Of a stretch of 64,000 nt of DNA, positions 1 to 64,000 are shown one piece after another (the first letter of the stretch is position 1; each line of letters begins with the position of its first letter). Source of the stretch: Candidatus Anstonellales archaeon (GTDB lineage Archaea > Micrarchaeota > Micrarchaeia > Anstonellales > CG1-02-47-40); the NCBI GenBank assembly GCA_038869735.1, contig JAWCQO010000006.1:1-64000 (forward strand). The letters are read 5' to 3'. Made by a program: the position numbers and the translations under genes. The notes beneath the pieces were generated by a model. It was not told the DNA's origin. It ran no database searches and saw nothing but the letters and a program-made list of their open reading frames with translations.

Positions 1-3000
1 GTTACTGTGTATTCTACTACTCCTGGTCCAAACATATCTAACAATCAAATCAACAACAATTTAGGTGGAGGCATAAAAGCCATAGATCCAACTAAGCAGA
101 GCCTCAGGATAGTAAACAACACCCTTATCTCAAACTCATACTTTGGGATAAACATAACCTACTCAAACAACACCTATATAGCAAACAACTCTCTTGGCTT
201 AAACTCCGTCGATGTAGACAACAAATCCTCTAATATATCCTATGCATATGACAACGCATGCAACAATCCACTTAACTTTAGAGACTTTGGGCAGGTTGGT
301 TGCACATGGAACTATCCCCCACCAATCTTCATATCTTCCTGCTCGAACTTAACATCGGCAGGTTATACTTATATCCTAACCTCCAACATCACCAACTGGG
401 GCGGTGCCACATGTTTTAACATAACAGCGGAAAATGTCACCCTTAATTGCGCAGGATACACAATCAACGGAACAAACACACAAGACTCTTATGGGGTCTA
501 TTCTACCTATTCCAATACAACTATCAAAAACTGCATAATTGACATGTTTAAATATGGGATTACTCTGTCAAATGCAAACCAAAACTACATATTAAACAAT
601 TCAATTCAGGCAAACATGACCGATTCAAAGGGAATTTACCTAATCTCTGCACCTTCAACTATCATTGAAAACAATACCATCTCTATCAAGCAGCCTGTTG
701 GCACATTTCCATTTGAAGGCATAAGGGCAGAGTATTCAAACTATCTAGTCCTGCACAACAATTCAGTAACTACAAACTACACAAGAGCAATATTCCTGCG
801 CTTCTCCAACTATTCTAATGTAACAAACAATTACGTATTCTCAAACAGGAGTTGGGGCATTGATACATATTTCTATAATACTATCAAAAACAACTTCATC
901 TCCTCATATTCTGGCAGAGCCCTTGATCCCGGCGATTACAATATCGTAATAAACAACACAGCAATTTCCACATTAGGCCCAGCTATAATCCTCTCCCCTG
1001 GCACTAACGTGACATTTGTTAATAATACAGGGATATCACACAAACGCTACGGCTTAGAATTAACGACAGGTAGCCAAAACAACACTTTCATAAACAACGT
1101 TTTCATATCCAATTATTCATTTGGGGCATATCTTGCATCCTCAGAGCAGAACACCCTCACTAACAACACAATAAAGTCAGTGTATGGCCAAGCCTATGCC
1201 TCCCCATACTCAAAATCAAATAGGATAGCCAATAACACGATCATATCAGAGTACAACATTTCAATAAATCTTACCAGCACCAACTCCTCAATCTTTGAAA
1301 ACAACACCATAAGCTCGCCGACGCTGTGCTTTGGCCTCTTCCTATCGAATCAAAACTCTCTTGTCTCAAACCAGCTTTCTGCATGCACAATTTATATAAA
1401 CGGAACAACACAAACCTCAAATTCCTCATTCAACATAATAGAAAACAACACCGGAGTTTCTATAATCAACCTAACCGCATACACCTACAACAATTTCGGA
1501 TGCCAAAACGAGGGTGCAACGATTATTGACGATGGAGACAATAACTCGGTCTATCCCTCCTGCTCACCGTCCATCTCCTTCAACCTTACTCCTAAGTTCG
1601 TAGTAAAAGGCGCCAATGTTTCTGTTGTTGGTCGTGCTGAATTCGGAGGAGCAGGCATAAAAAACAAACCAATTACTATCTATTTCAACGGCACTCAGAT
1701 CTCAGATAATGACCTCTCCCCACCAGGGCCTCCGTCTACTAATTCAACTGGCTGGTTCAACTATACATTCAACGTAACTAATGCTTCCTGGTTATTCGGA
1801 ATCCCGCTTTACGAATCAGGCCAATACAACGTTTCAGTAAACTTTACTGACTTGGGAAGATCAGCCAACAGGACAGAGAATATGACTGTCTTTGAATTCT
1901 ATCCCTCAATCAGAACAAACAAAAGCCACTTTAAGTCATCAGACCCGATAAACATCTCTATAGTCATCTTTACCGACGTTTCAAACTATCCCTACGCGGA
2001 TGCAAGTGCTCTTTCCCTTTGCATAAGCAACGCAGAAAGCCCCGAGAACTGCTCCATTGCTGTTCTCTCAGCAAGAAAGGCATCTACAGGAAACTATTCA
2101 AACGAGACAGACATTGCTTCTTCACTATCAGAAGGAAATTACTCAGCTTATACAAACCTTTCAGTTCAAGGAATATTGCGCTCAAACTCAACTACTTTTA
2201 TAATTGACAATACTCCTCCGTACATCGAAAATCTTACCACAACAGGACTTAATGTATTTAACTACACTTCACCTCAGTCCACATACACGGTCTACATAAA
2301 CGTTACCGATAATAGAGGGATTTCAAGCGTCCTTTGCGAGCAGGCAGGTATAAACATAAGCGCAAACTTTACAGGAGGTGGCTCAAACGCCTGGTCATGC
2401 TCTCTTGCTGCACCACCATTAAACAAAAACTACAATATCACCATTTTTGCTCTTGATAATGCAGGGAACGTAAACTCAACAGGCTTTGAACTGAGCACCT
2501 TGGGCTTTACGAACCTTACGATGCTACCACAGATAGGGCAGCTGACCCCTATAACAATAAACGACCTACATGCTGGCTACTATGTCATCTACAACATAAC
2601 TTTAAATAACACTGGAAACGCAAAGGCTCACCGCGCCAACGTCTCAATGACGCATGCGGTCTCACCGCAGTACGTAACTACGACAACATCAACTGAAAAC
2701 TGCACACAATCAATAAACTATGGTGGCGGAAGCTGCACAGTTTCTTTTAACGTAACGGTGAATGCACAAGCACCACAGGCAACATATTATCTTTACTTCA
2801 GATCCAATTTTACGAACAATAACCTTTCCATAGGCACCACAAGTGAGAAATATCTTGCAGTCACAGTAACCGGAAACCCGATTCTTACTTCTGCAGACTA
2901 CAACACTACAATAAACCACTCCACGACCGGAAGATTTAACCTCTCTCTAAACTCAACAGGGAATGATAACGTCAGAAGCGTTTCAGTAAGCTATATTCCA

Positions 3001-6000
3001 AATACGCTTCCATCATCCTGGGTTGCCTTTGCACCTGAAGCATTTGTCAGTATAGACGTGGGATCGTCTGAAAACGTCTCGGTTAATATAACTGTGCCCA
3101 CCTACACTTTGCCAGGAAATTACACTGGTCACTTTGATGTGAACACTTCTAACTCAAACAACATTTCAATAAACATCTCAGTCAATGTTCCTGCAATGCA
3201 CGCCTGGACCTTAACGCCATATAACCAGACAAACACCACAGGCCTATCCAACTCAGGTTCACTTGGAACTGCCTATATAAACAACACTGGAAACATCGAG
3301 CTCAACTTCACGATATCTTACTCCGGCTCGTTTGTCGGCTCGGCAGTTGACCCGGGAACAAATCCAACAAACATCACGCTTCATATAGGCGAACTTTACA
3401 ATTTCACGCCGTCTCATTCAGGCTCTCCCACACCGGGAACGTGGACTCTTAACATAACCTTTACAAATCTCTCTGCTACACCTACCTCAAACTTTACAAT
3501 AATGAACTTAGAGGTTGTCGATCAACCACCAACGATTTCAGATCAGATAAACGCAAGCCCAGGCTTTATTTCAGAAGCAAATGTCCAGCTTCGAATAAAC
3601 TTCACAGTCAAAGATGACCAAAACTTAGTTGATTCGAACTCCGTTCACTGCAATTTCACTCTTACCTCAACCCAAAAAGTTCAAGCAAGCCAGATAGCTG
3701 GATGCCAAGACTGTTGGAAATGCCAATATACTCCAACAGTTGGAGGCAAATACAACCTTTCAATTTTTGCCTCTGATACAGGGGGGAAGATGAGCAATGC
3801 TTCAAGAAATCTAACCATAATCGGAAAAACTTCCGTGCTTGTAACCATGAACTCAACTTCCGTTTCAGTTTCAGGAATCAATCAAACAACATCTAAGAAC
3901 GTAACTATCACTGTTTATGCAAACAACACCGGAATGGGTACTGCAAAGTATGCTATTGGTTTTGGACAGGAACCGCCAAACTGGGTCTCGTCGATTTGGA
4001 ACTACTCTTCAATCTCAAACTCAACAAGAAAAGAAGGAAACATAACCGTTACCGTACCGACTGGCACAGAACCGGGAACATACTATACATACATAAAAGT
4101 TAACTGGACTAATCCGGACAACTCAAATAGCACTAACACGAGTACCTCACTTTTAGAAATATCTGTCCTTCCAAATCCGCTTCTGACGATGCAGGAGGAT
4201 TTCTCAGTCTATCTGGAGCAAGGCACAAATTCGAGCACCCTACTTTATCTAAACTCAACCGGAAACGACCCAATTTTAAGCCTAAACCTTACTTGTCGTG
4301 GCACTTATTGCCTAACCTTTAACATAACCTTCAACGAAAGCGCGGTATCTACTATTCCCCCAGGCACTCTAAAGACCATAAACGTTTCAATAAGAGTGCC
4401 TCGTGGGCAGATTGCAGGACCCTATCCAATCCCCATAAACGCAACAGCAGTTCAATCAGGCGCACAAACCATAATGACTATTATTGTAGGCTCTGATTAT
4501 TCATGGTCCGTGACTCCCACATCATTCAACACTTCAGCAGTCATCGGCTCCTCAGGCGCCACCTCCTTTACAATCCAAAACAGTGGCAATGAGGATCTCT
4601 TCTTCTACTTCAACTTAAGCGGAAACATCACCGAAGTTCTTTCTCTGGAAACTCTCAGCAGTGAAGTCATAAAACTAACAAATTATACCCTTAACCTTAC
4701 CTACTCAGCCCCACTCTCTCCGGGAACTTACCAAGGAATTCTCACAATAAACGAAACGACAAACAACACCTTAACCACAATTCCATTAGACTTTAAGGCG
4801 TTTTCAGGTTTTGTTAGCATAAGTCCAAACAAAAATGTCAAACAAGTCAACATACGCAGAGGGGACACCATATATATAAATGCGACCGTGACCGCAGCGG
4901 GCTCTTATATAAACGAAAACGTTAGCTTCCAAGCTTTTGTTAACGGCTCCTCTTGTCCAGTATCAGGCTACGTCAACATCCCAGCACAAAATCTTTGGAT
5001 GATAAACTGCACAGCTCCTTCGGAAAACGACGGTTTATGGCACAATCTTACGATATATGCAAACTATTCAACTCTCAGCATCATAATCAAAAACACGACT
5101 AACGACTCCATACACTATCTGGACATAACCCCCCCTGCAATTGTTGCAAGTAGCGAAAATGTTTCAGGTACAAATGTCTCCATTGAGCTTAACGTCTCAG
5201 ATAACATCAACATAAGCACGGTAAGTGTATATATCTTACAGCTATCTTCAAATGTTACTCTGAACAAGAGCGGCCAATACACATACAGATATAACCTTTC
5301 AAATCTGTCAATAGGGGACTATGACGTCATCTATTGGCTCAACGATACCACCGGCAACTCAAACTATTCAACAGACTACTTTGAGGTATGGAGCGACGCA
5401 GCCTTCAGCGGCGATATTAAAAACTCATCAAATCAACCAGTTGTAGCAATATTTAATCTCTACAGAAACGGAACAAACCAACTCCTTCAAAACTTTTCAA
5501 CAAATTCAAGTGGGCAGTATCGGGCAACAATTCACGATAGGCTGTATGACCTAAACATATACTCCTCTCAAGTCGGTTTGAATCTGACCATAAATAAAAT
5601 CAATCTTGTCTCCTATACTGACTCATTTGATTTCGATAAGATACAAAAAAGAGAAACAAATCTAGTAAACGGCGTAAATGGAGTAGGATTGCGTTCAAAT
5701 ATAACAGAAAGCGCAACCATTACCATCTCCTACAATTCAGAAGACCTCACAACAGCTGAGGACTACTTAAAAATTTACAAGTGTGGAAATTGGAACTTCT
5801 CTACTAAAACCTGCTCGGGTTCATGGTCCCAACTCACCAGTGTAGTTGACAAAGTTCGTGACACAGTATCCGCAAACACCACTCAGCTGTCTGACAGCGA
5901 CAAAGAGGTTGCATACGTTCTTGGAGAGTCACAACCAACAAGTGGCCAACCGGATATTTCAGTTTCAAGCCCAGACACCCTGACAGTACATCACAACAGA

Positions 6001-9000
6001 ACCGGAACTTCGTCATTCTCAGTAGTCTCAAGCGGAACAGGGACCGCGCTAGGGGTGAACGTCATTTGCGTTTCTGGTACAGTCTGTCAGATGAAAGAGA
6101 CTTCAATGGCACCAACATATTTTGAGTCGATAACTGAGGGTTCAGCACAGACAGTTAATATAAACGTCTCAATACCTTATGCCTACCCACCCGGAACGTA
6201 TCTTGCGATAATAAATGCCTATGGAGAAGGCATAAACAATAAGACAGTCCAGCTTCAAGTAGTCGTTCCGTCAAATGCTTCATGGAATATAAACCAAACT
6301 TACTTTAACTCAACGGTCGGCACGGGGGAGACAGCAATAGGATACTTTGAAATAGAAAACAAAGGAAACATAAACTTTCAACTCTCTTCATCTACCAACA
6401 ACTCAATTGCATATGCAAATGAAACCTTGCTATACTTGCCAAAGAATCAATCTTCTGCAAGAGTCTTCAAAATTATTGCAAATGCAACTTCCCCAGGAAA
6501 CAGGACAATTACAATAACTCTCTCCAATTCATCAGCTAGGCCACAGTCACTCCAACTAAATGTCTCACTAAATGTTGTGAACTTTACGGTTACTGTGTTA
6601 TCTCCAAATTCTCAAAATCCAGAATCGAATATTACTCCAGAAACCAAAATAAACATAACTGCCCGCGTTTATCTTGAGGGCACAGAAGTCACCAGTGGAG
6701 TCAATTGGAGCGTAAGTGTAGGGGGCTCGTCATGTCCGCTTGCAAACTACAGCTATTTGGACAAATGGGAAATATCCTGCTTGGCTCCTTCAATATCCAC
6801 AATCAACAACTCTCTCGTGGTTTATGCAGTTTATGGAGAATACTCAGCCTCAGATTCCAAGAGCAACTCAATCCAGTATACTGATACGGTGCCTCCGCAT
6901 ATAAATATCACCGCACCATCTCAGTACAGAGGCGGGATTATTCCGATAACCATTTTTGTGACAGACAATGCTGGTGTATCAAACGTTTCGGCAAACATCA
7001 CATACCCAAATGGATCAGTTTATGGTCTTCCCCTCACCTTCTCAGATCCATATTATATAAACAATCTTGATACTTCCGAGCTCAATTACGGAACTTATAA
7101 GATATCAGCCCGTGCAAACGATACTTCAGGATTAACTTCAACAAATACTTCAGCGTTCAACGTTCTCCGCGGCGGTTATATAGCTGGAAACTTTACAGGA
7201 CCAAATGCGACTGTTCATATCGTTGAAATAAGACTCTACGACGTTGAAGGAAATATCCTATTTGCGTTCAACTCAAGTGGAGTTTTCAACAAAACAGTAA
7301 ACGCAACCGATATTGTGAATCTTGAGCTCCTGGCATTTGGCCACAAAGCAACAATAAATGGGGTAAATATCTCAAACAACATCTCCAACATTTTCAGAAT
7401 TGACGAGATATATCCAACATATGTTGGAAGGGGGGCACTAAAAGCTATTTCAATAACTAATATCTCTGTAAATTACACAAACGGAACAGTTACTATGGAC
7501 TATTCAGGAACAAACTACGTTTCAGAATCAAACGTCGGCTTGTACAAGTGCTCTGTCTGGGACTTTAAAACACGCACGTGTACATCTGGCTGGGAGCGCC
7601 AAACAAACGTTTATGTAGATAGAATAAATCACAAAATAAGTGCAAACATATCAAGCTTCTCAGCATACGCAGTAGCTGAATATATCTGTGGCGATGGCGT
7701 CTGCCATTCTACTTATGGAGAAAGTAATGCCTTATGCCCATCAGATTGTCCGCTTCCAAGTCAATCCACTCAAGTTCAGGTTAGCGGTGGAAGCTCAACC
7801 TCTTATTCCACCACAACTATCCAAGGCGCAAGCGAGCAACAGCTAAAAGAGATACGCACTGAGATAGAGAAGCTTCAGTCTATGCAGCCGGGAAGCGAAG
7901 ATTTCAAAAAGCAAGTTGCACTCATAGAAGAGCTTTACAAAAACCTAAGCTCACAACTTATGGCTGGAGCAAATCTTTCTGCCCACGGAATGCAGACTGT
8001 TACAAACAGCATATACTTTGAGCTTTATCCAGGAGAGGAAACAACTACTTCAACTACACTAAGAAGTACATTAGATGCTGAAACCAAAGTAACCATAAGA
8101 GTAGTGGGCAACGTAAAGCCATACGTTGTGCCCTCCGTAGAGTCCTTAACCATCCCTCCACACGGTGAGGCGGATATCACTCTCTACGTTACACTTCCCC
8201 CAGACGCAAAGCCGGGAGTATATTATGGCTCGGTTGAATTTGAGAACGACGTCGGTGGATTGATACAAGTACCATTTAATCTTAGGATATTGCAGGAAAA
8301 AGATAGGCTATTGGACCTAAAAATACAGCCCGTCGACAATGTCGTTGAACCCGGCGGAAGGCTGAGAATAGAAACAAACATCTACAACCTTGGGGAAGCT
8401 CGCAGAGTTGATGCCCAACTGAAAATCCAAATGATCGAGCAGACAACTGATAAAATCTTAACACAAATCGAAGAGGCTCTTGCAATAGAGACTTCACTCT
8501 CATCAGTTAAGACGGTGGAAGTGCCTGGCGATGCAGTTGAAGGGAAGTATATACTCCGTGCAATTGCAACTTACCCTGTGTCTTCAGGACTTTCACGAGA
8601 AGCCGTATCAGTTTCTACAGTACAAGTTCGCCGCTCCCTCACACCTCTACTCCTCTTTTTTGTTGTGCTTGTGCTTGTTGGTGGCGGGTATGTCTTGTGG
8701 AAGCGGAGGGAGAGAGAAAAGAAGAGATTTATGGTAAAAATAGACTTCTCAAAGCTACCTCAGTTTGATGAGCGGACAGCTTTCATAGGAAAAATAGCAG
8801 AGACAAATGTGCGTGCCGGATTCCCCATAGACAAACTAGTTATGCATACCCTTATTGCAGGCGCGTCTGGTTCAGGAAAGACCGTTGCAGCTCAGGTTAT
8901 AGTTGAAGAAGTGCTAAAGAAAAAAGTTGCGGTAATCGTTTTTGACCCAACTGCTCAATGGACAGGATTCTTAAGAAAGAACACTACAAAGGAGATGTTG

Positions 9001-9816
9001 GATCTCTACCCCCAGTTTGGAATGAGCAAATCAGAAGCCACGGCGTTCTCTGGTAATATATACCTCCTAAAAAACCCAAGCCAAAAGATAAACATTAGAG
9101 AGTTCATGAAGCAAGGTGAAATATCTGTCTTTACCCTTGCAGGCTTCAAATCCACAGACATAGAAACATTGGTCTCAAATGTAATAGACCAAGTATTTGA
9201 GCTTAAGCTTGACGAATCAAAACAGCTTAGGCTCCTTATAGTGTTTGACGAAGTTCACAGACTACTTCCAAAATTTGGTGGCACAGGAAAGGGCTTTACC
9301 AATATCGAACGCGCTGTGCGAGAATTTAGAAAATGGGGAGTAGGAATGCTTCTATCCTCACAGGTTCTATCTGACTTTGTAGGCGAGATAAAAACAAACA
9401 TATCAACAGAAATCCAGCTTAGAACAAAATACGAAGAAGACCTCAACCGCATAAAGATGAAATACGGGGAAGAAATATTGCGATACATAGTCAAATCCCC
9501 AGTTGGAACCGCCATGATACAAAATGCAGAATTTAACCGAGGCAACCCATACTTTGTTTCATTCAGGCCGTTGCTTCATTCAATAGTCCGCCTCTCAGAC
9601 AAGGCTCTAGAAACTTATCAGAAATACAATGAACGAATTTCCAAGATAGTCGAAACGATGGAATATCTCAAATCAAAAGAAGTTGATGTGTTTGATGCCG
9701 AACTTGAACTTAAGCTTGCAAAGGATAAGCTAAATAAGGGTTCATTTGAAGTGGTGGAGATATACCTCGACTCTCTTGAGAAGAAACTTGAACAGATAAA
9801 AAGAAAAATAGGCTAG
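1..9816 (+). CDS. Giant surface protein with cytoplasmic HerA/DUF87-type ATPase, 5' end outside window
   Basis: The reading frame is open to the window edge, so the N-terminus is missing; residue numbers here count from position 7 (3269 codons seen). The first ~500 residues carry NosD-like right-handed beta-helix repeats (NNTI/NNS every ~20-25 residues). Then follow about 2000 residues of Ig-like, CARDB- and NEW3-like beta modules packed with N-x-S/T sequons, a short Cys motif (CGDGVC...CPSDC, ~2561-2581), a coiled coil (~2610-2655) and two more NEW3-like modules. A single membrane helix lies at ~2878-2898, followed by basic residues. The cytoplasmic part has Walker A GASGSGKT (2952-2959), Walker B LLIVFDEVH (3076-3084) and the SSQ...R pattern of HerA/VirB4-like ATPases, ending in a coiled coil. 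Likely an envelope protein coupling an ATPase inside to a long exterior stalk; the function is unknown. No neighbour is co-oriented close by. Confidence 0.85.
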   Translation, partial: VTVYSTTPGPNISNNQINNNLGGGIKAIDPTKQSLRIVNNTLISNSYFGINITYSNNTYIANNSLGLNSVDVDNKSSNISYAYDNACNNPLNFRDFGQVGCTWNYPPPIFISSCSNLTSAGYTYILTSNITNWGGATCFNITAENVTLNCAGYTINGTNTQDSYGVYSTYSNTTIKNCIIDMFKYGITLSNANQNYILNNSIQANMTDSKGIYLISAPSTIIENNTISIKQPVGTFPFEGIRAEYSNYLVLHNNSVTTNYTRAIFLRFSNYSNVTNNYVFSNRSWGIDTYFYNTIKNNFISSYSGRALDPGDYNIVINNTAISTLGPAIILSPGTNVTFVNNTGISHKRYGLELTTGSQNNTFINNVFISNYSFGAYLASSEQNTLTNNTIKSVYGQAYASPYSKSNRIANNTIISEYNISINLTSTNSSIFENNTISSPTLCFGLFLSNQNSLVSNQLSACTIYINGTTQTSNSSFNIIENNTGVSIINLTAYTYNNFGCQNEGATIIDDGDNNSVYPSCSPSISFNLTPKFVVKGANVSVVGRAEFGGAGIKNKPITIYFNGTQISDNDLSPPGPPSTNSTGWFNYTFNVTNASWLFGIPLYESGQYNVSVNFTDLGRSANRTENMTVFEFYPSIRTNKSHFKSSDPINISIVIFTDVSNYPYADASALSLCISNAESPENCSIAVLSARKASTGNYSNETDIASSLSEGNYSAYTNLSVQGILRSNSTTFIIDNTPPYIENLTTTGLNVFNYTSPQSTYTVYINVTDNRGISSVLCEQAGINISANFTGGGSNAWSCSLAAPPLNKNYNITIFALDNAGNVNSTGFELSTLGFTNLTMLPQIGQLTPITINDLHAGYYVIYNITLNNTGNAKAHRANVSMTHAVSPQYVTTTTSTENCTQSINYGGGSCTVSFNVTVNAQAPQATYYLYFRSNFTNNNLSIGTTSEKYLAVTVTGNPILTSADYNTTINHSTTGRFNLSLNSTGNDNVRSVSVSYIPNTLPSSWVAFAPEAFVSIDVGSSENVSVNITVPTYTLPGNYTGHFDVNTSNSNNISINISVNVPAMHAWTLTPYNQTNTTGLSNSGSLGTAYINNTGNIELNFTISYSGSFVGSAVDPGTNPTNITLHIGELYNFTPSHSGSPTPGTWTLNITFTNLSATPTSNFTIMNLEVVDQPPTISDQINASPGFISEANVQLRINFTVKDDQNLVDSNSVHCNFTLTSTQKVQASQIAGCQDCWKCQYTPTVGGKYNLSIFASDTGGKMSNASRNLTIIGKTSVLVTMNSTSVSVSGINQTTSKNVTITVYANNTGMGTAKYAIGFGQEPPNWVSSIWNYSSISNSTRKEGNITVTVPTGTEPGTYYTYIKVNWTNPDNSNSTNTSTSLLEISVLPNPLLTMQEDFSVYLEQGTNSSTLLYLNSTGNDPILSLNLTCRGTYCLTFNITFNESAVSTIPPGTLKTINVSIRVPRGQIAGPYPIPINATAVQSGAQTIMTIIVGSDYSWSVTPTSFNTSAVIGSSGATSFTIQNSGNEDLFFYFNLSGNITEVLSLETLSSEVIKLTNYTLNLTYSAPLSPGTYQGILTINETTNNTLTTIPLDFKAFSGFVSISPNKNVKQVNIRRGDTIYINATVTAAGSYINENVSFQAFVNGSSCPVSGYVNIPAQNLWMINCTAPSENDGLWHNLTIYANYSTLSIIIKNTTNDSIHYLDITPPAIVASSENVSGTNVSIELNVSDNINISTVSVYILQLSSNVTLNKSGQYTYRYNLSNLSIGDYDVIYWLNDTTGNSNYSTDYFEVWSDAAFSGDIKNSSNQPVVAIFNLYRNGTNQLLQNFSTNSSGQYRATIHDRLYDLNIYSSQVGLNLTINKINLVSYTDSFDFDKIQKRETNLVNGVNGVGLRSNITESATITISYNSEDLTTAEDYLKIYKCGNWNFSTKTCSGSWSQLTSVVDKVRDTVSANTTQLSDSDKEVAYVLGESQPTSGQPDISVSSPDTLTVHHNRTGTSSFSVVSSGTGTALGVNVICVSGTVCQMKETSMAPTYFESITEGSAQTVNINVSIPYAYPPGTYLAIINAYGEGINNKTVQLQVVVPSNASWNINQTYFNSTVGTGETAIGYFEIENKGNINFQLSSSTNNSIAYANETLLYLPKNQSSARVFKIIANATSPGNRTITITLSNSSARPQSLQLNVSLNVVNFTVTVLSPNSQNPESNITPETKINITARVYLEGTEVTSGVNWSVSVGGSSCPLANYSYLDKWEISCLAPSISTINNSLVVYAVYGEYSASDSKSNSIQYTDTVPPHINITAPSQYRGGIIPITIFVTDNAGVSNVSANITYPNGSVYGLPLTFSDPYYINNLDTSELNYGTYKISARANDTSGLTSTNTSAFNVLRGGYIAGNFTGPNATVHIVEIRLYDVEGNILFAFNSSGVFNKTVNATDIVNLELLAFGHKATINGVNISNNISNIFRIDEIYPTYVGRGALKAISITNISVNYTNGTVTMDYSGTNYVSESNVGLYKCSVWDFKTRTCTSGWERQTNVYVDRINHKISANISSFSAYAVAEYICGDGVCHSTYGESNALCPSDCPLPSQSTQVQVSGGSSTSYSTTTIQGASEQQLKEIRTEIEKLQSMQPGSEDFKKQVALIEELYKNLSSQLMAGANLSAHGMQTVTNSIYFELYPGEETTTSTTLRSTLDAETKVTIRVVGNVKPYVVPSVESLTIPPHGEADITLYVTLPPDAKPGVYYGSVEFENDVGGLIQVPFNLRILQEKDRLLDLKIQPVDNVVEPGGRLRIETNIYNLGEARRVDAQLKIQMIEQTTDKILTQIEEALAIETSLSSVKTVEVPGDAVEGKYILRAIATYPVSSGLSREAVSVSTVQVRRSLTPLLLFFVVLVLVGGGYVLWKRREREKKRFMVKIDFSKLPQFDERTAFIGKIAETNVRAGFPIDKLVMHTLIAGASGSGKTVAAQVIVEEVLKKKVAVIVFDPTAQWTGFLRKNTTKEMLDLYPQFGMSKSEATAFSGNIYLLKNPSQKINIREFMKQGEISVFTLAGFKSTDIETLVSNVIDQVFELKLDESKQLRLLIVFDEVHRLLPKFGGTGKGFTNIERAVREFRKWGVGMLLSSQVLSDFVGEIKTNISTEIQLRTKYEEDLNRIKMKYGEEILRYIVKSPVGTAMIQNAEFNRGNPYFVSFRPLLHSIVRLSDKALETYQKYNERISKIVETMEYLKSKEVDVFDAELELKLAKDKLNKGSFEVVEIYLDSLEKKLEQIKRKIG

Positions 9817-9859
9817 CTAACTGTTGCCATGCCCCTACAAGCCCCATGCCTACACTGGC

Positions 9860-10903
9860 TTAAACTTTAAGATTTTTGCCAACAGCTACAAGTAGGTCAA
9901 TTGTCCTATCCACATCCTTCAAAGAACAGACTTGAACATTTGAATGTATGTACCTAGTTGGGACGCAGATTGCTATTGAAGGAATGCCGCCTCTTACATT
10001 ATAAACGCTTGCAGCATCCGTTGCTCCCCCCTCAATGACCTCAAGTTGTACTGGAACCTTTGCTTTTTTTGCAATAGTTATAACATCTTGGAGAAGTTTT
10101 CTGTCAGCAACGTTGCCTCTTCCACCAGCTTCAACGAATGTGATGGCAGGCCCACCATCTAACTTTAAGGGAGCTTCATCCTCGCCGACTTCGGGATGGT
10201 CTCCAGCAATGGAAGTATCAACAGCAACGAATGCAGATGGTTCTTCATTGTATGCTGAAATCTTTGCTCCCTTTCCAAAGGTAGATACTTCTTCTTGCGC
10301 TGTCCCAACAAACAATATGTTACTACCCTTCAGTCTTTTTGCAAGTTCAAGCAATATGTAGCATCCTATCCTATCATCCAACGCTTTCCCAGTTATCCGT
10401 GAGTTTGCAAGCTTCTGGAGCTTCATATCAAAGCATATGGGGTCTCCAATACAAATTCCTATGCTTTCGGCGTCTTTCTTACTCTTAGCTCCAACATCAA
10501 TAAAGAGGTTTTTTTTGTCAATTGCTGATTTCATCTCCTCCTCCTTCATAAGATGTGGCGGCTTTGAGCCTATTACCCCATAAACATTCCCGTTCTTCGT
10601 CTGGATTATTATTCTTTGATTTACAAGGGTTCTGTTATCTATCCCTCCTACTTTGATGAATTTTATAAATCCCTTGTCAGTGATATGTTTTACCATCATG
10701 CCAATCTCATCCATATGTGCTCCGAACATAAGAGGCCTTTTTCCAGCTTCCTTCCCTCGAGCAATAACATTCCCAAACCTATCTATCTCAACCTCTAATC
10801 CGGCTTTTTCAAACTCTTCACGCATAACTTTCACTATCCCTTCCTCTCTTCCAGGTATCCCAAATGCCTCTGAAAGTTTAGCTATAAGTCCAACATCAGC
10901 CAT
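9860..10903 (-). CDS. M42 family metallo-aminopeptidase
   Basis: A 347-residue cytosolic peptidase of the M42 group (TET/deblocking aminopeptidases and so-called endoglucanases), which forms large dodecameric particles that trim peptides released by the proteasome. Metal and catalytic residues are visible: HMDEIG (H63, D65), the GKALDDRIG block (D176), TAQEE (E204/E205), VDTS (D229) and RYIHS (H320). Length is normal. The ATG at 10903 is preceded by a GGTGAT Shine-Dalgarno-like sequence. It is divergent from RNase Z and appears to share an AT box with it. Substrate specificity cannot be read from the sequence. Confidence 0.93.
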   Translation of the reverse strand: MADVGLIAKLSEAFGIPGREEGIVKVMREEFEKAGLEVEIDRFGNVIARGKEAGKRPLMFGAHMDEIGMMVKHITDKGFIKFIKVGGIDNRTLVNQRIIIQTKNGNVYGVIGSKPPHLMKEEEMKSAIDKKNLFIDVGAKSKKDAESIGICIGDPICFDMKLQKLANSRITGKALDDRIGCYILLELAKRLKGSNILFVGTAQEEVSTFGKGAKISAYNEEPSAFVAVDTSIAGDHPEVGEDEAPLKLDGGPAITFVEAGGRGNVADRKLLQDVITIAKKAKVPVQLEVIEGGATDAASVYNVRGGIPSIAICVPTRYIHSNVQVCSLKDVDRTIDLLVAVGKNLKV

Positions 10904-10936
10904 TCATATCACCTTCCTATTCTTCTTTTGGGCTTC

Positions 10937-10946
10937 TTTTTAAAAG
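10937..10946. promoter_or_regulatory. Near-palindromic TATA box between M42 peptidase and RNase Z
   Basis: TTTTTAAAAG lies about 27 bases upstream of the RNase Z ATG, the spacing of a leaderless archaeal promoter. Read on the other strand it lies about 38 bases before the M42 ATG, which has a GGTGAT ribosome binding site and so a short leader. One box may serve both directions. Confidence 0.55.
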
Positions 10947-10968
10947 TCTTTTGAATACTAACTCACAT

Positions 10969-11838
10969 ATGATTCGCCTGGTCTTTTTAGGCACCTCAGC
11001 AGCAATACCCTCTCCCGACCGTAATCTTTCTTCCATCGCAATCCAAAAAGACGGTTCAGTCTATCTTTTTGATTGTGGAGAAGGCACTCAGAGACAGATG
11101 ATGCGATACGGCGTCAGCTATGAAAAAGTCGTAGCTATATTCATAACACATCTGCACTTAGACCATTTCCTTGGAATATTTGGCTTGCTTGAAACAAGGA
11201 AGTTAAAGGGAAGGACTGAAAAAATAAAGATTTTTGGGCCGCCTGGAACCAAAAATCTCTTTGAAAAGGAAGAGTATGTGGAGGTTTTTGATATTCTAAG
11301 GGGAGGAAAAGTATATTCTGATAAAGGCTTTTGTGTTTTTGCATTTCGTTCAAATCATGGCCTTAAGTATTCATTTGGATACATCTTCCAAGAAAGCGAA
11401 AAGATAAGATTTATCGCAGAGAAAGCTCATGCCATGGGCTTAAAAGGACCGATGTTTTCACAAATACTTCAAAAAGGAAAACTAAAAGTAGGAAACAGAA
11501 CAATACTCCTTTCAGAAATATCATACAAGGCAAAGGGAAAATGCATTGTGTATACTGGAGATACTAAGCCTCTCCACAGAGTGCCTCAACTAGCAAAGAA
11601 TGCAGATATCATAATTCACGATGCTACTTATTCTGTTGAGCGCTCAAGAGAGGCTAGAGAAAGAAACCATTCAACCAGCGCTGATGCAGCAAGATTTGCC
11701 AAAAAGGCAAAGTCAAAACTCCTTATCCTCACCCATATAAGCGGAAGATATCCCAACCCAACCATTCTTGAAGATGAAGCAAAAAGAATATTCAAAAACA
11801 GTCGGGCAGCCTATGATGGGATGGAAATACTCCTCTAA
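10969..11838 (+). CDS. rnz: Ribonuclease Z (tRNA 3' processing endonuclease)
   Basis: Removes 3' trailers from tRNA precursors before CCA addition; none of the tRNA genes in this window encodes CCA. This is a metallo-beta-lactamase fold protein of 289 residues with the N-terminal FLGTSAA motif, the metal site HLHLDH at 61-66, later YTGDT and HDATY blocks, NHSTS and the LTHISGRY region, all typical of RNase Z. The frame is open six codons further up to a TTG at 10951, but the ATG at 10969 sits at leaderless spacing from a TATA box, so it is preferred. Confidence 0.95.
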   Translation: MIRLVFLGTSAAIPSPDRNLSSIAIQKDGSVYLFDCGEGTQRQMMRYGVSYEKVVAIFITHLHLDHFLGIFGLLETRKLKGRTEKIKIFGPPGTKNLFEKEEYVEVFDILRGGKVYSDKGFCVFAFRSNHGLKYSFGYIFQESEKIRFIAEKAHAMGLKGPMFSQILQKGKLKVGNRTILLSEISYKAKGKCIVYTGDTKPLHRVPQLAKNADIIIHDATYSVERSREARERNHSTSADAARFAKKAKSKLLILTHISGRYPNPTILEDEAKRIFKNSRAAYDGMEILL

Positions 11839-11882
11839 TTCTCTTATAATCTGCTTGTAGCGCAGGGTTCTACTTCATATAA

Positions 11883-12302
11883 TCATGAAGCCGGATTCTC
11901 GTGGCCTTCGGTTTGTGTCTCTTGCTTTTGTATAGATATCTTTGGAGGCATCATCGGAGGTGATAGATTCACGATGCGGACTGCTAAAATGCCATTAGTT
12001 GAGCAAGTGAAATTAACAGTATTTAACACAGCTTCTGCAAAATCATCTGGAAGCTTTCTTTCCTTTTCCCACTTTTCCTTTATCTTTTTGGCAGTTTTTT
12101 CCTCTTCATTTGCATAGAGTACTCCGGACATTTTGAGGCTTCCTACGTCTTTGTCATATTTGGCGTGATATGTGTAATAGACTTCAACCCTCCTTCCATT
12201 TATCTTTACATCGTCCATAGAAATATTTATTGAAATTCCAACCATAGGCTCGTCGCTGTCTTTTCTTACTTCAACAGAATTAATTCTCCCGCTTACTATC
12301 AT
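11883..12302 (-). CDS. Small conserved beta-rich protein of unknown function
   Basis: 139 residues, no signal peptide or membrane helix. The first half alternates charged and hydrophobic residues as in an antiparallel sheet, followed by a charged helix (EEEKTAKKIKEKWEKE) and a C-terminal segment with a hydrophobic strand and the motif SPPMMPP. The order sheet, helix and P-rich hydrophobic segment loosely recalls SecB-like chaperones (SecB has a PPLLL motif near the same place), but this is only a resemblance. The ATG at 12302 has GAGGTGG upstream. It is divergent from the following secreted protein. Confidence 0.6.
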   Translation of the reverse strand: MIVSGRINSVEVRKDSDEPMVGISINISMDDVKINGRRVEVYYTYHAKYDKDVGSLKMSGVLYANEEEKTAKKIKEKWEKERKLPDDFAEAVLNTVNFTCSTNGILAVRIVNLSPPMMPPKISIQKQETQTEGHENPAS

Positions 12303-12370
12303 ACAACCACCTCAGCATTCATATTTTCCCTTCAAAACTATTAAATAACTGCTTTTCATTAGTAAGTACG

Positions 12371-13201
12371 ATGGTAAGTACTATGAAAAGTTGTTCTTTG
12401 CTCTTTACCTTAATCGCCATTTCGAGCCTCTTATTCTCAGGCTTCTCCACAGACCGTTTTGCACTTTTAATCTCAATAGATGAAAAGGGAAATACATACG
12501 TAGAGGAGAGACTTGACATCACTATAACCTCACAACAATCAATAGCACTTTATAGAAGCGCCATCAAGAGCACTGAACTTGCTAAACTCAGAGACATACT
12601 GAATCTTTCAGATGTCAGATATCATATATCCGGTGCCTACACCAACATACAAAATGTTCGACTACGCTTAACTCCCCCGTATTGGTGCAATGAATTTAAG
12701 GCAACCTGTCAGGCCACAGTCTTTCTAACTTATGATGTAGCACCTATTTTTCTGAACAATACAAAACAAAAATCTTCAGTTTTCTTTGCAGATGCATTTA
12801 AGCCACGCACCACCCGATATACCTTGAATACCAACTCCATCACCATCGGATCAAGCGAAGCAGGGATAATAAGAGTTGGAAGACAGGAAAACCTCACACT
12901 GCTGATTCCACAAAATGCAAAAGCATTCATGCAACCACCACCGTTGGAAGTTGAGGAACGAGTTGGACCGGGAGGAAAATTCAAAAAATACACATGGAGC
13001 GGCTCAGAGATTTTTGAGTTTTCATTTGAATACGAAGAAAGCCTGGAATCAGAAGTTCTTGGCTTCTTTGGTTCATTCCAGAGATCAATCCAAAATCTCA
13101 TTTTTGGGCCAGAAGGAGCAGCCGTGATCGTGATAATTGTAGTTGTAGTTGGTTCTTATCTTTATCTAAACTTCATAATAAAGAAAAATAGGCAAAAATA
13201 A
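12371..13201 (+). CDS. Secreted, C-terminally membrane-anchored protein of unknown function
   Basis: 276 residues with an N-terminal signal peptide (hydrophobic ~8-24), a beta-rich exterior domain of ~210 residues containing two Cys close together (EWC..., ATC), and a C-terminal membrane helix (~248-268) followed by a basic KKNRQK tail, which places the main domain outside the cell. I do not recognise the family. A TATA-like CTATTAAATAA at 12338-12348 is about 28 bases before the ATG at 12371, suggesting leaderless expression; a second ATG at 12383 would also retain the signal peptide. Confidence 0.7.
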   Translation: MVSTMKSCSLLFTLIAISSLLFSGFSTDRFALLISIDEKGNTYVEERLDITITSQQSIALYRSAIKSTELAKLRDILNLSDVRYHISGAYTNIQNVRLRLTPPYWCNEFKATCQATVFLTYDVAPIFLNNTKQKSSVFFADAFKPRTTRYTLNTNSITIGSSEAGIIRVGRQENLTLLIPQNAKAFMQPPPLEVEERVGPGGKFKKYTWSGSEIFEFSFEYEESLESEVLGFFGSFQRSIQNLIFGPEGAAVIVIIVVVVGSYLYLNFIIKKNRQK

Positions 13202-13320
13202 TCCAATAAATCAAATAGATTATACCCAATAATAATCAATAATCTCCTGTAGGAGGGAAGGGGTTAGGAGGCAGCAGAAATAAAATCAGAAAAAACACAA
13301 AAATCGGAGGGTAGTGTGTT

Positions 13321-14748
13321 ATGATTCTTCACCAATACGAAAAGCGCATTCTCTTGGCGCTCAGGCCCCTAAATCATTCACTATCGCTATCAGAAACCGC
13401 TAAGAAAGCATCCCTTTCAGAGGACGCCGCAATAAAAGCTGCAATGTGGCTTGCTGAGAAGGGACTTGCAAAGATAAATTCTCAATCATCAAAAATTCTT
13501 TCATACACCAATGAAGGTGAAAGCTACCTCAAAAACGGCTTTCCGGAGGTGTCAGTTACCAAGAAAGCAAGAGCAGGACTTTCAGTAGAAAATCTAGACC
13601 CACTTGAGCTAAAGATTGGATTGCCTTGGGCAAAGAAAAAAGGCTGGATAGAGATTTTGAGTGGTAAACTAGTACTCACTGAGAAAGGTGCGGAGGTCTT
13701 GACACGCGAAGTGACCAACCCATACATTCCAAGTGAACAAGAACTTATTTTGCGAGGTCTCGCACAAGCATCGGAAAAGAAAACATACACGATAGAGCTT
13801 ACATCTGATGGCAAGAATGAAGCTGAGCGAACGGATTTATCAGAAGAAGAAATAAATCAAATTACCCGTCAAATGCTTATTTCAGGTGAATGGAGAGGAA
13901 AGAAGCTTCGAGAATACGATATAAGTTCACCGGTTGAGGAAACACTATGCGGAAAAAGGCACATCATCTCTCTACTCCAAAACAAAATCTCTAAAATATT
14001 TCAAGAGATGGGTTTTGAGGAAATGGAGGGAAAAATGATAGAATCCTCCTTTTGGAATTTTGATGCTCTCTTTCAGCCTCAGGATCACCCAGCAAGAGAC
14101 CTTGCAGATACTTTTTACTTAGAAGGAGAACATCCATTGCCCGACAACGACTTAGTTCAGAGAATTAAAAAGGTTCATATGCGTGGATGGAAATACAAAT
14201 GGAAAGAAAGCGAAGCAAAAAAAACCATCCTCCGCACTCACACAACTTCAGTTTCAGCAAGGACTCTTTACTCCAATTTCAAAGCAGGCATACGAGAAGG
14301 AAAAAAGTACTTTTGCATAGGAAAAGTGTTCAGAAATGAGGCAACCGATTACAAGCATCTTGCAGAATTCTTTCAGGTTGAAGGAATCGTTGTTTGGGAA
14401 GGGGCAACATTTTGCCATCTACTTGGCTTTTTGTCAGAATTTTACAAAAAGCTTGGATTTGAAAAGATACGCTTCCGACCATCATACTTTCCATATACAG
14501 AGCCATCTCTTGAGGTTCACGTGTGGTATGAACCAAAAAAAAGCTGGATGGAGCTTGGAGGAGCAGGAATATTCAGACCAGAAGTGTCACTCCCACTCTC
14601 TGAGCGCTATCCGGTGCTTGCGTGGGGTCTATCACTAGAGCGCCCACTCATGCTGCTTCTTGGAATAGAAGACATACGTTCTTTTTACAAAAATAATATA
14701 GGTTTTCTTAGAGCTTCGAGATTTCCAGAACTCCTAAATAAGAGGTAA
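13321..14748 (+). CDS. pheS: Phenylalanine-tRNA ligase alpha subunit
   Basis: Catalytic subunit of the alpha2-beta2 enzyme that charges tRNA-Phe. 475 residues, normal for archaeal/eukaryotic cytosolic PheS with N-terminal winged-helix DNA-binding-like modules (~1-190) and a class II catalytic core. Motif 2 lies at ~336-354 (FRNEATDYKHLAEFF) and motif 3 at ~436-453 (GLSLERPLMLLLG); HTTSVSARTLY contributes to the amino acid pocket. GGAGGG lies about 10 bases before the ATG. No pheT follows: the next gene, four bases downstream, is an unknown membrane protein, so the beta subunit must be elsewhere. Confidence 0.97.
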   Translation: MILHQYEKRILLALRPLNHSLSLSETAKKASLSEDAAIKAAMWLAEKGLAKINSQSSKILSYTNEGESYLKNGFPEVSVTKKARAGLSVENLDPLELKIGLPWAKKKGWIEILSGKLVLTEKGAEVLTREVTNPYIPSEQELILRGLAQASEKKTYTIELTSDGKNEAERTDLSEEEINQITRQMLISGEWRGKKLREYDISSPVEETLCGKRHIISLLQNKISKIFQEMGFEEMEGKMIESSFWNFDALFQPQDHPARDLADTFYLEGEHPLPDNDLVQRIKKVHMRGWKYKWKESEAKKTILRTHTTSVSARTLYSNFKAGIREGKKYFCIGKVFRNEATDYKHLAEFFQVEGIVVWEGATFCHLLGFLSEFYKKLGFEKIRFRPSYFPYTEPSLEVHVWYEPKKSWMELGGAGIFRPEVSLPLSERYPVLAWGLSLERPLMLLLGIEDIRSFYKNNIGFLRASRFPELLNKR

Positions 14749-14751
14749 TGA

Positions 14752-16788
14752 ATGCTAAAGAAAGCTTTAATTTTACTATTAATTATCGTTCTTTTCGCCA
14801 TTACTTCTATTTTTTTCTTTCAAGACAACGAAAAGGAACCAGCATTAAACAGAGAGGCTGAAGCTCTAATCCAACCTGCAGGATGCGGAATCGCAAATGC
14901 AGAAGGCTCTTATGCAGCATACTGCAATCTGCTGCTGGATTCACCCATCAACACGTCGATAACCGCAGGGGTGTTTCCAAAAGCCCCATCACGCGAAGTA
15001 TACTTTTTTGAATATCCTCATATAGAATCAAAAGATTACGAGGCTTTAAACGATTACCTTAAAAAAAAGCTTTTTGGAACCGGGATATTCTTCTCATCTA
15101 TTTCAGCCAACCGCCTCAACTCAGTTTCGGATTCAATACTCATAGTGCCTACCGGCGTATTTCCAAAACCCATCTATGAAAATATTCTGAATATCACAAG
15201 CAAGAGAAATGTTATCGTCTATTTAGGACTACCTCCTATCTATTTGCTAGAACAAGACGGCTCCATAGTCTCAAATCCAGAAAATGCCCTCTTGTTTAGT
15301 GGGAAAGAAAAATGGAACACTATACCATTGGGGGATTCATATATTTATTACTCTCCTCTTTCTCTTGACAAGTTCAACAGGGCCAAGGAAGCCGGCGAAG
15401 AGATTCTAAATGTCGTTTTGCGTCAGCCTTGGCTTGGAGGTACGTTTTATTCAATTACACTTCCCCCTACTCATAGCAAAAAGACAATATTTTTTCCATC
15501 CCAGTTTTCAGAAGGATACTTGCGGCTCTTCTCTTTCACTCCCTCCAACACCTTTCTTTTGGACGAAAAAGCAAAAAAGCCACCAGGCAATCTTCTCCAT
15601 TCAAAAGTTTCAGCTGCTTCAAAAGAACTTGAACTTCAAGCAGCAATAAATAGAACCTTCTCGTCTTCAGTTTTTCTGTCTTTTTCACTTTCTATTATAA
15701 AAGATGGCGTTGAAGTATTTCGCACAAATATCGGAAATGCGAGCATGAGGGAGATATGGTTCAGGACATTTCCACTTCAAGTAGACCTTCAACCAGGAGA
15801 CTATCTTCTTATAATTCATGACCAATACATGCAAACGCACACCAAGTCCTATCTTCACGTAAAAAATATAACCGTAAGCTACTTTCCCTATCAAGAAGGC
15901 TTATACTCTTTCCTCGTTTCTGAGGACGGAAAACCAATGAGCGATACCTATGCAGAAGTCTACGTTGATAATGCAACATATCTTGGAAGGCATCCTATCG
16001 TTGGGGGGACAATACGCCTTTCTCCAACCAGCATGGATAAGACTAGAGAACACAACTTTAGATTTAAGATAGAAGGAAAGGAGATACTAACCAAAGCAGA
16101 ACCGCCCCACAGTGTCTTTTCATTTTATTCAACTTACGGCTTACCAGCCCTTCTCTTAATTATTGGAATTTACCTTTTTTTTAAGAGAAGGGGAGAGAGA
16201 CTTGTAGTTGTTTTCCCAGATGTCAAACACTCACTTCAACAAACCGTGCGAATCACAAAAGGAGAAGCATTGGAAGCCATAAACTCAGCCCATAGTAACT
16301 TTCCATCTCCATTCCTCGGGCTGACACTACAGGATATCCGAAGGGCCCTCCAAGAAAGGATGCGTCTAAAAGGTAAAGATGTTATCTTCTCTGATGAAAA
16401 CGTACTTGAAATCCTAAATTCCCTTGCTTCTGAAGGTAAAGTAAGAAACTATCTGGACCATTATGTTATGCACCAAGCAGACCCAAAACGCTCCTCCATG
16501 CTTCGCACTGCCTACGACTTCCTCCTCTCATCAGGTAAGAAATTCAAAATAAAAAAAGATGGGTCTATAGTTTGTGGTGAAGATACAATTGAAATTCACA
16601 CAAACACATGCATACCAAAACTTCCACAACGAGGGAGGCTCATACTCCTTTTTGAAAGTGAACAAGAAATGGAAGAGTTTAAAGGTCAACTCCGTGGAGG
16701 AGAAAAAGAGCTGTTAGCGCTATCGTTAGCCCTAAGGTCAGGCAAGCTACTACTCTCTACCATCTTAAACGTAACTGAAATATTATGA
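14752..16788 (+). CDS. Membrane protein with large exterior domain and cytoplasmic helical domain
   Basis: 678 residues, starting three bases after the pheS stop and probably cotranscribed with it. It has an N-terminal membrane anchor (~4-23), an exterior region of ~430 residues with sequons and beta-rich segments, a second membrane helix (~461-479) and a cytoplasmic domain of ~200 residues. The latter contains helical segments of the winged-helix type and one Cys pair (IVCGED, NTCIP). The pattern of an outside sensor and an inside helical domain would suit signalling or envelope assembly, but I recognise no family and assign no function. Confidence 0.8.
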   Translation: MLKKALILLLIIVLFAITSIFFFQDNEKEPALNREAEALIQPAGCGIANAEGSYAAYCNLLLDSPINTSITAGVFPKAPSREVYFFEYPHIESKDYEALNDYLKKKLFGTGIFFSSISANRLNSVSDSILIVPTGVFPKPIYENILNITSKRNVIVYLGLPPIYLLEQDGSIVSNPENALLFSGKEKWNTIPLGDSYIYYSPLSLDKFNRAKEAGEEILNVVLRQPWLGGTFYSITLPPTHSKKTIFFPSQFSEGYLRLFSFTPSNTFLLDEKAKKPPGNLLHSKVSAASKELELQAAINRTFSSSVFLSFSLSIIKDGVEVFRTNIGNASMREIWFRTFPLQVDLQPGDYLLIIHDQYMQTHTKSYLHVKNITVSYFPYQEGLYSFLVSEDGKPMSDTYAEVYVDNATYLGRHPIVGGTIRLSPTSMDKTREHNFRFKIEGKEILTKAEPPHSVFSFYSTYGLPALLLIIGIYLFFKRRGERLVVVFPDVKHSLQQTVRITKGEALEAINSAHSNFPSPFLGLTLQDIRRALQERMRLKGKDVIFSDENVLEILNSLASEGKVRNYLDHYVMHQADPKRSSMLRTAYDFLLSSGKKFKIKKDGSIVCGEDTIEIHTNTCIPKLPQRGRLILLFESEQEMEEFKGQLRGGEKELLALSLALRSGKLLLSTILNVTEIL

Positions 16789-16902
16789 TTTCGAAATATT
16801 ACTGCTCCTCAACCCTTGCCAATTTTCATTATGTAATTTACATAGGTCACGTAGGAGTAGGGTTACAAAACTACACGCCCCCCCAAAAAAAACAACATTT
16901 GA

Positions 16903-17859
16903 TTATGGGGAATCTATCCTCCAATTCTGCCGTGGGATACACTCGCTAAACTCCATCCTTTTACCGCTTAAAAAGTCAAGCATCCCGACATACGCAATCA
17001 TCGCCCCATTGTCTGCATTATACTCGTTCCTCGCAACACCAAATCTAACTTGCTGGCCTCTGCACATGGCATATAGCATACTCTGTAATTTCTTATTTTG
17101 AGCAACTCCACCACAAACTATAAACTCCTTCTTTCCTGTAAGGCACAACGCTCTCTCGCATGCCTCGCACAACACTGCAAATGAGGTCTCCATAAGAGAT
17201 TTGCATATGTCCTCTTTTTTTGCCTTACCAATCAACCTTTTTGCGTGGGTTAGAAGACCGGAAAAAGAAAAATTCATACCCTTAATTACATATGGCATGG
17301 AAATGAACTCCCCTCCTTCTCCAAGTTTCTCTATAACCGAGCCATGAGCTTTTTCTCCAAGTTCGCGTGCAAAAACATCAAACAGATTCCCAATCCCAAT
17401 ATCAAGCGTCTCTCCCAATATTCGATATCTTTGCCCTTGACGGATAATAATCTGTGTGTTGCCGCCACTCACATAAAGAACCAGTGGATCAGAAAATCCA
17501 GTTTCAAATTTACTTATCTCCACGTGTCCTCTACAATGATTTACTCCTAACAGCGGTTTTTCATACTTCCTTGCCAGGTATCTTGCAGCAATACATGAAA
17601 TCCTAAGCGTCTGCCCAATTCCTGGACCTTGCGAAAATGAAAATACGTCTATATCCTCAAGTCCCACCCCTGCCTTCTTCAATCCCTCCGCAATCACCAT
17701 CTTTATATTCTGCTGGTGAAAGTCAGCAGCCTCTCGTGGCATTATTCCCTCACCAGCCGGTGGTCTGTAGACCGAAAGAGAGTTTGCAAGGATCTCCTTC
17801 TCACTAACTACGCCTACGCCAATGGTATGAGCCGTGCTTTCGATGCCTAGGCAAAACAT
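16903..17859 (-). CDS. kae1: tRNA N6-adenosine threonylcarbamoyltransferase Kae1 (stand-alone)
   Basis: Catalytic subunit of the KEOPS complex; transfers threonylcarbamoyl from TC-AMP to A37 of ANN-decoding tRNAs. 318 residues with the ASKHA fold: the metal ligands HCRGH (H108, H112) and NADNGAM (D283), the GxxT-type YVSGGNTQ block and REAADFH near residue 42. In many archaea Kae1 is fused to the kinase Bud32; here the protein stops at the normal Kae1 end and no Bud32 follows. It ends the aIF5A-S24e-S27ae-CPBP-Kae1 minus-strand gene row. A GGAGGGA lies upstream of the ATG. Confidence 0.96.
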   Translation of the reverse strand: MFCLGIESTAHTIGVGVVSEKEILANSLSVYRPPAGEGIMPREAADFHQQNIKMVIAEGLKKAGVGLEDIDVFSFSQGPGIGQTLRISCIAARYLARKYEKPLLGVNHCRGHVEISKFETGFSDPLVLYVSGGNTQIIIRQGQRYRILGETLDIGIGNLFDVFARELGEKAHGSVIEKLGEGGEFISMPYVIKGMNFSFSGLLTHAKRLIGKAKKEDICKSLMETSFAVLCEACERALCLTGKKEFIVCGGVAQNKKLQSMLYAMCRGQQVRFGVARNEYNADNGAMIAYVGMLDFLSGKRMEFSECIPRQNWRIDSP

Positions 17860-17863
17860 AGAT

Positions 17864-18682
17864 TCAAAGGCTCCCTCCTGCTAACACACGTATATATATT
17901 ATTGCAGTCAGGTTAAAAATTCCATGCGCTATAACCGCAGGATAAAGGCTATTTGTTTTTTCAACCATTCTGCACAAGAAGGCACCCAAAAAGAACGTAA
18001 CAACCAATTCAGCAGCAGAACCATATATTAAATGTGAAATTGAAAAAACTGCGCTTGAAACCACCAGCCCAAAATGTCTATATAAGAAGCCTCTAAACAA
18101 AATTTCCTCAGACAGAGGAGACAGGACGATCGCCGCCAAAATAATATGGACTGGAAACTGTGAGACTTTTTCCTGTATTTTGTTCTGATCGTTTATTCCA
18201 ATAACACTCAAAAGAAGCGATATAAAAAACGAAATTATAAACATCTGTATGGCTCCACTGATACCATTTAAAATTACACCGGTCCACTTTACTCTTAATT
18301 CAAGACCAAGCAAAGCGATAGATTCTGCAATGCTCCTGCCTTCAGACAAGTAGTAGTAAAGCGGAATAGCCATAAAAACAACCATAATCAAAAGGTCAGT
18401 GAAAAATAACCCAACCTTATGGATTCCGCTCATAGCAACAAAGAATATAATTGAAAGAATAACAGACCTCCATCCATGTCTTTTCGACAGCCACAATATA
18501 AGAAGAAAAGCAACAGAAAAAAATAAAATGACAAAAAAAAGATTCTCGTTACTTACTTCTTCTGCATCCAAAACTCCTAAAATAACTCCAGAACTAAAGG
18601 CAATGTATGAAATTATAAACGCTGCCAAGAATTTAACAAGCAAGATATGGTCTTTTTTCTTTGCATAAATCTCAATTTTCAC
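17864..18682 (-). CDS. CPBP family intramembrane metalloprotease (Abi/CAAX-like)
   Basis: 272 residues with about eight hydrophobic segments. The family motifs are present: SEEILFRGF (E192, E193, R197), FSISHLIYG (H217) and AHGIFN (H253), the glutamates and histidines that bind the catalytic zinc inside the membrane. Family members cleave prenylated proteins or pheromone precursors or give phage or bacteriocin immunity; the substrate here is unknown. It sits between S27ae and Kae1, which are usually adjacent in archaea, four bases from kae1, so it is likely an insertion into an old operon. Confidence 0.9.
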   Translation of the reverse strand: MKIEIYAKKKDHILLVKFLAAFIISYIAFSSGVILGVLDAEEVSNENLFFVILFFSVAFLLILWLSKRHGWRSVILSIIFFVAMSGIHKVGLFFTDLLIMVVFMAIPLYYYLSEGRSIAESIALLGLELRVKWTGVILNGISGAIQMFIISFFISLLLSVIGINDQNKIQEKVSQFPVHIILAAIVLSPLSEEILFRGFLYRHFGLVVSSAVFSISHLIYGSAAELVVTFFLGAFLCRMVEKTNSLYPAVIAHGIFNLTAIIYIRVLAGGSL

Positions 18683-18724
18683 TTAATTCACTTAATTTGC
18701 TATTTTTGTAATCAAATTCAGAAA

Positions 18725-18886
18725 TCAAACACGCTCAAAATAGCCGCAGTTGCCACAGGAGCGCCTATCCTTGTGCTGAGCAAGTCTCTTTTTAGGCCCG
18801 CATTTTGGACAAGTCTTATCAGGATGAGAATACTGCTTAAAAGCTTTCTTTGCCGACCCTTTTTCATTGCCTTTAGCCACAGCCAT
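18725..18886 (-). CDS. rps27ae: Small ribosomal subunit protein S27ae (eS31)
   Basis: A 53-residue zinc-ribbon protein of the small ribosomal subunit. Its sequence begins [10 protein letters not shown], has a basic middle ([12 protein letters not shown]) and two Cys pairs, CPKC and CGNC, followed by YFERV, a clear S27ae pattern. It follows S24e after 35 bases, the standard archaeal order. Confidence 0.95.
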
Positions 18887-18921
18887 CAACTTTTTTTATT
18901 ATTTCTTTATTCTTTCGCCTC

Positions 18922-19221
18922 TCATTTTTCCTTAACTTCTTTTTCCTTGACAGTTCCCCTCTTTATGAGATATGCAGGCTCCACAACCTTTAACACTTCT
19001 CTATCAGAATAAATGTTTGCGGTTCCCTGAAATTTGTGGCTTCCATAAACATTTACTATCCTTTTTATTACTATATTCTCAACATCAACCGCAAATTTCC
19101 TTGCAAGAGCTTCCAACACTTCCTTTCTACTGGCCGTTTTTCCTTCTGTTGCACCTTCAAATTCTATTTCCCTTCTTCCAATGCTTTTATTTTCCCGTTC
19201 ATTTTTCACTAAAATGTCCAT
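18922..19221 (-). CDS. rps24e: Small ribosomal subunit protein S24e
   Basis: 99 residues, the usual archaeal length. The N-terminal NERENKSIGRREIEF, central SRKEVLEALA and VYGSHKFQGTANIY blocks are diagnostic of S24e. It binds 16S rRNA in the small subunit body. It lies 22 bases after aIF5A and 35 before S27ae, consistent with one transcript. Confidence 0.97.
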   Translation of the reverse strand: MDILVKNERENKSIGRREIEFEGATEGKTASRKEVLEALARKFAVDVENIVIKRIVNVYGSHKFQGTANIYSDREVLKVVEPAYLIKRGTVKEKEVKEK

Positions 19222-19243
19222 CTGGACACCTCAAAACCAAAAA

Positions 19244-19654
19244 CTATTCTCCCTTCACCCTTATGATGGCTCTCTTTCCAAGGGCTTCCATTATCTCGCA
19301 TTCGCGCCCAGCTTCAACCTTTCCTGCAAGTTCCTGCGGAATCGGCAATTCATAAGTTTCAAATGTCTCAATATCCATAAGCTGTGCAATATTACCGCTC
19401 ACCGCTATAATCTGAGCGCTCCTTCTCTCGATTATAGGAACCTCAACGTCTGCATCTGAAGGTGTAAGAAGGGTCTTTTTCTGCCCATCAAATATGCCAA
19501 TCCCAACTACCCTCATCTTTGCTGCGCCATGCTTTCCCGGTTTTGATGAATCTATACTAACAACTCTACACGGCACTCCGTCTATAATTACGTATTTTCC
19601 TTCCTTTAATTCCTTTGCGCTTGAAAAAACCTTACTCATAACAGTTCCCTTCAT
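19244..19654 (-). CDS. eif5a: Translation factor aIF5A
   Basis: Stimulates peptide bond formation and termination after a lysine is turned into hypusine. 136 residues: N-terminal SH3-like domain with the modification loop SSKPGKHGAAK (the modified lysine is K41) and a C-terminal OB domain. The modifying enzyme deoxyhypusine synthase is encoded at 35627-36505. The ATG at 19654 lies 24 bases from a TATA box shared with tatD, so leaderless; an in-frame ATG five codons later (19639) is possible. Confidence 0.96.
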   Translation of the reverse strand: MKGTVMSKVFSSAKELKEGKYVIIDGVPCRVVSIDSSKPGKHGAAKMRVVGIGIFDGQKKTLLTPSDADVEVPIIERRSAQIIAVSGNIAQLMDIETFETYELPIPQELAGKVEAGRECEIMEALGKRAIIRVKGE

Positions 19655-19673
19655 AGCCGAAAAAGACAGGAAA

Positions 19674-19683
19674 GTTTATATGA
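19674..19683. promoter_or_regulatory. Shared TATA box between aIF5A and TatD
   Basis: GTTTATATG reads as a TATA box in both directions: CATATAAAC is about 24 bases before the aIF5A ATG on the minus strand and TTTATATG about 30 bases before the TatD ATG on the plus strand. A second AT box (TTTTTAAATC, 19691-19700) is too close to the TatD start for normal spacing. Confidence 0.55.
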
Positions 19684-19707
19684 GATAGAGTTTTTAAATC
19701 AGCCTGT

Positions 19708-20433
19708 ATGCTAGTAGACGCTCACTGTCATCTTGACTCATTTGACAAGATAGATGTTCCACAAGAGATTATTGCAATCACTTCCGGCTATTCTCATGAA
19801 GCCAACCAAAAATCTGTCGAAATAGCAAAGAAGCATAAAAACATTTTCTATTCATTGGGAATAAGCCCTCAAATTGCGCAAAGAACAGAGGACCTTGAAG
19901 GAATGCTCCCGCAATGGCAGAACTTTATAAAAATCTCCAATCCAATTGCGGTTGGTGAGATAGGTCTTGACTTCCATTGGGCAAAAAGAGATGAAGAAAA
20001 ACAAAAGCAGCGAAAATGTTTTCATTCGATGCTTGAGCTTGCAGAAAATTTATCCGTGCCAGTTGTATTTCATTGCAGGGAAGCATTCGATGAGCTGCTT
20101 TCAACTATTCGTTCTTATAACATAACCTCCTTTATGTTACACTGCTTCTCCGGCTCAGAAAAAGATGCGATGGAAGCAATTGAGCTTGGTGGATTAATTT
20201 CAATTCCTCCTATCCCTTCAACCGGAAGGAAAAAAGCAATAAAGCGAGCTGGCGAGGGTCACGTTCTTGCAGAAACTGACGCTCCCTATCTCGGCAGGAC
20301 ACTTAATGATATTAAAGTATCGCTTAGAATAATAAGCAACTCACTTAACATAAGCGAGGAGGAAGCAGGTAAAAAAACTGCTCAGAATGCAATTTCATTT
20401 TTTGGAATTGATGAACATGTCCAACGTCATTAA
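19708..20433 (+). CDS. tatD: TatD family metal-dependent hydrolase / DNase
   Basis: 241 residues, TIM-barrel amidohydrolase fold. Metal-binding residues are all present: DAHCHLD (H6, H8), VGEIGLD (E84), VFHCREA (H122), LHCFSG (H145) and ETDAPYL (D191). Family members are 3' to 5' DNases, or deacylases in the case of DTD2-like archaeal relatives. The 3' end overlaps the start of the following NYN protein, suggesting coupled translation. Confidence 0.93.
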   Translation: MLVDAHCHLDSFDKIDVPQEIIAITSGYSHEANQKSVEIAKKHKNIFYSLGISPQIAQRTEDLEGMLPQWQNFIKISNPIAVGEIGLDFHWAKRDEEKQKQRKCFHSMLELAENLSVPVVFHCREAFDELLSTIRSYNITSFMLHCFSGSEKDAMEAIELGGLISIPPIPSTGRKKAIKRAGEGHVLAETDAPYLGRTLNDIKVSLRIISNSLNISEEEAGKKTAQNAISFFGIDEHVQRH

Positions 20434-20881
20434 AACCCTTTCACAGCTTCTTTCTCAAAAGAAAAAGGAAAAAAGCATAGCATTGTTTGTAGATGGGCCA
20501 AACGTAATACGGCGAGATGTGAAGCTCGACTTAGTCAGCATAAGAAAGCAGTTAGAACGGTATGGGCAGATAAAAATCGCAAAAGTCTTCCTTGACCAGT
20601 ATGCCTCCGACAAGCTAATCGAAGCGATGACAAATCAAGGATTCGAACCAATAATAACAACTGGGGACGTGGACGTTACGATGGCCGTAGAAGCCGTACA
20701 GCAGATTTTCAACCCTAAAATACATATAATAGCTCTTATGACTCGTGACATAGACTTTAGGCCAGTTCTTGTAAAGGCAAAAGAGCTAGGCAAAGAAACT
20801 ATAATAATAGGAGCAGACCCCGGGTTTTCTGTTGCTCTCAAAAACACAGCAGATATTGTTATAACCACGCAGCTTCCTTAA
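20417..20881 (+). CDS. NYN/LabA-type PIN-like domain protein, putative RNase
   Basis: About 154 residues. After a short basic helix comes ALFVDGPNV, the first acidic strand of NYN domains, then GDVDVTMAVEA and MTRDIDF with the further conserved aspartates, and IIIGADPGFS near the end. NYN domains are metal-dependent RNases related to PIN domains. The start is chosen at ATG 20417 (20411 also possible), which overlaps tatD by about 17 bases; the target RNA is unknown. Confidence 0.88.
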   Translation: MSNVIKTLSQLLSQKKKEKSIALFVDGPNVIRRDVKLDLVSIRKQLERYGQIKIAKVFLDQYASDKLIEAMTNQGFEPIITTGDVDVTMAVEAVQQIFNPKIHIIALMTRDIDFRPVLVKAKELGKETIIIGADPGFSVALKNTADIVITTQLP

Positions 20882-20906
20882 ATTCAAAAAAATGGACTCG
20901 GGGGGA

Positions 20907-20940
20907 TTTACGAGAGGCCCAATACAAAGTAAGGCCTGTA
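20907..20940 (-). other. tRNA-Ala intron 2 (T-loop, position 59/60)
   Basis: 34 bases. T-stem GGGGG/CCCCC forms the outer helix, both bulges are AAT, the middle helix is TTCG/CGTA with one T-T mismatch, and the intron arm pairs ACAGGCC with GGCCTCT (one mismatch). Cutting AA^T at both sides restores the seven-base loop TTCGAAT. Confidence 0.85.
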
Positions 20941-20962
20941 TTCGAACCCCCAGCCTCCTGCA

Positions 20963-20983
20963 TTATGGGGTAGCGTTTTTCCC
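20963..20983 (-). other. tRNA-Ala intron 1 (canonical position 37/38)
   Basis: 21 bases. A bulge-helix-bulge forms: anticodon stem CCTGC/GCAGG, 3' bulge AAT, four-pair helix ATGG/CCAT, 5' bulge CAG, then GG/CC. Cutting after the second base of each bulge leaves A37 joined to T38, giving a seven-base anticodon loop. Confidence 0.88.
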
Positions 20984-21028
20984 TGCCATGCAGGCGCGCT
21001 ACCATTGCGCCACAAGCCCATCTACGTG

Positions 21029-21256
21029 TTATTTTGAAGGCATTATATAAACAACCGTATCTCCACGGAGAAGAATTGTTCCAACACCCCTCTTTACATT
21101 GCCGTTTTCAAGTTCTTCTCCCTTCTCAAGTACAATGTTCATATGGACGTCATATGCTACCATAATACCTCGAAATTCTTTTCCTCCTTTGAGCCCAACA
21201 ACAACTGTGTTTTGAAGAGCACTATTAAGCACATCAAATGGCCTTTTTTCAGTCAT
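21029..21256 (-). CDS. lsm: Sm-like archaeal protein (LSm)
   Basis: 75 residues, a single Sm fold. Sm1 (VVGLKGGKEFRGIMVAYDVHMN) and Sm2 (ILLRGDTVVYI) motifs are complete, including the D-x-hydrophobic-N RNA-binding pocket and RG of Sm2. It forms hexa- or heptameric rings that bind U-rich RNA. A GGAGG-like sequence precedes the ATG. The gene's last 30 bases contain the TATA box of the tRNA-Ala gene that follows. Confidence 0.96.
   Translation of the reverse strand: MTEKRPFDVLNSALQNTVVVGLKGGKEFRGIMVAYDVHMNIVLEKGEELENGNVKRGVGTILLRGDTVVYIMPSK
21044..21052 (-). promoter_or_regulatory. TATA box of tRNA-Ala inside the LSm coding sequence
   Basis: On the minus strand TTTATATAA is centred 29 bases before the first base of tRNA-Ala, the normal archaeal distance. 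It lies within the last codons of lsm. Confidence 0.6.
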
Positions 21257-21419
21257 TGCTTTCTACCTCCTCCCTCCGCCGCTTCTTTTCTTTCTTTTCA
21301 GATTTTAGAAATAGGATATATGCTTTATAGTATTTAAAAAATGAATTGAGGGAAAAGGACGGTTACCTCCCATTCCCTTTCCTCTAACCCTTTTCTCTAT
21401 TTAGTTATATAGACACTTA

Positions 21420-22109
21420 TTAAAGCCAGTGTTCAAACTTTGACTTTTTCTTTTTTGCAATCTCTGCCACTGCATCCTTAAAGCCAAGTCCTATTGCGAT
21501 TGCTCCCCCAAGACCAACTGCAAGGGCAATTGCACCTATCGCAAGCTGGAAAGAAGTTGTAAGAAGCTCAACTGAAACATCCGGTATCAGAAGTGGCAAC
21601 GCCATCACCAAAGCATTGTAAGCTATAAACACTTTAATGCCTACACCAAGAAGGTTCAAAAAAGGGACATGCTTTGCTCTGGTCAGGTTGTCCGTAACAT
21701 AATCAGCTGCAATAAGCGCAACTGCAAGCACAACTACTCCTTGCGTAAAGGAGTAAATATATCCTCCAGCCCAATCAGCAATGGCCACGAGTGTTGGAAC
21801 ACCAGCGACGTCAGCTGCAATTCCAAGAAATGCAACCATAACCGCAAGTCCAAGCAGGAGAGATAACAAGGATGTTGCTGTAAAGCCAAACAAGGCATCA
21901 TGAATCCCATGCATTGCAAGAAACTTCTCAAACTTAATCTGCAAAAGAGCTTTTTTAAGTACAAAGACAAGTGCGCGCGCAACTATATATCCGATTGAGA
22001 GTATAATGAGGACGAGAAGCGCTGCAACTACCCCCTCAACAATATTTGTTACAAAATCTACTCCTGAATTCGCAAGCCTCAAATAAAGCTCGCCATATTC
22101 AACAGCCAT
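21420..22109 (-). CDS. Small MscS-like membrane protein (conserved TM-helix repeats)
   Basis: About 229 residues, with five or six hydrophobic helices and Gly/Ala-rich segments. The C-terminal segment GLGGAIAIGLGFKDAVAEIAKK matches the pore-lining helix repeat seen in small mechanosensitive channel relatives, but the cytoplasmic MscS beta domain is absent. The frame runs to a TTG at 22121; the ATG at 22109 is preferred because GGTGAT lies seven bases upstream. It may be a pressure- or ion-related membrane pore; substrate and gating are unknown. Confidence 0.75.
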   Translation of the reverse strand: MAVEYGELYLRLANSGVDFVTNIVEGVVAALLVLIILSIGYIVARALVFVLKKALLQIKFEKFLAMHGIHDALFGFTATSLLSLLLGLAVMVAFLGIAADVAGVPTLVAIADWAGGYIYSFTQGVVVLAVALIAADYVTDNLTRAKHVPFLNLLGVGIKVFIAYNALVMALPLLIPDVSVELLTTSFQLAIGAIALAVGLGGAIAIGLGFKDAVAEIAKKKKSKFEHWL

Positions 22110-22228
22110 TATCATCACCAAGGATAATTTTATTATATATTTTATAAATTTTTCTCTTTATCTATCCCTATCCATCCTACTAAAGTTTAACTCATAAACC
22201 CATCTTGTACCTCTCCACACCAGTTCCA

Positions 22229-22238
22229 TATTTAAAGC
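22229..22238 (+). promoter_or_regulatory. TATA box of tRNA-Gln
   Basis: ATATTTAAAG is centred about 29 bases before the first base of tRNA-Gln. Confidence 0.6.
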
Positions 22239-22284
22239 TCTCCAAGAATATTATCTTCAAATAGCCCCATCGTATAGTGGTCAA

Positions 22285-22306
22285 ATCCTACTACTTCGGA
22301 GACCAA
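22285..22306 (+). other. tRNA-Gln intron 1 (D-loop)
   Basis: 22 bases inserted just before the 3' half of the D-stem. TGGTC pairs with GACCA across the insert, with three-base bulges AAA and AAG, and TCC pairs with GGA inside; there is no outer helix directly stacked on it, so this is a relaxed form of the bulge-helix-bulge. Removal gives a nine-base D-loop AGTGGTCAA and a four-pair D-stem. Confidence 0.85.
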
Positions 22307-22322
22307 GTACGTCGGGCTCTGG

Positions 22323-22340
22323 AATAAAGCCTGTGGAGAA
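22323..22340 (+). other. tRNA-Gln intron 2 (canonical position 37/38)
   Basis: 18 bases. Outer helix TCGGG/CCCGA, 3' bulge AAA, middle helix CTCT/GGAG, 5' bulge GGA. Cutting after the second base of each bulge joins G37 to A38. Confidence 0.88.
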
Positions 22341-22383
22341 ACCCGAAAACATCGGTTCGAATCCGATTGGGGCTATTTTATTC

Positions 22384-23841
22384 TTACTTCTTTTCTTCAA
22401 CTACAAGTGCGCTCCACCAAGGTTTCTCTTCCTTTAAGATATCGCTGGTGTTTGCATCAACCACAAATGTGCGACTAACTTTTATCGGAATCAATCCCAA
22501 AAGCTTTCCGTCTTTCTCTGCATCAACGACATAGGCTGCTTTCTTCTCATCCTCAACTATTCTTATTTTCTTTGGACTAATTCCAAGTTTGTTTGCTACT
22601 TCAAAGGGCGAAACCTTTACTTCTCCCTCCCCAACCTTTATGGCATTCTGGGAAAGAACTATTTTTTGAACTTCAGCCTCCACTCCTCTATCGCTGACTA
22701 AAACTTTATCAGATACAGGTTTTATCTCAACTTTGCTCTTTTTGCTGACATTTGCTTCAACCACCTTTCCCTCTGCCTTAACTTCAACTTTTCCTGCCTT
22801 TAGTACCTTTGGTGAGATTTCAATTTCCTCAACTATTTCTCCAACTTCAGAGGCTTCTATTTTCTTTTTTCTTTCAAGAAGCTCTTCAATAAGTTTGTCT
22901 ATCTCACTTCTAAGGCTGCGGAGAGACTTTATCTGCTCATCCAAATTGCTATTCTCCTTAGTAATTACAGACGCAATTTTATTTTTGTAATAGCTCACTA
23001 TCTCTTTACCGCTATCTGGAGCTACTGGCTTTATTGGTTCATATTCCTCGCTACCGCCAATCTCAGCAACTTTCTCCTTTTGAAGCTCACATTTCTCTTT
23101 AAGCTTATCCATTCCCTCATCCAATTTCTCTAGTATTTCTATAACTTTTTCCTTGTTAAGATCCGCCTCCCGCATTTTGTCTTCACTTGCAAGCATATCT
23201 TCATAAACCATTCTCTTTTTCTGCCACGCCTCAAGTTCTGCGCAGTACCCAACTCCAATTCTTCTGGCTACATCAGAAACCTTCTCTCCGCTTCCACTTT
23301 CCCTTGCCACCTCAGATACTATACTACCGGGTCTACCGGGTTCCTCCCCCCTTTCATTTTCCTTAATTTTCGCTGCAAGGCACATCTCCTTTCTTTTTAC
23401 TATCTCCTTTTTGAGTTCAACTACTTTTTGATTAATCTCTCTCGCTGTCTTCTCATCATTTTTGCCTATAGCTTCTAAGTACTCCTTTTCATACATCATT
23501 ATCTTTTTCACCATCTCCTCATTAACCACACCATCTTCGCACCTTTTTATCAGCGCTCCAATATTGGAGACACTTCTGCTTGTCCCATCCATTCTGTTTA
23601 TTGTAGCATTCACAGATGGAAGGGGTTTTGGAAAAACAGGCGCATCTCTAATGGTTTTGTTTGTTCTGTCTGTCGCTACGTCCGATTCATTAAGTATAAT
23701 CAGCTTAACTGCATAATCGCCCCTCTCTATTCTATAAGGGGCGGCTGCCGGCTGCACATTCCCCCCTCCATAATACTGGGCAAAAATTGAGAAAGAAAAT
23801 AAAAAAGCAAGGAACACAAAAACAACCATCCTCAGTTTCAT
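22384..23841 (-). CDS. Secreted coiled-coil protein of unknown function
   Basis: 485 residues with a clear signal peptide (MKLRMVV then ~15 hydrophobic residues, cut after Ala ~21). A region of ~80-330 is Lys/Glu-rich and predicted helical or coiled coil with a few Cys; the last ~150 residues contain repeated beta strands and a segment ending in FVVDANTSDI, recalling PepSY-like or hinge domains of archaeal envelope proteins. No membrane anchor is seen at the C-terminus. I do not recognise the family. It lies between two intron-bearing tRNA genes, and its stop is nine bases from the tRNA-Gln gene on the other strand. Confidence 0.75.
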   Translation of the reverse strand: MKLRMVVFVFLAFLFSFSIFAQYYGGGNVQPAAAPYRIERGDYAVKLIILNESDVATDRTNKTIRDAPVFPKPLPSVNATINRMDGTSRSVSNIGALIKRCEDGVVNEEMVKKIMMYEKEYLEAIGKNDEKTAREINQKVVELKKEIVKRKEMCLAAKIKENERGEEPGRPGSIVSEVARESGSGEKVSDVARRIGVGYCAELEAWQKKRMVYEDMLASEDKMREADLNKEKVIEILEKLDEGMDKLKEKCELQKEKVAEIGGSEEYEPIKPVAPDSGKEIVSYYKNKIASVITKENSNLDEQIKSLRSLRSEIDKLIEELLERKKKIEASEVGEIVEEIEISPKVLKAGKVEVKAEGKVVEANVSKKSKVEIKPVSDKVLVSDRGVEAEVQKIVLSQNAIKVGEGEVKVSPFEVANKLGISPKKIRIVEDEKKAAYVVDAEKDGKLLGLIPIKVSRTFVVDANTSDILKEEKPWWSALVVEEKK

Positions 23842-23967
23842 AGTCGAATCACCCCAATTCTTCCAAACATCAATCTCTGCCTTGCAAAAACTCAGTCCTT
23901 GTCGTTTTAGATGTTTTTAATTCTTCCTCCCTCATCCAAACTTTTAAAAAACTTATTTTCAGCAATG

Positions 23968-24071
23968 TGGGCCCACCCAGATTTTCGTCAAAACTCCGCA
24001 AGGAGATTTTGCTTCGAACTGGGGATATTCACCGTGTAAGGGTGACGTCTTAACCACTAGACCATGGGCCC
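23968..24071 (-). tRNA. tRNA-Val (anticodon TAC) with T-loop intron
   Basis: 104 bases, 73 after removing one insert. Acceptor GGGCCCA/TGGGCCC, D-stem GTCT/AGAC, anticodon stem TCACC/GGTGA with loop CTTACAC (anticodon TAC, no intron there), variable ATATC, T-stem CCCAG/CTGGG, T-loop TTCGAAT, discriminator A, no CCA. The insert is at 59/60, the same place as intron 2 of tRNA-Ala. Confidence 0.93.
23982..24012 (-). other. tRNA-Val intron (T-loop, position 59/60)
   Basis: 31 bases. T-stem as outer helix, middle helix TTCG/CGAA with four perfect pairs, bulges AAG and AAT, and an intron arm pairing CAAAA and CTCC with GGAG and TTTTG. Cutting AA^G and AA^T restores TTCGAAT. Confidence 0.88.
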
Positions 24072-24130
24072 TACCTCAACCTTTACTTTTCCTATTTCCA
24101 CCACTTCCTTCCGTATCATTTCTTCTTACT

Positions 24131-24190
24131 CTAAAATATAAATAAATCAATTATAAATAAAAAAATAAATATAAATAAATCTAAATAAAA
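24131..24190. repeat. AT-only stretch with short direct repeat
   Basis: About 60 bases almost free of G and C. The 13-mer ATATAAATAAATC occurs at 24136-24148 and 24169-24181. The stretch is upstream of both tRNA-Val (minus) and cutA (plus) and could act as an easily melted spacer or promoter region. Confidence 0.6.
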
Positions 24191-24299
24191 TCACGTTAAG
24201 AAAACAAAATAAACAAACAAAAAACATCAACCCTTATTAGATAGAATGAAGTAAATAAAGGGCAAAGTATTTAATCTTCCTTATCATTCACTCCTTTCT

Positions 24300-24599
24300 A
24301 TGCTTCTGGTTTTCTCTACGTACCCCTCAAAAACACATGCAAAAAAAGCCGCGTTGAGCCTTATCCGCAAAAGACTTGTTGCATGCGCAAACATATATGC
24401 AATCGAATCGCTTTATATGTGGAAAGGAAAAATGCACAATGAAAAAGAATGGGTGCTGGAACTAAAAACTGCTAAGAAAAATTACTCTCTTGTCAAGAAA
24501 GAGTTAATTAGTAATCATCCATACGAGCTACCGGCTTTCTATGCGTCCGAGGTACTGTCAGACAAAAAATTTGAAAAGTGGGTCAGCAAGCCCCGCTAA
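24300..24599 (+). CDS. cutA: CutA1 divalent-ion tolerance family protein
   Basis: 99 residues, ferredoxin-like fold that forms stable trimers, linked to copper tolerance in bacteria although the true role is unclear. Family motifs: FSTYPSKTHAKKAA, RLVACANIY, YMWKGKM, EWVLELKT and HPYELPAF. Leaderless: AGTATTTAATC lies about 29 bases before the ATG. The last four bases overlap the 3' end of the convergent DUF35 gene. Confidence 0.95.
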   Translation: MLLVFSTYPSKTHAKKAALSLIRKRLVACANIYAIESLYMWKGKMHNEKEWVLELKTAKKNYSLVKKELISNHPYELPAFYASEVLSDKKFEKWVSKPR

Positions 24600-25000
24600 C
24601 TTTTTATTAACCTAAACTTAAATCCGTAATGTATTATGCCCTCCTCTCCTTCCTCATAAATTTTTCTAAATACCATCTCTACGGGTAAGCCAATCTTTAC
24701 TTCTTCTTCGTTACAGTCTACTATCTGTGCAGTCAGTTTTGGTCCTTCATCAAGTTCCACTATGGCTAGAATATAGGGTGCGTCCAACTCGAAACCTTCA
24801 GGAGCGATGCACACTTTAGTGTAGGTATAAATTCTGCCTTTGCCGGAATATCTCTTTTCTTTTAGCTTACCTCTCCTTCTGCAGTTAGGGCAAATCTTCC
24901 GTGGTGGAAAAAAATTTTCAGAGCAATTTTCGCAAAAATTCCCAATTAGGCAATATCTTTCGGGAATCCTCCTCCATCCAAGGGCAATCGCTTCCTCCAT
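24596..25000 (-). CDS. DUF35 zinc-ribbon/OB-fold protein, partner of thiolase
   Basis: 134 residues. An N-terminal rubredoxin-like zinc ribbon (CENC...CPNC) is followed by an OB-fold (DUF35) that binds acyl-CoA. In archaea this protein bridges acetoacetyl-CoA thiolase and HMG-CoA synthase in one complex and channels acetoacetyl-CoA. The start is set at ATG 25000: GGAGG lies upstream, and it begins directly after the thiolase stop (25002-25004). A longer frame to 25045 would overlap thiolase. Confidence 0.93.
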   Translation of the reverse strand: MEEAIALGWRRIPERYCLIGNFCENCSENFFPPRKICPNCRRRGKLKEKRYSGKGRIYTYTKVCIAPEGFELDAPYILAIVELDEGPKLTAQIVDCNEEEVKIGLPVEMVFRKIYEEGEEGIIHYGFKFRLIKS

Positions 25001-25001
25001 C

Positions 25002-26165
25002 TTATACCTCCTTTCCAAATATGTGTACAACAGCAGTAGCCCCACTTCCGCCTACATTGTGTGTCATTCCTATTTTTGCATCTTTTACCTGCCTTCCTCC
25101 AGCCTGACCTCTCAACTGCCACACAACCTCAACAACCTGCTTTACTCCAGTGGCCCCAACAGGGTGTCCACATCCTTTCAAACCCCCAGAAGTATTTACA
25201 GGAATCTCTCCATTTAGCGCAGTTTTACCTTCAGCACTTGCCTTTCCTCCCTCACCTTTTTTGAAGAATCCAATATCCTCTATTGCCGCTATTTCAGCGA
25301 TTGTAAAGCAATCATGTACCTCAGCCACATCTATATCTTTTGGAGACAGCTTTGCCTGTTCAAAGGCTTTCTTGGCCGCTATTTTAGTTGCTCTTATTTC
25401 TGTCAGGCTTTTTCTTGAATGGAGGGCAATCGTGTCGGAAGCTTGCGCAGAAGCAAGCACACGTATCGGCGTTTCGGCGTACCTTCGTGCTTTTTCAAGA
25501 GGCATTAGCACAACTGCCGCTGCTCCATCCGTAATTGGGGAACAATCAAAAACCTTTAGCGGCGAAGCAACAACTTTTGATGATAAAACCGTCTGGATAT
25601 CTATCTCCTTTTGGAATTGCGCATAGGGGTTCCTTGCTGCATTGTAGTGGTTTTTTACTGCTACTGAAGCCATTTCCTCCTCAGTTGTCCCGTACTCATG
25701 CATATGCCTTCTTGCCATAAGGGCATAAAGACTTGGAAAAGTGGCTCCCATGAACAGCTCCCATTCCTGATCACCTGCCCCACCCAAAATATTTGATACT
25801 GCCTCTTGTGGCACGTCCGTCATTTTTTCTGCCCCTCCAACCACCACACAATCATGCATACCGGATGCTACTGCCATATATCCTTGTCTAAACGCAACGC
25901 CACCTGAAGCGCAAGCTGCCTCAACCCGAGTCGAGGAAATAGGCGTTAATCCCATAAAATCAGCAATAAGAGCTCCAACATGTTCCTGTCCAACAAGAGT
26001 GCCAGCTGCCATTGTCCCTACATAAATCCCGTCTATCTCCTCTCCTCTTACGTTTGCATCTTCAAGTGCTCTTCTTCCTGCTTCTATTATAAGTTCCCTA
26101 AAACTCCGTCCCCATTCCTCTCCAAATTTGCTCATTCCAACTCCGACTACAGCAACTTCTCTCAT
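25002..26165 (-). CDS. Acetyl-CoA C-acetyltransferase (archaeal thiolase)
   Basis: First step of the mevalonate route: joins two acetyl-CoA into acetoacetyl-CoA. 387 residues, thiolase/SCP-x family with the acylated cysteine in EAACASGG (C85), [10 protein letters not shown] and HNVGGSG near the end. It sits between HMG-CoA synthase and the DUF35 linker, the order found in most archaea. GAGGAAT precedes the ATG. Confidence 0.95.
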
Positions 26166-26225
26166 AATTATTCCTCTTTTTTTATCTTCCCTTTGCTCTC
26201 AGTCTCCTATGCTTCTAGCAAGTTT

Positions 26226-27272
26226 TTATATCCCCTTAAGCTTCCTTCTATGCTTCACGTATTTCCCGTAGCTTATGTATTCTACGCTTTCTAAAAATTT
26301 TGAAAGCGGGCAACCTCTTTTCCTTGCTTCTTCTATCCTCTCTGTAACTCTAATTGAAAACGCGTCGCTTCCAGCTCCAGAACCAAATGAAGTAAGAAGA
26401 ATAGTTTCGCTTGGCTTTGCCCGGTCCAGTACATTTGCAAGTCCCATAAGTGACGCTGCCGAATAAGTGTTTCCGATTTTTGGAGAAAGGAGCCCTACTT
26501 CTAATTTCTTTTCCTCAATCCCAAGCTTTCGCGCAGCTTCTCGCGGAAATTTTCCATTTGGTTGATGGAAGATAACATAATCATAATCCTTCGCAAGCGT
26601 ACCGGTTTTTTCAAAAAGCATCTGCGTAGCACTTATGACATGTCTAAAATATGCAGGTGTACCTGTAAATCTTCCCCCATGTTGTGGAAATTCAGCATGT
26701 TGTCGCCTCCAAAAGTCAGGCGTATCGGTTGTAAATGATACCGTTTCCTCTATCTCCGCAACAACCTCTTCCTTCTTATCCCCAATAATATATGCAGCTG
26801 CGCCAGAAGCAGCAGTATACTCAAGTGCATCTCCGGGCCTTCCCTGTGCAGTATCAGTTCCAATAGCAAGACCATATCTAATCATTCTTGATTTCACAAG
26901 TCCCATACAGCACTGTATTCCTGCAGTACCAGCCTTGCAAGCAAATTCCAAATCTGCACACATAACTGCATTTGGCGCTCCAATAGCCTGAGCAACTACT
27001 GTTGCTGTTGGTTTGACAGCATAAGGGTGCGATTCGCTTCCAACATAAACTGACCCGATCTCGGTTGCAGAAATTCCTGCGCGGGATAGGGCAATTCTGC
27101 TAGCTTCTACAGCCATTGTTGCTGCGTCCTCATCTGTTCCAGGTACAGCCTTTTCCTCAACACCAAGTCCGCTTCTTACCCTCCACCCTTCTTCTCCCCA
27201 TACAGAAGCAATTTCATCAACCCTTATGCGGTATCTTGGAACGTATGCCCCCCATCCGACTATTCCGACCAT
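26226..27272 (-). CDS. Hydroxymethylglutaryl-CoA synthase
   Basis: Condenses acetoacetyl-CoA with acetyl-CoA to HMG-CoA for isoprenoid lipid synthesis. 348 residues, archaeal length. Catalytic residues: E80 in [13 protein letters not shown]112 in EFACKAGT and the His in [10 protein letters not shown]. It is the first gene of the three-gene mevalonate operon; a TATA-like CTTAAACTTA lies about 31 bases upstream. Confidence 0.96.
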
Positions 27273-27315
27273 AAGACCAACCTTATAATTGCATAAGTAA
27301 GTTTAAGCTTTAAGT

Positions 27316-28029
27316 TTAGAGTTTTCCAAGTCTCTCCTTTATCTTATTTATTCCCATATCAGTTGTTATTAGCGGTATCTGTTCTCGCTCCGCAATCTTT
27401 ATTGCGAGCTTGTCCACAGTCTCAAGTTCGTGCAACACCACAACTGACGGCTTCATACTGCTCACTCGTATTACTACCATTGGGCTCCGACCGGTCGACA
27501 CCTCCTTAAAGATGAATGCCCGCTCGCTCATCCGGCCATAAAGCTTTGGAAATTCAGTATAGGGCATTTCTAATATCACTTTTATTGAGTCAAGGATGGT
27601 GTAGCCATAAATCTTCTTTGAAGCAGCAGCCTCCTTTGCTGCCACAATCTCACCTTTAATCTTTGTTGCAAATTCACTTGCCGACACTCCAGTTGAAAAC
27701 TCATGAAGTTCGTAAAACTCTTCTTCTCTCCCCTTTTTATCCACAAGCTTTGAGGCAACTGGGCTACCCCTTTCCTTATCAATCCTTATGAGAGCATCCA
27801 CAAACCGTTTTATGATTGCAGTGCCCGGCGACTTTCTTCTGTTTCCCTCATAATCAGAAATCGTTGAGGGGCGTATTCCAAGAGTTTCTCCAAGCTCGAC
27901 TTGTGTTATTCCAAATATCTCCCGCCACTTTTTCATCGTACCGCCGGGAGTTTCTGAAAGAGCAATCTCGCCTGCAATAGTTGTTTTTAGTTTTTCCATA
28001 AAAACAACTAAGTCTTGTGCACGCACCAT
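27316..28029 (-). CDS. HTH transcriptional regulator of the COG1709 type
   Basis: 237 residues with an XRE-type helix-turn-helix at ~33-60 (GITQVELGETLGIRPSTISDYE) and a long C-terminal domain ending in a predicted metal-free PIN-like fold (LITTDMGINKIKERL). This conserved archaeal family is very often found beside HMG-CoA synthase, as here (43 bases upstream), so it may control the mevalonate operon. The effector is unknown. Confidence 0.88.
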   Translation of the reverse strand: MVRAQDLVVFMEKLKTTIAGEIALSETPGGTMKKWREIFGITQVELGETLGIRPSTISDYEGNRRKSPGTAIIKRFVDALIRIDKERGSPVASKLVDKKGREEEFYELHEFSTGVSASEFATKIKGEIVAAKEAAASKKIYGYTILDSIKVILEMPYTEFPKLYGRMSERAFIFKEVSTGRSPMVVIRVSSMKPSVVVLHELETVDKLAIKIAEREQIPLITTDMGINKIKERLGKL

Positions 28030-28069
28030 ATTTTAAATTTATCGTATTCTAGTTCGTCAAACGTCTATC

Positions 28070-28786
28070 TCAACCAATCGAAAACAACCGAGCCTTTCGC
28101 TTACTTTTCCATACCTCTACCCGACTTTTTCTTTTTAGTCTATAGACAAACTGGCCATCAATGACCGCGTGAGCATCGCATTCAGACCTTATTTCAAGAG
28201 TGCAAACATCGTTTTCGCTTACTATAAGCGGAGTAAACGCTCTCCTAAAAGGTGCAATCGCAACGACTTCATACTCCATCGCGGTTTTCTCAAGCTCTAT
28301 ACCACCGCAAGAATAAGCATATGCGCTTGAGCCGGTCGGAGTTGAAAAAATCACCCCATCAGCACGAAATTCAAACTCCTTCTTTCCAGCAACCAACTTC
28401 AGCTCTAAAATTCTATGTGCCCTATTCCTAACCACCACTTCATTTAGGGCGTCTTTCATCCTCTTATCATCAAGACGAGATGAAAGCATCATCCTTTCTT
28501 CTATCCGACCAGAATAAACTGCCTGTTTGAGTGCATCTTTCCAGTTTTCTGCCCTAGCCTGACAGATAAAACTCTTCTCTGACCCAATTCCAAATATAGG
28601 AGCATCAAACCTGTCTTTGTTGTACAATATGGTACCATCGCCTGAGACAGTCACAAGCATGTCTGCCTTTTTTTTATTGACAATTCTTACTCCAAGCTCA
28701 CTCAAAAAGCGTTCTACCTCTTTTCTTATTCTTGTTGCCTCCTTTTTTCGTGGGTTGGATACAACAACAGCTTCCCTTACTTTCAT
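28070..28786 (-). CDS. nadK: NAD kinase
   Basis: Makes NADP from NAD. 238 residues; the signature GDGT lies at 49-52 (TVSGDGTILY), followed by a shortened N-N-D type block, and TPTGSSAYAYS with the conserved Gly/Ser-rich turn. The N-terminal domain is shorter than in bacteria, as usual in archaea. It is four bases downstream of the PHP gene, so probably cotranscribed. Confidence 0.92.
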   Translation of the reverse strand: MKVREAVVVSNPRKKEATRIRKEVERFLSELGVRIVNKKKADMLVTVSGDGTILYNKDRFDAPIFGIGSEKSFICQARAENWKDALKQAVYSGRIEERMMLSSRLDDKRMKDALNEVVVRNRAHRILELKLVAGKKEFEFRADGVIFSTPTGSSAYAYSCGGIELEKTAMEYEVVAIAPFRRAFTPLIVSENDVCTLEIRSECDAHAVIDGQFVYRLKRKSRVEVWKSKRKARLFSIG

Positions 28787-28790
28787 CTCA

Positions 28791-29411
28791 TCACTCCAAT
28801 TTTACAAACCTACGCAGGCGCATGGCATACCTGAGAGGAATGCTTGATGGCTTCGTGCTCCACACTGCTCGATAATCCTGCGTTTTTATGGATTTTATTA
28901 TACTCTCCTCGTCCAAATCACAGTTTAGGACAGTGTAAGCATTTCCTACTTCTGCAGCACAATGCGCATCACTACCTCCAACCCCATGCCTATTTTTTAT
29001 TATATTTCGTATGTTGTTAACAAAATTTCTGCCGTTGAACCTTTCTATTGCGTCAAATCCGAATTCATCAGCAAGGTCACCTACGCTATCTTGCCTTAGT
29101 GCGTACGGGTGTGCAGCAATCGTAATCCCCCCAAGCCCTCTCACCTCTCTGACTAATCTCCTTGCATCAATGCCAGCTTGAAACTGCTTCTTAACACCAT
29201 AAACCAATACATGTCCCTGCAGTGTCGATACTTCTTGCCCGTAAATAATAAGTACAGAGCCTATTTTTTTTCTTCCTGAAGAGAGGTAGTTGTGGTCAGA
29301 GACACCTATTGCATCAAGCCCCCTTTTGCCAGCAGAGATAGCCAATTCTTTTATGCTACACGTTCCATCGGGAGAATTATTCGAATGGGTGTGCAAATCA
29401 ACTTTAATCAT
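28791..29411 (-). CDS. PHP-domain metal-dependent phosphoesterase
   Basis: About 206 residues. The polymerase/histidinol phosphatase motifs are present: KVDLHTHSNNSPDG, SDHN, AAHPYA and GGSDAHC. Members hydrolyse phosphoesters such as 3',5'-bisphosphates or RNA ends; the substrate here is not known. The frame extends 18 codons upstream to 29465 with a hydrophobic stretch, but family members begin at this ATG (29411), which is preferred. Confidence 0.9.
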   Translation of the reverse strand: MIKVDLHTHSNNSPDGTCSIKELAISAGKRGLDAIGVSDHNYLSSGRKKIGSVLIIYGQEVSTLQGHVLVYGVKKQFQAGIDARRLVREVRGLGGITIAAHPYALRQDSVGDLADEFGFDAIERFNGRNFVNNIRNIIKNRHGVGGSDAHCAAEVGNAYTVLNCDLDEESIIKSIKTQDYRAVWSTKPSSIPLRYAMRLRRFVKLE

Positions 29412-29772
29412 AACATAAATGAGCAAACCTACAAATAAAAGCGTAATTGGTATATATCTTTTCAATAAGAGATATAACCCCCATTACCTATATCTGCTCA
29501 TCTCTGGTCCCTATCTCTGTCTATGCTCTTCTGGTCAAGCAGTCATTCTCAGAACACACTTGAACTTAAAAGGCTCTAAAATACCATTTCGCATTTTACT
29601 CATAAGATAAATTTTTATCTGATGCATTCAGCTCAAGTCCTCGTACATCTCTTTGCAAATCACTTCAATTTTTCAACCAAAAATTAGCTAAAGAAGCTAA
29701 AGACTTTGCAGACAGCTATTAGAGTCCTTCCCCACCGCACATGTCATTATCCAAGATTGGTATATCCAAAAA
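29412..29772. other. Long gap without a recognisable gene
   Basis: AT-rich spacer upstream of the PHP gene. I see no tRNA, no repeat and no ORF with protein-like composition. A TATA-like GATATATACC on the minus strand near 29447-29456 may belong to the PHP gene. Confidence 0.5.
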
Positions 29773-29877
29773 TCAAACCTTGGAGATTTTCAGGTTTCTT
29801 ATAGTCTTCCACGCTTGCTCCCGCACAAGCTCTGCTTCGTCTTTCTTTTCTTTCATTATGGTCTTTTCTGCCGGCAT
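29773..29877 (-). CDS. Possible 34-residue small protein
   Basis: ATG at 29877 to TGA at 29773. The sequence is helical and highly charged (MKEKKDEAELVREQAW, then KTIRNLKISKV), with codon use like a real protein. It lies 34 bases after the diphthine synthase stop on the same strand. It could be a true small gene, a remnant, or chance. Confidence 0.3.
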   Translation of the reverse strand: MPAEKTIMKEKKDEAELVREQAWKTIRNLKISKV

Positions 29878-29910
29878 AACCTAACTTTTGTATTTCCTGC
29901 TTAAAATACA

Positions 29911-30687
29911 TTACTCTACAAACCATGGTTCAAAAAAGTTACGTAAAAACTCCTCCTCTAAAAAATGCAGAGAAGCAGGAATAATCAAAGCTGATGGAAG
30001 CCCATCTTGCTCATTTCCATTAACGAGAGCAGAAACTGAGGCAAATATTAGCCTTTTGTTCTGTCTTCCAATGTTCGAAAGCAAAAGTACTTTTGTCTGG
30101 TCGGTTATTACACCGCGCCTTTTTTCTTTTTCCATCTCAAGAAGTTCTAACAAAGCTTCTTTTGGTGTTAGGTGCTCTCCACTTTCATCTAAATCCAGGA
30201 GAACAAGGGTATGAAGATTCCGTGCCAAATTCTCTGAAATAAAATCATATGGCGAAGTTGGGCGGTAGTTTCCAGTCCATTTTGGTATGCTCACCAGTCT
30301 TCCAAACCTCGAAACCTGCAAACCCGATTCCCCTACTGCAGCCGTGATTATGCTTGAAGCATGTACAACGCTTGTTTCAATTCCTCTCTTTTTGGCAGCA
30401 ATCAAGAGAGAAACGTGTGTTGTTGCAATCAATGGGTCTCCTCCAACAATAAGTGCTACGTCCTTTTTATCTGCTTCTTCAAGAATGATTCTTTCATCTT
30501 CAACTTCTTTCCTGCAAAGAATCCTTATTTTCTTTTTTATAATCTTCTCCACCTTTGCACATGTATCCCTCCCTATCATATCAGTGTAAGCTTCCAAAAA
30601 AACTTTATCGCATCGCTTGAGCGCCTCTATTCCCTCAAGAGTCAGTCCTTCATATCCTCCAAGCCCCAGACCAACCAGATACAACAT
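29911..30687 (-). CDS. dphB: Diphthine synthase
   Basis: S-adenosylmethionine-dependent methyltransferase that makes diphthine on the histidine of elongation factor 2. 258 residues; the N-terminal MLYLVGLGLGGYEGLTLEGIEAL, IVGGDPLIATTH and the PTSPYDFI region match Dph5 proteins. An archaeal-specific step of translation factor maturation. No dph2 or amidase gene is adjacent. Confidence 0.96.
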   Translation of the reverse strand: MLYLVGLGLGGYEGLTLEGIEALKRCDKVFLEAYTDMIGRDTCAKVEKIIKKKIRILCRKEVEDERIILEEADKKDVALIVGGDPLIATTHVSLLIAAKKRGIETSVVHASSIITAAVGESGLQVSRFGRLVSIPKWTGNYRPTSPYDFISENLARNLHTLVLLDLDESGEHLTPKEALLELLEMEKEKRRGVITDQTKVLLLSNIGRQNKRLIFASVSALVNGNEQDGLPSALIIPASLHFLEEEFLRNFFEPWFVE

Positions 30688-30756
30688 TCCATCACCACCG
30701 CTTTTAGTTCTTCTAAAATCATCTTTTCATTAACTCCGGCAGATATTTCATCCAAA

Positions 30757-31704
30757 TTAGCTTCCAGTCATCATTCTTAAAATATCCCTGAAGCCGGGCG
30801 CAAGTCCAAAGAGAATCATAAAAAGCAGAATATACCTTAACTCTTCATCGTTCTTAATCTCTCTTGACAAAAAATAAACAGCAGCGCTTGCAAGCAGTGC
30901 CTTTGCCAAAAAATAAAAGAAGAATCCAAAGCCAGTAAATGAAAAAGCCTCACCAATAAATTTTGAAACTACATGCTGTTCAAAATAGCACCTGCCAAAG
31001 TTTAGGCAAGCAGGTTCAAATTTATTAAAAAGGTCCATTGCAACAAATGTCGCAGCACCATCAAGTGCATGCGCGCCAATGGAGAGATAAGCTAGAAACT
31101 CATCTACAAAAAGAGCGCTGTACCGTAATTTCAAAAACATCACATAGGAAGCGATAAGGGCAAGAATCAGAGCAAGAACTCCATAAATATAGTATTTTAT
31201 CATCGGCGCAAGCAAAAGAAAATGCCAGATGAAGAGTACAAAACCAACATATTTTGCAACTTGAGGCTTTCTGCAAAGTCTGCACGCAAGAAGAGTTATA
31301 AGAAACAACCCCCCAACAACAAAGTAAATTCCTGGAGAATGAAGCGCAATGATTATGTCCAATGGTCCAGAAACGTAGCGATAATCATAAAGATGCAAGG
31401 AAAGGATAACAGAATAGACGCCTGAAATCAGAGCTGTTGGGCTTGCATTTATATAACTCTTCATTGTGCCAGTATCAACCGAATCTGACACGACCCTCAA
31501 CGCCGAGCCAAAAAGAATGAAGGATAGAACTGCAAGGGAGAATTCCCTATCAACCTTAATCCTAAAACGTTGTAGGCCCATATAAATTAAGTAAATCAAA
31601 AAAAGAGCCAAGAGCGCATAAGCCAGGGTATTTATCTGATTGTACCCCTCATGATAGTTGATAGGGTCAAGAAAATATTTTTTAAAAAAATCTTCAAGTG
31701 CCAC
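30757..31704 (-). CDS. DUF63 family polytopic membrane protein
   Basis: About 315 residues with eight or more hydrophobic helices. Archaeal DUF63 signatures are visible: DPINYHEGYNQINT near the N-terminus, LFGSALRVVSDS and HALDGAATF. The function of the family is unknown. The frame opens at a TTG (31746), but GTG 31704 lies 27 bases from the TATA box shared with pyrE and begins ALEDFFKKYF, like family members, so it is preferred. Confidence 0.9.
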   Translation of the reverse strand: MALEDFFKKYFLDPINYHEGYNQINTLAYALLALFLIYLIYMGLQRFRIKVDREFSLAVLSFILFGSALRVVSDSVDTGTMKSYINASPTALISGVYSVILSLHLYDYRYVSGPLDIIIALHSPGIYFVVGGLFLITLLACRLCRKPQVAKYVGFVLFIWHFLLLAPMIKYYIYGVLALILALIASYVMFLKLRYSALFVDEFLAYLSIGAHALDGAATFVAMDLFNKFEPACLNFGRCYFEQHVVSKFIGEAFSFTGFGFFFYFLAKALLASAAVYFLSREIKNDEELRYILLFMILFGLAPGFRDILRMMTGS

Positions 31705-31727
31705 ATCTAATCTTTCTATGCCAAATA

Positions 31728-31736
31728 CTTTAAAAT
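31728..31736. promoter_or_regulatory. Shared TATA box between DUF63 gene and pyrE
   Basis: CTTTAAAAT is centred 26 bases before the GTG of pyrE on the plus strand and 27 bases before the GTG of the DUF63 gene on the minus strand, so both divergent genes would be leaderless from the same box. Confidence 0.6.
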
Positions 31737-31756
31737 TCACCTGCAATTAATATGAT

Positions 31757-32485
31757 GTGGGTGGTCCTCTGGAAGAATACAAAAAAGCATTTGTAGATTT
31801 TCTGCTAAACTCCCAAGCCTTAAAATTTGGAAGTTTTACTTTGAAATCTGGTCGGGTTTCACCTTACTTTTTTTCTACCTCAGCATTCTACTCAGCCTCA
31901 TCTACAGTTAAGCTTGCAGAGTTTTATGCCGACGCAATTCATTCTTCAATCTCTGATGACTTTGATATAGTTTTCGGACCATCATACAAGGGAATCCCTC
32001 TTGCCGTTTCTGTGTGTTCTGCACTATATCAAAAATTTGGGTTGGATAAGAAGTGGTGCTTTGATAGAAAAGAAGCAAAGACATATGGAGATGCAACTCC
32101 CTCCTCAAACCCAAATCTTTCATACTGGAGCGGGCAGCAAAGGCAAAGCTCTTCGGAGCTTCTTGTCGGTGCACTTCTATATGACTGGGCAAAAGTACTG
32201 CTCGTAGATGACGTTTTTACAACAGGAAAAGCTAAGGAAGAGGTCATCGCAAAGTTAAATAGAGAAGCAAGGATAACCCTCAGCGGCGTTTTTATAGCTT
32301 TCGACCGGCAAGAGAAAACCAACGACGGAAAAAATGCAATACGCGAATTTGAGCAGAAATACAGAACAAAAGTCTATTCAATAATCACCGCAGAAGAAGC
32401 TTTTGAGTACTTAAAAGAATCAGGAAAAATATCAAATTCTGAATACCAGCGCTTTTTAGATTACAAATCAACATATGGACTTTAA
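31757..32485 (+). CDS. pyrE: Orotate phosphoribosyltransferase
   Basis: Fifth step of pyrimidine synthesis: orotate plus PRPP to OMP. 242 residues, longer than typical archaeal PyrE (~180-210) because of an insert (~115-140) after the DRKEAKTYGD block. The PRPP-binding loop VLLVDDVFTTG and the FTLKSGRVSPYF N-terminus are clear. It starts with a leaderless GTG and is followed by pyrF. Confidence 0.94.
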   Translation: MGGPLEEYKKAFVDFLLNSQALKFGSFTLKSGRVSPYFFSTSAFYSASSTVKLAEFYADAIHSSISDDFDIVFGPSYKGIPLAVSVCSALYQKFGLDKKWCFDRKEAKTYGDATPSSNPNLSYWSGQQRQSSSELLVGALLYDWAKVLLVDDVFTTGKAKEEVIAKLNREARITLSGVFIAFDRQEKTNDGKNAIREFEQKYRTKVYSIITAEEAFEYLKESGKISNSEYQRFLDYKSTYGL

Positions 32486-32565
32486 TTTTGCATAGGGGTT
32501 TAACCACCTATCAAAGCAACCAGACAGCCAAAATATATAAATCACAAACCGCAAATTCCAGGTTT

Positions 32566-33399
32566 GTGGCACTAAAAAAATATCTTGAACGGATATCGGC
32601 CTCCTCAGCTTCTCACGCATCTATCGTTTGTATGGGTATTGATCCTATTATTGAAAAGATACCACTAAAAAAAGAAAATATAGAAGAAAAAATCTTTTCA
32701 TTCTATTCTTCAATCCTAGACTCAAATCCGCGCGTCTGCGCCATAAAGCCAAACTATGCATTTTTTGCTCAATACGGCTTTGATGGCTTAAGGGCCTTAA
32801 AGCGGATTATAGACTCCTACAAAAAAACCTATCCAGTAATTCTTGATGCAAAGCGCTCAGATATAGGAAAAACCTCAGAGGCATACGCCAAAGAGGTTTT
32901 TTTGTTTTGGGGCGCAGATGCCACTACTGTCTCTCCTTATCTTGGAAGCGATACAATAAAACCATTTTTGTTATACAAAACAAACTTTTCGTATGTTCTT
33001 TGCAGAACATCAAACGATTCTGCACGTGAATTTCAGTCCCTAAAATCTGCCAATCTACCCCTCTACCTTCACGTTGCGCGAAAAGTTCAAGAGCTCGATG
33101 CTTCCAGAGGGCTGCTTGGGCTCGTCGTAGGCGCAACAGCTCCACTCGAACTTGAAAAAATAGCTTCAACGCTGCGAAAACCAAAACTCCCACTCTTAAT
33201 TCCTGGCATAGGCGCTCAGAGGGGAGACTTAAAAAAGACAATGCAGATTCTGAAAAAACATTACCGAGAGAGAACTTCAATCTGCCTTATAAACGCTTCA
33301 TCATCCATAAGCTATGCCTATGCAAAGGAAAATGCTGCAGACTATGTTGGTTCAGCCCTAAAGGAAATAGATAACCTAAATCGGCAGATTAAACTTTAA
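32566..33399 (+). CDS. pyrF: Orotidine 5'-phosphate decarboxylase, bacterial type 2 form
   Basis: Last step of UMP synthesis. 277 residues; the catalytic D-K-x-x-D array is DAKRSDIGKT (D94, K96, D99). The length and the MGIDP...AIKPNYAFFAQYG pattern match the long subfamily-2 enzyme known mainly from bacteria, not the ~210-residue archaeal form. The frame runs up to a TTG at 32488, but AAATATATAA at 32531-32540 lies about 30 bases before GTG 32566, where homology begins, so this start is preferred. Confidence 0.93.
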   Translation: MALKKYLERISASSASHASIVCMGIDPIIEKIPLKKENIEEKIFSFYSSILDSNPRVCAIKPNYAFFAQYGFDGLRALKRIIDSYKKTYPVILDAKRSDIGKTSEAYAKEVFLFWGADATTVSPYLGSDTIKPFLLYKTNFSYVLCRTSNDSAREFQSLKSANLPLYLHVARKVQELDASRGLLGLVVGATAPLELEKIASTLRKPKLPLLIPGIGAQRGDLKKTMQILKKHYRERTSICLINASSSISYAYAKENAADYVGSALKEIDNLNRQIKL

Positions 33400-33626
33400 A
33401 CTTAGCTTCTTCCGTCTAGAAATTTAAGTAATTTTACCAAAATCTTTCTTAAAGGTATAGGTGCAATAAAAAATTTACCTTCTTCTTTCCATATCCGCAC
33501 CAACAGCAGAACGAATACTAGTGCTTAACTGAGAACCCTCAAAACAACGTATGCAGTGCATATTAATAAGACTCTAGCTATAAGTTGAGTAAGTCACAGG
33601 AGCAAGGCACGAAGAAGAGGACCGTT

Positions 33627-34511
33627 ATGAGCATAAAAAAACCACTCACCCCCAAGGGCAACCAAATATCCTTTCATCAGCCACATGGCATAGCAAAATC
33701 AAGTTGGTCTTCGTTTTCATGCCGCAAGCTGTTGGGCCATAATGGTCTTTTGAGCAACAAACTCTTTTCTCCTTCTCCTGCATCACACAAAGGCCAGAAC
33801 GGGGTCGCATTGATTATCGGCGGAGGAAGGAAGTATCACGGAAGTGCAGTATTGGCTGTTTTAGCCGCAAGCAGGTTTGTGGACCTTCTCTACTTTTACT
33901 CCCCCTCCAAAATGCCCTATTTTTTTGTAAGAAAGGCAACACCATGCGTAATTTGCATAAGCAAAAATGAACTTGGCACTCACGTCAAAAGAGCCGATTG
34001 CATCCTTATAGGTCCGGGAATGGATAAGACAAAGCAAACAAAAAGCCTCGTTAGGCAGGTACTTTCAACAAAAAAAAGCTGTATTCTTGACGCAACAGCG
34101 TTAAGGATTGTTGAAAAGAAGTATCTACACAACAAGGCAACATTAACCCCCAATGTTCGGGAATTTGAATTCCTTTTCGGTGAAAAACCCACAAAACAGT
34201 CTGTATCCTTCTGTGCAAAACAATATAACTGCAACATCCTCTTGAAAGGAAAAAAAGACACAATTGCAACTTCAGACGGAAAGTTGTATATAATAAAAGG
34301 TGGAAATGCAGGCATGACAAAAGGCGGAACCGGCGACACCCTTGCTGGGCTTCTTTGTGCACTCCTCTGCAAAAATAAAACTCTATATGCTCTTCTGGCA
34401 GCTTCATGCGCAAACAAAAAAGCAGGAGAGATGCTAGCACGGAAGTACGGGCTAAACTACTCCGCTTTGGACGTTGCAAATGAGCTTCCAAAAACATTAA
34501 ATCTAAAATAG
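33627..34511 (+). CDS. nnrD: ADP-dependent NAD(P)H-hydrate dehydratase
   Basis: Repairs hydrated NADH/NADPH. About 294 residues of the ribokinase-like YjeF C-terminal domain: SHKGQNG, LIIGGGRKYHG, LIGPGM, ATLTPNVREFE and the anion-hole motif GGTGDTLAG. The epimerase half (NnrE) that is often fused N-terminally is absent; residues 1-40 are a short Lys/Gln-rich lead. The start is ATG 33627; a TTG at 33585 in frame is possible. Confidence 0.92.
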   Translation: MSIKKPLTPKGNQISFHQPHGIAKSSWSSFSCRKLLGHNGLLSNKLFSPSPASHKGQNGVALIIGGGRKYHGSAVLAVLAASRFVDLLYFYSPSKMPYFFVRKATPCVICISKNELGTHVKRADCILIGPGMDKTKQTKSLVRQVLSTKKSCILDATALRIVEKKYLHNKATLTPNVREFEFLFGEKPTKQSVSFCAKQYNCNILLKGKKDTIATSDGKLYIIKGGNAGMTKGGTGDTLAGLLCALLCKNKTLYALLAASCANKKAGEMLARKYGLNYSALDVANELPKTLNLK

Positions 34512-34569
34512 CTAATTTTAACTTCCCTCAACTTTCCGTACCTTTAATTTCTCTGTGTCTTTATCTTCT

Positions 34570-35271
34570 TTATCTTATAGGCTCGTATCTCTCTGCAGGC
34601 TTCTTAAATATGATGCTTCCAATAAGATTCCCAAAATGAAAGAGAAAAAATTTCAAGTAGCCCCAAGCCCTAAGTCTTCGCGAAGAAGTGTAAACTATGG
34701 CTTTCTTTGCAAACACAACCTTCCCAACCTTTTTTGCTCTCCGCTGCAGATCCAGGTCCTCGCCAGTAACAAGGTTTGGATTATACCCCCCAATCATTTC
34801 GTAGGTACCCTTCCTTATTGCAATGTTAGAACCAGGTCCTGTTGGATGACCCAAAAAATTAAAAAACCAGTAATAAAGTGGCATTATTGTCCTAACAACA
34901 AAATCATCAAACCAATTTGCATCTAGGAGATAAACATTGCCGTGAGCGCAACACACGCTCTGGTCATCAAATACTCTAACTATCTCACTTAACCAATTCT
35001 TGTCAGGGACACTATCCGCATCAGTCGAAACCAGCAAGTCGCCAGTTGCTTTTGAAGCGCCGTCTCTCCTTCCTGCAGATATAGTCGACTTCTTAAACAC
35101 AAACACCTTGTCAGTATATCTTCTTGCAATTTCGCAAGTTCTATCGCCACTTTCAGCATCAGCAATTACTATTTCAACTTCTCCTTTATACGTTTGGTCT
35201 ATTATTGCCTTTAAGCATCGCTCTATCCTTTTCTCTTCATTATAAGTTGGGATTATAACGGATACTCTCAC
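34570..35271 (-). CDS. Family 2 glycosyltransferase
   Basis: 233 residues, GT-A fold. The N-terminus VSVIIPTYNEEKRIERCL, the DxD-type STDADS and the GEDLDLQRRA acceptor region are typical. A hydrophobic stretch (MPLYYWFFNFLG) and the amphipathic C-terminal FFLFHFGNLIG suggest membrane association, so it may build surface glycans, fitting the many sequon-rich surface proteins here. The GTG start is leaderless, with GCTTAAAAAG about 28 bases upstream. Confidence 0.92.
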   Translation of the reverse strand: MRVSVIIPTYNEEKRIERCLKAIIDQTYKGEVEIVIADAESGDRTCEIARRYTDKVFVFKKSTISAGRRDGASKATGDLLVSTDADSVPDKNWLSEIVRVFDDQSVCCAHGNVYLLDANWFDDFVVRTIMPLYYWFFNFLGHPTGPGSNIAIRKGTYEMIGGYNPNLVTGEDLDLQRRAKKVGKVVFAKKAIVYTSSRRLRAWGYLKFFLFHFGNLIGSIIFKKPAERYEPIR

Positions 35272-35360
35272 AGATTAAACTTCACTAGGAAAACTTTTTA
35301 AGCAATTTATCGTTCTATTTTCTAATCGAGAGAGATTGATAATGGAGAAGAGGTGACTTA

Positions 35361-35630
35361 ATGGTAAAAAAAATAATTGACTGCCCTCCAGGCAAGGAGT
35401 TTATCTTCCGCCTTCCTGATGGAACAGCAATTGGGAAGGCAAAAAACATAATCCAATTTGCTGAACTTGTAAAAATTGCTCCACTTCCCTGTCTATTATT
35501 CCATGCCAAAGGAAGACATTTTTCACCTTGGCTTGAGCTAATAGGAGAAAAGGACGCAGCCAATCGCCTCAACTCAATAGAAATAAACGAGTCAACTGTT
35601 CGTGTGTCCATACTGCGGGCTCTCAAGTGA
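35361..35630 (+). CDS. DUF5752-like small protein
   Basis: 89 residues, cytosolic. The pattern FRLPDGTAIGKAKNIIQFAE, then LLFHAKGRHFSPWLE resembles the DUF5752 module sometimes attached to archaeal sugar-phosphate enzymes; function unknown. A GGTGA lies before the ATG. Its stop overlaps the GTG of the deoxyhypusine synthase by four bases, suggesting translational coupling. Confidence 0.72.
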   Translation: MVKKIIDCPPGKEFIFRLPDGTAIGKAKNIIQFAELVKIAPLPCLLFHAKGRHFSPWLELIGEKDAANRLNSIEINESTVRVSILRALK

Positions 35631-36505
35631 TATTGTGGATTTTAAAGCAGTTACATACTAATTTCAATCTTATGAATATCTCTAAACTAAAAGACTCAGG
35701 CTTCCAGGCAACAGAGCTTTACAGAGCATCTCAGATAATAAGAAGAATGAAAAGGGAAAACGCCACTCTTTTCCTATCTTTTACATCAAATCTAATTGCT
35801 TCTGGCTTGCGGAAAATCATCAAAGAGCTTGTAAAAAAGAGATTCGTATCTGCCCTTATTACTGCGGGAGGAGCAATAGCAAGATGCAAGGTGCGATACA
35901 GCATAGATTCATTTGATGCTGACGACGTGTACCTTCACAAAAAAGGAATAAACCGACTTGGAAACATATTAGTCCCTAACAAAGCCTACCTCTGGATAGA
36001 ACAAGTATGCAGAAAAGTCTTCTCCCGGCTTAATGGAAAAGTTTCGCCTTCATTATTGATTTCCCGCCTTTCTTCGCAGTGCAACTCTTCATCAATAATA
36101 TACTGGGCAGCAAAAAACAACATTCCAGTATTCTGTCCAGGAATAACAGACTCTGCAATCGGCTTACAATGCTACTTTTGGAAGCAGAGCCACCCAGACT
36201 TTGGGATAGATGTAACTGAAGATATGTCAGACCTTGCAAATCTGGTCCTAAATTCTAGAAGGGCAGGAGGCATAGTGCTTGGAGGAGGAATAGCAAAACA
36301 CTATCTAATAGCTTCAAACATCCTTCGAGGCGGATTAGATTACGCTGTTTATATCTCTACCTCCTCCCAATACGACGGCTCACTTTCAGGCGCCAGAGCT
36401 GAAGAAGCTGTAAGCTGGGGAAAAATAAGACAAAAAGCAAATTTTGCAACAGTTTATGGAGACGCAACAATCTTATTTCCTCTTCTGGCTGAGGAGTGGT
36501 TATAA
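35627..36505 (+). CDS. dhs: Deoxyhypusine synthase
   Basis: Transfers the aminobutyl part of spermidine to the aIF5A lysine (K41 of the protein at 19244-19654). 292 residues: LSFTSNLIASGLRK, ITAGGAIA, the spermidine/NAD region GSLSGARAEEAVSWGKI with the active-site lysine, and YGDATILFPLL. The N-terminus shown uses the coupled GTG; an ATG at 35672 (NISKLKDSGFQ) would give 277 residues and is an alternative. Confidence 0.95.
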   Translation: MILWILKQLHTNFNLMNISKLKDSGFQATELYRASQIIRRMKRENATLFLSFTSNLIASGLRKIIKELVKKRFVSALITAGGAIARCKVRYSIDSFDADDVYLHKKGINRLGNILVPNKAYLWIEQVCRKVFSRLNGKVSPSLLISRLSSQCNSSSIIYWAAKNNIPVFCPGITDSAIGLQCYFWKQSHPDFGIDVTEDMSDLANLVLNSRRAGGIVLGGGIAKHYLIASNILRGGLDYAVYISTSSQYDGSLSGARAEEAVSWGKIRQKANFATVYGDATILFPLLAEEWL

Positions 36506-37048
36506 GTGATTAGAGAAATTTTCATCTCATTTCTCACAGGCCTTTTTGTAAAAAAAACTGATGAGCTTGCCGACAAACGAAGAAAAAAAGAAATAGGCTT
36601 GTTGGCATACTTGCTTCCATTTCTCTACTCTCTCGGCCTTTCTTACCTGATTTTTTTTACAGGCGCATCAAGTCTTTTTCTTGCAGGCATTATTGGAGTA
36701 TTGCTTGCAGGAAAAGTCGACCATAGATTACATCTAGTAGGCATTCTCCCCCCTCTTTTTCTTCTGCCTATTTTCCAGCTTCCGCAGTTTTCTCTTTTAC
36801 ACTTTTCTATCTTCCTCTTTGCCTCATTTCTTGATGAAAAGATTGCTAAATTCAAAGAATATACCCAACAACTTCTAAACTATCGCCCGTTCCTTCCTTT
36901 ATCTGCTTTTTTACTTTCAATTTATTCTACTAACTTCCTTTACTTTCTTTCAGTTCTTTCCTTTGATGTTGGCTATAATTTTGCTTTTCTCAAAATACAA
37001 CCCACTTTTTCCAACAAAGAATCTTGCAGAAAGTCGAAAAAACGCTAA
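36506..37048 (+). CDS. Polytopic membrane protein of unknown function
   Basis: 180 residues, five or so hydrophobic helices and a basic C-terminus (KSKKR). The GTG start immediately follows the deoxyhypusine synthase stop. Charged residues within helices (KVDHRLH, DEKIAKFKEY) may be functional. I recognise no family. Confidence 0.7.
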   Translation: MIREIFISFLTGLFVKKTDELADKRRKKEIGLLAYLLPFLYSLGLSYLIFFTGASSLFLAGIIGVLLAGKVDHRLHLVGILPPLFLLPIFQLPQFSLLHFSIFLFASFLDEKIAKFKEYTQQLLNYRPFLPLSAFLLSIYSTNFLYFLSVLSFDVGYNFAFLKIQPTFSNKESCRKSKKR

Positions 37049-37123
37049 ACACTCCTCCCTTCTTTCAAAACCCCTTTGCAAGGAACCCAAAAACATAAAA
37101 TAGCGGACTTTTCCCCCACAACA

Positions 37124-37134
37124 ATATTTATTTA
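37124..37134 (+). promoter_or_regulatory. TATA box of the primase/translation operon
   Basis: ATATTTATTTA is centred about 25 bases before the priL ATG, so the long operon priL to pac2 would start with a leaderless transcript. Confidence 0.55.
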
Positions 37135-37153
37135 TGAACAAAAAAAGCTTATT

Positions 37154-38128
37154 ATGCCAAATCTTCTCTTCTGTGCAAAATACCCATTTACACGGGAAGC
37201 AAAAGAATACGTAAAAGGGGCCGGAGTATCTCTTGACACAGACATATTAAGACGAGCAGAGAAACGAGTGGTTTCAGCCATACAGGAAGGTAAAATACCA
37301 CCATTTTCAGAAGTTCTTCCCTCCACTTATCCCATTGAGATATTTTCCTATGCTGCAGCACGGATGATAATTTCAGGGATGAAGTCAAGATACTTTATAA
37401 GCAGGTATGCAATTGCCGAATCAAAACGTTCAAGCGAGTATCTTAGAAAAGACCCCGAGGAAAATCTCAAAAAAATAATGGACGAGCTCAAAATTTTCTG
37501 TAGCTACTCACAGGACAACACACTCATGCCACTTTTTGCATATCTTAAGTATTCTCCAAAAGACACTCATTATAAATTATCAAAAATGAAAATAAAAGGC
37601 GGCTTTGTCATCTTCGAACATGACGAAAAAAACAAGCTTATTCGCATTACTGAAGAGGCAATAAGAAAATCAATAGAATCTTCTCTTCCAGTTGTCTCGC
37701 CGACTCCACCTGAAGTCAAGCGAATTGCACAACGGCTCTCTCAAGAGTTATCCCACCCCAAGCCCCCAAAGACAACCATAGGTTCTGAAAATATTCCCCC
37801 CTGCATACGTGAGCTTCTTGACAGGCTTGCTTTAAGCGAGAATCTTCCCCATACCGCACGATGGGTACTTGCCGTCTATCTCTTAAACTCAGGAATGAGC
37901 CCAGAGAACGTTATTAATGCCTTTAGAACCGCTCCAGATTATTCAGAAGAAACGACAAAATACCAGGTAACGCATATAAAAGAGAAGAAGTACTCCATGC
38001 CTTCGTGTGCTACAATGGATACTTATGGCCTTTGCAACGCAACTTGCGGATGCCTTAATCCTCTAAGATACAGGAAGGGAATGGAGCTCCAAAAGGGCCA
38101 GGCAGCAGAAAGTGAAAAGAAAAAATAG
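37154..38128 (+). CDS. priL: DNA primase large subunit
   Basis: Regulatory and [4Fe-4S] subunit of the archaeal/eukaryotic primase. 324 residues from ATG 37154. The N-terminal helical domain is followed by the cluster domain with Cys in PPCIREL, MPSCATMDTYGLCN and CGCLNP. The frame is open upstream to 37076, but the TATA spacing favours 37154. It lies 19 bases ahead of priS. Confidence 0.94.
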   Translation: MPNLLFCAKYPFTREAKEYVKGAGVSLDTDILRRAEKRVVSAIQEGKIPPFSEVLPSTYPIEIFSYAAARMIISGMKSRYFISRYAIAESKRSSEYLRKDPEENLKKIMDELKIFCSYSQDNTLMPLFAYLKYSPKDTHYKLSKMKIKGGFVIFEHDEKNKLIRITEEAIRKSIESSLPVVSPTPPEVKRIAQRLSQELSHPKPPKTTIGSENIPPCIRELLDRLALSENLPHTARWVLAVYLLNSGMSPENVINAFRTAPDYSEETTKYQVTHIKEKKYSMPSCATMDTYGLCNATCGCLNPLRYRKGMELQKGQAAESEKKK

Positions 38129-38147
38129 CCGTGTCTGGTAGTTAGGT

Positions 38148-39290
38148 ATGAACCACTTAGAAGAAAAGGATACACAGAAGTTTGTGCAAGATAAGATATA
38201 CCATTACTATTATTCCCATCCACCAGCAATTCCATTCATTGAAAAAAGAGAATTCGGCTTTGGTACATGGGAAGAAAAGATAGCATATAGGCACCTATGG
38301 TTCAAAACTAATTCAGAGCTTGTTGCGCGCCTTCTCAATGATAGACCACTTTTTGTGTCTTACTCAGCAGCCATCTATGAATTCCCAGACGCACGACCAA
38401 TGACAAAAAAGAATTGGCTTGGAGCAGACCTTGTCTTTGACCTCGACGCAAAGCACAGCGAATGGGACAAAGAAAAAAAATCTCTAGATTGTGGAAAATT
38501 TACCTGTCAGCAATGCTTTGATTATATCAAAGAACAAACGCAGAGGCTGATAGATGAGTTTCTTATTCCAGACTTTGGTTTTTCAAAAAGTGAAATCTCA
38601 CTAAACTTCTCAGGAAATCGCGGGTATCATGTGAGAATATCAAATGAAGACGTTATGCCACTTACACGTGAAGAAAGAAGGGAGATAGTGGACTACTTGC
38701 TTGCAAACGGGATAACTTTTAATGACTTCTTTTCAAGTGATGGTTCAAAACTACTTGGACCCACTCCAAATCAAGGCGGTTATTTTGGCAAGGTTGCAAA
38801 GAGCGCAATTCTTCTTTCGCAAAACCCAGCAATTGCAACTTCCATATCTCGAAAACTCCGCGATAAAGCAAATTTGGAGCATTTCATATCAGGAGTGCAA
38901 GAAGGCAACTGGAATAAAGTTGGCATCCCAAACAAAGAAAAAAAATTTCAACGACTTTTTCAAAAAATAATTAGCCAGCTTTCAGTGAACGTGGATTCTG
39001 GTGTATCCATAGATACAAGCAAGCTCCTAAGAATGCCAGATTCAATAAATGGCTCAAGCGGCCTTATAGCAAAGAGAATATCCGACCTAAAATCGTTTGA
39101 GCCTACCAGAGACGCCGTTGCATTTTCTAGCCAGCCAATAAAAATAAGGGTAATTGAGCCTGTCAGGGAGCTTTCTTTCCTCAACTCTACATTTGGGCCA
39201 TTTGAGCCAAATTCTGAGCAGACAGTTCCCGAATCGTTGGCAATCTATCTCATATTAAAAAGGGCTGCAATTCTTTCAAACCCAATATAG
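38148..39290 (+). CDS. priS: DNA primase small (catalytic) subunit
   Basis: Makes RNA/DNA primers with PriL. 380 residues. Catalytic aspartates lie in VFDLDAKH (D98, D100), with a zinc-binding Cys group CGKFTCQQC (C115, C120, C123), the nucleotide-binding NFSGNRGYHVRIS, and the third metal region SIDTSKLLRMP. Order and length are normal for archaea. Confidence 0.97.
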   Translation: MNHLEEKDTQKFVQDKIYHYYYSHPPAIPFIEKREFGFGTWEEKIAYRHLWFKTNSELVARLLNDRPLFVSYSAAIYEFPDARPMTKKNWLGADLVFDLDAKHSEWDKEKKSLDCGKFTCQQCFDYIKEQTQRLIDEFLIPDFGFSKSEISLNFSGNRGYHVRISNEDVMPLTREERREIVDYLLANGITFNDFFSSDGSKLLGPTPNQGGYFGKVAKSAILLSQNPAIATSISRKLRDKANLEHFISGVQEGNWNKVGIPNKEKKFQRLFQKIISQLSVNVDSGVSIDTSKLLRMPDSINGSSGLIAKRISDLKSFEPTRDAVAFSSQPIKIRVIEPVRELSFLNSTFGPFEPNSEQTVPESLAIYLILKRAAILSNPI

Positions 39291-39419
39291 ATATCACAAT
39301 AGATACAAAAGCATAGACACTCCTAACAGGCGCATAAATAAAAACACAAATCGCATAGGCTATTGCTGTATTTAAAACTTTTTCTTACAATATCCATTAT
39401 AGAGAGGTGCTTTTGATAA

Positions 39420-39956
39420 ATGGAGATTACTTATCCTGCCCTTAGGGATTTACAGCGAAGCGAGAGAGAAAGTACAAACATAACCCCCCTACCAAAGGAC
39501 TTTTACTCTAAGCTATCAAAATTCATCTCTGAAAAGAAGTCTCTTCTAACTACTACTTCTACAATCTCAGAGATTAGAGAGTACGAAAACATCTACAAAA
39601 CTATAAAAGAGATAATTACAATGCGCCAGAAAAAAATACTCTTTCGGGCACTCACTTCTACGGAGCACGATGCAACAGGTATGACTGAAGAAGAGCATCA
39701 GCTATACGATAAAATCCGAGAAGCAATAAAAGAAGAAACCGAGGAGATAGAAGGGGTCGTTTTCTCAACTCAAGAAAAACAACCGACACCTAGCCAGACA
39801 AAATATAAAAAGGTCCAATTTGTAAAAGATATACCTGCCTATAAAGGAAGCGAGCTAAAATCATATGGACCATTTAAGAAGGGAGACATCCAACTACTTC
39901 CAGAAGGCGAAGCGTTATTTCTCATTTCCTCTAAGATGGCAAATGAGATAGAGTAA
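39420..39956 (+). CDS. gins51: Replication factor GINS51-type subunit
   Basis: Part of the CMG helicase. 178 residues. The N-terminal helical A domain begins with the PLPKDFYSKL motif; the C-terminal B domain reads VQFVKDIPAYKG...YGPFKKGDIQLLPEGEA, a clear GINS pattern. It follows the primase genes after ~130 bases and precedes L44e, the standard archaeal order of replication and ribosome genes. Confidence 0.9.
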   Translation: MEITYPALRDLQRSERESTNITPLPKDFYSKLSKFISEKKSLLTTTSTISEIREYENIYKTIKEIITMRQKKILFRALTSTEHDATGMTEEEHQLYDKIREAIKEETEEIEGVVFSTQEKQPTPSQTKYKKVQFVKDIPAYKGSELKSYGPFKKGDIQLLPEGEALFLISSKMANEIE

Positions 39957-39975
39957 TCAGAACACCAAAGAGGCG

Positions 39976-40263
39976 ATGCCTTTGAAATTTCCAAAGGAAC
40001 TTAGGACATATTGTCCCGCGTGCAAACGCCATACCTTACATTCAGCATCTCTTGCATCCAAAGGACGAGTACGCGCTCTCTCGTTTGGAACCCGTAAGCA
40101 CGAACGAAAATTGAAAGGACGTGGCGGCAAGAGAGCAGGTGAAAAGACAGTTAAAAAGCAAGGAAAGAGACAGAAGATAGTTCTTACCTGTTCAGAGTGC
40201 AAAAAGAAGCACGAGCGAGTTGTTGGAACACGAACAAAGAAGAGATTGGAGATAAAGAGGTAG
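39976..40263 (+). CDS. rpl44e: Large ribosomal subunit protein L44e (eL42)
   Basis: 95 residues with two zinc-binding Cys pairs (CPAC...CSEC), a long basic middle (RKLKGRGGKRAGEK) and the conserved start PLKFPKELRTYC. It binds 23S rRNA near the E site. Confidence 0.97.
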   Translation: MPLKFPKELRTYCPACKRHTLHSASLASKGRVRALSFGTRKHERKLKGRGGKRAGEKTVKKQGKRQKIVLTCSECKKKHERVVGTRTKKRLEIKR

Positions 40264-40270
40264 AGAACCT

Positions 40271-40438
40271 ATGAGCAAGTTTATCAGAATAAAATGTCCC
40301 TGTGGAAATGAGCAGACAATCTTTGGAAGCGCTACCACCATCGTCAAATGCATTATCTGTAAAACAGAACTTGCAATGCCCACAGGCGCAAGAATCGCTA
40401 TAAAAGAAGGGGTGGCGGTAACTAAAACTTTTGAGTGA
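40271..40438 (+). CDS. rps27e: Small ribosomal subunit protein S27e
   Basis: 55-residue zinc-ribbon protein with CPCG and CIIC Cys pairs, beginning MSKFIRIKCPCGNEQ and ending with the family GARIAI strand. It lies seven bases after L44e; its stop overlaps a possible GTG of aIF2-alpha. Confidence 0.95.
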   Translation: MSKFIRIKCPCGNEQTIFGSATTIVKCIICKTELAMPTGARIAIKEGVAVTKTFE

Positions 40439-40446
40439 GCTTATCT

Positions 40447-41229
40447 ATGTTAGAACCAAAACAGGATGAACTTGTAGTTGCAACAATAAAGAAGATAATG
40501 CCTTATGGAGCGTTTTGTCTACTCGATGAATACCCTGGCAAGGAAGCATTTGTTCACATATCCGAGGTAGCTCCCCGTTGGATAAAGAATATACACGAAT
40601 TCCTTCATGAAGGCCAGAAAGTAGTTGCGCGTGTCTGGAGAGTAATCCCAGAGAAGAACCAAATAGACTTATCCTTAAAGCGCGTTACAGAGGCTGAGAA
40701 AAAAAGAAAGCTTGAAGCAGTAAGAAGAAATAAGCGAGCTGAGAAACTCTTTGAGATGGTCCAAAACAAGCTAAATCTTACGGATCCACAAAAAAAGCAA
40801 ACCCTAATGGCACTCTCGTCACTCTACGAAGGCGACCTCCTTTTAGCGTTTGAGACAGCACTTGATGGACCGGAACCTCTTATCGAGGCAGGGATAGAAA
40901 AAACAATTGCAAATGCGATTTTTGAAGTTTCCCAAAAAAGCATAAAGAAGCAAAAAGCAGAAACAAGGGCAACAATATCTCTTGTTTCATATGAACCTAA
41001 CGGAGTGGAGCTAATCAAAAAAACCTTCTCATCTCTCACCGTTTCTCCTCACACAGAATTTAGCATACACTTCCTTGGCTCACCCAGGTATCAACTAAAA
41101 GTAAAGGCACCAGACTTTAAGCATGCAGAAAAGTCCCTTGACGAACTCATCTTGCAGATAGAAAAAGCTATTAAGGGCCACGATGTACTACTTTCTTGTC
41201 AGAAAGAAGAAGGTAGAAAAACAACATGA
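40447..41229 (+). CDS. eif2a: Translation initiation factor aIF2 alpha subunit
   Basis: Part of the ternary complex that brings Met-tRNAi to the ribosome. About 260 residues: N-terminal S1 OB-fold (~6-85; YGAFCLLDEYPGKEAFVHISE), helical domain, and C-terminal alpha/beta domain. The start is ATG 40447; GTG 40435, overlapping S27e, is possible. The stop overlaps the nop10 ATG (ATGA). Confidence 0.97.
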   Translation: MLEPKQDELVVATIKKIMPYGAFCLLDEYPGKEAFVHISEVAPRWIKNIHEFLHEGQKVVARVWRVIPEKNQIDLSLKRVTEAEKKRKLEAVRRNKRAEKLFEMVQNKLNLTDPQKKQTLMALSSLYEGDLLLAFETALDGPEPLIEAGIEKTIANAIFEVSQKSIKKQKAETRATISLVSYEPNGVELIKKTFSSLTVSPHTEFSIHFLGSPRYQLKVKAPDFKHAEKSLDELILQIEKAIKGHDVLLSCQKEEGRKTT

Positions 41230-41375
41230 AAAAGCTTCGAAAATGCAATGTATGCCACACATATACTTTAAGCGATGTTCACTGCGGCCTGCAAACAAGA
41301 TATGGCCATCCCCCACCGTTTAAGATAACTGACAGATGGGCAAGATACAGGAGAAAAGAAAAATTTGGTGTTTAA
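41226..41375 (+). CDS. nop10: H/ACA ribonucleoprotein Nop10
   Basis: 49 residues, a core part of the guide-RNA pseudouridylation complex with Cbf5. The conserved start LRKCNVCHTYTL, the CG of HCG and the HPPPF...DRWARYRR block are typical. Its start overlaps the aIF2-alpha stop and its stop is one base before the next ATG. Confidence 0.96.
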   Translation: MKKLRKCNVCHTYTLSDVHCGLQTRYGHPPPFKITDRWARYRRKEKFGV

Positions 41376-41376
41376 T

Positions 41377-42147
41377 ATGTTCGAATCAAAAGTAATCCAA
41401 AGGAAAAGGTCAACGAGAATAAAACTCAAAAATCCCTTGCTGATTGCAGGGTTTCCAGGAATAGGGCTCGTTGGAAAGATAGCGGCAGATTATCTCGTGC
41501 GGGAACTTAAAGGAGAAAAAATTGCAGAGCTTTATTCTCCGCACTTCCCTCATCAGGTTATTATGCAGAAAAATGGCGTTTGCCGAATGCTAAAAAACAA
41601 GTTCTATCTCATAAAGGGAAAGGATCGAGATATGATTATCCTTACAGGAGACGTGCAGGCAATTACAAGCGAAGCCCAATACGAAATATGTGGTAAAATC
41701 TTAGATTATTACGCAAAGCTCGGTGGCAAAGAGATTTTCACTCTGGGAGGGTATGGCACAGGAAAAGCACCAGAAAAGCCCCGCGTCTTTGCTGCAACTA
41801 CGCACAAAAAGCTTGTCCAAGAGTTCAAGAAGTATGGCCTTATATTTGGTGAAGCACACGGATCAATAATAGGCGTGGCCGGCCTTTTACTTGGAATGGG
41901 CAAAATACGTGGCATGTACGGTATATGTATAATGGGAGAAACCCACGGCGGATTTGCCGATGCAAGGGCGGCAAAGGCTGTCCTTGAATCTTTGTCTAAA
42001 ATAACCGGCTTGCACATAAACCTTTCAAAACTCGATGCTCGTGCAAGAGAAAGCGAAGAATTCATGAAAAAGATGGAAGGAGAAGCGCAGAGGCAAATGA
42101 AGACTTCCCTTGGGGAGGAATTGCAAGGACTCTCGTACATCAGATGA
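41377..42147 (+). CDS. PAC2-family proteasome assembly chaperone
   Basis: 256 residues. LIAGFPGIGLVGKIAADYL and TLGGYGTG, plus HGSIIGVAGLLLG, match the archaeal PAC2/PbaA-type chaperones that bind proteasome alpha subunits or related proteins. Its place after Nop10 is conserved in many archaea. Start at ATG 41377. Confidence 0.93.
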   Translation: MFESKVIQRKRSTRIKLKNPLLIAGFPGIGLVGKIAADYLVRELKGEKIAELYSPHFPHQVIMQKNGVCRMLKNKFYLIKGKDRDMIILTGDVQAITSEAQYEICGKILDYYAKLGGKEIFTLGGYGTGKAPEKPRVFAATTHKKLVQEFKKYGLIFGEAHGSIIGVAGLLLGMGKIRGMYGICIMGETHGGFADARAAKAVLESLSKITGLHINLSKLDARARESEEFMKKMEGEAQRQMKTSLGEELQGLSYIR

Positions 42148-42340
42148 GAGGGGGGATAAGAGGCGTTTGTTTGGCAAAGGAATTCGGAGATTATAGATGT
42201 TTGAATTTGTTCTTGCTTAGCCCAAAGAGGAGGAATAACGAGATATGGATAAAAGAATAATATGGATAAGACTAAATTGCTAAATTTACGTTTGGTCGCT
42301 TCCAATTAACTCAATTAGATTGGAGATACCAGGTGATAAC

Positions 42341-43351
42341 GTGAGAGTCGCAATAAACGGTTTTGGAAGAATAGGGCGTTGTGTCTTGCGCTCAGCTGCC
42401 GAGTCAGGCGTTCTCGGAAAAGCCTTTGACTGTATTGCAATAAACTGCACGCATTCGCCAAAAGAAATTTCATATTACTTTACTCACGACTCAATCTACG
42501 GCCAATTTGAAGGAGAAGTCAGCTATTCAGAAAACACACTAATCATAAATGGATTCGAAATACGACTTGTAGCTGACAGAGATCCAAAAAACTTACCTTG
42601 GAAATCGCTTGGCATTGATTGCGTGATTGAAGCTACAGGCTCCTTCACTGATAGAGCAGGGGCTTCTCTCCACCTTACAGCCGGTGCAAAGAAAGTTCTA
42701 ATTACGGCACCAGCAAAAAATCCAGACGTGACAATAGCCCCGGGAGTAAATGATGATGTTTATGACCCCTCAACTCATTCAATAATCTCTCTTGCAAGCT
42801 GCACAACAAACTGTCTTGCTCCGGTTGCAAAAGTGCTTGAGGACAACTTTGGCATCACTTCCGGCTTCATGACTGCCGTTCACGCATATACTGGAGACCA
42901 AACACTAACAGACGACTATCACAAAAAAGATCTTAGGAGAGGCAGAGCTGCAGCCCTCTCAATCGTCCCAACATCTACAGGAGCAGCTAAAGCTATAGGG
43001 GATGTCCTCCCTTCCCTTAAAGGAAAGCTTGATGGCATTGCCCTGAGAGTTCCTACTCCTACCGGTTCCATGAATTCACTTGTCTGCACCCTTACAAAAG
43101 AAGCTGGTGCAGAAGAGGTAAATTCAGCAATGAAAAAGGCTTCAGAAGGAAAACTGAAAGGCATTCTTCAATATTCAGAAGACGAGCTCGTTTCTTCTGA
43201 TATAATAAAAAATCCACATTCCTCAATATTCGATTCAAAGCTTACTAAATGTATAGAAAGAACCTGCAGCACCTATGCCTGGTATGACAACGAATGGGGC
43301 TACTCTTCTCGCGTAGTTGATGCCATTTGCAAGACACTCAACAAAGCTTGA
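42341..43351 (+). CDS. gap: Glyceraldehyde-3-phosphate dehydrogenase, class I (bacterial type)
   Basis: 336 residues. Rossmann NGFGRIGR at the N-terminus, catalytic cysteine in ASCTTNCLA (C154) and histidine in AVHAYTGDQ (H181), STGAAKAIG and WYDNEWGYSSR. This is the class I enzyme of bacteria and eukaryotes, not the usual archaeal class II enzyme. The strand after the second nucleotide-binding beta reads AINCTHS where NAD-specific enzymes have AIND, so NADP use is possible. Start GTG 42341 with AGGTGA upstream. The stop codon lies inside a 36-base direct repeat. Confidence 0.95.
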   Translation: MRVAINGFGRIGRCVLRSAAESGVLGKAFDCIAINCTHSPKEISYYFTHDSIYGQFEGEVSYSENTLIINGFEIRLVADRDPKNLPWKSLGIDCVIEATGSFTDRAGASLHLTAGAKKVLITAPAKNPDVTIAPGVNDDVYDPSTHSIISLASCTTNCLAPVAKVLEDNFGITSGFMTAVHAYTGDQTLTDDYHKKDLRRGRAAALSIVPTSTGAAKAIGDVLPSLKGKLDGIALRVPTPTGSMNSLVCTLTKEAGAEEVNSAMKKASEGKLKGILQYSEDELVSSDIIKNPHSSIFDSKLTKCIERTCSTYAWYDNEWGYSSRVVDAICKTLNKA

Positions 43352-43456
43352 AAGCCTGAAAGCGTTTATGTTGATTGTTAAGCTTTGTTGATGTTCTCCA
43401 GCCATGCGTAATATTTAATAAAAGCTTGAAAGCCTGAAAGCGTTTATGTTGATTGT
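43343..43456. repeat. 36-base direct repeat overlapping the gap stop codon
   Basis: Copies at 43343-43378 and 43421-43456 are identical over 36 bases (start AAAGCTTGAAAGC, end TTGATTGT), separated by 42 bases. The first copy includes the last codons and stop of gap, so the second looks like a tandem duplication of the gene's end and downstream region. Confidence 0.85.
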
Positions 43457-43843
43457 CAAGCCCCTCTGCTTCCGCGTTCTTTTCTGGTTTGTGATAAGAT
43501 TAGAAGAAAATCCGATTGCGTCTTCGATTATTGGGCGTTACTTTTTTCCACTATATTCTTTTCCACTAATTCTCATGTATCTCATGTAAAAATTACGAAT
43601 AACACAGAGACGGACCAACTCGTTCCTTGGCCTGTTGCAAATATCCAGCGATACAAATTGTCTATACCTCTACTTCCCCGGAATTCGTACGTAGACCATA
43701 ACCTTTACCCCTTGCAAATATCCAGCGATAACGACCACCAATCCCTCCTTGACGAAAGCCCAAATCTTTCTTTTCAAATCAAAAACTAAATCATAACCCT
43801 TTACCGTGCTTTTTTAAGCTTGCAGTTGCGCAAACTAAGAGTC
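43457..43843. other. Gap without a gene, with a 19-base repeat and a promoter
   Basis: No credible ORF or RNA. TTGCAAATATCCAGCGATA occurs at 43635-43653 and 43712-43730. A TATA-like TTTTTTAAGC at 43810-43819 lies about 29 bases before the next gene's ATG. Confidence 0.6.
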
Positions 43844-44665
43844 ATGGAAACAATATATACGGAAAGCGACTCCTTACTCCTCCTTTTAGATAAACTCTGC
43901 AAGAAAGCTGAAGAATTGAAACAGGAGAAAAATGAAGAGAAAATTAAGGTTGGGCTTGGAGAAATATTAGAGAACCTACAGATCGCAGTTTCTATTGACC
44001 ATAAGCATTCTCCTTTGCTTTTGCACATCTTTGATTATGCAAAAGCCATTTCTCAAAAATCTCCTCCAAATTCATTTGATTTTCTTTTGCTTCTCTCTCG
44101 TCTAAAGCGGGCATCAGCCCGTATAAGAACTTCACTCAAATCACCCGATAACAAGATTGAGCGAATAGATGATTTGGAACAGATGAGTGCTGATACGGTT
44201 CACCTCTTTGAATCCAAAAAAGATATAAGTGGCCTGGTATCATTAGCTCAGAATGGAAGCGGCCCAGTAGCGGTTATGGCAGTTCGCGCAATTTCAAGAA
44301 TAGGAAACGCCCAGCTTCTCAAAAACCTTGCCATTTCTGCTGTTTATGAAGCCTCATTAGAAGCAATTGCTAAACTTGAGAGCATAAAGGCGACTAATGA
44401 AATTGTCGAAGTTGCTCTTTCTGCAAACCAATCCATTGCAACTGTTGCAGTAGAAGCGCTTTTCCGCCTAAAATCTGTAGAAGGGCTTCTTGCTGTCGCA
44501 ATGAAAGGAAAGGAGCCAGTATCACTTCTTGCCGTTAAAATGCTTGAAAGACTTGGAGCCGTTTCGGCTCTAAAAGCCATTTCTTTGCTCACATCGCCTG
44601 CAGGTTCAGCTGCCTTTGCTTGTTTGATAAGATTAAAAATGGCAGGAATTCCAGTCCCCTTATAA
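43844..44665 (+). CDS. HEAT-repeat-like helical protein
   Basis: 273 residues from ATG 43844 (leaderless spacing). The first ~130 residues are helical; then comes a run of ~30-residue helical repeats (LVSLAQNGSGPVAVMAVRAI, LAISAVYEASLEAIAKL, VALSANQSIATVAVEAL, VAMKGKEPVSLLAVKML) typical of HEAT-like or PBS-lyase-type repeats used for protein binding. No catalytic motif. Partner unknown. Confidence 0.75.
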   Translation: METIYTESDSLLLLLDKLCKKAEELKQEKNEEKIKVGLGEILENLQIAVSIDHKHSPLLLHIFDYAKAISQKSPPNSFDFLLLLSRLKRASARIRTSLKSPDNKIERIDDLEQMSADTVHLFESKKDISGLVSLAQNGSGPVAVMAVRAISRIGNAQLLKNLAISAVYEASLEAIAKLESIKATNEIVEVALSANQSIATVAVEALFRLKSVEGLLAVAMKGKEPVSLLAVKMLERLGAVSALKAISLLTSPAGSAAFACLIRLKMAGIPVPL

Positions 44666-44784
44666 CGTTCGCCTACAAAAACATTTTAAACTTTTAACTT
44701 GCATAAACCCCGCAATGCATAAACATCACATTTTTATTAATCAGACGACAAAGGACCCACTTTTGGGTTATACGGAGGGAAAAT

Positions 44785-46479
44785 ATGGTAATGGCGAATA
44801 AACCGTTAACGAAGCAGGATATTATCAGTAGGTACGAGGCTGCTCTGAAACTACTAGAGGGCCATTCAATAAGCGAAGGTGATAATCAGTGGCTTCGACG
44901 AACCATCACACTCACACTAAACTACATGAAAGGAAAACCTGAGGAGGAGGGAGGGCTTTCAGGGCGCTTTCGTCTTAAAGACATTATACAAGCATTAGAG
45001 TACAAAAACGATTTGGGGACCATATGTAAATTCTTACAGGATAACAATGTAGCAGATGCCGACTCAATCATGAGCGCCGTAAAACAACTTCACAAAAGCG
45101 CAAATTTAATTTCGAAGGCGTCATCAGCCCTCCGTTTAGATCAAAAAACATTTAGTCACGTAAATAAAGAATCAGCTAATCTTCTCGGAGACCTTCAAGA
45201 AAATACTCTTAACCAAATCTCCCAGTGGTTATATCAAAAAAATTATGATAGCATAGCAGATTATCAAAAAAATGTAATTTTAGAGGGGGTATCTCATGCC
45301 TTTAAGTACATGGTCCAAAACGGATTTGCCCAAAAGAACGCAAATGAGCTTGGCCCCAATAGCACACTACTTCTTGCAGAGCTCTCATGCGTCTTTGCAA
45401 TTTTAGGAAACCGAAATGGCAAAGATCTTTCAAACATTGCGTTTAGCGGCTTTCAGAAGACTGACGACGTAGAGATTAATGCCCTTAATGCACTTAACGT
45501 GTTGTTCGACGAGGATGGTGTTTTTAACGAAAAATTTTTTGAGCCTCAGATATACATAGATGGAAAGAAATCATCCATAAGCAATAGAGGAAAGAGCAGG
45601 TGGGCAAAACTTCTTACTAGGGTGCGAGGTGAGTACAAACTACAGCGTCCAGAAGAGACACAAGAAGGAGCAGGAGAAGAGACACGAGAAGGAGCAGGAG
45701 AAGAGACACGAGAAGGAGCAGGAGAAGAGACACGAGAAGGAGCAGGAGAAAAGACACAACAATCTCCGAAACCAGAACAACAAACTCCGGAACAAAAACT
45801 TAGAGATGTTATTATGAACTGGATTCCTGGCATAAATGAAGAACTAGCAAACGAGATCATAAATTCTATTCCATCTGATCAAAAGGATTCTCTTGTATCT
45901 TTTTTTGAATCTCTATCTAATAAAAATATCTCTGAAATACTAGACGCGTCAATAAATGGTATGAAGCTAGATGGTACGGATCTAAAGCCGGAATATATCG
46001 ATAATCAATTGACCAACCTTTTTAATGCCGTGCTAAGTGCTCTAGAAGCGGTGAAAGCGCGCACCAAAACGCGACCCCCTCTTCTTGATATCTCCAAATT
46101 TATCAAATTCATTAAAGAAGATCTACGATCCTCAGACAGAATGTGGTATGATAGTATATGTAAGATAGCTGACTATCTACTGAACGGAGGTCACAGCTCC
46201 ACCGATAAAATGAAACCCACCTATCTCACAGAAGAAAATGTAACTAATGCTTTAAGACCTCTAGAAGGCAGGGTGAAGGGAGGAGGACTATTTAAGAAAG
46301 ACACCATGGAACAACTTACCACACTTATAATGTATCAATCGTATAATCAGCTTGTGAAATATATTGACAATACAAAAAAAGACAAGAATATCCATGCCGG
46401 CGAGCTGCTCCTCAGAATATATGAAGATAAATATAATAAGGATACGGAGTCTAAAAAGGAGCAGTCTACTACCCAATAA
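44785..46479 (+). CDS. Large helical protein with acidic tandem repeat, unknown function
   Basis: 564 residues, no signal peptide or membrane helix; mostly helical by composition. Residues 291-322 are four perfect or near-perfect units of the octapeptide ETREGAGE, splitting a helical N-terminal part (1-285) from a C-terminal helical part (335-560). Strong Shine-Dalgarno GGAGGGAAA before the ATG. Its N-terminal helical style resembles those of the 1165- and 857-residue proteins in this island; whether they are homologous needs a profile search. Confidence 0.75.
   Translation: MVMANKPLTKQDIISRYEAALKLLEGHSISEGDNQWLRRTITLTLNYMKGKPEEEGGLSGRFRLKDIIQALEYKNDLGTICKFLQDNNVADADSIMSAVKQLHKSANLISKASSALRLDQKTFSHVNKESANLLGDLQENTLNQISQWLYQKNYDSIADYQKNVILEGVSHAFKYMVQNGFAQKNANELGPNSTLLLAELSCVFAILGNRNGKDLSNIAFSGFQKTDDVEINALNALNVLFDEDGVFNEKFFEPQIYIDGKKSSISNRGKSRWAKLLTRVRGEYKLQRPEETQEGAGEETREGAGEETREGAGEETREGAGEKTQQSPKPEQQTPEQKLRDVIMNWIPGINEELANEIINSIPSDQKDSLVSFFESLSNKNISEILDASINGMKLDGTDLKPEYIDNQLTNLFNAVLSALEAVKARTKTRPPLLDISKFIKFIKEDLRSSDRMWYDSICKIADYLLNGGHSSTDKMKPTYLTEENVTNALRPLEGRVKGGGLFKKDTMEQLTTLIMYQSYNQLVKYIDNTKKDKNIHAGELLLRIYEDKYNKDTESKKEQSTTQ
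45655..45750. repeat. Four tandem 24-base units inside the 564-residue gene
   Basis: Units at 45655-45678, 45679-45702, 45703-45726 and 45727-45750; the first differs by one base. Each keeps the reading frame and encodes eight residues. A hypervariable linker by slippage is likely. Confidence 0.92.
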
Positions 46480-46919
46480 AAAGAAAGTCACTAACGAATG
46501 CCTGATACAACAATCATCCAGCAGTAGAAGGGTTTTCAACCAAGAACCATAACACTAAGTTCCAATAGACTTGGACGTCAAGACATTCTAATTTACGGTC
46601 TCCAAAGTCTCTGGAAGCTATAAAAGAACGTTAGACCAGAGTTTGCTATTAAAATTGAAATTCTATCTTAAAAAAAATCAGCCAAATTTTTCCAGTTTGC
46701 TGAAAGCCAACCGCTGTGCTTGCCTGTGGCGCACTGCCTTTAAAAAGAAAGCAGAGAAGCAACAAATAAACCAACTAACAAGCCTGCCCCAGCTTCAAGA
46801 ATAACAAACCAAAGGCTTCAGCACAAATCCCCTCTGCCTAACTGCCAGAGCCGACACTCCCTCGCGCCCAAACGAAATTTATTTATACTCATAATTCTAA
46901 AACAGTCGTGTGAGCTTTA
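46480..46919. other. Gap without a gene, with promoter for the 1165-residue protein
   Basis: No tRNA-like or protein-like signal. TTTATTTATACT near 46878-46889 is about 35 bases before the ATG at 46920 and may be its promoter. Confidence 0.5.
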
Positions 46920-49900
46920 ATGCAAATGCGTATAGAAAAAGAAGAAAAACAAGATAATGTGACAGAGATACAACCGAAGGCAGACTATTTCCTAGCTAAA
47001 ATACTCCTCTACTCCAAAGAACATTCCAATCCATTTGATTTTGTGAATAAGTGGGAAGACCTTACCAACGAGTTGGGTCCTATTCTAGCTGGCCTCAAAG
47101 AAAATGAAAAAGACTATTTTTATGAACATCTCAATAAACAAATACAAAAATATAACATAAATTCCACCATCCTTCCTTACGTTTCACCTTCCATTTCACT
47201 ATATAAAGAACAGCTTTTGAACGCTCTTGGCTACTTCCATACACTTGACCAGAAGTTAAAGTCATATATCTTCCTCGGTCAGGGGGAACTCACTAAACTC
47301 ACTATTGATGATCTTGATCAAGATCTCAAGTCTAATAAGATAAATAAGAGTGCATTTGAGCTCATACTAAAACTTCACTACGGAGATAAAGGCGAAACGC
47401 TAGACCATTTTCTTGTTGATGTGATGAAAGTGTCTAAAAGCAAACTCTCCAGTTCCAAAGTAATTGATAAATACATCTCTATAATGGACCACCTACAAAA
47501 AAATAAAGATTATTACTCAACAGACCCACTACGCAGTAAGGCAGATGAGGACAATATAAAATCAATTTTGTACGGCACGATCCCTCTTCATCCACCAAAT
47601 ACACAACAAGTAGGACCCTCCCAGATAAACTTATTTGATACAATATCCACTGCCGCTTTAATATATAAATATAAGACAACAGATTTTAAGCCGCATATCG
47701 AAAATTTAAATATACTTACGAACCTTCTGACGACATATTCAACAGGTGGTTCCCTACCACCCTACTCTCAAGCTCTTCTTCTTTCAAAAAATTATTCAAC
47801 TCTGTTTGACTCCATGCTTCATCTTGATCAGCAAAATAGAGGAAACGTACTAAACAGTCTGTTGTTCTACTACTCCCACTTATATAGTAACCTTCCGTTG
47901 GAAAATAGATACATCGCCCTAGGAAACTTTTTAGATAAAGTGCTCTCTACTAATTTTTATCAACACGATACACTCGATCAGGCAGTGAGTTCTGCGGGTA
48001 GTTTTACTGATAGAGGCCGTATCAGGACGCATTCACAACAAACTATTCTCGGTTTTCCAAGTGTGGGCGGGAACTTCCAGAGTGATACTTATAATATTCT
48101 TAGATTCTTTTCTCCAAACCTGAATCCATTCAATCTGCAGGAGTCGTCCGCCAACCTTGATATGTTCATTACGTCGTTTATTCCAGGGTTTTATCCAATT
48201 AAGCCATATTACCCATCATCCATATATCAAAAACCTAAATTTGACGCAATTCAATTGATTTCAGCGATAGATCATATACGCCGTCTTGTTGCGGAGTATT
48301 ATAAACCCAAAATCGTTTTAAGTTTTAACGAAATAAGCGCGCATACGTTCGCATCTCATAGTAAATTTCCTACGAATGAATTCTCCAGAGGTAGTGGTTC
48401 CATTGATGTTCATGGATTAGAACATCAAATCAGAGCTAGTGGAACTGTTGAATCCCAAGAATATCGGGGGGGGAAAGAATCAAAAGCCGCGAATGTGGCC
48501 CTCAACGCCACTTTATCAGCTAATCAACTTTTCCTTCAATATGTAAAAGATAAGAAGATTGACCTTTCTCAAGTAACAGACGAAAACCTCCTTGCTAATC
48601 TCAACTTGGCTCTTAGAGAAGGTACAGACATGTTGTTTTTTTTTGAGATGCCGCAACACTCCACATCAACATCAGAAAAAGAAGAGATCATTGGCAGTCT
48701 TTATATTTATGACTATGGCTCCCGCACCTGGTATAGAGCAAATATAAATGAACTTGATGAAGATATAAATAAACTTAATGAAGATCTGTCTGAATTCCGA
48801 CACTACTTTTTTTCTCTTAGACAGGCTCTTCTTGGAGAGGATACACCAGTCCAATTCGCTGTAGAACGCCAAAATAGTAAGGTTAACCAAACTAGTAATG
48901 TTAACAAAACAACTGTAGAAGCAGAACGATGGGGATTCATGATCGGAGTAGCACTCAGCAACGATACTGGAGCCTCCTTATTCCGCTCAACAGAAGGAAA
49001 TATGAGTATTTCTTTCGTTAGATCTACCAACTTAGTTGTCACATCTGTTGGTTTATTTCACATCAAAGAGGAACCTACGCCAGGCGTTTATTATAACCCT
49101 ATTGACTCCACTCAGTCTCAAAAAGGTAGCCAAACGTTTGCTAACTTTGGATCCACAACCAAGAATAATGAATTTACTGCTTTGTTTGGTGTCACTAATA
49201 ATAGTGGCGCTAATAAACCAATGGTAGGGGGTCGATTCTCACATCTAGACAAGTCAGTTGCCTGGTCAGCTGCTGCTTTATACTCCTTCAACCCTGTTTA
49301 CGGCACTTACATATTGGAAACTAGTGGAGGAGTAGATTATGGCTCTCTAAATCTTCTAGCTTATGTTAAGGCAGCAATGGACAATGTCACTAAGAAGGGG
49401 GCGGGCGATCCAAATGCACGTCAACTAGAGATTAATTTGAACATTGGAGAGTCTAAGCTGGTGGGTGTAGGTGTTAGTCTTCCCAATGCCCATACATCAA
49501 TTGAGTCCTCCGATATATTAAAGTCTCTTCATAACCTATATATCCGTCTTATGTCTACCATTAAAGAAAACAAAGGAGAAGATGTTGAAACAATTCTAAT
49601 TCAGGTGGCTGACCTTGTTAAACTTTATGCGGAGACTACTTTGGCTTCAGTACTATCGGATCCAAACAACAAAACCAACACTTATATCAAATTCTCAACA
49701 GGAGAAGGAGGCATTTCAGGTATATTTAATTATAACCCACATCAAAACCAGTGGATGGCTACACTTTCTATCCCCCTTCCAGATAATCGCCAAATCCAAC
49801 TTCTATACCTCAACGATGCAAAAATCCACACAACTAACCAATCTGCAACTAAACGTGACGCTTTCGGAGCGAAATACCAAGAAGGGCCTTGGACTATTGC

Positions 49901-50417
49901 CGCAATCTATCCCGACCGTCCTACTCTTTTTAGTCCATTTTCAATAGCAGTTGCATATGGTAAAGATAAGTGGAAGTTCGGAGTTGAGTTCTTTAACCCT
50001 ACTCCATCTGTTGGCAACAATAAAAAAATTAGCGGTATTATTACCTATGGAAATGTCCAAAATAACTTTTCCTTAATCGTATCTAACCAAGATTATGAAC
50101 GATTGAACAGTTGGGTCCTCTCACTTCAACGGATATGGGACTTCTACAATCACATACGCTTAACCGCGTTTTCTTCAGACATAGAACGTCCTCCAGACGG
50201 CATAAGAGGTTCTTCAAACATATACGTACCCTATGTTTACGATCTCAACATCAACAGAGACGGAGGCAAAGCTTGGGGTTTCGAATTAGGCGCAGGCGGT
50301 GTCTTCCCTGGATTGGGTGTCTTCTCTAGGGGTGAGTGGGGGCTTACCGCCAGACTCCTACAGGGCTATGGTGGATCAACATGGGAGATTAGACTTAATC
50401 TTTCCCTGCCTTTTTAG
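46920..50417 (+). CDS. 1165-residue protein with C-terminal beta-barrel-like region
   Basis: I recognise no family. Residues 1-450 are helical, 450-650 mixed, and ~655-1165 are a long series of amphipathic beta strands with aromatic girdle-like residues, short turns and loops (for example TYIKFSTGEGGISGIFNY, WKFGVEFF, WGLTARLL). The last strand WEIRLNLSLPF alternates hydrophobic residues and ends in Phe, exactly like the beta-signal of bacterial outer-membrane proteins. There is no signal peptide and no N-terminal membrane helix (start MQMRIEKEEKQ), which argues against simple Sec export. It could be an unusual envelope pore or a cytosolic beta structure. It ends convergently with the splicing endonuclease gene. 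Confidence 0.72.
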   Translation: MQMRIEKEEKQDNVTEIQPKADYFLAKILLYSKEHSNPFDFVNKWEDLTNELGPILAGLKENEKDYFYEHLNKQIQKYNINSTILPYVSPSISLYKEQLLNALGYFHTLDQKLKSYIFLGQGELTKLTIDDLDQDLKSNKINKSAFELILKLHYGDKGETLDHFLVDVMKVSKSKLSSSKVIDKYISIMDHLQKNKDYYSTDPLRSKADEDNIKSILYGTIPLHPPNTQQVGPSQINLFDTISTAALIYKYKTTDFKPHIENLNILTNLLTTYSTGGSLPPYSQALLLSKNYSTLFDSMLHLDQQNRGNVLNSLLFYYSHLYSNLPLENRYIALGNFLDKVLSTNFYQHDTLDQAVSSAGSFTDRGRIRTHSQQTILGFPSVGGNFQSDTYNILRFFSPNLNPFNLQESSANLDMFITSFIPGFYPIKPYYPSSIYQKPKFDAIQLISAIDHIRRLVAEYYKPKIVLSFNEISAHTFASHSKFPTNEFSRGSGSIDVHGLEHQIRASGTVESQEYRGGKESKAANVALNATLSANQLFLQYVKDKKIDLSQVTDENLLANLNLALREGTDMLFFFEMPQHSTSTSEKEEIIGSLYIYDYGSRTWYRANINELDEDINKLNEDLSEFRHYFFSLRQALLGEDTPVQFAVERQNSKVNQTSNVNKTTVEAERWGFMIGVALSNDTGASLFRSTEGNMSISFVRSTNLVVTSVGLFHIKEEPTPGVYYNPIDSTQSQKGSQTFANFGSTTKNNEFTALFGVTNNSGANKPMVGGRFSHLDKSVAWSAAALYSFNPVYGTYILETSGGVDYGSLNLLAYVKAAMDNVTKKGAGDPNARQLEINLNIGESKLVGVGVSLPNAHTSIESSDILKSLHNLYIRLMSTIKENKGEDVETILIQVADLVKLYAETTLASVLSDPNNKTNTYIKFSTGEGGISGIFNYNPHQNQWMATLSIPLPDNRQIQLLYLNDAKIHTTNQSATKRDAFGAKYQEGPWTIAAIYPDRPTLFSPFSIAVAYGKDKWKFGVEFFNPTPSVGNNKKISGIITYGNVQNNFSLIVSNQDYERLNSWVLSLQRIWDFYNHIRLTAFSSDIERPPDGIRGSSNIYVPYVYDLNINRDGGKAWGFELGAGGVFPGLGVFSRGEWGLTARLLQGYGGSTWEIRLNLSLPF

Positions 50418-50457
50418 TGAGTGCCAGATTATAGAGCCACCGGAGGTTAACCTCCCT

Positions 50458-51636
50458 CTAAGGCTGCACCCATTCTATCTCATAATATTCGTATTTGCTT
50501 CCAGGCAGTTCAATTCTCTTAATTAAGTAGTAAGTCACTGAGCTTTCCCTGTCAGCTATCCCAAGAAGAAGTTCTAACCCTGCTTCCTTGCATCTTTCAA
50601 TTGCAATAGCAAGCTCAGCTCCACCTATCTCCTCCTCCTCTGAAAGAGACATCATCAAATAACGCGGCTTTCCATCCTTTGGCGTCTCTATCCCTCCCTT
50701 GTGCCTATGGTACAAGATATAATTCAGACCAACGTCAATCTTTTCCTCGCCTCTCACTCTTTTTCCCGGAATTGCAAGTATAAATGTTTTCTTTACAGAA
50801 TGAGCAACCCTAATTGCACGTGCCCATTCTGATATTATCATACGACTCTTTCTCGGGAATACGTGAATGACGTGCCTTGAGTGCACCCACTCCCCAGCAG
50901 GCTTCACTGGTGAGGCTCCTGGAAAATAAAGCCTAAAATGCGTTCCAAATTTGAAGCCAGTTTTTAGTATAAAACCGCGCATCCTCCAGTCTTCATAGAC
51001 CTCATAAAGGGATGAGAAATCCGTTCTAAGTCTTTTAGCTGACCTAACAAGCTTCTTCTCATCCATTCCATAAATGCACAGATTTCCGTTTCTCACCATG
51101 AATAATGTCTCATATATGTCTAACTTGCCTATCTTCCCTCTCTGCTCCGCTTTATACGAAGCAAACTGCCCCATCCAATATCGCTCATAAATTTCTCGGG
51201 CAGCATGTTCATCGTCAATGATGCAGGTCAAGTCGCCTTCAAAGAAACGCCCCTGAAGCGAATATTTGTCCATTTCAAATTTTCCTTTTGGATACTTCTT
51301 AACAGGATTTCTCCCATAGTTTTTTTTCCAGTCAAGTTCACATATAGGCCGCGCAATAAGTCCTCTATCCCTCCAATCCTTATATGTAAAATATTTTGCC
51401 ATCTGCTTTTTTGAAGGAAAAAGCGAAGCTACATCGTTAAAGAGCATAACATTTCCATTCTTATCGTAACACTTTGCATTCCTAATGTCAATTAAATAAA
51501 GTGCTTCCTCAGGATAAAGATGAACCACTCCCTTTTTTATTACTCCATAATGCCCATTGACTAAAGATGAGACACTCTGAGGTTCTAGGCATACTATTTC
51601 TTTCGTTTTTCTGTTTATCTCTATGTATATGGCCAT
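50458..51636 (-). CDS. endA: tRNA-splicing endonuclease, epsilon-2 (ARMAN) type
   Basis: Cuts introns at bulge-helix-bulge motifs in pre-tRNA. 392 residues in one chain, the three-unit architecture of ARMAN enzymes: an N-terminal unit, a middle catalytic unit and a C-terminal structural unit. The triad reads as Y237 (HFRLYFPG), H252 (EWVHSRH) and K283 (HSVKKTF). From memory, the ARMAN-2 enzyme uses Y236, H251, K282 and a special loop lysine K161; K162 fits here with the same offset. That loop lets it cut non-canonical introns, which occur in all three tRNAs of this window. A GGGAGGA precedes the ATG. Confidence 0.93.
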   Translation of the reverse strand: MAIYIEINRKTKEIVCLEPQSVSSLVNGHYGVIKKGVVHLYPEEALYLIDIRNAKCYDKNGNVMLFNDVASLFPSKKQMAKYFTYKDWRDRGLIARPICELDWKKNYGRNPVKKYPKGKFEMDKYSLQGRFFEGDLTCIIDDEHAAREIYERYWMGQFASYKAEQRGKIGKLDIYETLFMVRNGNLCIYGMDEKKLVRSAKRLRTDFSSLYEVYEDWRMRGFILKTGFKFGTHFRLYFPGASPVKPAGEWVHSRHVIHVFPRKSRMIISEWARAIRVAHSVKKTFILAIPGKRVRGEEKIDVGLNYILYHRHKGGIETPKDGKPRYLMMSLSEEEEIGGAELAIAIERCKEAGLELLLGIADRESSVTYYLIKRIELPGSKYEYYEIEWVQP

Positions 51637-51753
51637 ATTCCTCCCTTTCTACACAATCCTCATTTGGGCAAATATGCTCATAGGCGACACAACCAATGCA
51701 ACAAACAATATCAACAAAAGCTAATTTAAACTAAATCTAAATAATTATTACCC

Positions 51754-52824
51754 ATGCAATGTTCCTTATGTACTGCTTCGGCAAGTTCTTTAAATCAAAG
51801 GCCTCATTCCCAACGACAGCCATGTCCACCTGCAATTCCTCGTCCAGTATTTGATGAGTTGTGCTCTCAAGGCTACCATGTAGTAGGAAACCACTCAGCA
51901 AATAAGAGATGCAAATGGTTCCGCGAGGCCCTCATAGGCAATGGAGGATGCTATAAAGCAAGGTTTTACGGCATCCAATCGCATCGTTGCGTTCAATGCA
52001 CCCCTGTTCTGCTCTTTTGCAATCACGCATGCAAGTTCTGTTGGAGAATCATCCCTGAATCAAAATTGCAATTTGAAGACATGCCCTCAAACAGCTTTAA
52101 GTGGGATTCGCCGGAAAAAGTAGCAGAGGGCATATTAAGAGAGCAAGAAAGAATAGCCTCCGGCTATAAGGGAAATCCAAAGACAAGCATAAAGAAATTC
52201 AACGAGGCAATGACGCCACTTCACGTTGCAATATCACTTACAGGAGAACCGACGATGTATCCTTATCTTGGAGAGCTGATACGCATCTTTCACCAAAAAG
52301 GTCTTACAACTTTCCTTGTAACAAACGGCACGAACCCAACTGCGCTTTCTCGCCTATCCCCCCTTCCAACCCAACTCTACATCTCAATGGTCGCCCCCAA
52401 CAAGGAGAATTACCTTAAAACCTGCGTTCCAGTTTCAGCTTCTCTTTGGCAAAATTACCTTTCGTCACTTAAGCTTATGGGCCAGAAAAGAATACAAAAA
52501 GGGACTCGGACAGTCTTGAGGATGACTTTAGTGAGAAGCCTCAACTATTGCTGTGTTGAAGATTATGCATCGCAGATTAAGCTTGCAAAGCCAATGTTTG
52601 TCGAAGTAAAGAGCTATATGCATGTAGGAAAAGGAAGGGAAAAAAGAGGCCTGTCTCTATCAGATATGCTTTCAATTGAAGAGATAAGGGATTTTGCAAA
52701 CAAGTTATCAGCAAAAACTGGCTATTTCTATACTGATGAGCACGCGCCAAGCAGGGTAGTTTTGCTCTGCAGAGATAAACATGCTCAAGCAAATCGTCTT
52801 CTCCCACTTAGCCAACGAACATAA
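51754..52824 (+). CDS. taw1: tRNA 4-demethylwyosine synthase Taw1 (radical SAM)
   Basis: Makes the tricyclic imidazopurine base at G37 of tRNA-Phe from N1-methylguanosine and pyruvate. 356 residues; radical SAM cluster motif CNHACKFC (C89, C93, C96) and a second cluster C53, C66, C79 whose 13/13 spacing equals that in known TYW1 enzymes. VTNGTNP and PTQLYISM follow. Leaderless: ATTTAAACTA lies 26 bases before the ATG. Confidence 0.96.
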   Translation: MQCSLCTASASSLNQRPHSQRQPCPPAIPRPVFDELCSQGYHVVGNHSANKRCKWFREALIGNGGCYKARFYGIQSHRCVQCTPVLLFCNHACKFCWRIIPESKLQFEDMPSNSFKWDSPEKVAEGILREQERIASGYKGNPKTSIKKFNEAMTPLHVAISLTGEPTMYPYLGELIRIFHQKGLTTFLVTNGTNPTALSRLSPLPTQLYISMVAPNKENYLKTCVPVSASLWQNYLSSLKLMGQKRIQKGTRTVLRMTLVRSLNYCCVEDYASQIKLAKPMFVEVKSYMHVGKGREKRGLSLSDMLSIEEIRDFANKLSAKTGYFYTDEHAPSRVVLLCRDKHAQANRLLPLSQRT

Positions 52825-53132
52825 ATGATGTAGTATAAGCTCCTTTACTTGTGACTCAAAATCCACGGCAACTCTTATCTCATTCTTGCTTTTTTTTACC
52901 CAATCCCTTTACGGCCTTTACTTGTGTTCAAAATCCACGCAACCCTTCCCTTTCTTCTTCCTTTACGGTTTTATTTGTACTTGTTTTTCCTACGTAAATC
53001 TCCGGCTCCGAACTAATGCTCGTTTGATTGCTTATAACAATCCAAACAATGGATATTTTTTGTTTCTTTGCCTGCTTACATTTATCCTTCCGAACACGTC
53101 CAACATATAAATTAGAAAAACAAAAAACCTAA
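52825..53132. repeat. Intergenic gap with imperfect direct repeats
   Basis: CCTTTACTTGTGACTCAAAATCC-type repeat at 52842-52872 recurs at 52915-52943 with a two-base deletion and one more deletion; a third, weak partial copy begins near 52970 (CCTTTACGGTTTTATTTGTAC). A 74-residue ORF across it is hydrophobic T-rich and not convincing. Confidence 0.6.
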
Positions 53133-53423
53133 TTAGAAAAAGTAGCTTTGCTTTTCCCTCTCCTTTCTTATTTCGTCTTTAAGTACCCGTTCAAGGGCCT
53201 TCTTTTCAGGAATCCCAACAAATATAACTCTTCCATTTAATATGATTGTAGGAGTTGCAGTTACTCCAAACGCCTGAGCCCTCTGCATCCCCCACTCAGT
53301 AATCATGTTTACCTCCCTAAACCCAATGCCCTTTGTTTTTTTGAGGATTTCTTGGGCAAGCTTTACAGCCTTTGGTGAGTGAGGGCAATTTGGAGAAGTA
53401 ACTATCTCTAAAAATATTGCCAT
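53133..53423 (-). CDS. Thioredoxin-fold protein with CPHS site
   Basis: 96 residues. Begins EIVTSPNCPHSPKAVKLAQE, with a single active-site cysteine (C13) in a CxxS rather than CxxC motif, then the cis-proline block TATPTIILNGR. This suggests a monothiol glutaredoxin-like or glutathionylation-type redox protein. The partner is unknown. The next gene upstream is 38 bases away. Confidence 0.85.
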   Translation of the reverse strand: MAIFLEIVTSPNCPHSPKAVKLAQEILKKTKGIGFREVNMITEWGMQRAQAFGVTATPTIILNGRVIFVGIPEKKALERVLKDEIRKEREKQSYFF

Positions 53424-53461
53424 GTTCTAATCTTTATCCGAAGGAGCTATATAAACCTTTT

Positions 53462-53857
53462 TTATTTCGGCTCTCTGATTCTTACCATCCCATCACGCAT
53501 TTCAACAAGGACTGAACCACCTTTATATATTCTATCCAAAATTTCAAACCCACACTCAGCTTTCATTTCAGCTTCGCTTGTCCCGGATTTTAATTTGAGG
53601 ATATCCCTATCTTTTATTAGCTCAAAATCAGAAATCCCTTCCTCTCTCAAAACCCGGACATTTCCTTCTCCAAGAATACAAACTTCCTTGATTTTGTAAG
53701 CTATCCGTTCAACTAATCTTTTCATTGAAGCCTTTTTTATCTCCTCACCGGCGTATAGTTGGAGACGTGAGAGAGAGTAAAGTGAGACAGATAGCATAAA
53801 AAGAAAAATAAGAAAAAGAAGAAGAAACTCTGCAGATAGCTGGCCTTTCTTCTTCAT
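53462..53857 (-). CDS. Class III signal peptide protein (pilin-like) A
   Basis: About 131 residues. The start KKKGQLSAEFLLLFLIFLFM is a class III signal peptide, the QxSxE type processed by the archaeal prepilin peptidase EppA, followed by ~25 hydrophobic residues that build the filament core. The rest is a mixed domain with two Cys (KEVCILG, KAECGF). Its ATG (53857) overlaps the stop of the next pilin-like gene by four bases. Confidence 0.87.
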   Translation of the reverse strand: MKKKGQLSAEFLLLFLIFLFMLSVSLYSLSRLQLYAGEEIKKASMKRLVERIAYKIKEVCILGEGNVRVLREEGISDFELIKDRDILKLKSGTSEAEMKAECGFEILDRIYKGGSVLVEMRDGMVRIREPK

Positions 53858-54081
53858 CCGGATATCCCAGAGCAAACATTGTTTATACAGCTCTCTCCTG
53901 CATCACAATCAAGATCTGTTTCGCAGCTCTTAGAGATTTCAAATATCTGGCCTGTTTTCTTCTCTATCTCCTTGCCAGCCTGTGTTGCTGTTTTTATAAG
54001 TTGGCTTGCAACAATAAGCGCAACCCCTATCAAAATAACCAATATAATAAGCATTTCAGCTGAAATCTGCCCTTTCATCAA
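53854..54081 (-). CDS. Class III signal peptide protein (pilin-like) B with Cys-rich tail
   Basis: 75 residues. MMKGQISAEMLIILVILIGV is again a class III signal peptide with hydrophobic helix; the short exterior part ends in CETDLDCDAGESC...C, four Cys. A similar C..D.DC pattern occurs at the right window edge (63887-64000). It is the first of a two-gene operon with protein A and is divergent from pgk. Surface filament subunit or pseudopilin is likely. Confidence 0.85.
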   Translation of the reverse strand: MMKGQISAEMLIILVILIGVALIVASQLIKTATQAGKEIEKKTGQIFEISKSCETDLDCDAGESCINNVCSGISG

Positions 54082-54106
54082 TTCACCCTATCTAAATACT
54101 CTGAAA

Positions 54107-54118
54107 ACGTTTTATTTC
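54107..54118 (+). promoter_or_regulatory. TATA box of pgk
   Basis: ACGTTTTATTTC is centred about 28 bases before the ATG at 54140, fitting a leaderless transcript. Confidence 0.5.
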
Positions 54119-54139
54119 TTTGCTCTCCTTACTCTCTTT

Positions 54140-55342
54140 ATGAATTTACTGGACAATTACGATTTTAGGGGAAAGAGAGTCTTTGTTCGTCCAGATTTAA
54201 ACTGCCCTATCGACGAAAAAACAGGTAGAGTTGAAAAATCACCTCGAGTGATAGAGCATGCAAAAACTACCATTCTTGAGCTTTCAGAAAAGGGCGCAAA
54301 GGTTATCGTTCTTGCACACCAAGGAAGAAAAGGAGAACCAGACTGCGTGTCTCTTAACCAACATGCGAAATTCTTGGAAGAAGAAACAGGCAAACGCGTC
54401 ATATTTGTTCCGGATGTCTGTGGGCATATGGCCAAAAAAGCAATAAGCAACCTAAAAAATGGAGAGATACTTCTACTTGAAAACGTGCGTTTTTTGGATG
54501 ATGAAACAGCATTCAGAACTCCGCAGGAATACTCCAAATCATCACTTGTAAAAAACCTACTTCCATTTTGCGATGCTTTTGTGCTTGATGGATTTTCAGT
54601 CTCTCACCGGGCTCAAGCTTCAGTCATCGGTTTCATTTCAAAGCCGACTTTTGCAGGGCGGGTCATGGAAAAGGAACTAGCCGCTCTCTCTCATCTCAAA
54701 AATCCATTGCGCCCATGCACTTTCATACTTGGAGGAGCAAAGCCAGAGGATTCAATACCAATCCTTGAGCATTGGCTTTCACAAAAAAAGGCCGATTATT
54801 TTCTTTGCGGAGGAGTGCTTGGCTTGTTAATCCTTCTTGCTTCAGGCGTAAATCTTGGTAAAACGAAGCGATATATGGAGGAAAAAAATCATACCAAGCA
54901 TATCCCGCTAATACGAGGCTTATTAGAAAAATATCAAAAACACATAAAGCTCCCCTTGGATGTTGCTTACGACAAAAACGGCCAACGGCACGAATGCCCC
55001 ACATCCAGCCTGCCAATTCCGCATGACATCTACGATATAGGAACCGATACACAATCTGAATTCTCCAGCCTAATAAAGCGCTCAAAGACAATAATAATAA
55101 ACGGCCCCCTCGGAGTTTATGAAAATAATGAATTTGCAAAGGGCACTCGTGCGGTTCTTGAGGCAATAGCCTCTACTAATTCGTTTTCCATAGTAGGTGG
55201 CGGACACACTCTTTCAGCAATAGAAAAGTTTGAAATTGACAAGAAAAAATTTTCTTATATCTCCCTTGCAGGAAAGGCTCTTGTTGAATACCTATCAGGA
55301 AAAAGTCTTCCAGGATTGGAGATACTCAGGAAACACAAATAA
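54140..55342 (+). CDS. pgk: Phosphoglycerate kinase (archaeal type)
   Basis: 400 residues. RVFVRPDLNCPID, LAHQGRKGEPDCVSL, LLENVRF and the C-terminal GGGHTLSAIEKF match archaeal phosphoglycerate kinases. It works next to GAPDH (42341-43351) in lower glycolysis/gluconeogenesis. A frame open 87 codons upstream crosses the pilin promoter and has no homologous sequence, so ATG 54140 is chosen. Confidence 0.95.
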   Translation: MNLLDNYDFRGKRVFVRPDLNCPIDEKTGRVEKSPRVIEHAKTTILELSEKGAKVIVLAHQGRKGEPDCVSLNQHAKFLEEETGKRVIFVPDVCGHMAKKAISNLKNGEILLLENVRFLDDETAFRTPQEYSKSSLVKNLLPFCDAFVLDGFSVSHRAQASVIGFISKPTFAGRVMEKELAALSHLKNPLRPCTFILGGAKPEDSIPILEHWLSQKKADYFLCGGVLGLLILLASGVNLGKTKRYMEEKNHTKHIPLIRGLLEKYQKHIKLPLDVAYDKNGQRHECPTSSLPIPHDIYDIGTDTQSEFSSLIKRSKTIIINGPLGVYENNEFAKGTRAVLEAIASTNSFSIVGGGHTLSAIEKFEIDKKKFSYISLAGKALVEYLSGKSLPGLEILRKHK

Positions 55343-55390
55343 GCAAAAAATCCATTAATTATTTAAAAACAAATCTATACTTGATATACT

Positions 55391-57964
55391 ATGCAAAACT
55401 ATCTTTCTTCTCAGAACCAGAAAGAAGAGAAAAAAGCCTCCTCTCTTTCTATATCTGCCAAAAAGGATCTATATATAAATACTTTGTTACGCTTTCTCGA
55501 ATCAGACTCTCCAGCGTATTCATTTTATGATTACAGCCAATTTGTTGACAAGGACTCTAAACTCCTCCCCCAATATAAGAGAGGAGCAAAGCTCTTTGCT
55601 CTCTATTTGTCTCTGCCATCAATCAACAATCTCAACGCCCAAACCCTAACCACCCACCTGAAAGATTCCTACTACCTGTCAATCGAAGCAATGACAATTT
55701 CAAACATAATCCAGTGGATGGAGTCCGGTCAAACTGGGACACTTCGCGAATATCTGAATAACGCAGGAATTGATAATAGAAAGAGAAATGTCATCTGCGA
55801 CTATGCAGCAGCTTTTGGTGATTCAAAAGACATGCTAAGCTTTTACAAAGATGAGCTTTTATCAATATCATCGCTGTTGGTCAAACCCTCTACGCCCTCA
55901 ACCGCTGTCCCATCCAAGCTTGAGCTTCTCTCACTTATTCCGGAGGACCAAAAAACACTTTTTGCCGCTCTTCACGAAGACCAAAAACAGGCCATAAAAA
56001 ATAAGCTCGAATCCGCATTTATCCAGTTCATGGCTAATATGGCTACCGACAATTCCAAGGACATAAACACAAAAGTGAACGATTTCATAAATAACATCCT
56101 TCCTGCAGAATTCAAGGAAGCATACTCCTCACTCTCAAAACCAGAGCAAACCACAGAAGATTCACGTGCGTCCACGCCTTCATCACAAGAACAACCTCCC
56201 CCTCTATCCTCTAAAACCCCCAACCAAGGAAGCGAAAAGCAGCAGCTAACACCAGAGACCGGCTACTCTTCCTTCTCTCCTTCCTTACAGATACCTGCCA
56301 ACTACCCTTTCGTGCAGGAGAGCAGCTTGTATGTTCCCCAGAGCTTGCCATGGTCATTTTCAGAGCCTGACGAAAACATTCTCCGAGAGGCCCAATTTGA
56401 TAATTATGGAAAGCCCCACAACATCAAAGCGTACATGCAAAGAAGTGGGGATTATTATTACTTTTACCTAACTTTTATAAAAAACATGAGCTATGACGAA
56501 AAAACAAACAACTTCACAAAAGCAAAAGACGAGTCAGAGTCTATCTATAATACTTACAAGAACGTACTAGAAAAAGGCAATAACCTTATCTTATTTCTTG
56601 AGTACATGATGCGCGGTCTACCCCACTCAGCATGTGCCGAGCTGGCACGCGCAAACGCACGCGTTAGGAATGGAAAGCCAGCAGACTTTGGCTCCACCTA
56701 TTTCGATGTCTATAAAACAAGTGGCGACTACTTCAATTCAAAAGGCAAAAAGCTCGGTACTTTTGCAAGCGAGGAGCAAGCAAAGAAAATAAGGCATGTA
56801 TGGGTAAAAGTCCACAACCCATATACTGGTTCAGAGTTTCTTGTTGCGAATCACTACCGAATCAACGATTTTCGCACAAAAGAGATCGTTCAAAAAATTA
56901 TGAATCAATATTCACGCTTGTCCGCAATGGAGCTTGACGAAGCAGTGAAAAGCGTTGCAAAAAAATTAAACGTCAGCGATGAAGACATCAAGACAGGCTT
57001 ATCTGAAAATCGACATATCCCGCCTCATCTCCTTCTCTCATATCTTTCTGCTGGAGCGTCACTTGGCTCTGACAAACAATACCTTACCTCTCTTGACAAG
57101 ATAAGAAACTCATTTGGAGAGAAAGCAGACAGAATCTGCGAAATCCTATCTCCACTGCTACGCGGCGGATATAGCTCTTCCGCTTTCATAGAATCAAAAA
57201 AAGGTGAATTAATTAAAAGTGGTCTAAATCAGACTGAGATTGCCATCCTGACCTCTCTATTAAAAAACGTTTCCAATGACCCCACATACATCTCACTTAG
57301 AATAGCCCCTCATAGGCTGTTGATTGCTGAAAGCAAAGCAGAACCTACTAAAGGCGAGCCTCAAGAAGTAGGCAAACCCCAAGAAGCCAAGTCTGAAACA
57401 AAAGAAAAATTTATGTATCTACCAATCTTTACAACAAAGATACCGCCTAGGGTGTATGAGGGCAGGACTATAAAATTTAAAGTTAAAGTTCCTGATGGGC
57501 CTATACCCCCCGAATTAACAATCGACTATCTATCACAAACAAGTGGAGCAGCCACCCAAAGAGAAGACGGAAAAATCGTATTTGTGCCCGAGGGTACAAA
57601 ATGCAATTTTGTTGTAATCGGAAAAGACAGAGAAAATAATACCTATCTCTTCACCAAAGAGGGGAAACCAGTTGCAATATACAGAGATGGCCTTATCTAT
57701 AAATACAAGCCAGCTTCAATGTTTAGAGGACCAAGTACAGGTGAGCAAATAGGGACATACGATCAAAAGTCAGAAGTTCCCACAATAACCGATAACCAAT
57801 TAAAAGAACAGATTATTAATGAGCTCGTTGCAAGAAAGATTAATGAAAATGGCTTTGTTGGATGGTGCACAGAAAAAAACGGAAAAATTGAGCAAGGATT
57901 TAAAATAAAAGCCGCTCCCGGAGGCCATATTGTCAAAGTTTTATATTTCTTTCCTGAAAGGTGA
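55391..57964 (+). CDS. 857-residue protein of unknown function
   Basis: No recognised family, no signal peptide. Helical N-terminal region (~1-240), a Pro/Gln/Ser-rich linker (~245-300), a central domain (~300-480) with MRGLPHSACAELARANA and VKVHNPYTGSEFLVANHYRIND, a helical region (480-640), then a short beta domain (~680-760) and a C-terminal alpha/beta part with one Cys (VGWC). Its stop overlaps the GTG of the next gene by four bases (GTGA), so the two proteins are translationally coupled and probably act together. Confidence 0.72.
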   Translation: MQNYLSSQNQKEEKKASSLSISAKKDLYINTLLRFLESDSPAYSFYDYSQFVDKDSKLLPQYKRGAKLFALYLSLPSINNLNAQTLTTHLKDSYYLSIEAMTISNIIQWMESGQTGTLREYLNNAGIDNRKRNVICDYAAAFGDSKDMLSFYKDELLSISSLLVKPSTPSTAVPSKLELLSLIPEDQKTLFAALHEDQKQAIKNKLESAFIQFMANMATDNSKDINTKVNDFINNILPAEFKEAYSSLSKPEQTTEDSRASTPSSQEQPPPLSSKTPNQGSEKQQLTPETGYSSFSPSLQIPANYPFVQESSLYVPQSLPWSFSEPDENILREAQFDNYGKPHNIKAYMQRSGDYYYFYLTFIKNMSYDEKTNNFTKAKDESESIYNTYKNVLEKGNNLILFLEYMMRGLPHSACAELARANARVRNGKPADFGSTYFDVYKTSGDYFNSKGKKLGTFASEEQAKKIRHVWVKVHNPYTGSEFLVANHYRINDFRTKEIVQKIMNQYSRLSAMELDEAVKSVAKKLNVSDEDIKTGLSENRHIPPHLLLSYLSAGASLGSDKQYLTSLDKIRNSFGEKADRICEILSPLLRGGYSSSAFIESKKGELIKSGLNQTEIAILTSLLKNVSNDPTYISLRIAPHRLLIAESKAEPTKGEPQEVGKPQEAKSETKEKFMYLPIFTTKIPPRVYEGRTIKFKVKVPDGPIPPELTIDYLSQTSGAATQREDGKIVFVPEGTKCNFVVIGKDRENNTYLFTKEGKPVAIYRDGLIYKYKPASMFRGPSTGEQIGTYDQKSEVPTITDNQLKEQIINELVARKINENGFVGWCTEKNGKIEQGFKIKAAPGGHIVKVLYFFPER

Positions 57965-59466
57965 TTCGAATTCAGGCACAAAAAGAAGTTCCAACGGAAA
58001 ATATCAAGGACAGACTAAAAGAAGTGGCTAGCTTAATACAATCCAACGAAAGAGAGAAAGCAAAATCCATCCTGTTAACTCTCCCTCCTTTAGATAACGT
58101 TCTTAAAGAAGCCTTTTCTTTAGCCAAATCAGAACGTAATGGTAAGGATATCCTCAACTCCATAGTTTCACTATATAACAGTGATCCAAGCGCCTTACTC
58201 AAAAATAAAGGCAAACAAGAACTCGAATATGCTCTTCAAGTAATCAACGATAGCCCCTACATCGAATTCCCGTCTATCGATGCGTTCCTTAGCTATAATT
58301 TGTCTCTTCTTTCACAGAATATAAAAGAACTTCTTGGCCAGACTCCTTTAGGTTCCTCACAAACCTTCAAAACCAACGAAAAAAATAATCTTGGTACTCG
58401 CCCCCATCCTATTCCTGGTCCTCAACCTACATATATCCTTAATTCAAGGCCTCAACTACATACTATAGTACTCAATTTATTTGAAGGATCGCGAGAAAAT
58501 GCAGAAAGAGCATTGGACATAATTTCAAAGGCTCTTTTGAACCAGTTAAGGTCTGGCAAATTCCAGCCTCAATACGAAAAGGAACTTCTAGACTGCTTTC
58601 CTATAAGTTCTAAATCTAACCCTACCAACGAAGAGTTAAACGTATTATCTAATTTATTCGGTGTTCGTGAGGACAACTCGTATAATGAATTATGGGACAA
58701 GTTCAAGGATAATGTGAAAAGAGGGGACTACTTAGATATTTTGAATCTTCTTAGATCAGAATCCTTTAATCTTAACCTTATAAAAATGCTCGAGTACCAA
58801 GACGCTAGACTTAACAGGCTTTCTTTTGACCTTTCAGCCAATGTTGAAGTAGGAAAAGACTATTTCATACGATTTGGAGCTTTACATTATCCAACCTATA
58901 AATGGAGACTTGAAAATGGATACATTAGGTTCTCAAAAATAGATGCTGAAGTTGAACTTGGAGTAGGAAAGCGTTTCTTTCTTCTTACACGAAGCGCTCT
59001 ACTGGGCTTTAGCATTCTTCATCCTGTCCCATCCCCTGCATTTTCCAGCTTCAAGACAAAGTGTTTTTTTGCCTACGATTTTTTAAACAATTCAATAAGG
59101 GGGCTCCGAACGCCAACTCTCTTCAGCTCTCTTTCCTTCGATAAAGAACAAAAGTTTTCTGCAGAGGCGGATATCTCAATACCTATTATTCCTCTTAACA
59201 AGAGCAATTCAACTTTAATAACCGCAGATACCTATGTTTTATTTGGAGAAGGGATGACACCCATCTATCTAGGCAAAGTTGGCTTTATTTTAAGGGAGGT
59301 ATTTGGAAACACCGATATAACTTTTTGGGGAGGGATAAACCAAAACTCAACCAAACAATTATCTGTTGAACTTGGAAATAATAAAGTCACTTTTAGCTTA
59401 ACTACGCTGTGGCTTGAGAAGATAAATCACCCTCAGTTAAAGCTCACCCTCGGTATCAATATTTAG
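57961..59466 (+). CDS. 501-residue protein with C-terminal beta-barrel-like region
   Basis: Starts with GTG overlapping the previous stop; a GGTG-like signal precedes it. Helical N-terminal half (1-285) and a C-terminal half (~287-501) of alternating amphipathic strands (FSADLS-type, YFIRFGALHY, WRLENGYIRF, AEVELGVG, LYLTADTYVLF-like, DITFWGGIN, KVTFSLTTLW) ending in LKLTLGINI. The layout equals that of the 1165-residue protein. No signal peptide. Family unknown. Confidence 0.72.
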   Translation: MIRIQAQKEVPTENIKDRLKEVASLIQSNEREKAKSILLTLPPLDNVLKEAFSLAKSERNGKDILNSIVSLYNSDPSALLKNKGKQELEYALQVINDSPYIEFPSIDAFLSYNLSLLSQNIKELLGQTPLGSSQTFKTNEKNNLGTRPHPIPGPQPTYILNSRPQLHTIVLNLFEGSRENAERALDIISKALLNQLRSGKFQPQYEKELLDCFPISSKSNPTNEELNVLSNLFGVREDNSYNELWDKFKDNVKRGDYLDILNLLRSESFNLNLIKMLEYQDARLNRLSFDLSANVEVGKDYFIRFGALHYPTYKWRLENGYIRFSKIDAEVELGVGKRFFLLTRSALLGFSILHPVPSPAFSSFKTKCFFAYDFLNNSIRGLRTPTLFSSLSFDKEQKFSAEADISIPIIPLNKSNSTLITADTYVLFGEGMTPIYLGKVGFILREVFGNTDITFWGGINQNSTKQLSVELGNNKVTFSLTTLWLEKINHPQLKLTLGINI

Positions 59467-59491
59467 GCCACACCACCAAGAGGTAATTTTT

Positions 59492-62443
59492 ATGAACCAT
59501 AACCGCTTCTTTGTTTTTTTGCTGGTGGCCGTTTTTCTCCCGTTTTCTTCAGTAACTATAAGTGGAAATCTAAACGATTTTGAGGCAGTTAGATACCCTG
59601 ATGCCAATGAAACTTTTTTAACAGATATGTCCTACTCACTTTCTTTTACGGTCTCAACAGACTCTAGAGTCCTAACAAGCAATGCAGAGGCAGCAAATCT
59701 TCCAAACGAGGCATTCGTATGTCCCGGCAATATTCGTGCAACATTTTCCCCTTCATTATCATTTGCAAGAAGATATCTGACAAGCGTTGCTCCACTTCCT
59801 GAGCGTTGTAACTTGCCACTGCAATATCAGAGCCAACAAAGTGGAACAGCCCAGCTTAACAATGCACTTTTCGAGACCCTCAACTCTACTCCGTATCATC
59901 GACTTGAGCAAGACAATCTAGGAACAAGAACTATCTACACTGGGCTGGCCAATGCCGTTTTATCAGATTCCCAGAGAAACATATACTATTCGCAAAGATT
60001 TGACGAGCCGACATCTCCAGGTGCTGGAAACGCAGGGGTTCTTTGCACAGGCACTGCCACTATAATAAAAGATAACAATGAAAGATTTTCTTTTGATTTC
60101 CCTACCCACCCGTCAGCACTATTTCAAAACTTGCAAGCGCGAAGCGAACCTTATACCTTAGGGGCATATGTATCAATACTTGACTGCCACGGAATTATAG
60201 CTCCAAAGTGCAGGAGTCAGAACGGACAGATTGTAGACCCACTGCAAATACAAAAATTCATCTACTATACGGATAGCGACGCATACCGCTTGTCTACAGA
60301 GCGAGCTTCTCTGAGAATCTACGTGCGCAATCCCTCTGTCGCAGCAAGCGCAAGAATAGTTCAGATAAACAATCAGCCCCCTCCGCAAATTCTGGTTATC
60401 GATAGAGGCCAACGAATTCCAATAGAAATTGAGATTTCAAATTCTCAATCAAGTGAACCACGCAAAGTGCGAATAACGTCTATAGCAACAAATAACAATG
60501 CTGTTTCCATATCAATGGATGGCGTTCCGACTGCATGGATAGATGTAGGTAGAAGCTCAATCTTCACAGCCACTTTAACGGCCAATGCTGAGTACACCGG
60601 CCAGATTGCCATTGTAGTTTCCCTCGAAGCTGATGGTATAGTATGCGATGGCTCAATCCCAAGGCCCCGTCTATCTATTCCACTCAGCGTCCAGATAATC
60701 AGGCCTCTCCCGGATTTGGAAGTTGAGCATGTATCTCGCCAACCCTCTACACCAAACATAGGAGACAACATAACTTTCAGCGTAACAATCAAAAATAGTG
60801 GAAGAGGACGAGCAGATTCTTCTTCTGCCTGCCTCGTAATCACAACTCCGAATGGGCAGAGATTAGAGCCACTAATCCAGAACGTTGGCCCGTTAGAAGA
60901 AAACCAAACCACAAGTGTTAGATTTGCCTATGCTGTTCAAGGACCACAGGGTAGAACCCAGTACTCAATAAAAGCAGATTGTTTGAACCAAATTTCAGAG
61001 TCAGATGAGTCCAACAACGAAATTAGTGGGACGTTTTATGTTTTAGGGCGAGAACAACGAATGCCAAATATACGAGCTGAGGATTTAAGATTGCTCCAAG
61101 AACCACTGGTAGGCTCTGAAATTCAGATGGCCGCACTCATCAAAAACCACAGAGGCGAAGTGTCAGAATTTGATACCTGCCTCTTAATTACGAGTCCTTC
61201 TGGTCGGGCAATGAGGTACAGCCAAAACTTACCCCACCTTGAATCGGATGAGGAACGCGAACTTAGATTCAACAGTATTCCAATAAACGAGCTTGGGACA
61301 TACACTGCAGAGGTTTATGCAGACTGCAATAATGATATCAGTGAGGAAAACGAAGATGACAATAGAGTAGAAAGACAATTCAACTCGCGGCTTTCTGATC
61401 GCCTTCCAAATCTTCAAGCAAGCCTAAGTGTCTCGCAGCGAGGCTTTATCTGTTCAGGCGACACCGAAAGGATTCTTTTGAGAATAGTAAATAACGGGAC
61501 TCAAAACATAGAAAATGGATCTGGGTTTTCAAATCGACTTGTAATAATTGAACCAGATGATTCAATCTCATTTAGAGATTTTCGCGTTCAAGGTGGCCTC
61601 CAACAACGAGCCTCCACAAACTTTTCTCTCTTCTATCGCTTTTCTCAACCAGGGCCTTATACAATTATCGGCATTGCCGACAATGAAGAAACTATTTATG
61701 AGTCGGACGAGAACGACAATGTTGCATCTATTAGTTCTGAAGTTTCTAGAAACCTTCCAAATATCCGGCTTCAGAGTATATCGTACGAACCCGAGAGAAA
61801 TATACTTCTTGACTCAACATTTTTAGTCAACGTTTTTGTTGAAAACAACGGCTGTGCCGACATACCTGAAAGAACAAATATAACACTGAGCGTAATAATA
61901 CAAAACCAGCGTCATGGCAATACTCTCGAGCAGAAGATCTCGTACTTAGGAGGCCTTAGGCGCAACCAGACTTACGAATTTCAAGAAATTCCCTTTACCC
62001 TTACCCAGTCCTTCTCTGGCATGAACACAATAACTGCAATAGCCGATGAGCAAAATACAATACGAGAGCTTAACGAAAGCGACAATAGATTGGATACATA
62101 TTTTTTTGCCGGAGGGGGCGCTAGAAGGGGGCCTACATGCATTATTCTGTCTCCTTCCCCCCCACTTTATCTTTCAGGCCAATATCACGACGTTTTTGTC
62201 CAATATTTAAATTATGTCCCCAATGGCCCAGTTTATTTTGACTGCGGCAACGGACAGCAAAGGATTGCACTCACATGCCAAGAAGTTGATACAGACGCGT
62301 TTTGTATAGCTCAATCCGCATGCAGATACGAAACAGAAGGCGTCTACACTGCCCGTGCAATTGGGCCACCTTCTGCTCCGATATGCCAACGAACAATAGA
62401 AGTGGAATTAGATGAATTTTCAATCTGCAATGCTTACATATAA
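59492..62443 (+). CDS. Secreted protein with four CARDB repeats
   Basis: 983 residues with a signal peptide (MNHNRFFVFLLVAVFLPFSS). After an N-terminal domain of ~380 residues come four CARDB/Ig-like repeats (~406-515, 524-632, 636-752, 754-872), each ending in an acidic loop of the ESDESNN type likely to bind calcium, and a C-terminal Cys-rich region (~885-983). There is no membrane anchor, so it is probably released or bound to other surface proteins. It follows the 501-residue gene after 25 bases. Confidence 0.85.
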   Translation: MNHNRFFVFLLVAVFLPFSSVTISGNLNDFEAVRYPDANETFLTDMSYSLSFTVSTDSRVLTSNAEAANLPNEAFVCPGNIRATFSPSLSFARRYLTSVAPLPERCNLPLQYQSQQSGTAQLNNALFETLNSTPYHRLEQDNLGTRTIYTGLANAVLSDSQRNIYYSQRFDEPTSPGAGNAGVLCTGTATIIKDNNERFSFDFPTHPSALFQNLQARSEPYTLGAYVSILDCHGIIAPKCRSQNGQIVDPLQIQKFIYYTDSDAYRLSTERASLRIYVRNPSVAASARIVQINNQPPPQILVIDRGQRIPIEIEISNSQSSEPRKVRITSIATNNNAVSISMDGVPTAWIDVGRSSIFTATLTANAEYTGQIAIVVSLEADGIVCDGSIPRPRLSIPLSVQIIRPLPDLEVEHVSRQPSTPNIGDNITFSVTIKNSGRGRADSSSACLVITTPNGQRLEPLIQNVGPLEENQTTSVRFAYAVQGPQGRTQYSIKADCLNQISESDESNNEISGTFYVLGREQRMPNIRAEDLRLLQEPLVGSEIQMAALIKNHRGEVSEFDTCLLITSPSGRAMRYSQNLPHLESDEERELRFNSIPINELGTYTAEVYADCNNDISEENEDDNRVERQFNSRLSDRLPNLQASLSVSQRGFICSGDTERILLRIVNNGTQNIENGSGFSNRLVIIEPDDSISFRDFRVQGGLQQRASTNFSLFYRFSQPGPYTIIGIADNEETIYESDENDNVASISSEVSRNLPNIRLQSISYEPERNILLDSTFLVNVFVENNGCADIPERTNITLSVIIQNQRHGNTLEQKISYLGGLRRNQTYEFQEIPFTLTQSFSGMNTITAIADEQNTIRELNESDNRLDTYFFAGGGARRGPTCIILSPSPPLYLSGQYHDVFVQYLNYVPNGPVYFDCGNGQQRIALTCQEVDTDAFCIAQSACRYETEGVYTARAIGPPSAPICQRTIEVELDEFSICNAYI

Positions 62444-62586
62444 TGCTCTTACATATAACTCAAAAATATTTTTTTCATATAAACTTTCTTAAACTAAAGG
62501 CAAACAACAAAATCAAAATACCAAAATCCCGGCAAGAAGACAAATGAACAAATGAAGGCAGTATAGAAACCACAAGTGAAAGTGGA

Positions 62587-62692
62587 GAAGAAAGAGGAAA
62601 AAATTACCAAGCCAATGAGATGTTCGCCTCTGCTTGTTTAAAAGCGAGAGTAACAGGAAGAAGAAAGAAGAAAAAATTACCAAGCAAATGAG
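62587..62692. repeat. 33-base direct repeat downstream of the CARDB protein
   Basis: Copies at 62587-62619 and 62660-62692 (start GAAGAAAGAGG/GAAGAAAGAAG, then AAAAAATTACCAAGC), two mismatches in 33 bases. They lie in a ~280-base gap between convergent genes; a role in transcription ending or recombination is possible. Confidence 0.75.
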
Positions 62693-62727
62693 CAACAAGC
62701 TTCTACTTACTCTCACCTAATCTGAAT

Positions 62728-63855
62728 CTAGCGTTTTTTCATGGCTTCCAGAACTCTGTTTTTTGCTATTTCCAGACCTGCTGCTCGCAAATCGTTGTCC
62801 TTATCCTTCGACTTCGCAATAGCAAGTCTCACGTTTTCTGAAATTTTCTCTTTTATCATTTTAAACATCTGCTCTTTCGAGCCTCCAATATACTCAACAT
62901 AAGACGAGATTACCCCGCCAGCGTTAGCAATAAAGTCCGGAACTATCAAAACACCCCTTCTTATAAGCTTTTTTTCTGTTTCATAATCCATTGGAATGTT
63001 TGCAGCCTCAACAATTATTTTTGCGTTTATCCTGTCCACGTTGTCCTTATGTATGGCGTTTGGCCTTGCTCCAGGAATTAGAATATCGCATTCAGTCTCA
63101 AAAAGACTACTTGGGCCCATTACTCTGCATCCGTCCGGCCCCCCCTCTCTGCTGCACCCATCATAGGCAGTAACTGTTCCTTTTTCTTTCTTCACTTTCA
63201 TCATCGTCTCATAATCAAAACCATTTTTGTTATACACCGCACCAGATGAGTCAGAGACACAAATGACTTTGGCACCCATATCAGTCAAAAACTTCATGGT
63301 GAATGTCCCAACGTTACCAAATCCTTCTATTGCAACCGTTGCTCCCTCAATGCTCATTCCCTTTGCCCTTACCGCTTCCAAAGCCGCATGCGCCACCCCA
63401 TAGCCGGTCGAGCCTAACTCGTGTGGAAGGCCACCCATAGAAAGAGGCTTTCCTGTGCAAGCTTTCGGGTCTCCTATCTCATCAGCCAGGATTCCCATCT
63501 CATTTTCTGTTGTATTCATATCCGGCCCTGCACAATAGAGGGACGGAATTACATTTTTAAGGGCCCTTCCAAACGCCCTTATCAGCTTCTCTTTGTCAGC
63601 TTTCTTCGGATCAGCAAGAATTCCACTTTTTGCGCCACCAAAAGGAATCCCAGCCATCGCATTCTTCCAAGTCATTGTTCGGGCAAGAGAAGCTACCTCA
63701 GCCGTGGTTATATCCGGAACCATTCTTATCCCGCCTTTTCCAATTCCAAGGGCAGTGTTATCTATAACACAAACAGCATGCAACCCTATACTTACATCAT
63801 GAACCTCTATTATCTTTTCAGGACCAAATTCATCTACTCTTTCATACATAAACAA
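62728..63855 (-). CDS. Glu/Leu/Phe/Val dehydrogenase
   Basis: 375 residues. The GGIRMVPDIT, TWKNAMAGIPFGGAKSG (K64, K76), GPDMNTTENEMG (D112), TGKPLSMGG and Rossmann GFGNVG (178-183) motifs are of glutamate dehydrogenase type. The N-terminus is about 40 residues shorter than usual archaeal Gdh and instead reads SIGLHAVCVIDNTALG, like leucine dehydrogenases, so the substrate is open. Likely links 2-oxoglutarate (or branched-chain keto acids) and ammonia. Confidence 0.92.
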   Translation of the reverse strand: MFMYERVDEFGPEKIIEVHDVSIGLHAVCVIDNTALGIGKGGIRMVPDITTAEVASLARTMTWKNAMAGIPFGGAKSGILADPKKADKEKLIRAFGRALKNVIPSLYCAGPDMNTTENEMGILADEIGDPKACTGKPLSMGGLPHELGSTGYGVAHAALEAVRAKGMSIEGATVAIEGFGNVGTFTMKFLTDMGAKVICVSDSSGAVYNKNGFDYETMMKVKKEKGTVTAYDGCSREGGPDGCRVMGPSSLFETECDILIPGARPNAIHKDNVDRINAKIIVEAANIPMDYETEKKLIRRGVLIVPDFIANAGGVISSYVEYIGGSKEQMFKMIKEKISENVRLAIAKSKDKDNDLRAAGLEIAKNRVLEAMKKR

Positions 63856-63886
63856 GACCTCCTCCGACTTCCCTCGAAATTAGTAG

Positions 63887-64000
63887 CTATCTACAGACGT
63901 GCCTCTCTATATCACACGTTGAGCCAGGACAATCATAATCAGAACTACAAACTGCTGAGACGCATCTGTATTGGTTGGGTCCAGAGCCAAGCTCACACCT
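63887..64000 (-). CDS. C-terminal end of a Cys-rich protein, partial
   Basis: The minus-strand frame from the window edge to TAG at 63887 codes 37 residues with six Cys, ending CVSAVCSSDYDCPGSTC...VC. The pattern C..D.DC....C resembles the tail of the pilin-like protein at 53854-54081. Most of the gene is outside the window. Confidence 0.6.
   Translation of the reverse strand, partial: RCELGSGPNQYRCVSAVCSSDYDCPGSTCDIERHVCR

What the first reader, a model, noticed from the sequence alone, without database searches (positions are those of the whole stretch)
22263..22375. tRNA-Gln with an intron in the D-loop as well as at 37/38
The D-stem and the anticodon stem each pair only after removing a 22-base and an 18-base insert. 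The D-loop insert uses a relaxed motif without stacked outer helix. D-arm introns are rare; two introns in one tRNA are known mainly in Thermoproteales.
Basis: seen in the sequence. Interest (0 to 1): 0.8.

Follow-up and report, generated by a model that had tools for sequence, protein, structure and literature searches.

The report
Archaeal tRNA-Gln with two introns
A glutamine tRNA gene of a tiny archaeon (Micrarchaeota) is interrupted by two short removable inserts, one in its D-loop and one beside its anticodon; the reading is right and well supported by relatives, but such tRNA introns are a known kind and are common in this lineage.

Summary
Window 22263-22375 (+) is the only tRNA-Gln(CTG) gene found in this Micrarchaeota genome. 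It has a 22-nt insert in the D-loop (22285-22306, position 21/22) and an 18-nt insert at 37/38 (22323-22340). A covariance model built only from other genomes finds it at 68.9 bits (E 4e-17) with both inserts in these places. The spliced 73-mer keeps every stem pair, including a compensatory C12-G23 to A12-U23 change across the D-loop insert. Relatives lack either insert exactly at the predicted joints. Four genomes of another family carry the same pair of introns at the same two sites. The window encodes a three-unit (epsilon-2) splicing endonuclease with its catalytic and ARMAN-loop residues; the genome encodes RtcB ligase. Splicing itself is inferred, not shown. In passing: in the sister genome 33 of 34 parsed tRNA genes are interrupted, with related introns in different tRNAs, which suggests intron transposition.

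The parts
22231..22237 (+). TATA-box-like TTTAAAG, 26-32 nt upstream of the tRNA
   Evidence: read from sequence; not tested
22263..22375 (+). pre-tRNA-Gln(CTG), whole gene
   Evidence: Rfam 45.8 bits; independent Gln model 68.9 bits
22263..22284 (+). exon 1: acceptor 5' strand, D-stem 5' strand, D-loop to A21
22285..22306 (+). D-loop intron, 22 nt, at 21/22 (slides to 20/20a with the same product)
   Evidence: same site in G024, G044, G045, G047, G049
22278..22305 (+). D-loop splice motif: central helix UGGUC 22278-22282 with GACCA 22301-22305; 3-nt bulge AAA 22283-22285; inner helix UCC 22286-22288 with GGA 22298-22300
   Evidence: fold; conserved in six genomes
22307..22322 (+). exon 2: D-stem 3' strand to position 37; anticodon CTG 22319-22321
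22323..22340 (+). canonical intron, 18 nt, at 37/38; central helix CUCU 22317-22320 with GGAG 22335-22338; bulges GGA and AAA; outer helix is the anticodon stem
22341..22375 (+). exon 3: position 38 to discriminator A73
22376..22395 (+). T-rich stretch just after the tRNA, possible terminator
   Evidence: read from sequence; not tested
50458..51636 (-). three-unit (epsilon-2) tRNA-splicing endonuclease, 392 aa; triad Y237/H252/K283 and loop Y161/K162 equal ARMAN-2 Y236/H251/K282 and Y160/K161
   Evidence: Pfam; full-length match to 4fz2, E=1e-130; residues mapped

Best explanation
A functional pre-tRNA-Gln(CUG). The transcript folds into a cloverleaf whose D-loop and anticodon loop are each extended by a short hairpin of the bulge-helix-bulge type. 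The window's own epsilon-2 endonuclease cuts at the bulges (strict BHB at 37/38, relaxed HBh' in the D-loop). RtcB, encoded on contig C1, joins the exons into a 73-nt tRNA that reads CAG. The D-loop intron is an old or recurrent insertion at a favoured site of tRNA-Gln(CUG) in Micrarchaeota.
For: Independent model, 68.9 bits. 100% of stem pairs kept in 18 spliced tRNA-Gln sequences; 10 of 21 pairs have a change on both sides, including D-stem 12-23 (AU in the window, CG in most others). Insert-free relatives continue exactly at the predicted joints: G005 lacks the D-loop intron, G024 lacks the anticodon intron, G016 and G017 lack both. Same double-intron gene in G044, G045, G047, G049. D-loop intron structure shared by six genomes, 5 pairs with both sides changed. 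4-bp central helix at all nine joints tested (eight in D-arms, one at 37/38; chance about 0.03-0.06 each). Endonuclease and ligase present. ARMAN-2 epsilon-2 enzyme cleaves BHB and relaxed introns (PMC12397907, PMC6379350). CAG used 219 times in 35 larger ORFs of the window.
Against: No RNA data. The tRNA-Gln(TTG) could in principle read CAG by wobble, so the gene need not be essential. The nearest genome, G001, lacks the D-loop intron and has a T-loop intron in this tRNA instead.
Confidence: 0.95

Rival explanations
1. Pseudogene: a tRNA-Gln(CTG) broken by two chance insertions and no longer used.
For: The other Gln tRNA (TTG) could cover both codons; the raw Rfam score is modest.
Against: All stems pair, with compensatory change across the insert; both inserts have a BHB-type central helix at the joint; the same architecture persists in other genomes; 24 of 39 recognised tRNA genes of this genome are interrupted, including the only copies found for His, Tyr and Asp.
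Confidence: 0.03
2. Only the 37/38 insert is spliced; the D-loop insert stays in a tRNA with an enlarged D-loop.
For: The D-stem can pair with the insert in place; the D-loop motif is not a strict BHB.
Against: Retained, it would make a 31-nt D-loop and pair GACC with the GG needed for the D-loop/T-loop contact; five relatives keep the same cut-site geometry with changing inner helices; epsilon-2 enzymes cut relaxed motifs (PMC12397907).
Confidence: 0.02
3. Assembly or binning artefact.
For: The genome is a 15-contig assembly.
Against: Both inserts have ordered splice structure and counterparts at the same sites in other genomes.
Confidence: 0.005

Closest known systems
Noncanonical and multiple archaeal tRNA introns of Thermoproteales (e.g. 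Pyrobaculum islandicum tRNA-Pro(UGG) with 25/26, 37/38 and 56/57; PMC4090602)
   Same: BHB or relaxed introns, a D-arm intron together with the canonical one in one gene
   Different: Crenarchaeota with an alpha2beta2 enzyme; other tRNA and other D-arm site
Multi-intron tRNAs of ARMAN-1 and ARMAN-2 (Ca. Micrarchaeum; listed in PMC4033280)
   Same: same phylum, same epsilon-2 endonuclease type
   Different: their tRNA-Gln genes were not compared; the primary paper (Fujishima 2011) is not held here
   Same: introns at 21/22 and 37/38, same central helix and bulges
   Different: D-loop intron 28-30 nt with a longer inner helix

Membership tests
tRNA-Gln(CUG) | cloverleaf with anticodon CUG and archaeal Gln A1-U72 pair | tested here: met
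tRNA-Gln(CUG) | charged with glutamine | not testable with these tools
   needs RNA
archaeal BHB tRNA intron (37/38) | 4-bp central helix flanked by two 3-nt bulges, outer helix the anticodon stem | tested here: met
   CUCU:GGAG, GGA/AAA; the inner helix is weak
archaeal BHB tRNA intron, relaxed (HBh') in the D-loop | 5' bulge of 3 nt between central helix and inner helix | tested here: met
   UGGUC:GACCA, AAA, UCC:GGA; same in five relatives
archaeal BHB tRNA intron, strict, in the D-loop | 3' bulge of 3 nt next to a stacked outer helix | tested here: not met
   2x1 internal loop to the D-stem in the predicted fold
archaeal tRNA introns | excised by splicing endonuclease and exons ligated | not testable with these tools
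   enzymes present, reaction not shown
epsilon-2 splicing endonuclease | single chain of three units with catalytic Tyr/His/Lys and ARMAN-specific loop Tyr-Lys | tested here: met
   PMC12397907

The most novel reading that the evidence does not exclude
Micrarchaeota are a hot spot of tRNA intron gain outside Thermoproteales: D-arm introns recur at a few fixed sites of tRNA-Gln, and in the sister genome (CG1_02_47_40) related introns sit in many tRNAs at the T-loop and at 37/38, which suggests spread by intron transposition alongside the broad-specificity epsilon-2 enzyme.
Probability: 0.6. Interest if true: 0.5.

Novelty: new member of a known kind. Interest (0 to 1): 0.32.

Why it matters
By itself it adds one more two-intron tRNA. 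With its relatives it gives a clean natural series (no intron, D-loop only, 37/38 only, both) in one tRNA, useful for dating intron gain and loss and for testing what the epsilon-2 endonuclease accepts. It also warns that standard tRNA finders can miss or truncate much of the tRNA set in this phylum.

Tried and rejected
ARAGORN finds no tRNA in the window. A BLAST of the gene at genus level returned only the own genome. Two key papers on the ARMAN enzyme (10.1093/nar/gkr692, 10.1093/nar/gks826) are not held. The sigma-70 promoter and terminator scan found nothing and does not suit archaea. I considered a split (trans-spliced) tRNA for Val(CAC) on contig C10, whose 5' part the Rfam match lacked; the missing part lies just upstream, so it is a D-loop intron in one gene. 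My parser misplaces the insert in G037, G061, G066, G068 and G051; reading the sequence by eye places it near 25/26. The D-loop intron has no second copy in the window and no relative among the other recognised introns of this genome.

Full report
What it is. The window lies in G000, an 884-kb, 15-contig genome. Its endonuclease is 76% identical to that of Candidatus Micrarchaeota archaeon CG1_02_47_40, and most of the other nearest matches are Micrarchaeota. Genome G001, the only other member of the same family in the set, is very probably that organism: the length of its contig C11, 274513, equals that of MNVE01000016.1.

The gene. Rfam finds a tRNA at 22263-22375 (+), 45.8 bits. A structure search that allows introns with a BHB central helix gives as its best parse AGCCCCA TC GTATAGTGGTCAA^GTAC G TCGGGCTCTGG^ACCCGA AAAC ATCGGTTCGAATCCGAT TGGGGCT A, with 22 nt removed at the first mark and 18 nt at the second. 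A covariance model trained on 16 spliced tRNA-Gln(CTG) sequences from other genomes finds the unspliced locus with 68.9 bits, E=4.4e-17, and inserts at the same two places. The D-loop joint can slide over four positions without changing the product.

Structure of the precursor. Left to itself, the 113-mer folds with all four stems and two extended loops, -39 kcal/mol, z=-2.98 against shuffles. In the D-loop: D-stem, 2x1 internal loop, UGGUC:GACCA, bulge AAA, UCC:GGA. At 37/38: anticodon stem, 3-nt bulge AAA, CUCU:GGAG, then the other bulge GGA.

Evidence from relatives. In 18 spliced tRNA-Gln sequences every cell of the 21 stem pairs is a standard pair, and 10 pairs show changes on both sides; sliding the partners by one base drops the paired cells to 56% or less. 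Pair 12-23 is A-U in the window and C-G in the other CTG genes of that alignment, a compensatory change across the D-loop intron. G005 has only the 37/38 intron, G024 only the 21/22 intron; G016 and G017 have neither. A survey of 84 genomes of the order, with the long matches fetched and parsed, found the window's own combination (21/22 plus 37/38, tRNA-Gln(CTG)) in G044, G045, G047 and G049, all of one genus in another family. D-loop introns at 15/16 occur in G019, G008, G034, G022, G054, G081, G078, G080 and others, and at about 25/26 in G037, G051, G061, G066 and G068 (read by eye). In all, I count 23 genomes with a D-arm intron in a tRNA-Gln, the window's own included; this is a lower bound because weak matches were not read. 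The six 21/22 introns fold alike: 17 pairs, five with both sides changed.

Chance. For nine inserts (seven genomes; eight in D-arms, one at 37/38) the joint has a 4-bp central helix each time; shuffling the insert gives this in about 3-6% of trials for each. The nine are not all independent (some are homologous), and some joints were first placed with this helix in mind, so this is supporting evidence only; the presence or absence of inserts in relatives is the stronger test.

Machinery. The endonuclease at 50458-51636 (-) aligns over its full length to the ARMAN-2 epsilon-2 enzyme 4fz2 (E=1e-130). The triad Y236/H251/K282 and the loop residues Y160/K161, described in PMC12397907 as taking part in cutting and broad specificity, are all kept. 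RtcB is encoded at C1:47972-49276.

Is it a pseudogene? The only other Gln tRNA found is TTG and intronless. By my parse 24 of 39 recognised tRNA genes of this genome are interrupted, with 30 introns: about 13 in the T-loop, 2 in the D-loop, the rest at or near 37/38. Interruption is therefore normal here and no sign of decay. The count rests on my own parser and partly on reading by eye; some T-loop joints are approximate.

Compared with what is known. D-arm introns at 20/21, 22/23 and 25/26 and multi-intron tRNAs are described, most of all in Thermoproteales (PMC4090602, PMC3218864), and ARMAN-1 and -2 are already listed as having multi-intron tRNAs (PMC4033280). Species with the ARMAN-type loop are known to have diverse introns (PMC6379350, PMC12397907). 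This is a new member of a known kind.

Shown versus inferred. Shown: gene, inserts, conservation, compensatory change, presence of enzymes. Inferred: transcription, cutting at the named bonds, ligation, use in translation. In the sister genome G001, introns of different tRNAs share sequence, which suggests how introns spread in this lineage; no such sharing was seen in the window's genome.

Noticed in passing
window 20893-21019 (-): tRNA-Ala(GGC) with a 21-nt intron at 37/38 and a T-loop insert of about 34 nt (3' joint approximate).
   Followed up: partly
window 23968-24071 (-): tRNA-Val(TAC) with a 31-nt T-loop intron.
   Followed up: partly
L018 about 157-266 (G000:C10): tRNA-Val(CAC) with a 37-nt D-loop intron at 15/16; the sister genome G001 has a 23-nt intron at the same place.
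   Followed up: partly
L171-L190, L200-L207 (G001, CG1_02_47_40): 33 of 34 parsed tRNA genes are interrupted, most in the T-loop; a few of the 34 parses are poor.
   Followed up: partly
L172, L183, L253, L255, L254 (G001): T-loop introns of different tRNAs share sequence (e.g. Thr-TGT and Asn-GTT, 91% over 98 nt); similar sequence also in an anticodon intron of a Ser-like tRNA, and one copy lies outside any recognised tRNA: likely intron transposition.
   Followed up: partly
L038 about 151-337 (G000:C1): tRNA-Trp(CCA) with an intron of about 110 nt; whether it holds a C/D guide RNA, as in some other archaea, was not tested.
   Followed up: no
L020 (G000:C2): tRNA with anticodon TAT (Ile) in place of the usual archaeal CAT tRNA for AUA; also in G001.
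   Followed up: no
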